Origin: Betaproteobacteria bacterium
Lineage (GTDB): Bacteria > Pseudomonadota > Gammaproteobacteria > Burkholderiales > SG8-41
Assembly: GCA_021732605.1 (NCBI GenBank)
Contig: JAKFUS010000005.1
Span: 1-33,721 of the forward strand
Reading direction: 5' to 3'
DNA length: 33,721 nt
Of this stretch, positions 1 through 33,721 are shown in pieces. The notes under the pieces are model-generated. The model was not told where the DNA came from. It ran no database searches and was given only the letters and a program-made list of their open reading frames with translations. Positions within the stretch are counted from its first letter, which is position 1, and every line of letters starts with the position of its first letter. Made by a program: the position numbers and the translations under genes.

Positions 1-1076
1 CGCGGCTCAATCACCGCGATGATGCGCGCGCGACCCACCTTGCGCCGCAAGCCGGCGAGCGTCGTCGCAATCGCAGTCGGGTGATGCGCAAAATCGTCAT
101 ACACGGTGACCTCGCGCACCGTACCGCGGATTTCCATGCGCCGTTTGACGTTCTGGAACTGGCCCAGCGCATCCACCGCGCCGGCTGCCGGCACGCCAGC
201 GTGGCGTGCTGCGGCGATCGCTGCCAGCGCGTTCATGCGATTGTGTTCACCGAGCAGATCCCACATCACGCGGCCGCGTGACGCAGTCTCGTGGGTCACT
301 TCAAACGCGCCGTTGTCGTCCGGATCGCCGGCCTGCCAGGCGCCGTCACCACCGAAACGTTCAACGGGGGTCCAGGCGCCGCGCGCGAGCACACGATCCA
401 GCGCGGCGTCACTGCCGCGGGCCACGATCAAACCGTTGCCGGGAATGGTGCGCACCAGGTGATGGAACTGGGTTTCGATGGCCGCGAGGTCGGGAAAAAT
501 ATCGGCGTGGTCGTATTCAAGGTTGTTCAACACCAGGGTGCGCGGCGCGTAATGCACGAACTTTGAGCGCTTGTCGAAAAATGCGGTGTCGTATTCGTCG
601 GCTTCAATCACGAAAAACGGCGTCTCCGTCAGCCGTGCCGACACGCCGAAATTCTGTGGCACACCGCCGATCAGGAATCCGGGATTGAGTCCGGCATGTT
701 CGAGGATCCACGCCAGCATCGCGCTGGTGGTCGTCTTGCCGTGGGTGCCGGCTACCGCCAGCACCCAGCGCCCCTGCAGCACATGGTCACGCAACCATTG
801 CGGACCCGACACATAGGGCAGGCCGCGGTTGAGTATGGCTTCCATCAGCGGGTTGCCGCGGGTGATGACGTTGCCGATCACAAACACATCGGGATTGAGA
901 TTGGTCTGCTCTGCTTCGTAGCCGTGGATCAACTGAATACCCTGGGCTTCAAGCTGCGTGCTCATGGGAGGATAGACATTGGCGTCACAGCCGGTGACCT
1001 TGTGGCCGGCTGCTCGCGCCAGCACGGCGAGTCCGCCCATGAAAGTGCCGCAAATACCGAGAATGTGGATATGCAT
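1..1076 (-). CDS. mpl: UDP-N-acetylmuramate:L-Ala-gamma-D-Glu-meso-DAP ligase Mpl (3' end cut by window)
   Basis: Cytoplasmic Mur-ligase family enzyme that recycles murein tripeptide by joining it to UDP-MurNAc. About 358 codons are visible; family members are about 450 residues, so the C-terminal domain lies outside the window. The protein starts MHIHILGICGTFMGG, a Rossmann-type glycine-rich UDP-sugar binding start typical of Mpl/MurC. It continues with GNVITRGNP near residue 70, the ATP-binding P-loop GTHGKTTT near residue 109, the conserved EADEYDTAFFDKRSKF, LNNLEYDHADIF, GEHNRMNALAAIAAA and, close to the edge, YDDFAHHPTAI. ADEYDTAFFDKRSKF separates Mpl from MurC. The ATG at 1074-1076 has no strong Shine-Dalgarno. 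The AT-rich gap upstream separates it from a divergent CobW-like gene. The assignment rests on recognised motifs and is firm. Confidence 0.96.
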   Translation of the reverse strand, partial: MHIHILGICGTFMGGLAVLARAAGHKVTGCDANVYPPMSTQLEAQGIQLIHGYEAEQTNLNPDVFVIGNVITRGNPLMEAILNRGLPYVSGPQWLRDHVLQGRWVLAVAGTHGKTTTSAMLAWILEHAGLNPGFLIGGVPQNFGVSARLTETPFFVIEADEYDTAFFDKRSKFVHYAPRTLVLNNLEYDHADIFPDLAAIETQFHHLVRTIPGNGLIVARGSDAALDRVLARGAWTPVERFGGDGAWQAGDPDDNGAFEVTHETASRGRVMWDLLGEHNRMNALAAIAAARHAGVPAAGAVDALGQFQNVKRRMEIRGTVREVTVYDDFAHHPTAIATTLAGLRRKVGRARIIAVIEP

Positions 1077-1192
1077 GATGGAGCGGGAGAATAACAGGTG
1101 AGTGAAACCCGGTGAACCGGTAAACGGGTGTTGCGCATGAACTTTTAGCGACACTGAAGCGCCGTGCCGATGGCGCAACAACAGCGCCGGAA

Positions 1193-1207
1193 ATGCTTAA
1201 TAAGCAT
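1193..1207. promoter_or_regulatory. Perfect inverted repeat, possible operator
   Basis: ATGCTTA, one central A, then TAAGCAT: a perfect 7-1-7 dyad about 50 bases upstream of the -10 element of the CobW-like gene. Size and position fit a dimeric repressor or activator site. It loosely resembles the ATG...CAT dyads bound by Fur-superfamily regulators such as Zur, which commonly control COG0523 genes. It is shorter than the usual Zur box, so that identity is only a guess. It could equally serve mpl on the other strand. Confidence 0.4.
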
Positions 1208-1254
1208 ATGTTTTTATTACTAATTTTTTTAACGGTGCGGAAAACGATGCTCGT

Positions 1255-1260
1255 TATAAT
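1255..1260 (+). promoter_or_regulatory. Consensus -10 hexamer TATAAT, possibly driving a leaderless mRNA
   Basis: TATAAT ends six bases before the ATG at 1267. Transcription normally starts about 6-8 bases after the -10 box, so the message would begin at or next to the start codon. No good -35 is visible 16-18 bases upstream, but a T-rich stretch at about 1210-1230 could act as an UP-like element. No Shine-Dalgarno precedes the ATG, which fits leaderless translation. Confidence 0.45.
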
Positions 1261-1266
1261 CCGGCA

Positions 1267-1845
1267 ATGACCCAGCCTCCCGGCCCTGTGCCTGTCTGCC
1301 TGGTTACCGGGCCCACCGGCGCTGACAAGCGCGACTTCATCCGCGCGCTGATCGCTGCGCGCCCCGCAGCTCAACGCTGGGCCGTGCTCGACAATGACGG
1401 CGGTGACATCGCACGTGGCTCAGCCGCCGCACAACTGACTGTTGCCGCGATCAACGGCTGTGTCTGCTGCACCGGCACGGTTGAGCTGCGGATCGGCATT
1501 GCACAACTGGTCCGTCAATCGCGCCCGCAGCGGCTGATCATCGCCGCCGCCGGCGCTGCTGAACCTGCGGCACTGGAGCGCGCGCTGGCGCAGGAGGACC
1601 TAGCGCGCGGCATCATCGTCAGTCTGCGGCTGTGCGTCACCGCACCGCAATTACTGACGGCGTTGCCACCATCGGCGCGCGACCTGTTGCAGCGGCAAAT
1701 GGCCGCTTCGGATCACGTCGTTGCGTCGAATGCTGCGGCTGCCGCAGTGCTGCACGCCGCCGGCATCCCGCGCGTAATTCAGGTTGAGGACGCGCTACAG
1801 TTGGTGCTTGCGTCTGTTAATCATCGTTTCACGAATGAGGGTTAA
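1267..1845 (+). CDS. COG0523/CobW-like P-loop protein, truncated, degenerate GTPase motifs
   Basis: 192 residues resembling the N-terminal G domain of CobW/YjiA/ZigA-type metal chaperone GTPases. The conserved metal-binding GCVCC (residues 64-68) is intact and sits at the expected place between switch I and Walker B. The Walker A, normally GxxGxGKT, reads GPTGADKR (15-22): the lysine is kept, but the preceding Gly is Asp and the Ser/Thr is Arg. The Walker B equivalent is AAAG rather than ETTG, and the NKxD guanine motif appears replaced by VASN near residue 153. The CobW C-terminal domain is absent; family members are usually 300-400 residues. This suggests a metal-binding protein that no longer cycles GTP, or a decaying gene, although the frame is open throughout. 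It converges on the ATP-grasp gene with a 4-base overlap at the stops. The function is unknown. Confidence 0.7.
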   Translation: MTQPPGPVPVCLVTGPTGADKRDFIRALIAARPAAQRWAVLDNDGGDIARGSAAAQLTVAAINGCVCCTGTVELRIGIAQLVRQSRPQRLIIAAAGAAEPAALERALAQEDLARGIIVSLRLCVTAPQLLTALPPSARDLLQRQMAASDHVVASNAAAAAVLHAAGIPRVIQVEDALQLVLASVNHRFTNEG

Positions 1846-3134
1846 CAAGCACTGACCGGCCCGGCGCCGGCATCCAGCGCCAACTCGCGGCGGATCGCCT
1901 CGTAACGCTGTAGCAGGTCAGCGGCATCACGGCCGCCGAGATTGAGCACGGCATAACGATGGCTGCCCAGCCATTTCATCTCGCGCGCAAGCCCTGCGCC
2001 GCGCTTCAGGTACAACATCAGCCGCGCATCGGGATAACGGCGATGCATGGCCGCAATTTGCTCGGTAGTGGGTACGCTGCCGGCGGCGCGTCCGTCGAAA
2101 CGGCGGAACACAAAACTCGCCGCCGCGCGGAACTCGCCGGCTCCACGGACTGTCTGCGGCGCCTCGCCGACGGCGAGGTCCAGCAGCATGCCGTACGGAT
2201 CGCAGCCGTCGACACGCCGGTAGAGGTTGGTGATCTGCGAAGCCATGCGCGGATTGATTTCGATGATGCGGATCGACCCGGATTGCGGATCAAGGATCAG
2301 TTCGACGTTGAAAAAACCGTGGCTGTAATCGATGCCGGCCAGGAGCTGCTCGGTGAGCGCGATCATGCGCCGCTGCACATCCGGCTCGAGCTGCGACGGA
2401 TACTCGAAACGCATGAATGCCTGGGTGCCGGGGTACATCACTTCGTCGACAACGCCGAGCACGCTGATCCTGCCCTTATGCACATAACCGTCAATGTTGA
2501 CCTGTACGCCGTCGAGGATTTCCTCGGCGATCATTGCCCGCGCACCGATAGTGAACGGCGTGTACAGCCGCATCAGGTCATCAAAAGGCTGCACCAGCTT
2601 GCGCAGGATCAGACTTTCCAGCGGCGAGAAATCCATCAGCGCGCGCAATTGCGCGAAACTCTCCACGCGCCGCGCCAGCACCGAGTACGTGGCTTTGACC
2701 GGTTTCACAAAACACGGGAAGCCGAGCTGCGGCGGATCAGAGATGCCGTCATCGTACGGCAGGGCCTCGAAACGCGGCGTGGCGCCGGGCACGATGCGTC
2801 TTTGCAGGCAGCGGGCGTAATACTTGTGCTGGGCAGCGATGATGACTGCGGGATCCGCCCCCGGCAGGCCAAGGCGCTGCGCCAGCGCGGCAGCGATCAG
2901 CGCGCCGAAATGCTCGTTGTTGCTGATGACGCCGTCGATGCGCCCGCGGTATTTGCGGGCGAGCCGGTCAACATAACGGCGCGCATCAAAGGTCAGCAGC
3001 CGCGCATTGTCGGGAAAGCGGAAAAGATCAAAACCTTCGTAGTAAAACCGGTAGCCGGACTGATAACGCGGGTGATCGAGTTCCACCCGATCCCAGTCTT
3101 TGGGGAACAGCATCAATATGCGTCTTGGTTCCAC
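1842..3134 (-). CDS. ATP-grasp domain ligase of unknown substrate
   Basis: 430 residues with an ATP-grasp fold of the carbamoyl-phosphate-synthase/biotin-carboxylase type. Visible landmarks are an N-terminal pre-ATP-grasp domain (to about residue 100), the nucleotide-binding lysine in GFPCFVKPVKATY (K144), an acidic AEEILDGVQVNIDGY strand (about 203-217), and the metal-binding pair NVEL (E278) and EINPRMASQ (E292, N294). Members of this family join a carboxylate to an amine or thiol through an acyl phosphate; the substrate cannot be told from sequence. The start is a GTG at 3132-3134 with a strong GGAGGAAG Shine-Dalgarno a few bases upstream, better supported than any internal ATG. It lies 85 bases downstream of a methyltransferase on the same strand, probably in one transcript. 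It might be a peptide-type or amino-acid ligase. Confidence 0.8.
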   Translation of the reverse strand: MEPRRILMLFPKDWDRVELDHPRYQSGYRFYYEGFDLFRFPDNARLLTFDARRYVDRLARKYRGRIDGVISNNEHFGALIAAALAQRLGLPGADPAVIIAAQHKYYARCLQRRIVPGATPRFEALPYDDGISDPPQLGFPCFVKPVKATYSVLARRVESFAQLRALMDFSPLESLILRKLVQPFDDLMRLYTPFTIGARAMIAEEILDGVQVNIDGYVHKGRISVLGVVDEVMYPGTQAFMRFEYPSQLEPDVQRRMIALTEQLLAGIDYSHGFFNVELILDPQSGSIRIIEINPRMASQITNLYRRVDGCDPYGMLLDLAVGEAPQTVRGAGEFRAAASFVFRRFDGRAAGSVPTTEQIAAMHRRYPDARLMLYLKRGAGLAREMKWLGSHRYAVLNLGGRDAADLLQRYEAIRRELALDAGAGPVSAC

Positions 3135-3219
3135 ACCTTCCTCCGGAAAAATCCGCCATTGACAGTACTACACCCGACACTTGGTCTTGGATGCAGCAAT
3201 AAACATACACCAGCGCAAA

Positions 3220-3849
3220 TTATTCCGGCGAAACGCCCCTATAGCGCCCCCAGGCGATGAATCCCGTTCCCCAAAGGGTCGATTCGACCTGCAGATCAGG
3301 TACTAATTCCTGAAGCCGGTCCCAGGGCGCATCCAATCCTTCAGTAGTGTCGTAACACCCACGTGACTTGAAGCGCCGATAAAGCCGGAACGGGTCCAGC
3401 CACCGCGGCGGGTGTTTGATCCCGGCGACCGCTACGCGCGCGCCGGCAACTGCCTGCCGGAACAGGTTATCCAGCGCAGCCCGCGAACGAATCACATCAT
3501 GGGTGTAATTGAACAACACAGCATCGACCGCACGCGGCAGCACGACCACTTCCGCCGCCGCCTCGATCAGCGTCACATTGTTCCAGCCGGCGGTGGCAAT
3601 GCGGCGGCGGGCCAGCGCCAGCATATCAGGACTTTGTTCAACGCCGATCAGCGCACCACCGGGGCCGATCGCGTCGAGCAGCCAAGAAAAGCTCAATCCG
3701 GTGCCGCAGCCCACGTCCAGCACCCAATCACCGGGCTGCAGTGCGAGCATGGCAATGGTGCGCCGGCGCAGCGCCATGGTGCGCTGCGCACTGGCATCGT
3801 AATCACCGGCATGTTGCCGGTAGTGCACAAGGCTGGAAGGTTCTGCCAT
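3220..3849 (-). CDS. Class I SAM-dependent methyltransferase
   Basis: 209 residues. The SAM-binding motif I VLDVGCGTG is at residues 43-51. An acidic second strand follows (LIGVEQSPDMLALARRR, with E as the likely ribose-binding residue), then AAEVVVLPRAVDAVLFNYTHDVI as the motif II/III region. The length fits a stand-alone UbiE/Methyltransf_25-like enzyme. The C-terminal part (RLYRRFKSRGCYDTTEGLD) is not one I can tie to a known substrate. The ATG at 3847-3849 has no clear Shine-Dalgarno. The gene is divergent from ndh (58 bases between starts) and upstream of the ATP-grasp ligase, so the two may act on the same small molecule; this is an inference from order only. Confidence 0.82.
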   Translation of the reverse strand: MAEPSSLVHYRQHAGDYDASAQRTMALRRRTIAMLALQPGDWVLDVGCGTGLSFSWLLDAIGPGGALIGVEQSPDMLALARRRIATAGWNNVTLIEAAAEVVVLPRAVDAVLFNYTHDVIRSRAALDNLFRQAVAGARVAVAGIKHPPRWLDPFRLYRRFKSRGCYDTTEGLDAPWDRLQELVPDLQVESTLWGTGFIAWGRYRGVSPE

Positions 3850-3907
3850 AGCTGGGGATCATAACCGCATGCGATACTTATGGTGGGATTATGGCAGGAG
3901 CATGTGC

Positions 3908-5233
3908 ATGTCCGATCACGGCACCAACCCGCACCGCATCGTCATTGTCGGCGGTGGCGCCGGCGGCCTCGAACTCGCGACGCGGCTGGGCGACAGCCTC
4001 GGTCGCCGCGGTACTGCGAAAATCACCCTGATCGACTGTTCACGCACCCATTTGTGGAAACCGCTGCTGCACGAAGTCGCCGCCGGCAGCATGGATGTCG
4101 ATCAGCACACGCTGGATTATCTGGCACAGGCGCGCTGGCACCATTTCCGTTTTCGCCTCGGCAGCATGGCCGGGCTGGACCGCGAACGCCGCGTGGTGCA
4201 GGTTGCGCCCACCCATGACGAGGAGGGCCGGCTGCTGATCGGTGAGCGCGAGATCCGTTACGACACGCTGGTTATTGCCGTCGGCAGCGGCACCAATGAT
4301 TTCGGCACGCCGGGCGCGCAGGAACACGCGATCAGCCTCGACACGCCGGCGCAGGCCGAACGCTTCCACAACCGGCTGATCAATGCCTGCATCCGCGCCA
4401 ACGCGCAGCATGAAGCGCTGCGTCCCGAGCAACTGCATGTCGCAATCATCGGCGCCGGCGCCACCGGCGTCGAACTCGCTGCCGAACTGCACCACACCAC
4501 GCGCGAACTGGTGGCCTTTGGCCTGGAGCGCATCGACGCCGAGCGCGACATCCGCATCACGCTGATCGAAGCCGGGCCACGGGTATTGCCGGCGTTGCCG
4601 GAACGCCTGTCCAAATCCACGCTGGAATTGCTGGAAAAACTGCGCATTCAGGTGCTTACCAACGCACGCGTCACCGCGGTCGAAGCCGACAACGTGCTGA
4701 TCGCCGACGGCCGCAGGATTCCCGCTGAATTGACGGTATGGGCGGCCGGCATCAAGGCGCCGGATTTCCTCAAAGACCTCGCTGGCCTCGAAACCAACCG
4801 GCTCAACCAGTTGGTGGTGACGCCGGAACTGCAGACCACGCGCGACCCGAATATTTTTGCGCTGGGCGACTGCGCCGCCTGCGCCTGGCCCGGCCGCGAG
4901 CACAGCGTGCCGCCGCGCGCGCAGGCCGCGCATCAGCAGGCGTCGCTGCTGGCCTCAACCCTGAGCCGCCGGCTTGCCGGCAAACCGGCACGCCCCTTCA
5001 TTTACCGTGACTTCGGCTCACTGGTTTCGCTGGGCAATTATTCGACCGTCGGCAGCCTGATGGGTGCTTTGATCGGCGGCAGCCTGTTCATCGAAGGCCT
5101 GTTTGCGCGGTTGATGTACGTGTCGTTGTACCGCATGCATCTCTATGCACTGCACGGATTCGCCAAGGTGTTTTTCGACACGCTGGCGCGACTGATCACG
5201 CGGCGCACCGAGCCGCGCGTCAAACTGCACTGA
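3908..5233 (+). CDS. ndh: Type II NADH dehydrogenase (NDH-2)
   Basis: 441-residue FAD enzyme passing electrons from NADH to quinone at the inner membrane without pumping protons. The FAD dinucleotide-binding motif IVIVGGGAGGLELA lies near the N-terminus, and a second Rossmann motif (VAIIGAGATGVELAAEL) lies near residue 180 for NADH. TVWAAGIKAP and IFALGDCA (the FAD-contacting GD motif) follow. The C-terminal LFARLMYVSLYRMHLYAL is the amphipathic membrane-anchor region of NDH-2. An upstream ATG at 3869 is possible, but ATG 3908 has AGGAG (3896-3900) at ideal spacing and gives the usual short N-terminus. It converges on the P460-cupredoxin gene with a 31-base gap. The length is normal and no key residue is missing. 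Confidence 0.93.
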   Translation: MSDHGTNPHRIVIVGGGAGGLELATRLGDSLGRRGTAKITLIDCSRTHLWKPLLHEVAAGSMDVDQHTLDYLAQARWHHFRFRLGSMAGLDRERRVVQVAPTHDEEGRLLIGEREIRYDTLVIAVGSGTNDFGTPGAQEHAISLDTPAQAERFHNRLINACIRANAQHEALRPEQLHVAIIGAGATGVELAAELHHTTRELVAFGLERIDAERDIRITLIEAGPRVLPALPERLSKSTLELLEKLRIQVLTNARVTAVEADNVLIADGRRIPAELTVWAAGIKAPDFLKDLAGLETNRLNQLVVTPELQTTRDPNIFALGDCAACAWPGREHSVPPRAQAAHQQASLLASTLSRRLAGKPARPFIYRDFGSLVSLGNYSTVGSLMGALIGGSLFIEGLFARLMYVSLYRMHLYALHGFAKVFFDTLARLITRRTEPRVKLH

Positions 5234-5264
5234 CCCTGCACCGCTGGTGGCCTACGCTTGCGTC

Positions 5265-6089
5265 CTATTTGGCCGCGACCTTCGCTGCAACCTCCACCGT
5301 ACCCTTCATCGCCGGATGCAGTGAGCAGATGTAGCCGAAAGTACCCGCCTCATCGAATTTGATCCCCGCACTTTGCCCCTTCAGCAGGACGGCTGTCTGC
5401 TGCGGTTTGCCGGTGACGACGATCTGGTGCGGTGAATCATCCGCGTTGGTCCAGGTGACTGCCTGCCCCGCGGACACCCTGACGGTACCCGGGCCGAACT
5501 TGAACCCGGCGATATTGACGTCACTTGCACCAGTTCTCAAGGCAACGGCTGAAGTGGGGAAAGTGCCGGAGAGTTTCGCCAGGGAAATCACGAAATCCTG
5601 TTTCTCATGCGGCTTGTGGCAGACAAAACAATTCTTGATGTTGGCGTTGGCTTTTTCGTTGGGCTGGCCGTCAGGCGTAAACGATGCGTACTGCCAGTCG
5701 CCGTTGCGCCACTCTTCCGGCACCGCGGCGCCCCAGCCCGCGCGTTTTTCCATGACCGTCACCGCGCTGAGTTTGTCTTTGACAAAGCGGCCGTCAGTGC
5801 CTTTGGCCGGCTCGCCTTTTTCATCCACTTTCGCGGCGTAAATCGCCATCACCAGAACGGTGCCATCCGGGATCGGCTTCCCCTCGCGCACACTTTTGAC
5901 CACCGCCGCGCTGGTATAAAGCTCGCGATACTGCTTGCTGTCGTGGCGATCGACGTCGCCGTAACGGGTCCAGGTCTCAAATCCCTGGGGAAACCGGATC
6001 TGCTCAGGACCGGCATTCACGTTCACCACCACCAAGCCGCCCGCTACTGCAACCATCGCCACCAACAGCATGCTTTTATACGGTTTCAT
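5265..6089 (-). CDS. Periplasmic cytochrome P460 domain fused to a type 1 copper (cupredoxin) domain
   Basis: 274 residues. An N-terminal hydrophobic signal sequence (about residues 5-26) implies export. Residues about 30-175 resemble the cytochrome P460 family: FPQGFETWTRYG start, DGTVLVMAIY strand, and a c-type heme motif CFVCH at 154-158 followed by KPHEKQDF. Residues about 185-270 form a plastocyanin/amicyanin-like domain with predicted copper ligands H221 (SPHQ), C255, H258 and M261; the C-x2-H-x2-M spacing is that of amicyanin/pseudoazurin. P460 cytochromes oxidise hydroxylamine or bind NO; the fused cupredoxin may be the built-in electron acceptor, which is inference. Whether the heme-crosslinking lysine is present cannot be settled without alignment. 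A strong AAGGAGG precedes the ATG. It is monocistronic and convergent with ndh. An alternative is a stress or NO-binding c-prime-beta-type protein. Confidence 0.85.
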   Translation of the reverse strand: MKPYKSMLLVAMVAVAGGLVVVNVNAGPEQIRFPQGFETWTRYGDVDRHDSKQYRELYTSAAVVKSVREGKPIPDGTVLVMAIYAAKVDEKGEPAKGTDGRFVKDKLSAVTVMEKRAGWGAAVPEEWRNGDWQYASFTPDGQPNEKANANIKNCFVCHKPHEKQDFVISLAKLSGTFPTSAVALRTGASDVNIAGFKFGPGTVRVSAGQAVTWTNADDSPHQIVVTGKPQQTAVLLKGQSAGIKFDEAGTFGYICSLHPAMKGTVEVAAKVAAK

Positions 6090-6205
6090 GAAACCCTCCT
6101 TGATTTACGGGAAAACCGACGTACCACAGCGGTGAAAGTTACATGGTATCCGTCATTACGTGTTGCATAACAAATTACTGCGGGAAATATCCCCGCGGGC
6201 TGCGA
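6090..6205 (-). promoter_or_regulatory. P460-cupredoxin upstream region with FNR/DNR-like dyad
   Basis: On the minus strand, positions 6160-6173 read TTGTTATGCAACAC. This is close to a 5-4-5 palindrome and matches 7 of the 10 fixed bases of the FNR/DNR consensus TTGAT-N4-ATCAA. It lies about 70 bases before the start codon. A weak -10-like GATACC (plus 6145-6150) follows 17 bases after TTGTTA, so the dyad also overlaps a possible -35. N-oxide or oxygen control would suit a P460 gene, but the match is imperfect. Confidence 0.3.
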
Positions 6206-7837
6206 TCAGGGCAAGGAGATTTCCGGCGCCGCTGCGGAACGCGTGCCCGGCAGGGGCGGATTGTCTGTCGAGTGGTAGGTGAACACGGCCGAGAACTTGG
6301 TCTGCGCGGCGCGATTGTGCCCTGCAGCATGAAACAGCCGGCAGTGAAAAAACAACACATCGCCGGGATTCAGTTCCGCATACACCTGCGTTGTCAGCAA
6401 GGCTGCATTTTCAGCAGCATCAGTACGCAAAAATTGCGCGGCATCAAGCCGTGCCGCATCGAAATCCATCATGTGCGAACCCGGCAGCAGCAACAGGCAG
6501 CCATTGTCGCGGCGCTCTTCGCCCAATGCCAGCCACACCGACACCAGCTCGGGACGTTCAAACGACCAGTAACGAATGTCGCGGTGCCAGCTAGTGAGAC
6601 TGCTATACGCGGGATCCTTGGTCATCACGCAATTGTGATGCGCCTGCGACAAAGCGATCTGTGGTCCAAGCAGTTGTTTCAGGCGGGCAGCGATGGGTAA
6701 TGCTGTGGCCCACTCGCGGAACCCGGCATCACGGACGTAAGCCTGCAGCAGCCGCCGCACCGTGCGTCCGCCCGGCGCCTCCAGTGACTGCGGTGCACCG
6801 GGATATTGCGTGTCGGCTTCGTACTCGACGGGCGGCACGGCTAAGGCCAGATCGCGTTCGGCGCAGGCGCGCAGGCGCGCGCAGCCATCGGCCGGCACCA
6901 GGCCGCGCACGATCTGGTAACCGTCGCGCGAAAACTGCGCGACTTGTTCCGGCGTAAATGAGTCATTCATGGCTGTGGACGGCTTGCGGAAAAACCACCA
7001 GTAAAAAAACGCCGCGCTGAGCAGCAGCGTCAGCAGAGAATACACGGGATCAAGCGCACCGGCGGTGAACACCGACTCCGTTTCAAACACTGAATCGTCG
7101 TAACGAACGACCAGCGCCAGCAGCAGGTTGTTGCCGGCATGCGCGCCGATCGCCAGCTCCAGCCGGCCGTCGCGCAAAGCTATGGCGCCGAGAAACAGGC
7201 CCATGACAAAATAATTGGCGGCCATGATCGCCAGCCCGTAAGCCGCGACCTCGGGGTTGAGAAGATGCGGCGCGGCGAACAGCAGGCCACTCAGTATCAC
7301 CAGTGCCGGGGGATAGCGCAGCAAGCGGCCCAATCCCTGCAGCACATAACCGCGGAACACCAGTTCCTCGGCCGCGCATTGCAGCGGCGTCAGCAACAGC
7401 GCGGCCAGTGCGAACGGCAACCAGAGTTGCAAATCCAGACTCCAGGCATAACGCCCGGGATACAGCAGGTGTTCGATGACGGAAAACACCAGTGACAGCG
7501 CGACCCATACCGCTGCACCCCGCACCATTCGCCTCCAGTCGATCTGAGCGTACGGCGTCACCAGCGTGCGCCAGGGGCGGCGATGCAAGACCACGACCAC
7601 GGCAACAACAGCCACCAGCAGCATCAGTATGCTGACATTGATGGCGACGAATTCGGTGATGGTGCCGAGCGGCAGGTATGACAGTATAAAACCATAGGCA
7701 TAAGCACCGCCGATGATCCAGCTTGCAGCGATGACCATAATGCCCAGCAGGTAACGCCACCAGCTATTGCCGCCGATGTCCGCTGCCGCGAGATAACGCG
7801 CGGCGGGCGAAGTGAAGAAATGCAACGCGCGGTACAA
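6206..7837 (-). CDS. CPBP intramembrane protease - phytanoyl-CoA dioxygenase-like fusion
   Basis: A single 543-codon frame with two parts. Residues 1-289 are a polytopic membrane protein of the CPBP/CAAX (Rce1-like) protease family: EELVFRG with the E157-E158 pair, FAAPH (H191), and GAHAGNN (H233, N237), the metal and catalytic motifs in the usual order, with several hydrophobic helices. Residues 290-543 match PhyH-type Fe(II)/2-oxoglutarate oxygenases: FTPEQVAQFSRDGY start, SWHRD (H418, D420), LPGSH, GDVLFFHCRLFH with the distal His probably H503, and a downstream HNR region. The second part begins MNDSFTPEQ exactly as a free-standing PhyH would, but no stop separates them and no Shine-Dalgarno precedes that internal ATG (6968-6970). 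The start is a TTG two bases after the metH stop, suggesting translational coupling. Fusion or internal initiation is undecided; substrates are unknown. Confidence 0.8.
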   Translation of the reverse strand: MYRALHFFTSPAARYLAAADIGGNSWWRYLLGIMVIAASWIIGGAYAYGFILSYLPLGTITEFVAINVSILMLLVAVVAVVVVLHRRPWRTLVTPYAQIDWRRMVRGAAVWVALSLVFSVIEHLLYPGRYAWSLDLQLWLPFALAALLLTPLQCAAEELVFRGYVLQGLGRLLRYPPALVILSGLLFAAPHLLNPEVAAYGLAIMAANYFVMGLFLGAIALRDGRLELAIGAHAGNNLLLALVVRYDDSVFETESVFTAGALDPVYSLLTLLLSAAFFYWWFFRKPSTAMNDSFTPEQVAQFSRDGYQIVRGLVPADGCARLRACAERDLALAVPPVEYEADTQYPGAPQSLEAPGGRTVRRLLQAYVRDAGFREWATALPIAARLKQLLGPQIALSQAHHNCVMTKDPAYSSLTSWHRDIRYWSFERPELVSVWLALGEERRDNGCLLLLPGSHMMDFDAARLDAAQFLRTDAAENAALLTTQVYAELNPGDVLFFHCRLFHAAGHNRAAQTKFSAVFTYHSTDNPPLPGTRSAAAPEISLP

Positions 7838-7839
7838 GG

Positions 7840-11547
<3,708 letters not shown>

Positions 11548-11708
11548 CGACGTCAGGAGGCGCGAAAAGGCGCGATTGTGGCCAGAAAGGTCATAGGGAA
11601 AGGCGCGAATTTTATCATGGGCCGGTCCCCTTCCCGGCGCATTTGGCCGGGTTGCCGGCACCGCCTATAATGCGTTTTTCCCATTTGCCCCATTCGCGAC
11701 CCAAAGCC
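11548..11708. promoter_or_regulatory. Divergent metH / rhodanese promoter region
   Basis: For metH (minus), a -10-like TAAAAT lies at 11609-11614 without a good -35. Three copies of AGGCGCGA (plus strand) at 11558-11565, 11568-11575 and 11601-11608 lie between that box and the metH start. They are spaced 10 and 33 bases apart, so they lie on nearly the same helix face. They could be regulator sites in the metH leader, or chance GC-rich repeats. The rhodanese promoter is listed separately. Confidence 0.4.
11643..11671 (+). promoter_or_regulatory. Sigma-70 promoter of the rhodanese gene
   Basis: TTGGCC (11643-11648), a 17-base spacer, then a consensus TATAAT (11666-11671). The start of transcription would be near 11678, giving a leader of about 30 bases before the ATG at 11709. 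Confidence 0.65.
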
Positions 11709-12095
11709 ATGAAACACCTGGAACCCAAGGCAGCTTTCGAGTTTCTGAAAAAAAATCCGAACTCGGTATTCATCGATTGCCGCAGCGAAATGGAATACCT
11801 GTTCGTCGGCCATCCGGTGGGAGCGATCCTGGTGCCTTGGAATGACGGGCCAAACTGGGAAATCAATCCGCAGTTTGTCGCGCATGTCAAAAAAGCCGCC
11901 AGTGTCGACCGGCCGATCATCGTTATCTGCCGCAGCGGCAACCGTTCGCTGGATGCCGGCCACGCGCTGGATGAAGCCGGCTTCACGCAGGTCTACAACG
12001 TGCTGCATGGTTTTGAAGGCGAACTCGACGACAGCCACCATCGCAATGAAAAAACCGGCTGGCGCCACGACGGCCTGCCTTGGGAACAGTGCTGA
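11709..12095 (+). CDS. Rhodanese-domain sulfurtransferase
   Basis: 128 residues, a single rhodanese module. VFIDCRSEMEYLFVGHPVGA is the conserved CH2A-like entry, and the active-site loop CRSGNRS carries the persulfide-forming Cys74. A DDSHHRNEKTGWRHDGLPW tail is typical of short bacterial rhodaneses that end near WxxxGLPW. There is no signal peptide, so it is cytoplasmic. The frame extends upstream to 11538, but ATG 11709 sits at the right distance from a strong promoter and starts directly before the domain. It is monocistronic, divergent from metH and convergent with the sensor kinase. The donor and acceptor are unknown. Confidence 0.9.
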   Translation: MKHLEPKAAFEFLKKNPNSVFIDCRSEMEYLFVGHPVGAILVPWNDGPNWEINPQFVAHVKKAASVDRPIIVICRSGNRSLDAGHALDEAGFTQVYNVLHGFEGELDDSHHRNEKTGWRHDGLPWEQC

Positions 12096-12127
12096 GTTGC
12101 CTTAAAAAATCAATAAAAAACAAATAC

Positions 12128-15100
12128 TTAGTTGTTTCCCCGCTGGCGCACTGAAACCAGCCAGTCGCGAATGTATTCGCGCACGGCATCGTAACGATGC
12201 CCCTTTTCGAAATACTGATGGATCTCGCCTTTGCGCAGGCCAGCCGCCATGTCGTCATTGATTGCTTGGCCGCTGACAATGATGCGCAAGGTGGCCGGAT
12301 ACAAGGCTGTCACCTGCGCCAGCAACTGTGCACCGTTCATGCCCGGCATTGAAAAATCGGATACCACCACGCTGACCTGCTGTTCGCGCAGCAAGGTCAA
12401 TGCGGCCTCACCGCGCTCTGCCGTAAGTAACTGATAACCCCCGGCTGCCAGCGCGCGCGACGTCAATGCCAGCACATCGGGGTCGTCATCAACCAGCAGG
12501 ACCACCGGATTCGCCGCGACCGGAAACACCGGGACATCTTGCCGCGCAACGAAGGCCAGTGTCTGCGGTGGCGGCGCAGCGCGGTGCACTTCTGGACGTG
12601 CGCCCAGCGTAAAGAAAAATATCGCTCCCTTGCCGACTGCGGATTCGGCCCAGGCGTCGCCACCGTGACGTCGCATCACCCGCCGCACGGTCGCCAGGCC
12701 GATGCCGGTGCCGGGAAATTCCTGCTCGGAGTGCAGACGCTGAAATGCGTCGAATAACCGCCCGGCGTGCGCCATGTCAAAGCCGGCTCCGTCATCGCGC
12801 ACAAAATAGGTTCTGATGCCGTTGCGGGTCCGCACACCGAATTCGATGCTTGCCATCGGCCTGTGGACGGTGAATTTCCACGCGTTTTGAATCAGGTTGG
12901 CCAGCGCGGAGCGCAGCATCCCGTGGTCTGCATGGGCGCGCAGATCAGGCGCGATGCGGACATTCACCACACGCTGCGGATGTTCGCGGCGCAGATCTTC
13001 GACGATGCTGCGGGCGATTTCGCTGAGATCGGTATCGGCAACATTCAGTTCAGCGCGCGTCACCCGCGACAGCCGCAGCAGGTCTTCAATCAGGGCCGCC
13101 ATGCGCACTGCAGCGGCGCGGATGCGGTTCAGATAACCCTGGCCGGGCGCATCCAGCTTCTGCGCGTAATCTTCGAGCAACGCCGCCACCAGGCCGTCGA
13201 TGTGACGCAGCGGCGCGCGCAAATCGTGCGACACCGAGGAGGCAAACGCCTCCAGTTCCTCATTGGTGGTGGTCAGCTGCGCGGTGCGTTCGGCCACCCG
13301 CGCTTCCAGCACGGCATTGAGTTTTTCCACCTCCAGCGAGCGGCGCTTGAAATCGGTGACATCACGGCTTATGCCGACCACACCGATCACGTTGCCGGCG
13401 ACGTCGCGCAACGGCATTTTCGTGGTCACAAACCATTGCGGATCCTCAGGGGGGCCGTCCATGATTTCGCGCGGCACACTGAATTGCCCGGTAGCCATGA
13501 CTTCGCGATCCTCCATATCGTAACGGACCGCCTGCTCGTATGGCACAAGGTCGTAGTTGGTCAGACCGATAATGTCGCGCCCCCCGGGAACACGCGCCCT
13601 GCGCCAGGCTTCATTGGCCAGGGTGAAGCGCAGGTCCGTCCCTTTGACACGGATACGATCCGGCAGGTTATCGATCACCGTGCGTAACAGGTTGCGCTCA
13701 GTCGCCAGTGCCTCGCGCGCCATGCGGCGCTCGGTGACATCACGGGAGATGCCCAGCAGCGCAGTGATCGTCCCCGAAGCGTCGTAGAGCGGCGCTGCAT
13801 GAATTTCGAGCCAGCAGTGTTTGCCGGCAATGCCAACGGCCTCAAACTCCAGCATGCCGGACTCGCCATTCAGGATCCGGCGCTGCAGCCGCACAAAAGC
13901 ACGGCGATAGGCGGGGGCGACCTGGCGCAGAAACGGCCAGCGGCACATCTCCTCGAGGCTCTCCGCCTGCAGCATGCGCAGTCCCGCCGGATTCATGTCA
14001 AGCAACCGGCCGTCGGGCGCGACAATCGCCACACATTCTGGTTCGGCTGCGATGATGGCGCGCAGGCGCTGCTCGGTCAGTTTGCGCGCATTGATGTCCT
14101 GGTACGTCGCAATGATCAGCTGCGGCCTGCCCTCGGCATCGGGCAGAACTGCGGCGGACAAGGAAGCCCACATCCAGGTACCGTCCTTGCGCAGGATGCG
14201 TTTCTCGGTGACATAGCTGCGAATCTCTCCGGATGTCAGACGCGCATTGTCACGCACGGCGCCCGCGGTTCTTTCGGGGGCCGTTATCTCCGCATTGCTC
14301 ATGCGCAGCGCTTCTTCGCGGCTGTAACCCGTCATTTCGCAGAACTTGTCGTTGACCTCCAGCCAATGCTGGTTGCGGTCCTGCGCCGGACGCAGCGTGA
14401 TGCCGACGCCCGCATGGTCAAACATGGCACGGAAGCGCTGCTCGCTCTGCCGCATCCGTTCTTCGGCATGCTTGCGCGCGGTGATGTCCTGATAAGTGCT
14501 CATGATCTGGTACGGTTTGCCGTCGGCACCCGGCAGCGCGGCAACCGAGAGCGTCACCCACAGCAGGCGGCCGTCCTTGCAGCGCACCCGCTTCTCGCGG
14601 GTATAACTGGTGATTTCGCCGCGCAGCAGGCGGCCGTTGTCGCGCAGCGCTTCGTCCAGGCCGTCAACTGGCGTAATGTCCGCCGTGCTCAGGCGCAACA
14701 GCTCGTCACGACTGTAACCCGTCATGGCACAGAACTTGTCGTTGACCGCGATCCACGGCAACGCCCGGTCGTGCGCCGGACGCAATGAAATGCCGATGCC
14801 CGCATGCTCGAACATCGTCTGGAGACGGCCCTCGCTTTGCTGCAGGGCGCCGGTCATGCGTGAATGTTCTGCCGCTTGCGCGCGCTGCCGCGCCAGCACC
14901 AGCAGCAGACCGGCGATAAACAGAAGCGCGAATATCGCCACCACCAGCACGCCCCCGACATATCCCGAACGGATCACGCCCAGCCGCCGCTGCAGTTCAC
15001 GCTCATCGACACTGACCGCTACCAGCAGCGGATATCCCGTCAGCGTGCGATAGGCCCAGGTTTCCGCGATACCTTCACCGCCTTCGGCAAAACCGGCCTT

Positions 15101-15829
15101 GTGCCCCGCCTCGATCCGGCGCAGCAGGAAACTCCAGTCCGCTTTCATCAGTTCAGCAGAAGCACCGGCGCGCCCCTGCGCAGCACGCGCAACGCCATCA
15201 CGCCCGGCCAGGACCATGCCGACGCTGTCGCCGATCCTGCCGTCCTGCAACAGGCGGCTCCAGTAGGAAAAATCGACCGCGACAATCGCCACACCACCGA
15301 AAGATCCGTCAGCGCGGTTGATGCGCCGGGTGACATGGAAAGACCATTTGCCGGATACCCGGCCGAGGACCGGTTTGTTGATGTAGGGTTCGCCGGCGTC
15401 GAGTTCGACATGGGCGCGAAAATGTTCCAGATCGGCAATGGCGGCCCCTGGTGGAATCGGCAATGTGCTGAGAATCAGGCGGCCCTGCTCATCGGCAACC
15501 GACGCCACCGCGATATAACCGGCGATGTCACGGTAATCTTCCATCACGCTGCGCAGATCGGTACGCATACCGTCACGTTCATAGCTGCGTTTGATACGCC
15601 GCGCCGCATCATCCACTCTGCTCAATGTCCCGCGGGCATGCACTTCCAGCACCAGGGCCATGTCGTCGGCGTGGTTGCGCTGCAGCGCGTGCTCAGACTC
15701 GCCGTGCTGGCGGTACGACAACCACGCCGCAACCGCAACGATCCCCACCAGCGTCACGCAGGCCAGCATGCTGAGTATTTCAACGGCATAGTGGGCCAGC
15801 GCGGCCGATAACCGGCCTGTTCTTGTCAT
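12128..15829 (-). CDS. Membrane hybrid sensor histidine kinase with sensor domain, four PAS domains and C-terminal receiver
   Basis: 1233 residues. TM1 (about 12-36) and TM2 (about 286-315) flank a periplasmic region of about 250 residues, probably a Cache-type sensor. Four PAS/PAC units follow (about 330-455, 456-585, 586-710, 715-840). Then come a HisKA domain with SHDLRAPLRH (phospho-acceptor H868), an HATPase with NLIQNAWKFT (N box), DDGAGFDMAH (G1) and GTGIGLATV (G2), and a receiver with VVLLVDDDPDVLAL and phospho-acceptor D1158 in SDFSMPG. The first two PAS units are close copies of each other. A GGAGGAG Shine-Dalgarno precedes the ATG. The gene is 87 bases downstream of the Bcr/CflA transporter; no partner regulator is nearby, so phosphate may stay on the attached receiver or pass to a distant protein. 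The ligand is unknown. Confidence 0.92.
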   Translation of the reverse strand: MTRTGRLSAALAHYAVEILSMLACVTLVGIVAVAAWLSYRQHGESEHALQRNHADDMALVLEVHARGTLSRVDDAARRIKRSYERDGMRTDLRSVMEDYRDIAGYIAVASVADEQGRLILSTLPIPPGAAIADLEHFRAHVELDAGEPYINKPVLGRVSGKWSFHVTRRINRADGSFGGVAIVAVDFSYWSRLLQDGRIGDSVGMVLAGRDGVARAAQGRAGASAELMKADWSFLLRRIEAGHKAGFAEGGEGIAETWAYRTLTGYPLLVAVSVDERELQRRLGVIRSGYVGGVLVVAIFALLFIAGLLLVLARQRAQAAEHSRMTGALQQSEGRLQTMFEHAGIGISLRPAHDRALPWIAVNDKFCAMTGYSRDELLRLSTADITPVDGLDEALRDNGRLLRGEITSYTREKRVRCKDGRLLWVTLSVAALPGADGKPYQIMSTYQDITARKHAEERMRQSEQRFRAMFDHAGVGITLRPAQDRNQHWLEVNDKFCEMTGYSREEALRMSNAEITAPERTAGAVRDNARLTSGEIRSYVTEKRILRKDGTWMWASLSAAVLPDAEGRPQLIIATYQDINARKLTEQRLRAIIAAEPECVAIVAPDGRLLDMNPAGLRMLQAESLEEMCRWPFLRQVAPAYRRAFVRLQRRILNGESGMLEFEAVGIAGKHCWLEIHAAPLYDASGTITALLGISRDVTERRMAREALATERNLLRTVIDNLPDRIRVKGTDLRFTLANEAWRRARVPGGRDIIGLTNYDLVPYEQAVRYDMEDREVMATGQFSVPREIMDGPPEDPQWFVTTKMPLRDVAGNVIGVVGISRDVTDFKRRSLEVEKLNAVLEARVAERTAQLTTTNEELEAFASSVSHDLRAPLRHIDGLVAALLEDYAQKLDAPGQGYLNRIRAAAVRMAALIEDLLRLSRVTRAELNVADTDLSEIARSIVEDLRREHPQRVVNVRIAPDLRAHADHGMLRSALANLIQNAWKFTVHRPMASIEFGVRTRNGIRTYFVRDDGAGFDMAHAGRLFDAFQRLHSEQEFPGTGIGLATVRRVMRRHGGDAWAESAVGKGAIFFFTLGARPEVHRAAPPPQTLAFVARQDVPVFPVAANPVVLLVDDDPDVLALTSRALAAGGYQLLTAERGEAALTLLREQQVSVVVSDFSMPGMNGAQLLAQVTALYPATLRIIVSGQAINDDMAAGLRKGEIHQYFEKGHRYDAVREYIRDWLVSVRQRGNN

Positions 15830-15916
15830 GGCGCTCCTCCGCTTCCGCGCGGCCGGCAGGGCCGGCGGATCATTTTCATCGCGCGCAAATACGCGAAGCC
15901 GCGGCAGAGGCTACCA
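15830..15916 (-). other. Short leader between transporter and sensor kinase, with GC hairpin
   Basis: A GCCGG/CCGGC stem with a 5-base loop (15852-15866) lies about 20 bases before the kinase start codon. No T-run follows, so it is not a clear terminator. No convincing promoter hexamers were seen. Confidence 0.3.
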
Positions 15917-17134
15917 CTACCGGTTACTGGCAGCCACCCGCAGATAGAGCACCCATGCCAATCCGCCCAGCAACGCCATGCCGCCCATGCCGCACGCCAG
16001 CAACAGCGCGCTCCCCGACAACAATGGGGAGATCACGCCCGCAGTCAGGCCCGCAAACAGACTGTGGGCAAACCCCTGCAGTGACGACGTCATGCCACGC
16101 AATTGCGGAAACAGATCCAGCGCAATCAGCGAAACGCTGGGCATGGCCAGCGCCATGCCGACGGTATAGATCATCACCGGCAGCACTGTCCAAGGCAGTG
16201 CCGGCGGAAAAAACCGTGAATAACCAATATTGAACGCCACGGCACCGAACATGATCAGATAACCGACAAACACCGTACGCCGTGGCGACAGACGTTCGGC
16301 CAGTCGGCCGGAGAGAAACGCGCCGAACATGACGCCGGAGATGCCGGGTATAAACAACCAAGCAAAATCCTTTCCGGTCATGCCGAGCAGATCGTAGATC
16401 ACCGCCGGCGCCGACACCACATAGAGAAAAAACCCGGAAAAATTGAATGCGATGGCCAGACACAGCAAGACCAGCTTCGGGTCGCTGCCGAGACGCCGGT
16501 AATTACGCAGCAGCGGTCGCGCCTGGAACGGCTGCCGTGCCGCAAGCGGATGGGTTTCCGGCAGACGACGCGCTGCGGCGAAAAACAGCACGACACCATA
16601 GGTCGCCAGGAACCAGAAAATGGTGCGCCAGCCGAACAAGTCCTGCAACCAGCCGCCAATCACCGGTGCAATGGCCGGTGCGACACCGAAAATCATCGTC
16701 ACCAGCGACATCAGTCGCTGTGCCTCATGTCCCGAGAAGCTGTCGCGGATGATCGCGCGCCCGACAATGATGCCGGCACCAGCAGCGAGTCCTTGAATCG
16801 CACGCCAGAACAGCAACTGCGGCAGGGTGGACGCCAGCGCACAGCCCACCGCCGTCACGACATACAGCGCCAGACTCGCCAGGATCACCGCCCGGCGGCC
16901 GAAGGAATCAGACAAGGTGCCGTGGAACAAAGTCATCAACGCCAGCGTGAACAGGTACAGGCTCAGCGTCTGCTGCATCTGCGCGGGGGTTGCCTGCAGG
17001 TCGGCGCCGATAAACGGAAATGACGGCAGGTAAGTGTCGATGGTGAACGGGCCGATCATCGCCAGCGCGGCAAGGATGAGCGCCAGCGCCGGCACGGTGA
17101 CCGACGATGTACCCCGCGTTGATTCCGTGTTCAT
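15917..17134 (-). CDS. Bcr/CflA-family multidrug efflux MFS transporter
   Basis: 405 residues, about 12 hydrophobic helices, inner membrane. Its motifs are those of drug:H+ antiporters of the Bcr/CflA subgroup: MIGPFTIDTYLPSFP in helix 1, the loop 2-3 motif GTLSDSFGRR, and FWRAIQGLAAGAGIIVGRAIIRD in helices 4-5. The length agrees with the family. The frame runs on upstream into comM, but ATG 17134 overlaps the comM stop as ATGA and gives the standard N-terminus, so translation is probably coupled to comM. The substrate cannot be predicted. It sits between comM and a sensor kinase, neither of which explains its role. Confidence 0.9.
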   Translation of the reverse strand: MNTESTRGTSSVTVPALALILAALAMIGPFTIDTYLPSFPFIGADLQATPAQMQQTLSLYLFTLALMTLFHGTLSDSFGRRAVILASLALYVVTAVGCALASTLPQLLFWRAIQGLAAGAGIIVGRAIIRDSFSGHEAQRLMSLVTMIFGVAPAIAPVIGGWLQDLFGWRTIFWFLATYGVVLFFAAARRLPETHPLAARQPFQARPLLRNYRRLGSDPKLVLLCLAIAFNFSGFFLYVVSAPAVIYDLLGMTGKDFAWLFIPGISGVMFGAFLSGRLAERLSPRRTVFVGYLIMFGAVAFNIGYSRFFPPALPWTVLPVMIYTVGMALAMPSVSLIALDLFPQLRGMTSSLQGFAHSLFAGLTAGVISPLLSGSALLLACGMGGMALLGGLAWVLYLRVAASNR

Positions 17135-18627
17135 GCGCGATCCAGTCTGCGGTACTGGATGGCCTCGGCGATATGCGCAGCAGCGACCGCATCCATACCG
17201 GCGAGATCGGCAATGGTCCGCGCCACCTTGAGGATGCGGTGATAGGCCCGCGCCGACAGGCCAAATCGCACAATAGCCTGCTTCAACAGGGTTTCGCCCT
17301 GTGCGTCCGGCGCGCAATGGCGTTCGATTTCACGCGTCGCCAGCCGGGTGTTGGGTTTGTGCTGCCGCCCCAGCGCGCGTTCACGGGCCGCAGCAGTCCG
17401 GACGCGCACCGCTGCCGACGATTCACCGCCGGCGTTGCGTGTCAGGTCTTCCTGCGCCAGCGCCGGCACTTCGATTTGTAAATCGATGCGGTCGAGCAGT
17501 GGTCCGGAAATGCGCGAACGGTATCTCGCCACCTGGTCCGGCGTGCAACGGCAACGCCCGTTGTAGTGCCCGAGAAAACCGCAGGGACAGGGATTCATCG
17601 CCGCGACCAGCTGGAACTGCGCGGGAAAATCCGCCTGCCGCGCGGCGCGAGACACGGTAATGCGCCCGGACTCCAGCGGTTCGCGCAGCACTTCGAGCAC
17701 GCGGCGTTCGAATTCGGGTAACTCATCGAGGAACAGCACGCCGTGCATGGCCATCGAAATCTCTCCGGGCCGCGGATTGCTGCCACCACCGACCAGCGCC
17801 ACCGCCGACGCGGTGTGATGCGGTGCGCGATAGGGTCGCCGCTTCCAGGCGCTGACATCAAAACCGTTCGATCCCACCGACTGGATCGCCGCCGACTCCA
17901 CGGCTTCCTGCTGTGTCATCGGCGGAAGAATGCCAGGCAGGCGTTGTGCGAGCATGGTCTTGCCTGTCCCCGGTGGCCCCACCATCAGCAGGCTGTGGCC
18001 GCCGGCGGCGGCGATCTCCAGCGCGCGCCGGGCGTGATTCTGGCCTTTGACATCCAGCAGATCCGGATGCCGGTACTCGCCGGAAAAATCAGCGGGCGTC
18101 GCTCGCGGCAGCGCCGCCCGTCCGGCCAGGTGTGCGCAGACCTCGCCCAATGAAGCCGCGGCATGGACCACCGCCTGTTCCGCCAGCGCCGCTTCCGCGG
18201 CGTTCGTTTTCGGCAATACAAAAGCCCTGCCATCTCGGGCCACCGCCAGTGCCATCGCCAGTGCGCCGCGTACCGGACGCAGTTCACCGGTCAGCGCGAG
18301 TTCGCCGGCAAATTCATAATCGCCAAGGTCGCGATTCGGTATCTGTCCGGAAGCGGCGAGTATGCCCAACGCGATTGCCAGATCGAAACGACCGGACTCC
18401 TTGGGCAAATCCGCCGGCGCCAGATTGACGGTGATGCGCCGCGCCGGGAAATCAAACTGGGCATTTTGCAGCGCCGCACGCACCCGATCCTTGGCTTCTT
18501 TCACCTCGACCTCAGGCAGCCCGACAATGGTGAAGCCGGGCAAGCCATTGGCCAGGTGGGCCTCCACCGTCACCAGTGGGGCATCCATGCCCGACAGGGC
18601 GCGGCTATAGAGGACGGCCAGGGACAC
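17131..18627 (-). CDS. comM: ComM/YifB family AAA+ ATPase (Mg-chelatase-like)
   Basis: 498 residues, the family norm. ComM is a hexameric helicase that promotes branch migration during natural transformation; homologues are also present in many species not known to be competent. It begins SLAVLYSRALSGMDAPLV, the N-terminal Lon-like fold of YifB. Walker A GPPGTGKT lies near residue 217 and Walker B VLFLDELPEF near 297. The four-cysteine zinc-like CPCGFLGHYNGRCRC is near 350, and SGPLLDRIDLQIEVP is the sensor/arginine-finger region. The start is GTG (18625-18627) without a clear Shine-Dalgarno; alignment with YifB supports it. It is followed by the transporter with a 4-base overlap and preceded by ubiK, a common betaproteobacterial order. 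Despite the family name it is not a magnesium chelatase. Confidence 0.94.
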   Translation of the reverse strand: MSLAVLYSRALSGMDAPLVTVEAHLANGLPGFTIVGLPEVEVKEAKDRVRAALQNAQFDFPARRITVNLAPADLPKESGRFDLAIALGILAASGQIPNRDLGDYEFAGELALTGELRPVRGALAMALAVARDGRAFVLPKTNAAEAALAEQAVVHAAASLGEVCAHLAGRAALPRATPADFSGEYRHPDLLDVKGQNHARRALEIAAAGGHSLLMVGPPGTGKTMLAQRLPGILPPMTQQEAVESAAIQSVGSNGFDVSAWKRRPYRAPHHTASAVALVGGGSNPRPGEISMAMHGVLFLDELPEFERRVLEVLREPLESGRITVSRAARQADFPAQFQLVAAMNPCPCGFLGHYNGRCRCTPDQVARYRSRISGPLLDRIDLQIEVPALAQEDLTRNAGGESSAAVRVRTAAARERALGRQHKPNTRLATREIERHCAPDAQGETLLKQAIVRFGLSARAYHRILKVARTIADLAGMDAVAAAHIAEAIQYRRLDRA

Positions 18628-18728
18628 GTGGGCTCAGCACATTCTTAAAAAGCAGGAATCAGTACAACGGCTGTGGCCCGACTGCGGCTGACCGGAATCC
18701 GGCCCCACCCTGATCAGGGGTTCGTAAA
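18628..18728. other. ubiK-comM spacer with two adjacent palindromes
   Basis: Contains CCGGAATCCGG (18692-18702) and, five bases later, the perfect 12-base palindrome CCCTGATCAGGG (18708-18719), just after the ubiK stop. They could form a transcript-ending structure for ubiK or be protein sites. No T-run follows on the minus strand. Confidence 0.35.
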
Positions 18729-18980
18729 TCAGCGGGAAACCGGTGTACGGGGAGTGTCGGCTTCCAGCGCCGCAATCTTTTGTTCGAGCTCCGTGAGTTT
18801 GGCCCGCGTGCGCAGCAGGACTTCGCGCTGCACATCAAACTCCTCGCGCGTCACCAGGTCCAGTCGGCTGAACAGGCCGGCCAGCAGCGCCCGCAGGTTT
18901 TTTTCGATATCGGCTGCAGGTCCCTGTGCCAGCACGGCCTTCATTTTTTCGTTGATTTCATCGATCAGTTTCGGGTTCAT
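18729..18980 (-). CDS. ubiK: Ubiquinone biosynthesis accessory factor UbiK (BMFP domain)
   Basis: 83 residues. It starts MNPKLIDEINEKMKAVLAQGPAADIEKN and continues NLRALLAGLFSRLDLVTREEFDVQREVL, then a C-terminal coiled coil LLRTRAKLTELEQKIAALE. This is the BMFP (YqiC/UbiK) layout: an N-terminal amphipathic membrane-binding part and a trimerising coiled coil. UbiK assists aerobic ubiquinone synthesis with UbiJ. The frame is open further upstream to 19118, but ATG 18980 has GAGGT at correct spacing and matches the family start. It probably heads the minus-strand run ubiK-comM-transporter and lies divergent from the nitrogen-regulated porin operon. Confidence 0.92.
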   Translation of the reverse strand: MNPKLIDEINEKMKAVLAQGPAADIEKNLRALLAGLFSRLDLVTREEFDVQREVLLRTRAKLTELEQKIAALEADTPRTPVSR

Positions 18981-19083
18981 GCAGACCTCATTCGTGCCGT
19001 GTTGGGATCTTGATGTCAGTTTAACAAGCATTACCCTGCACGACCCGGAATCCACCATGTACGCATCACGCTGGGGCGGTTGC

Positions 19084-19098
19084 GCCGCAATATGGTGC
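19084..19098. promoter_or_regulatory. Secondary NtrC-like box
   Basis: GCCGC-AATAT-GGTGC, 8 of 10 matches to GCACC-N5-GGTGC. Its centre is 31 bases, about three helical turns, from the perfect box, close to the spacing of the paired NtrC sites at E. coli glnA. Confidence 0.45.
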
Positions 19099-19114
19099 GA
19101 GGGCAAGCAAGGAC

Positions 19115-19129
19115 GCACCGGATCGGTGC
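19115..19129. promoter_or_regulatory. NtrC binding site
   Basis: GCACC-GGATC-GGTGC is a perfect dyad matching the NtrC enhancer consensus. Its centre is about 95 bases upstream of the start point predicted from the sigma-54 promoter, a usual enhancer distance. Confidence 0.75.
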
Positions 19130-19161
19130 AATGACGCTGTGATTACAAACCAAAAAGTTTA

Positions 19162-19174
19162 TAACTATTTGTTT
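19162..19174 (-). promoter_or_regulatory. IHF-like site
   Basis: Minus strand AAACAAATAGTTA matches 8 of the 9 fixed bases of WATCAANNNNTTR. It lies between the NtrC boxes and the sigma-54 promoter, where a DNA bend is expected. It overlaps an 18-base inverted repeat (19167-19184, ATTTGTTT-TT-AAACAAAT) that could instead be a separate operator. Confidence 0.4.
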
Positions 19175-19190
19175 TTAAACAAATTTATAT

Positions 19191-19207
19191 CTGGCACGGT
19201 ACCTGCT
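19191..19207 (+). promoter_or_regulatory. Sigma-54 (-24/-12) promoter
   Basis: CTGGCACGGTACCTGCT matches YTGGCACGrNNNTTGCW. The invariant GG (19193-19194) and GC (19205-19206) are separated by exactly ten bases. Transcription would start near 19217, leaving a leader of about 45 bases before the porin ATG. Confidence 0.82.
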
Positions 19208-19261
19208 GAATGTCTGTCGCAGTTTTATTGCACCTGTGACTACACACTGAAAGGGAACAAC

Positions 19262-20083
19262 ATGTTTAAAAAGACCATCATCGCCGGACTCGTTGCCAGC
19301 GCCTTCGTACCCGCGTTTGCAACCGCTGCCGATTCGCCGCACACGCTGACCGGCAACATTGGTGTCTACAGCCAGTACATTTTCCGTGGCCTGACCCAGA
19401 CCAACAAGGATCCGGCGCTGCAAGGTGGCTTTGACTACAGCCACTCCAGCGGCTTCTATGCCGGCACCTGGATGTCGAACATCAGCTGGTTGACGGATTC
19501 GCCGGCGGCAACCGGGTATTCGAGCAGCAGTCTGGAAATGGACTTCTACGGCGGCTTCAAGGGCACCTTCGGCAAGAGCGATTTCGGCTACGACATCGGC
19601 CTGCTCCAGTATTACTATCCGGGCACCAAAAACACGGCAGCCCGGCCTTTCCCCGCGGGCATCGGCAAGGCTGACACGCTGGAACTGTATGGCGCACTGA
19701 CCTGGAAATGGCTGAGCGCGAAATATTCGCACAGCATCTCCGACAAGACTTTCGGGGTTGCAGACAGTGAGGGCACTTACTACTTCGATCTGTCAGCCAC
19801 CTTCCCTTTGACCGACAAAATCAACCTGATTGGCCACTACGGCATCCAGAAATTCAAAGGTGGCGCCGGAGCCTGCGGTGCCGGCGTAAGCAACGACACC
19901 TGCGCCTCTTACGATGACTGGAAGATCGGCGCAACGTACAGCCTGCCGAAGGATTTCACCATTGGCGGCTTTTTCACCGGGACCGACATGACCGCGGCGC
20001 AGAAAACCTTTTACACGAATGGTTCTGACAACCGCATGATCGGCAAAGACACGTTCACCGTCTTCCTGTCGAAAACCTTCTAA
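19262..20083 (+). CDS. TorF-family (Gcw_chp) outer-membrane porin
   Basis: 273 residues. The signal peptide MFKKTIIAGLVASAFVPAFA-TAA is followed by a mature start DSPHTLTGNIGVYSQYIFRGLTQT, the hallmark of the Gcw_chp/TorF putative porin family. Alternating hydrophobic strands, aromatic girdles (YSSSSLEMDFYGGF) and a C-terminal phenylalanine (FLSKTF) fit a beta-barrel. A single cysteine pair lies in GACGAGVSNDTC. The frame opens at 19139, but ATG 19262 follows AAAGGGAA and begins the signal peptide. It is the first gene after a sigma-54/NtrC promoter, 69 bases ahead of glnK. It likely helps take up ammonium or small nitrogen compounds across the outer membrane when nitrogen is scarce; this is inferred from context, as the family is poorly characterised. 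Confidence 0.85.
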   Translation: MFKKTIIAGLVASAFVPAFATAADSPHTLTGNIGVYSQYIFRGLTQTNKDPALQGGFDYSHSSGFYAGTWMSNISWLTDSPAATGYSSSSLEMDFYGGFKGTFGKSDFGYDIGLLQYYYPGTKNTAARPFPAGIGKADTLELYGALTWKWLSAKYSHSISDKTFGVADSEGTYYFDLSATFPLTDKINLIGHYGIQKFKGGAGACGAGVSNDTCASYDDWKIGATYSLPKDFTIGGFFTGTDMTAAQKTFYTNGSDNRMIGKDTFTVFLSKTF

Positions 20084-20095
20084 TCCACTGTCTGA

Positions 20096-20491
<396 letters not shown>

Positions 20492-20503
20492 TTGGAGAAC
20501 AAG

Positions 20504-21988
<1,485 letters not shown>

Positions 21989-22018
21989 CTCCGTATTCGG
22001 AGAATCTTCCTGAGTTTT

Positions 22019-22046
22019 GCGGGCGCTTCGGCGCCCGCTTTTTTTT
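22019..22046 (+). terminator. Intrinsic terminator of the porin-glnK-amtB operon
   Basis: GCGGGCGC-TTCG-GCGCCCGC is an 8-bp perfect stem with a stable TTCG loop, followed by eight T residues. A smaller CTCCG/CGGAG stem lies just after the amtB stop (21989-22002). Confidence 0.93.
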
Positions 22047-22105
22047 GGCCAGGGCCTTGGTGACCGGCCCCGGGACGGCCGGCCGGGGTGGCCACGTGGA
22101 TCAGC

Positions 22106-22111
22106 TACAAT
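22106..22111 (+). promoter_or_regulatory. -10-like TACAAT of gshA
   Basis: TACAAT ends nine bases before the gshA ATG, predicting a leader of only a few bases. No good -35 lies 17 bases upstream, in GC-rich sequence, and there is no Shine-Dalgarno. Confidence 0.35.
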
Positions 22112-22120
22112 CTCCAAACC

Positions 22121-23425
22121 ATGACCGTCCCCCGCCTGACTACCGCACTGACCGGCCCTCTGCAGGAACTCGAGAGCCATATCCTCAAGTCGACTTCCAC
22201 TATCGAGCACTGGCTGCGCAGCCAGTGGCAGGAACATACTGCGCCGTTCTATGCGTCGGTGGATTTGCGTAACGCCGGTTTCAAGCTGGCTCCTGTCGAC
22301 ACCAATCTGTTCCCGGGCGGCTTCAACAACCTGAATCCGGATTTCCATACGCTGTGTGTGCAGGCAGCGATGTCAGCCATCGAAAAAGCCTGTCCTGACG
22401 CCCACGGCATCGTGCTGGTCCCGGAAAACCACACCCGCAACCAGTTTTATCTGCAGAACGTGGAAAAACTCGCCACGATACTGCGCCACGCCGGTGTCGA
22501 AGTCCGCGTCGGCAGCCTGCTGCCGGAAATCACTGCCGCCACCGACCTCGAATTGCCCAACGGCACGACCTTGCGCTTGGAGCCGCTGCGACGGGTAGGC
22601 AACCGCCTGCAGGTCGGCGACTTCGATCCCTGTGTGGTGCTGCTCAACAACGACCTTTCCGGCGGTGTGCCGACGATCCTGCAGGGCCTCGAACAGACAG
22701 TATTGCCGCCGGTGCATGCCGGCTGGGCGACGCGCCGCAAGTCGGCGCACTTTGCCGCGTACGACGACGTGACCCGTGATTTCGCCCAACTGATCGGCAT
22801 CGATCCCTGGGTCATCAATCCGTATTTCGAGAAATGCGGCAAGATCAACTTCCGCGAGCGGGTGGGCGAGGAATGCCTGGAAGGTTATGTCTCGGAAATT
22901 CTTGGTGACATCCGCAAAAAGTATGCGGAGTACGGTATTACCGAGGAGCCGTTCGTAATCGTCAAGGCCGATGCCGGCACCTACGGCATGGGCATCATGA
23001 CCGTCAAGGATCCGTCCGAGGTCAAGGGCCTCAACCGCAAGCAGCGCAACAAGATGGCGGTGGTCAAGGAAGGCCTCGAAGTACACGACGTGATCGTGCA
23101 GGAAGGTGTTTACTCCTTCGAAACCGTCGGTGATTCCGTTGCCGAGCCCGTGGTCTACATGATCGACCATTTTGTTGTTGGCGGTTTCTACCGTGTGCAC
23201 ACCGAACGCGGCAAGGACCAGAATCTCAACGCGCCGGGCATGCATTTCGTACCGCTGGCGTTCGCCGAACCCTGCTCGTCGCCGAACCCGAACGACCCGG
23301 GCTGCCCGCCGAACCGCTTCTACTCCTACGGGGTCATTGCGCGGCTGGCACTGCTCGCCGCCTCCCTTGAAATCGAGCGCACGGAACCCGCAGCCGAACC
23401 GGCACTGCTGCGCGCGGCGACATGA
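22121..23425 (+). CDS. gshA: Glutamate-cysteine ligase (proteobacterial GshA of the non-E. coli type)
   Basis: 434 residues. First step of glutathione synthesis: ATP-dependent joining of the glutamate gamma-carboxyl to cysteine. The segment FYASVDLRNAGFKLAPVDTN and the following LFPGGFNNL are the signature of the GshA type found in beta-proteobacteria and acidithiobacilli, distinct from E. coli GshA. IVKADAGTYGMGIMTVK resembles an ATP-grasp nucleotide site, and SPNPNDPGCPPNRFYSYGVIARLALLAASLE is the conserved C-terminus. A GTG at 22088 is possible, but ATG 22121 matches family starts and lies just after a -10-like box. It overlaps gshB by four bases (ATGA), so the two are co-translated. Confidence 0.93.
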   Translation: MTVPRLTTALTGPLQELESHILKSTSTIEHWLRSQWQEHTAPFYASVDLRNAGFKLAPVDTNLFPGGFNNLNPDFHTLCVQAAMSAIEKACPDAHGIVLVPENHTRNQFYLQNVEKLATILRHAGVEVRVGSLLPEITAATDLELPNGTTLRLEPLRRVGNRLQVGDFDPCVVLLNNDLSGGVPTILQGLEQTVLPPVHAGWATRRKSAHFAAYDDVTRDFAQLIGIDPWVINPYFEKCGKINFRERVGEECLEGYVSEILGDIRKKYAEYGITEEPFVIVKADAGTYGMGIMTVKDPSEVKGLNRKQRNKMAVVKEGLEVHDVIVQEGVYSFETVGDSVAEPVVYMIDHFVVGGFYRVHTERGKDQNLNAPGMHFVPLAFAEPCSSPNPNDPGCPPNRFYSYGVIARLALLAASLEIERTEPAAEPALLRAAT

Positions 23426-24360
23426 AGCTGGCCTTCGTCGTCGATCCGCTCGACGAGTTCAAGCTGGAGAAGGACACCACTTTCGCGATCATGCGCGAGG
23501 CCGCGGCGCAGGGCCATGCACTGTACGCGCTGCAACAGGAAGACCTGGCCTGGCACAAGCAGAGCGTCACCGGCTATGCCGCCCGCCTGCACCTGACCGG
23601 CGAAACCCCCGGCTGGTACCGGCTTGATCCTCCGCTCGAAACAGCGCTGGAAAAATTCGATGCGGTGCTGATGCGCAAGGATCCGCCCTTCGACATGGAG
23701 TACGTCTACAGCACGTACCTGCTGGAAATCGCCGAACGCCGTGGCGCACGCGTGTTCAACCGCCCGCAGGCGATCCGTGATTACAACGAAAAAATGGCCA
23801 TCGCGCGCTTTGCCGAATTCACCGCACCGACACTGGTCACGCGACGCACAGAACTGCTGCACGGCTTTTTGCATGAACATAGCGACATCATCCTCAAGCC
23901 CCTGGACGGCATGGGCGGGTCCTCGGTGTTCCGGGTGCGGCGTGATGACCCCAACCTCAATGTGATCATCGAGACACTGACCAGTGACGGTGCGCGCACG
24001 ATCATGGCCCAGCGTTACATTCCTGAAATCCGCGCCGGCGACAAACGTGTGCTGGTGATCGGGGGTGAACCCGTGCCTTACTGTCTCGCCCGCACCCCCA
24101 AAGCCGGCGAGACCCGCGGCAATCTTGCGGCAGGTGGCACCGGGGTCGCCCGCGAACTGACGGCGCGAGACCGCCTCATTGCCGAAACCCTGGGACCGCA
24201 ACTGACCGCAGCCGGATTACTGCTGGTCGGCCTGGATGTGATTGGCGACTATCTCACCGAGGTCAATGTCACCAGCCCCACCTGTTTTCAGGAAATTACC
24301 CAGCAGTCGGGCTTTAATGTTTCCGCCATGTTATTGAATAAAATGGAAAAATTGATTTAA
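23422..24360 (+). CDS. gshB: Glutathione synthetase
   Basis: 312 residues, the family length. Adds glycine to gamma-glutamylcysteine using ATP. The N-terminal domain starts MKLAFVVDPLDEFKLEKDTT. LMRKDPPFDMEYVYSTYLLE is diagnostic of GshB, and the ATP-grasp portion has ILKPLDGMGGSSVFR, QRYIPEIRAGDKRVLVI, and GLDVIGDYLTEVNVTSPTC carrying the metal ligands. It is coupled to gshA by the ATGA overlap. The next gene begins 96 bases downstream; that gap shows small inverted repeats but no firm terminator, so read-through to the PTS genes is possible. Confidence 0.96.
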   Translation: MKLAFVVDPLDEFKLEKDTTFAIMREAAAQGHALYALQQEDLAWHKQSVTGYAARLHLTGETPGWYRLDPPLETALEKFDAVLMRKDPPFDMEYVYSTYLLEIAERRGARVFNRPQAIRDYNEKMAIARFAEFTAPTLVTRRTELLHGFLHEHSDIILKPLDGMGGSSVFRVRRDDPNLNVIIETLTSDGARTIMAQRYIPEIRAGDKRVLVIGGEPVPYCLARTPKAGETRGNLAAGGTGVARELTARDRLIAETLGPQLTAAGLLLVGLDVIGDYLTEVNVTSPTCFQEITQQSGFNVSAMLLNKMEKLI

Positions 24361-24456
24361 TTGCAATCGGGGACTGTTTGCGCAACACCCTATGTTGCAG
24401 CGCAAGAACAGGGCGCGTAGAGTATGGCGCTTTCGTGACAGGAACCCGGTAAAGCT
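24361..24456 (+). other. gshB - PTS IIA spacer
   Basis: Contains short complementary segments (GCGCAACA at 24380-24387 and TGTTGCAGCGC at 24403-24413) able to form a loose stem, and no T-run. No clear promoter was seen. Confidence 0.3.
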
Positions 24457-24879
24457 ATGATCGGCATACTGATTATCAGCCACGGCACTTTGGGCGAAAG
24501 CCTGATCCACTGCGCCAGCCACATGCTCAACAAACGGCCGGGACGACTACGCCAGCTCGGCGTCACCGCCCAGGACGACCCGGTGCTGCTGGTGCCGCAG
24601 GCGCGCAAAATGGTCAAAGAGCTGGATGAAGGCGACGGCGTGCTGGTGCTGACCGACATGTATGGTGGCTCACCGTCCAACATCGCGGCCAAACTGGTGA
24701 TCCCGGGCAAGGTGGAAGCGGTCGCCGGCGTCAACCTGCCGATGCTGGTGCGCGCTCTGACCTATCGCGACAAATCGCTGGCCATCATGATGACCAAAGC
24801 CATCAGCGGCGGCTGCGAAGGCGTGCTGAGAGTGCCCCCGACCTTTGTCGCGATTCACAATGTTGCAACAGGAAGTTGA
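24457..24879 (+). CDS. PTS system mannose-family EIIA domain protein
   Basis: 140 residues. MIGILIISHGTLGESL carries the phosphorylated His9 of the mannose-type EIIA fold. The central VLVLTDMYGGSPSNIAAKL matches the conserved DxxGGSP motif of EIIA-Man. It is a stand-alone IIA with no IIB, IIC or IID domain, as in other betaproteobacteria with an incomplete PTS where it receives phosphate from HPr and acts as a regulator. The Shine-Dalgarno AGGAA lies somewhat far upstream. It overlaps the start of ptsH by 20 bases, a sign of tight coupling. Confidence 0.9.
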   Translation: MIGILIISHGTLGESLIHCASHMLNKRPGRLRQLGVTAQDDPVLLVPQARKMVKELDEGDGVLVLTDMYGGSPSNIAAKLVIPGKVEAVAGVNLPMLVRALTYRDKSLAIMMTKAISGGCEGVLRVPPTFVAIHNVATGS

Positions 24880-25129
24880 GATCATCAACAAGCTCGGGCT
24901 GCACGCCCGGGCTTCCGCAAAACTCACCCAGACTGCCGGCAGCTATGCCAGCGCTGTCTGGCTGAGCCGTAACGGACGCCGCGTCAATGCCAAGAGCATC
25001 ATGGGTGTCATGATGCTGGCCGCGGCGAAGGGCTCGAAAATCGTCATTGAAACCGAGGGTGCCGACGAAGCCGCAGCCATGCAGGCCCTGCAAAGTCTGA
25101 TCGCCGACCGATTCGGCGAGGGGGAGTGA
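24860..25129 (+). CDS. ptsH: Phosphocarrier protein HPr
   Basis: 89 residues. The active-site His15 lies in NKLGLHARASAKL, and Ser46 in NAKSIMGVMMLAA is the position phosphorylated by HPr kinase. Both are intact, so both energy transfer and Ser46 control are possible. A TTG at 24845 is in frame, but ATG 24860 gives the standard length and numbering. It lies inside the end of the IIA gene and ahead of ptsI, separated from it by a 97-base spacer with a long imperfect hairpin. Confidence 0.95.
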   Translation: MLQQEVEIINKLGLHARASAKLTQTAGSYASAVWLSRNGRRVNAKSIMGVMMLAAAKGSKIVIETEGADEAAAMQALQSLIADRFGEGE

Positions 25130-25140
25130 AGCCGGTTCCG

Positions 25141-25220
25141 AGTGCAGAATGCAAAATGCGGAGTTGACTGCACACCGTTGGTAGTTTTAACTCTGCATTC
25201 ATCACTTCGCGTTCTGCACT
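25141..25220. repeat. Long imperfect inverted repeat between ptsH and ptsI
   Basis: Outer arms 25141-25152 and 25209-25220 are complementary at 11 of 12 positions; inner arms 25156-25165 and 25189-25198 at 9 of 10. The remaining 23 bases form the loop. It fills almost the whole spacer and ends 6 bases before the ptsI ATG. It is built from repeated TGCAGAATGC/TGCATTC-like words, unlike the neighbouring coding sequence. This looks like a small dispersed (REP- or MITE-like) element or an mRNA stem loop controlling EI output. Other copies cannot be checked within this window. Confidence 0.55.
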
Positions 25221-25226
25221 GCCCTT

Positions 25227-26954
25227 ATGAGTTTTACCATCCACGGCATCGGCGTTTCAGGCGGCATTGCCATCGGCCATGCACACCTGGTTTCCCACAC
25301 CAAGCTGGAGGTGTCGCATTACGACGTGCCAGCGACCCAGCTGGCGGAAGAAACCGCGCGCTTTGACCGCGCCGTCAATACGGTGCGCGGTGAACTTGAG
25401 AATCTGCGCGGTGCTGTCCCCGCCGGGGCTCCGGCGGAGTTCGCGGCATTTATCGATCTGCACCTGATGATTCTCGGGGACACCACATTGTCCGTGGTAC
25501 CGCGGGCCATTATCGAAAACGAGCGCTGCAACGCCGAGTGGGCGCTGAAAATCCAGACCGACGAACTGCTGCAGCAGTTTGACGCGATCGAGGACAGTTA
25601 CCTGCGCGAACGCCGCACCGACGTCATTCAGGTCGCGCAGCGGGTGATGAAAGCGCTGTCAGGACAACCCGGTTACGTGCCGCCACCGGCGGGCGACTCC
25701 GACCGCAACCTGGTGCTGGTGGCGCACGACCTGTCGCCGGCCGACGTCGTGCTGTTCAAGCAGCACCAGTTCGCGAGCTTTGTCACCGACCTCGGTGGCG
25801 CCACCTCGCACACTGCGATCGTCGCGCGCAGCTTGAACATCCCCTGCATCGTCGCGCTGCATCACGCGCGCCAGCTGGTGCGCGAGAACGAGATCATCAT
25901 CGTCGACGGCACGCAGGGCGTGATCATCATTGATCCCGATCCGCAGGTGCTCGCTGAATACCAGCTACGCCAGCGTGAATTCGGTCTGGAGCGGCAGAAA
26001 CTCAAGCGCTTGCGCGACACCCCGGCGCGCACGCTCGACGGCGCCGACATTGAGCTCTACGCCAATATCGAACTGCCCGGCGACGTCGCACTGGCGGTGG
26101 AAAGCGGTGCCACCGGCATCGGCCTGTTCCGCACCGAATTCCTGTTCCTGAACCGTCCTGAACTGCCGGGCGAAGACGAACAGTTCGAAGCCTATCGCAA
26201 GGTGATGGAGGAAATGGGCGGCAGGCCGGTGACCATACGCACCTACGACCTGGGCGCCGACAAACAGATCGACGATACCGCGCGCCTCGCACCCAACCCC
26301 GCCCTCGGGCTGCGCGCGATCCGCCTGTGCCTGACCGAGCCAAAACGTTTCATCACCCAGTTGCGCGCGATGCTGCGGGCGTCCAACTACGGCAAAATGA
26401 AAATACTGATCCCGATGCTGATGAACGCATCCGAGGTCGACCAGGCACTGCTGCTGCTGGACCAGGCCAAACGGAGCCTCGACGCGGAAGGCGTTGCCTA
26501 CGACCGCAACATCCCTGTCGGCGGCATGGTGGAAATCCCCGCGGCTGCGCTGGCGCTGGGTCTGCTGACCAAACGCCTGGATTTCCTCTCGGTCGGGACC
26601 AACGACCTGATCCAGTACCTGCTCGCCATCGACCGCACCGACGACACGGTGGCCCACCTTTACGATCCGCTGCACCCCGCAGTACTGACGCTGCTCGCGC
26701 ATATTTTCGCGACCGCCGGCAAATCGCGGATTCCGGTCGCGGTTTGCGGCGAGATGGCCGGTGACGTGGCGCTGACGCGCTTGCTGCTGGGCCTCGGCCT
26801 GCGGCAGTTTTCCATGCACTCGGCGCACCTGCCCGACATCAAGCAGCGCGTGCTCAAGACCAGTCTCGCGGATACCCGCCCGATCGCAAAAAAAATGCTG
26901 CGTGCGACGGATTCCGCAAAATTGCGCGGCATGCTTGAAAAACTCAATGCCTGA
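25227..26954 (+). CDS. ptsI: Phosphoenolpyruvate-protein phosphotransferase (PTS enzyme I)
   Basis: 575 residues, full length. Takes phosphate from PEP and passes it to HPr. The N-terminal domain starts FTIHGIGVSGGIAIGHA. The phospho-histidine domain has GGATSHTAIVARSL with active-site His195. The C-terminal PEP-binding barrel shows GATGIGLFRTEFLFLNRP, TIRTYDLGADKQ, NPALGLRAIRLCL, LSVGTNDLIQYLLAIDR and VAVCGEMAGD with the catalytic cysteine. With only a IIA and HPr nearby the relay is probably regulatory rather than for sugar uptake. No Shine-Dalgarno precedes the ATG; the hairpin spacer ends just before it, so translation may depend on that structure. Confidence 0.96.
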   Translation: MSFTIHGIGVSGGIAIGHAHLVSHTKLEVSHYDVPATQLAEETARFDRAVNTVRGELENLRGAVPAGAPAEFAAFIDLHLMILGDTTLSVVPRAIIENERCNAEWALKIQTDELLQQFDAIEDSYLRERRTDVIQVAQRVMKALSGQPGYVPPPAGDSDRNLVLVAHDLSPADVVLFKQHQFASFVTDLGGATSHTAIVARSLNIPCIVALHHARQLVRENEIIIVDGTQGVIIIDPDPQVLAEYQLRQREFGLERQKLKRLRDTPARTLDGADIELYANIELPGDVALAVESGATGIGLFRTEFLFLNRPELPGEDEQFEAYRKVMEEMGGRPVTIRTYDLGADKQIDDTARLAPNPALGLRAIRLCLTEPKRFITQLRAMLRASNYGKMKILIPMLMNASEVDQALLLLDQAKRSLDAEGVAYDRNIPVGGMVEIPAAALALGLLTKRLDFLSVGTNDLIQYLLAIDRTDDTVAHLYDPLHPAVLTLLAHIFATAGKSRIPVAVCGEMAGDVALTRLLLGLGLRQFSMHSAHLPDIKQRVLKTSLADTRPIAKKMLRATDSAKLRGMLEKLNA

Positions 26955-26986
26955 CTTGATTGATTTCCGGAGCGATCGTCACGCAT

Positions 26987-27015
26987 TTGACAAGCCCGTG
27001 CACCGCAGGTAACGT
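26987..27015 (+). promoter_or_regulatory. Sigma-70 promoter of the metX riboswitch transcript
   Basis: A perfect -35 TTGACA (26987-26992), a 17-base spacer, and -10 TAACGT (27010-27015, 3 of 6). The predicted start near 27022 lies only a few bases before the riboswitch aptamer, as expected. Confidence 0.6.
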
Positions 27016-27028
27016 AGCTTCATAGTTT

Positions 27029-27080
27029 TCGCGCCGATTTGAGTTCAGCTTGCGGGCGCGCAATAAATCCGGCTAAAGAG
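27029..27080 (+). ncRNA. SAM-II riboswitch aptamer upstream of metX
   Basis: The segment matches the SAM-II pseudoknot pattern. P1 is CGCGCC (27030-27035) paired with GGCGCG (27055-27060). The pseudoknot strand GATTT (27036-27040) pairs with AAATC (27065-27069). The conserved 3' GCTAAA is at 27072-27077, and the linker ATAAAT between P1 and GCTAAA is kept. SAM-II elements bind S-adenosylmethionine and switch off methionine-synthesis genes such as metX, which follows here. The class is best known from alphaproteobacteria. Confidence 0.88.
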
Positions 27081-27106
27081 ATCGCATTCTCGTAATTTCG
27101 ATTCTC

Positions 27107-27139
27107 AAGACCCCGGTGCGCGAGCTTCGGGGTTTTTTT
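27107..27139 (+). terminator. Terminator-like hairpin whose 3' arm holds the metX Shine-Dalgarno
   Basis: AAGACCCCG (27107-27115) can pair with CGGGGTTTT (27128-27136), followed by T residues to 27139 (seven T in all at 27133-27139) and directly by the metX ATG. The GGGG of the 3' arm is the only Shine-Dalgarno in sight, seven bases before the ATG. The same hairpin could therefore stop transcription or hide the ribosome site. It lies 26 bases after the SAM-II aptamer. Confidence 0.7.
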
Positions 27140-28297
27140 ATGGCTGCCACTAAAACGTACGATTTGACCACATCCGTCGGCATCGTCACGCCGCAGACCG
27201 CACGCTTCACGACGCCACTGCCGCTGCGCAGCGGCGCGGTGCTGCACGATTACGAACTGGTCTACGAGACCTACGGCACGCTCAACACGAACCACTCCAA
27301 CGCCGTGCTGGTCTGCCATGCCCTCAATGCCTCGCATCACGTCGCCGGCATTCATGCCGATGACCCCGACCACGCCGGCTGGTGGGACAACATGATCGGT
27401 CCCGGCAAACCGCTGGACACCAACCGTTTTTTTGTCATCGGCGTCAACAACCTCGGTGGCTGTCACGGCTCGACCGGCCCGCTGAGCATCAATCCCGACA
27501 CCGTTAAACCCTGGGGCGGTGATTTTCCGGTGGTGACGGTGGAAGACTGGGTGGACGCCCAAGCCCGGCTTGCCGACCAGCTGGGTATCACACAGTTTGC
27601 CGCCGTCATGGGTGGCAGCCTCGGTGCAATGCAGGCGCTGGCCTGGGCGATTCGTTACCCGCAACGCCTGCGCCACAGCATCGTCATCGCCTGTGCGCCC
27701 AACTTGTCGGCACAGAACATCGCCTTCAACGAAGTCGCGCGCCAGGCCATCCTCACCGATCCCGATTTCCACGACGGCAATTACCAGGTTCATAATGCTG
27801 TGCCCAAACGCGGCCTGCGCGTCGCGCGCATGGTCGGGCACATCACCTACCTGTCCGACGATGAGATGGCCAGCAAGTTCGGCCGTCAGCTTAAACACGG
27901 CAAGCCCGGCTACAGCTTCGACACCGAATTCGAAATCGAGTCCTACCTGCGTCATCAGGGCAACAAGTTCGCCGAGTATTTCGACGCCAACACCTATCTG
28001 CGCATCACCAAAGCGCTGGATTATTTCGATCCCGCTCTGGATCACGGTGGCAGTCTGTCGCAGGCGCTTAAGGCCGTCAACGCGGGTGTACTGGTGATTT
28101 CATTCACCACCGACTGGCGGTTTTCGCCGGAACGCTCGCGTGAAATCGTGCGCGCACTGCTCGACAACCGCGCCCAAGTCACCTACGCCGAAATCGACGC
28201 GCCGCATGGCCACGATGCCTTCCTGCTTGATGACGCACGGTACCACCGCCTGGTGGCGACGTATTTCGACCGCGTGCAGCGGGAGATCGCGCCATGA
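27140..28297 (+). CDS. metX: Homoserine O-acyltransferase MetX
   Basis: 385 residues. Acylates homoserine with acetyl-CoA or succinyl-CoA in the first committed step of methionine synthesis; the acyl donor cannot be told by eye. It is an alpha/beta hydrolase: [12 protein letters not shown] oxyanion region, nucleophile elbow [10 protein letters not shown] with Ser160, the acid in [11 protein letters not shown] (near residue 325), and the catalytic His in PHGHDAFLL (H358). The frame is open upstream from 27116, but ATG 27140 follows the GGGG and gives the usual N-terminus. It overlaps metW by four bases (ATGA). It is controlled by the SAM-II riboswitch and terminator/SD hairpin immediately upstream. 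Confidence 0.96.
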
Positions 28298-28890
28298 CCG
28301 GACTTAACGGCAGCCAGCGTCCTGATTTTGCGGCGATCGCGCAGTGGGTAAAACCCGGCGCGCATGTGCTCGATCTCGGTTGCGGCGACGGCACGCTGCT
28401 GAAATACCTGCAGCAGGCGCGCGGCGTCACCGGTTACGGCGTCGAAATCGATGACGGCAACGTGCTGGAGTGTGTGAAAAACGGCGTGCATGTCATCCAG
28501 AGCGATCTCGAGCGCGGCCTCGCTGAATTTGCCGACCACTCCTTCGATTACGTCGTGCTGTCGCAGACGCTGCAGGCGATGCGCAACACCGAGCGCATCG
28601 TGCGCGAAATACTGCGCGTCGGTCGCACCGGCATCGTCACATTCCCCAATTTCGGTTACTGGAAAAACCGCCTGCAGATCCTGCGCGGCCGCATGCCGGT
28701 ATCGGAAAACCTGCCATTCGAATGGTTTGACACGCCGAACATCCACCTGTGCACGGTTGCCGATTTCGAGAAATTCTGCGGCGAGCGCGCCATCCGCATT
28801 GTCGGCCGCACTGTGCTTACCAACGGCCGTGCGGTTGATTTATTGCCAAACCTGCTGGGCGAACTCGCGGTCTATCAGTTCGGCGGCTGA
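28294..28890 (+). CDS. metW: Methionine biosynthesis protein MetW
   Basis: 198 residues, methyltransferase-like fold with [16 protein letters not shown] as motif [25 protein letters not shown], and [16 protein letters not shown], all characteristic of MetW. It accompanies metX in most betaproteobacteria and is thought to activate MetX. The start overlaps the metX stop as ATGA. Its 3' end overlaps the convergent ampG gene by 16 bases. No SAM-dependent reaction can be asserted from sequence. Confidence 0.95.
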
Positions 28891-30170
28891 TCGCTCACCG
28901 GAGCAGTCGAAAGCCGCGTCACCCAGCGCAGCAGCAGCAGGCCGGGAATCGCAATCAACGCGCAGAGCAGGAAAAACCACGGCCAGCCCATCGCTTGTGC
29001 CATCCAGCCGGTGGGCGCCGCCAGCAGTACGCGCGGCACACCCACCAGGCTCGACAGCAGCGCATATTGGGTGGCGGTAAAACGACGGTCGGTCAGCGCC
29101 GCCATGAAGCCGACAAAAGCCGCCGTGCCCATGCCCGCGGTCAGGTTCTCGACCGCGACCACGGTGGCGAGTGCACCGACACTGAGCGGGGACCAGGCCA
29201 GCACGACAAAACCCAGCGTTGAAATCATCTGGCCGAAACCGAACAGCCATAAGGCGCGATGCGTGCCGGCACGCATTATCCAGATGCCCCCCAGAGTCCC
29301 GCCGGCCAGCGTCGCCCAGAAACCAAACAGTTTGACCACCGTGCCGATCTCGGTTTTGGTGTAACCAATGTCCAGATAAAACGGCGTGGTCATCGCCGAA
29401 GCCATGGTGTCACCCAGCTTGTAGAGCAGGATGAAGCCGAGGATCAGCCAGGCCCCCTGACGGGAAAAATAATCCCGGAACGGCAACACAACCGCCTCGC
29501 GCAGCGTGCCCGGCCGCCCTTCGGGCAAAGGCGGCTCTGGTGCAAACAGGGTCACCGTCACACAGGCGATCATGCACATCGCCATGATGCGGTACATGGT
29601 TTCGAAGGACAGCCAGTCAGCAAGGATCAGCCCGCCGCCGCCCGCCAGCAGCATGCCGATGCGATAACCGTTTACATACATCGCGGAGCCCAGCCCCAGC
29701 TCGATTTCGCCCATGCTTTCGCGACGGTAGGCATCCACAACGATGTCCTGTGACGCCGAAAAAAATGACACCAGCAAACCCGCCAGCATCACCAGCCACA
29801 GGTGATCCGCGTCGGGTTGCGCAGTACTCAACAGCAGCAGCGCACCCGCCAGCGCGAACTGCGTCAGCAGCAGCCAGCCGCGGCGGCGGCCGAGCACCAC
29901 CGGCGCATAACGGTCAAACAGCGGCGCCCACAGGAATTTCAGCGTGTATGGCAGCCCTATCAGCGCAAACAGGCCGATGCGTGTCAGATCGACACCGCCG
30001 TCTTTCAGCCAGGCCTGTAGCACCGAGCCGGTCAACAGCAGCGGCAATCCCGATGAAAAACCCATCAATAGTGCGACCAGCATCCGCCCGCTGAACATCG
30101 CAGCCAGCGTCTCGCGCCAGGATAATGACGCGAGCTTCGGAGTCGCGGACTTCGGGCGTGATGCGGTCAA
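28875..30170 (-). CDS. ampG: AmpG-family muropeptide permease (MFS)
   Basis: 431 residues, polytopic inner-membrane protein with 12 or more helices. LMGFSSGLPLLLTGSVLQAWL in helix 1, GLPYTLKFLWAPLFDRY with the adjoining LGRRRGW loop, SFFSASQDIVVDAYRRE, and LGSAMYVNGYRIGML are AmpG family motifs. AmpG imports anhydro-muropeptides for cell-wall recycling, the same pathway as mpl at the left of the window. The only start that keeps helix 1 and the SWRETL segment is a TTG at 30168-30170 overlapping the xth stop as TTGA, with GGGAAG upstream. The 3' end overlaps metW. Confidence 0.9.
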   Translation of the reverse strand: MTASRPKSATPKLASLSWRETLAAMFSGRMLVALLMGFSSGLPLLLTGSVLQAWLKDGGVDLTRIGLFALIGLPYTLKFLWAPLFDRYAPVVLGRRRGWLLLTQFALAGALLLLSTAQPDADHLWLVMLAGLLVSFFSASQDIVVDAYRRESMGEIELGLGSAMYVNGYRIGMLLAGGGGLILADWLSFETMYRIMAMCMIACVTVTLFAPEPPLPEGRPGTLREAVVLPFRDYFSRQGAWLILGFILLYKLGDTMASAMTTPFYLDIGYTKTEIGTVVKLFGFWATLAGGTLGGIWIMRAGTHRALWLFGFGQMISTLGFVVLAWSPLSVGALATVVAVENLTAGMGTAAFVGFMAALTDRRFTATQYALLSSLVGVPRVLLAAPTGWMAQAMGWPWFFLLCALIAIPGLLLLRWVTRLSTAPVSDQPPN

Positions 30171-30949
30171 GCGAGCTTCCCGTCGTAATCAATGGTCAGC
30201 GGGGCGTGATCCGAAAACCGCTCGTCCTTGTAAATCGCAGCGCGTTTCGCCTGCGCAGCAATGCCTGGGGACGCAATCTGGTAATCGATGCGCCAGCCAA
30301 CGTTTTTGGCCCAGGCCTGCCCACGGTTCGACCACCAGGTGTACGAGGCATCCGTCGTCTCGGGATGCAGCTGCCGGTAAACATCAACCCAGCCCAGTTG
30401 GCCGAATATCTGCGTCATCCAGTCCCGCTCCTCCGGCAGGAATCCGGAATTCTTGCGGTTGCCCTTCCAGTTCTTGAGGTCGATCTCCTTGTGCGCAATG
30501 TTCCAGTCACCACACAGCAGCACTTCGCGCCCCGCCTTGCGCAACCGCTTGAGATGCGGATAAAACGCAGCCAGGAAACGGAACTTCGAAGCCTGCCGGT
30601 GCTCACCGCTGGAACCCGAAGGCAGATACAAGGAAATCACTGACAACTTGCCGAAATCGGCGCGCAGGTAACGTCCCTCAGCATCGAATTCGGCAATACC
30701 AAAGCCGGTCTTGACGCGATCCGGGGCAGCCTTTGAGTAGATACCGACACCGCTGTAACCCTTCTTTTCCGCGTAATGAAAATGGCCGTGGTAGCCGGCG
30801 GGCACCAGCAGCTCTTCGGTCATGTCGGCAGCCTGCGCCTTGATTTCCTGGACACAGATCACGTCGGCGCGCTGGCGCGGCAGCCAGTCCAGGAAACCTT
30901 TGCGCGCCGCGGAGCGGATGCCGTTGAGATTCAGGGTTATAATTTTCAT
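30167..30949 (-). CDS. xth: Exodeoxyribonuclease III
   Basis: 260 residues, the usual length. AP endonuclease and 3'-5' exonuclease in base-excision repair. MKIITLNLNGIRSAARKGFLDWL is the start; ICVQEIKAQ carries the metal-binding Glu, LCGDWNIAHKEIDLKNW the catalytic Asp and Asn, and FSDHAPLTIDYD the active-site Asp-His pair. The frame opens further upstream, but ATG 30949 is the family start. The AmpG gene follows with a TTGA overlap. It lies divergent from pyrE with 51 bases between starts. Confidence 0.95.
   Translation of the reverse strand: MKIITLNLNGIRSAARKGFLDWLPRQRADVICVQEIKAQAADMTEELLVPAGYHGHFHYAEKKGYSGVGIYSKAAPDRVKTGFGIAEFDAEGRYLRADFGKLSVISLYLPSGSSGEHRQASKFRFLAAFYPHLKRLRKAGREVLLCGDWNIAHKEIDLKNWKGNRKNSGFLPEERDWMTQIFGQLGWVDVYRQLHPETTDASYTWWSNRGQAWAKNVGWRIDYQIASPGIAAQAKRAAIYKDERFSDHAPLTIDYDGKLA
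30938..30943 (+). promoter_or_regulatory. -10 hexamer for pyrE
   Basis: TATAAT lies inside the first codons of the divergent xth gene, predicting a start near 30950 and a leader of about 50 bases to the pyrE ATG. The -35 region is poor. Confidence 0.4.
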
Positions 30950-31000
30950 CGGTTTTTCAAACTTTCCAACTATTTCCGCCGCGAGCACGCCGGCTGACCT

Positions 31001-31657
31001 ATGAATATGGCCGCCAGTTTTCGACAGGAATTCATCCGCTTCGCCATCGACACCAAAGTCCTGCTGTTCGGTGAGTTCAAAACCAAGGCCGGGCGCCTGT
31101 CGCCTTATTTTTTCAACGCCGGCCTGTTCTGCGACGGCAGTTCACTGCAACAGCTCGCCCGATTTTACGCGAAAGCAATTTCAGCAGCCGGGGTTCCTTA
31201 CGACCTGCTGTTCGGTCCCGCCTACAAGGGCATCCCGCTGGTGGCCGCGGTGGCGATTGCGCTGGCAGAGACCGGCCGCAACGTGCCGTTCAGCTACAAC
31301 CGCAAGGAAGCCAAGGATCATGGTGAGGGCGGCAACGTCGTCGGCGCCCCGCTGGCGGGCCGGGCATTGATCGTCGATGACGTCATTTCAGCGGGCACCT
31401 CGGTACGCGAATCGGTCACCCTGATCCGTGCCGCAAACGCCACGCCGGCGGGCGTATTGATCGCTCTGGACCGCATGGAACGCGGTTCTGCGGAACTGTC
31501 GGCCACACAGGAAGTCGGACAGCTATACGGGATCCCGGTGATCAGCATTGCCACACTGGATGATTTGATCGGATTTCTGGAACATGAAAAGGGTATGGGG
31601 TCGCAGCTCGCTGCGGTCGCAGCCTATCGTCAACAATACGGGGTGAAAAATGTCTGA
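31001..31657 (+). CDS. pyrE: Orotate phosphoribosyltransferase
   Basis: 218 residues. Converts orotate and PRPP to OMP in pyrimidine synthesis. The PRPP-binding motif [13 protein letters not shown] lies near residue 125; earlier [28 protein letters not shown] and [15 protein letters not shown] are typical PyrE segments, the last being the flexible catalytic loop. ATG 31001 is chosen; ATG 31007 two codons later is equally possible. The 3' end overlaps the DUF4124 gene by eight bases, so the two are likely co-transcribed. Confidence 0.96.
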
Positions 31658-32333
31658 ACGTCTGCCTGCTCTTTCAGCGCTTGCCGGTGCCGCCGTGGCC
31701 ATCGCCCTGTTTGCCGCAGCACCCGCTCCAATGGCGCAAAAAATCGTCTGCTGGAAAGACGCAACCGGCAAAGTCATCGGCTGCGGCGACCGCGTGCCGC
31801 CGGAATTTCAGAAAAACGAATCCAAGAGGCTGGACAGCGGCGGCATCACCCGCCAGACCACGGTATCCGCGGAAGAAGCTGCACGACTGAAGGCAGAAGC
31901 CGATAAAAAAGCGACCCTTAAAATCGAAGAAGACCGTCGCATCGCCGAACAACGTCGCCAGGACACCGCGCTGGTCAACACGTATACCACTGCGTCGGAA
32001 ATCGATGTCCGTCGCGACCGCGAACTTCAGGTTGTCGATCTGCAAATCCAGCAACTCAAGTCCGCTGTAAAAGGCGCCGTCGATGCGCATGCCGCACAAA
32101 AAACGCGTTACACCAATTTCGAAAAACGCGGCAAGGTACCCGACAACGTGAAAGACGACCTGAAGGTGGCGGCCGAGGAAGAGGACCGCGTCAAAGGCCG
32201 CATCGCGGAAAAGGAAAAAGACAAAGAGCGCATCGCTGCCAGTTATGCGCAGCAGAAAGCCCGTTTTATCGAACTGAAGGGTGCGCCCCCGGCCGCAGCT
32301 GTGGCTGCCACGCCAGCCCCGGCGAAAAAATAA
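31650..32333 (+). CDS. DUF4124-domain exported coiled-coil protein
   Basis: 227 residues. A signal peptide (about 1-29, ending APMAQ) precedes [20 protein letters not shown], a short DUF4124 module with two cysteines (about 34 and 45). A long, highly charged helix rich in Lys, Glu, Arg and Ala follows (about 73-213), with clear coiled-coil character, and an Ala/Pro tail. It is probably periplasmic. DUF4124 proteins are common in betaproteobacteria and have no firm function. A GGGGTG precedes the ATG, which lies within the end of pyrE. It converges on gatB with an 11-base gap. Confidence 0.88.
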
Positions 32334-32344
32334 TCGGCTCCGGC

Positions 32345-33721
32345 TCAGCCGGCGAGTTTGCGGCGCAGGATATCGTTGACCTGCTGCGGATTGGCCTTGC
32401 CGCGACTGGCTTTCATCACCTGACCCACCAGTGAGTTGAACGCTTTTTCCTTGCCGGCGCGGAAATCGGTGACCTGCTGGGCGTTGGCCGCCAGCACCTG
32501 ATCGACGATTTTTTCCAGTTCGCCGCTGTCGGAAATCTGTTTCAGGCCTTTGGCGGCGATGATGTCGTCAACCGTTCGACCCTGACTCTCCAGCGGCTCG
32601 TTCCAGAGATCAGCAAAAACTTCTTTGGCCATCTTTACCGACAACGTACCATCCTGAATACGTGCAACCAGCTGCGCGAGAGCCTTCGAAGTAACAGGAC
32701 TATCAGCGATCGGGTTGTCACTCACAAAACCAAGACGGTTAAGGGCGGCTGACAACTCACCGGTCATCCAGTTTGCAATCTGTTTGGCGCCAGCCGCGCT
32801 ACTGCTACCACCCAGATCGGCAAGCGTCGCCTCGAAATAATTCGACCACTCGCGCGACTGCGTGATAAGACCTGCGTCGTAGACCGACAACTCATAATCA
32901 CGCATATACCGCTCGCGTACGGCAGCGGGCAACTCCGGCATCGCCGACCGCACGTCAGCCAGTCGCGCCGCCGTAACCTCCAGCGGCAGCAAATCCGGAT
33001 CCGGGAAGTAGCGATAATCGTGTGCATCTTCCTTGGTGCGCATCATGCGGGTCTCGCCGCTGTCGGGGTCGAACAGCACAGTCGCCTGCTGGATCTTGCG
33101 GCCATCCTCGATTTCGCCGATCTGCCAGCGCACCTCGTACTCGATCGCCTGCTGCAGAAAACGGAAACTGTTCAGGTTCTTGATCTCGCGGCGCGTGCCC
33201 AATGTCGTTGAGCCCGCCGGACGCACTGACACGTTGGCGTCACAGCGGAACGAGCCTTCCTGCATGTTGCCGTCGCAGACGTCGATCCAGCGCACCAGCA
33301 TATGCAGCGCTTTGGCATAGGCCACGGCATCTTCCGCCGAGTACATGCAGGGTTCGGTCACGATTTCCAGCAGCGGCGTGCCGGCGCGGTTGAGGTCGAT
33401 GCCGGTGCGGCCACGGAAATCCTCGTGCAGCGATTTGCCAGCATCTTCCTCGAGGTGAGCGCGGGTCAGCTGCACGGTTTTTTCCGTGTCGCCAACCTGG
33501 ATGGTCACCGAGCCGCCCTCGACGATCGGCAATTCGTACTGGCTGATCTGGTAACCCTTGGGCAGGTCGGGATAGAAATAATTCTTGCGCGCGAAAATCG
33601 AATGCCGATTGATTTTGCCGCCGACCGCGAGGCCGAAACGGATCGCGCGTTCGACCGCGCCGGTATTGAGTACCGGCAGCACACCCGGCAGCGCGATGTC
33701 GACGCCGCAGGCCTGGGTGTT
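32345..33721 (-). CDS. gatB: Aspartyl/glutamyl-tRNA amidotransferase subunit B (5' end cut by window)
   Basis: 458 codons visible; the frame continues past the right edge, and about 15-30 N-terminal residues are missing. GatB with GatA and GatC converts Glu-tRNA(Gln) and Asp-tRNA(Asn) to the correct amidated forms. Visible landmarks are [19 protein letters not shown] at the edge, [76 protein letters not shown] and [13 protein letters not shown]. The C-terminal YqeY-like tail ends [20 protein letters not shown]. It is intact through the window. Confidence 0.97.

Follow-up and report, generated by a model that had tools for sequence, protein, structure and literature searches.

A cytochrome c′-β heme domain joined to a type 1 copper domain in Burkholderiales and Rokubacteria: a possible self-wired peroxidase

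The 33,721-nucleotide stretch of Burkholderiales DNA analysed here (the window) contains a gene for a protein that appears to combine a periplasmic c′-β heme with its own type 1 copper carrier. We tentatively read this protein as most likely a self-wired peroxidase. Judged by its residues, the heme domain is a cytochrome c′-β, a member of the non-cross-linked branch of the P460/c′-β superfamily. The N-terminal stretch suggests that the fusion protein is exported and cleaved there. In window coordinates, the gene, its parts and its neighbours are:

5265–6089, minus strand: gene for the c′-β heme/cupredoxin fusion, 274 amino acids, stop codon (5265–5267) included
6009–6089, minus strand: signal-like N-terminus, residues 1–27, hydrophobic, low model confidence
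5586–5990, minus strand: domain of the cytochrome P460/c′-β fold, profile match at residues 34–168
5616–5630, minus strand: heme c motif CFVCH, residues 154–158
5289–5522, minus strand: amicyanin-type cupredoxin domain, residues 190–267, with ligands H221, C255, H258 and M261
6094–6101, minus strand: ribosome binding site AAGGAGGG, placed by counting along the sequence, directly 5′ of the ATG of the fusion gene
6206–7837, minus strand: CPBP/Rce1-like membrane protein and PhyH-type dioxygenase in one in-frame fusion, upstream neighbour
7840–11661, minus strand: gene that we take to be metH-like (methionine synthase), named from its sequence; family-conserved neighbour
3869–5233, plus strand: flavoprotein of the Pyr_redox_2 pyridine nucleotide-disulphide oxidoreductase type, presumably a type II NADH dehydrogenase; convergent neighbour of the fusion gene

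The earlier note on this DNA had proposed a cytochrome P460 fused to an amicyanin-type copper domain. The fusion itself was borne out. In Pfam, Cytochrome_P460 (PF16694) matches residues 34–168 with an E value of 3.1e-27 and Copper-bind (PF00127) matches residues 190–267 with 2.4e-11, both past their cut-offs, on one minus-strand frame; the note had named no strand. Since the P460 profile was matched, the objection that the N-terminal domain might not belong to this fold did not arise. The heme motif and the complete set of copper ligands are found exactly where they had been placed, and the gene has a ribosome site of its own. Over the 13 rows of a first alignment (A1), Pfam reports the P460 domain in 13 and Copper-bind in 12; in one homologue (L012) the contig end cuts the gene before the copper domain.

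An AlphaFold2 model built from the window protein and 12 relatives has a mean pLDDT of 80.8 and a pTM of 0.72. The pLDDT falls below 50 at residues 1–27 and 159–165, the latter stretch directly following the heme motif. In a Foldseek comparison with the PDB, the cytochrome c′-β of N. europaea (NeCP-β, 7s5o) came out on top with an E value of 1.7e-13 and a TM score of 0.78 on the target, and the same entry is the closest PDB sequence to the heme domain (3e-28). Amicyanins match the model too, with TM scores of about 0.7 on the target, and the best amicyanin chain by sequence scores 45.9 bits (4.1e-11). This fold match and the ligand alignment speak, indirectly, against the note's second refuting condition, copper ligands that fail to meet in a model. 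The copper domain shares the His-Cys-His-Met ligands and the short C-x-x-H-x-x-M loop with amicyanin but is part of a fusion, and it scores 54.5 bits on the amicyanin equivalog profile against a cut-off of 110.2. This shortfall rules out an amicyanin proper.

The P460 part of the assignment stood as to fold and not as to chemistry. Since the chains of 7s5o and 7ead also bear the PF16694 name, the profile covers cytochromes c′-β, and a match does not imply P460 chemistry; a true P460 on the profile name was ruled out for the same reason. What defines a P460 is a heme–lysine cross-link. Lysine, carboxylate and cap are K70, E96 and F41 in NeP460 and K78, D102 and R50 in McP460, and the corresponding sites of NeCP-β hold M79, A109 and R46 (PMC11928373, a 2025 review). 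Residues were mapped by HMMER alignment, with 7s5o chain numbering plus 20. In the window, Met81, Thr111 and Arg48 are the equivalents of NeCP-β Met79, Ala109 and Arg46; counted on the printed alignment, McP460 Lys78 pairs with Met81 and McP460 Arg50 with Arg55. The window protein has the fold of NeCP-β, its c-heme motif, Met at the cross-link site, an Arg at the NeCP-β cap site and no distal carboxylate. It differs in that NeCP-β is a single domain without copper and has Ala in place of both Thr111 and Arg55. With the P460s (McP460, 6hiu, and NeP460) it shares the fold and the CXXCH motif, and with McP460 also arginines equivalent to R48 and R55, but McP460 has Lys78 and Asp102 where the window has Met81 and Thr111.

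These positions were followed through 90 rows aligned together: 42 fusions (window included), 15 cytochrome c fusions, 30 single-domain relatives and 3 PDB sequences. L001, L028, L086–L105, L111 and 10 duplicate loci were excluded, as were loci whose match fell short of the required range, namely partial and copper-only rows. Position 81 is Leu in 33 fusions, Met in 4, Ile in 4 and Phe in 1. The heme-crosslinking lysine, whose presence had been suggested as a check, is therefore missing from the window and from all 42 fusions. The 30 single-domain rows have Met (22), Lys (7) or Val (1) at this site, and the cytochrome c fusions have Ala, Val or Leu. Position 111 is Thr in 28 fusions, Asn in 6, Ala in 4, Gly in 2, Val in 1 and Phe in 1, with an acid in 0 of 42; because the MAFFT alignment has a gap at this column in the P460 rows, McP460 included, the carboxylate site was set through Ala109 of NeCP-β and the spacing to Met. 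In the seven Lys rows a Glu stands two positions ahead of the conserved Met, at the site of an Asp in McP460, and these rows cluster with McP460 (support 99/100), away from the fusions. Since these rows share both the upstream acid and the grouping with McP460, the alignment tells P460 from non-P460.

The metal sites of the fusions are conserved almost without exception. Each copper ligand is kept in 42 of 42 sequences, and C154, C157 and H158 of the CxxCH motif are kept in 41, the remaining row (L126) having a gap. In this row, from genome G513, the stretch with the heme motif is missing between two out-of-register pieces, which may reflect an assembly or sequencing error or decay. Arg48, which aligns with Arg46 of NeCP-β, occurs in 41 of the 42 fusions (one gap), and Arg55, which aligns with Arg50 of McP460, in 40 (one His, one gap); both are candidate caps. 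Among the single-domain rows the counts are 25 of 30 for Arg48 and 16 of 30 for Arg55. The cytochrome c fusions have Phe at position 48 in 12 of 15 and Arg55 in 14 of 15. Both arginines also occur in McP460, which oxidizes NH2OH and uses the second as its cap.

The closest homologue of the window protein is L002, from a record titled as a Burkholderiales bacterium MAG. At 97% protein identity the two genes differ by 54 synonymous and 9 non-synonymous codons, which corresponds to a dN of 0.014 and a dS of 0.37 over the whole gene. The values are 0.009 and 0.33 for the heme part and 0.014 and 0.44 for the copper part. Because synonymous changes far outnumber non-synonymous ones and dN is low in both domains, this is a real gene and not a chance open reading frame, and both of its domains are under purifying selection.

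A tree built only on the heme domain, from 90 rows and 145 columns (few for so many rows, as the program flagged), places 41 of the 42 fusions and the single-domain row L079 on one branch with support 100/98. L079, from genome G445, has no detectable remnant of a copper domain downstream, and its single-domain state is likely a secondary loss. The Acidobacteria fusion L015 falls outside the main branch on a long branch of its own. Three changes of the fusion label are needed on this tree, and the starred branches force at least two, be they gains or losses. A single clade of all 42 fusions is not rejected (p-AU 0.298). A separate origin of the L015 fusion is therefore undecided: the placement in the tree speaks for it, and the AU test is compatible with one clade.

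The same heme module was also found next to another carrier. Fifteen sequences (L036, L037, L080–L082, L128, L129, L139–L141, L143, L145, L146, L149 and L150), from genomes of the window's order and from the search of the Rokubacteria phylum, form a branch together with L039 at 99/96. Their extra domain is an N-terminal class I cytochrome c, as identified by Pfam on two of the 15 (L036 and L037); no cytochrome c was seen in the same open reading frame of L039. All 15 cytochrome c domains have a conserved Met, which we take to be a suitable sixth heme ligand. Because the cytochrome c fusions form a separate clade, the c′-β heme module appears, from these sequences, to have been joined to two unrelated electron carriers. 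These proteins resemble the window protein in joining this module to an electron carrier, the carrier here being an N-terminal cytochrome c. This second pairing supports electron exchange by the heme module in general, not its direction.

The search for the same two-domain order across genomes, which had been suggested along with the original proposal, showed a patchy distribution of the fusion over Burkholderiales and Rokubacteria, with one further case in an Acidobacteria MAG. Both domains occur together in 11 of 399 genomes of the order sample. In the family they do so in 17 of 74 genomes, one of these matches being limited to residues 58–268, and a further genome has the fusion divided between two contigs. 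In the window's genus 3 of 21 genomes have the fusion, one of them with the gene broken across two contigs, and in the class sample it was found in 1 of 369 genomes, the window's own. The phylum of the Rokubacteria MAG L006 contributes 14 of 95 genomes, with 3 more partial or split; in one of the 14 (G561) the fusion gene has an internal TAG. The Acidobacteria copy (L015) is 31% identical. All titled records that carry the fusion are MAGs. A binning artefact is spoken against by two order genomes, G058 (4.0 Mb) and G795 (5.4 Mb), which carry the fusion and consist of a single contig each. One copy (L008) stems from a MAG titled Klebsiella pneumoniae; it groups with proteobacterial, mostly Burkholderiales, copies, and the label may be wrong.

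The host draft genome (3.48 Mb, 75 contigs, 96.5% complete) contains one PF16694 match, the window gene. This gene lies 116 bp from the next gene on the same strand and 31 bp from the convergent gene, so the description of it as standing alone was roughly right. The further suggestion that it is portable was not borne out: the distribution is patchy and the neighbours are different elsewhere, but the metH-like gene adjoins the fusion at no fewer than 12 of 14 family loci and plasmids gave no full match. Of 72,556 plasmid records, 53 gave partial matches and not one matched over 80% of the query, so a plasmid gene was rejected. Three of the partial matches (H4–H6, Rhizobium, heme domain) have features annotated as "cytochrome P460 family protein" and "DUF4405 domain-containing protein", the latter a possible membrane partner.

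The neighbours at the L002 locus are the same as those in the window. The metH-like gene stands beside the fusion at L002 and at at least 12 of the 14 family loci compared (it was not seen at L090 and L096), and a PhyH-like gene lies between the two at at least 6 of those 13 loci. Across all 29 loci compared, metH-like genes occur at at least 13 and PhyH-like genes at at least 6. At the Rokubacteria loci L006 and L007 the genes preceding the fusion are ones that we take to encode ATP synthase. Since neighbours differ between lineages, with no common functional partner among the 29 loci, a functional operon was rejected. The 543-residue open reading frame at 6206–7837 (minus strand) combines a CPBP/Rce1-like membrane protease domain (142–239) and a PhyH dioxygenase domain (302–514) in one frame; its counterpart at L002 has 549 residues, and in at least 5 other loci this place is taken by a PhyH-like gene of about 260 residues.

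How might the fusion protein work? After export, the apoprotein would be loaded with copper and heme c. Its ferric heme, five-coordinate and with Arg at two positions that act as caps in relatives, would bind a small ligand, most likely hydrogen peroxide. High-potential ferryl states would form and then take electrons from Cu(I) in the attached cupredoxin, and the copper would be re-reduced by donors of the respiratory chain. The outcome would be a single-heme, self-wired peroxidase that clears periplasmic peroxide. In di-heme cytochrome c peroxidases the electrons come from separate donors, either cupredoxins or cytochrome c. The proposed protein would resemble them in its reaction and electron source, but it belongs to another family: the 274 residues contain one CXXCH motif where a di-heme enzyme requires two, and the donor is fused.

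Type 1 copper of the amicyanin kind has a positive potential. Since the heme of McCP-β lies at about −205 mV (PMC11928373), a resting c′-β heme would not be reducible by type 1 copper; the flow from copper to a ferryl heme would be downhill, which favours a peroxidase. The nearest solved protein by sequence and by fold, NeCP-β, points in the same direction. It reacts with H2O2 to a ferryl species, shows guaiacol peroxidase activity with a kcat of 20 per s and does not oxidize NH2OH; NeP460 gains peroxidase-like activity when its lysine is removed (K70A) (PMC11928373). The conservation pattern of the fusions (Arg48 in 41, Arg55 in 40, CxxCH in 41 and the copper ligands in 42 of 42, with Lys and acid in none) is consistent with a peroxidase, as is the attachment of a second carrier, a class I cytochrome c, to the same module in another clade. 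Several observations weigh against it. NeCP-β is a modest peroxidase whose role in the cell is not settled. The arginines are not specific for peroxidases: both are present in McP460, Arg55 also occurs in 16 of 30 single-domain rows, and at position 48 most cytochrome c fusions (12 of 15) carry Phe. With Leu at position 81 in 33 fusions and Met in 4, the fusions are not exact copies of NeCP-β. Finally, no peroxide-stress gene was recognised among the neighbours of the fusion gene.

Electrons could also run the other way. In an NO oxidase, the ferric heme would bind NO, water would attack, nitrite would leave and the electron would pass to the fused Cu(II), so that one periplasmic protein would detoxify NO unaided in a bacterium that is not known as a nitrifier. 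Transfer from a heme at about −205 mV to type 1 copper is the spontaneous direction, and the pocket positions are polar (Arg, Arg, Thr/Asn). An NO-binding role has been proposed for c′-β proteins, but the sections of PMC11928373 consulted describe no c′-β that oxidizes NO. No NO-handling gene was recognised adjoining the fusion gene. The draft genome gave no NirS match (2 of 14 control genomes matched) and a weak NirK match far below the cut-off, 56.6 against 296.3 bits (7 of 14 controls matched). We consider an NO oxidase unlikely. The AMO and HAO profiles had no match in the genome either, and neither did PF02975 (methylamine dehydrogenase); the control searches, over 14 genomes in the case of PF02975, were silent as well, so these results are uninformative.

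The heme could instead bind NO or CO as a sink or sensor, with the cupredoxin merely setting its redox state or docking a partner. When a P460 lacks the cross-link, its axial His is quickly displaced by NO, a behaviour also seen in NO sensors (PMC5872139). The Arg and Thr of the fusion pocket are unlike the all-hydrophobic gas-binding type, copper of positive potential would tend to hold the heme ferric, and both metal ligand sets are kept almost without exception. We rate such a role on a par with an NO oxidase; these two readings, which the earlier note had also raised as NO oxidation and an NO sink, come next after the peroxidase.

It is quite improbable that the working part is the cupredoxin, whether it stores or delivers copper or transfers electrons for another enzyme, with the heme domain left as a relic or assembly partner. 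In favour, no feature is better conserved than the copper ligands (42 of 42), and row L126 lacks the heme motif. But the gap in L126 may stem from faulty sequencing or assembly, CxxCH is present in 41 of 42 fusions, dN is no higher in the heme domain than in the copper domain (0.009 versus 0.014), and L079, a member of the clade, has retained the heme domain alone.

A hydroxylamine oxidase with a built-in electron acceptor, the lead idea of the earlier note, has the P460 fold and Pfam name on its side, and an acceptor would suit the chemistry, but it is highly improbable and was rejected on the residues together with published mutants: Met81 replaces the lysine and Thr111 the carboxylate, 0 of 42 fusions have either, every P460 mutant or pro-enzyme so far characterised that lacks the cross-link is inactive (PMC11928373, section 6), and the K70Y mutant binds NH2OH without turnover (PMC11928373, PMC5872139). 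Since both the cross-link lysine and the carboxylate are absent, NH2OH oxidation by these proteins is unlikely.

The structurally characterised members of the P460/c′-β superfamily covered in PMC11928373 are single-domain proteins from nitrifiers, a methanotroph and Thermus, and the outlook of this review lists the peroxidase-like activity of NeCP-β as still to be investigated. None of the terms fusion, fused, copper, two-domain or multidomain appears in it. No title or abstract describing a fusion of P460 or c′-β with a cupredoxin was found in a search of mainly open-access literature; domain databases may already list this architecture. A paper on an anammox encapsulin (PMC6934571) was discarded as a candidate, the sole mention of P460 in the part consulted being a reference title.

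We think it possible that a catalytic c′-β heme has been wired more than once, by an N-terminal cytochrome c and by a C-terminal type 1 copper domain, and that the copper form represents an undescribed class of single-chain heme–copper oxidoreductases for peroxide or NO in non-nitrifying bacteria. The label "cytochrome P460" on such genes should not be taken as a sign of hydroxylamine oxidation or N2O production. The fused electron carriers provide a built-in clue that the c′-β heme exchanges electrons. The fusion also offers one soluble protein in which this exchange could be measured directly, with the blue-copper colour as an internal reporter.
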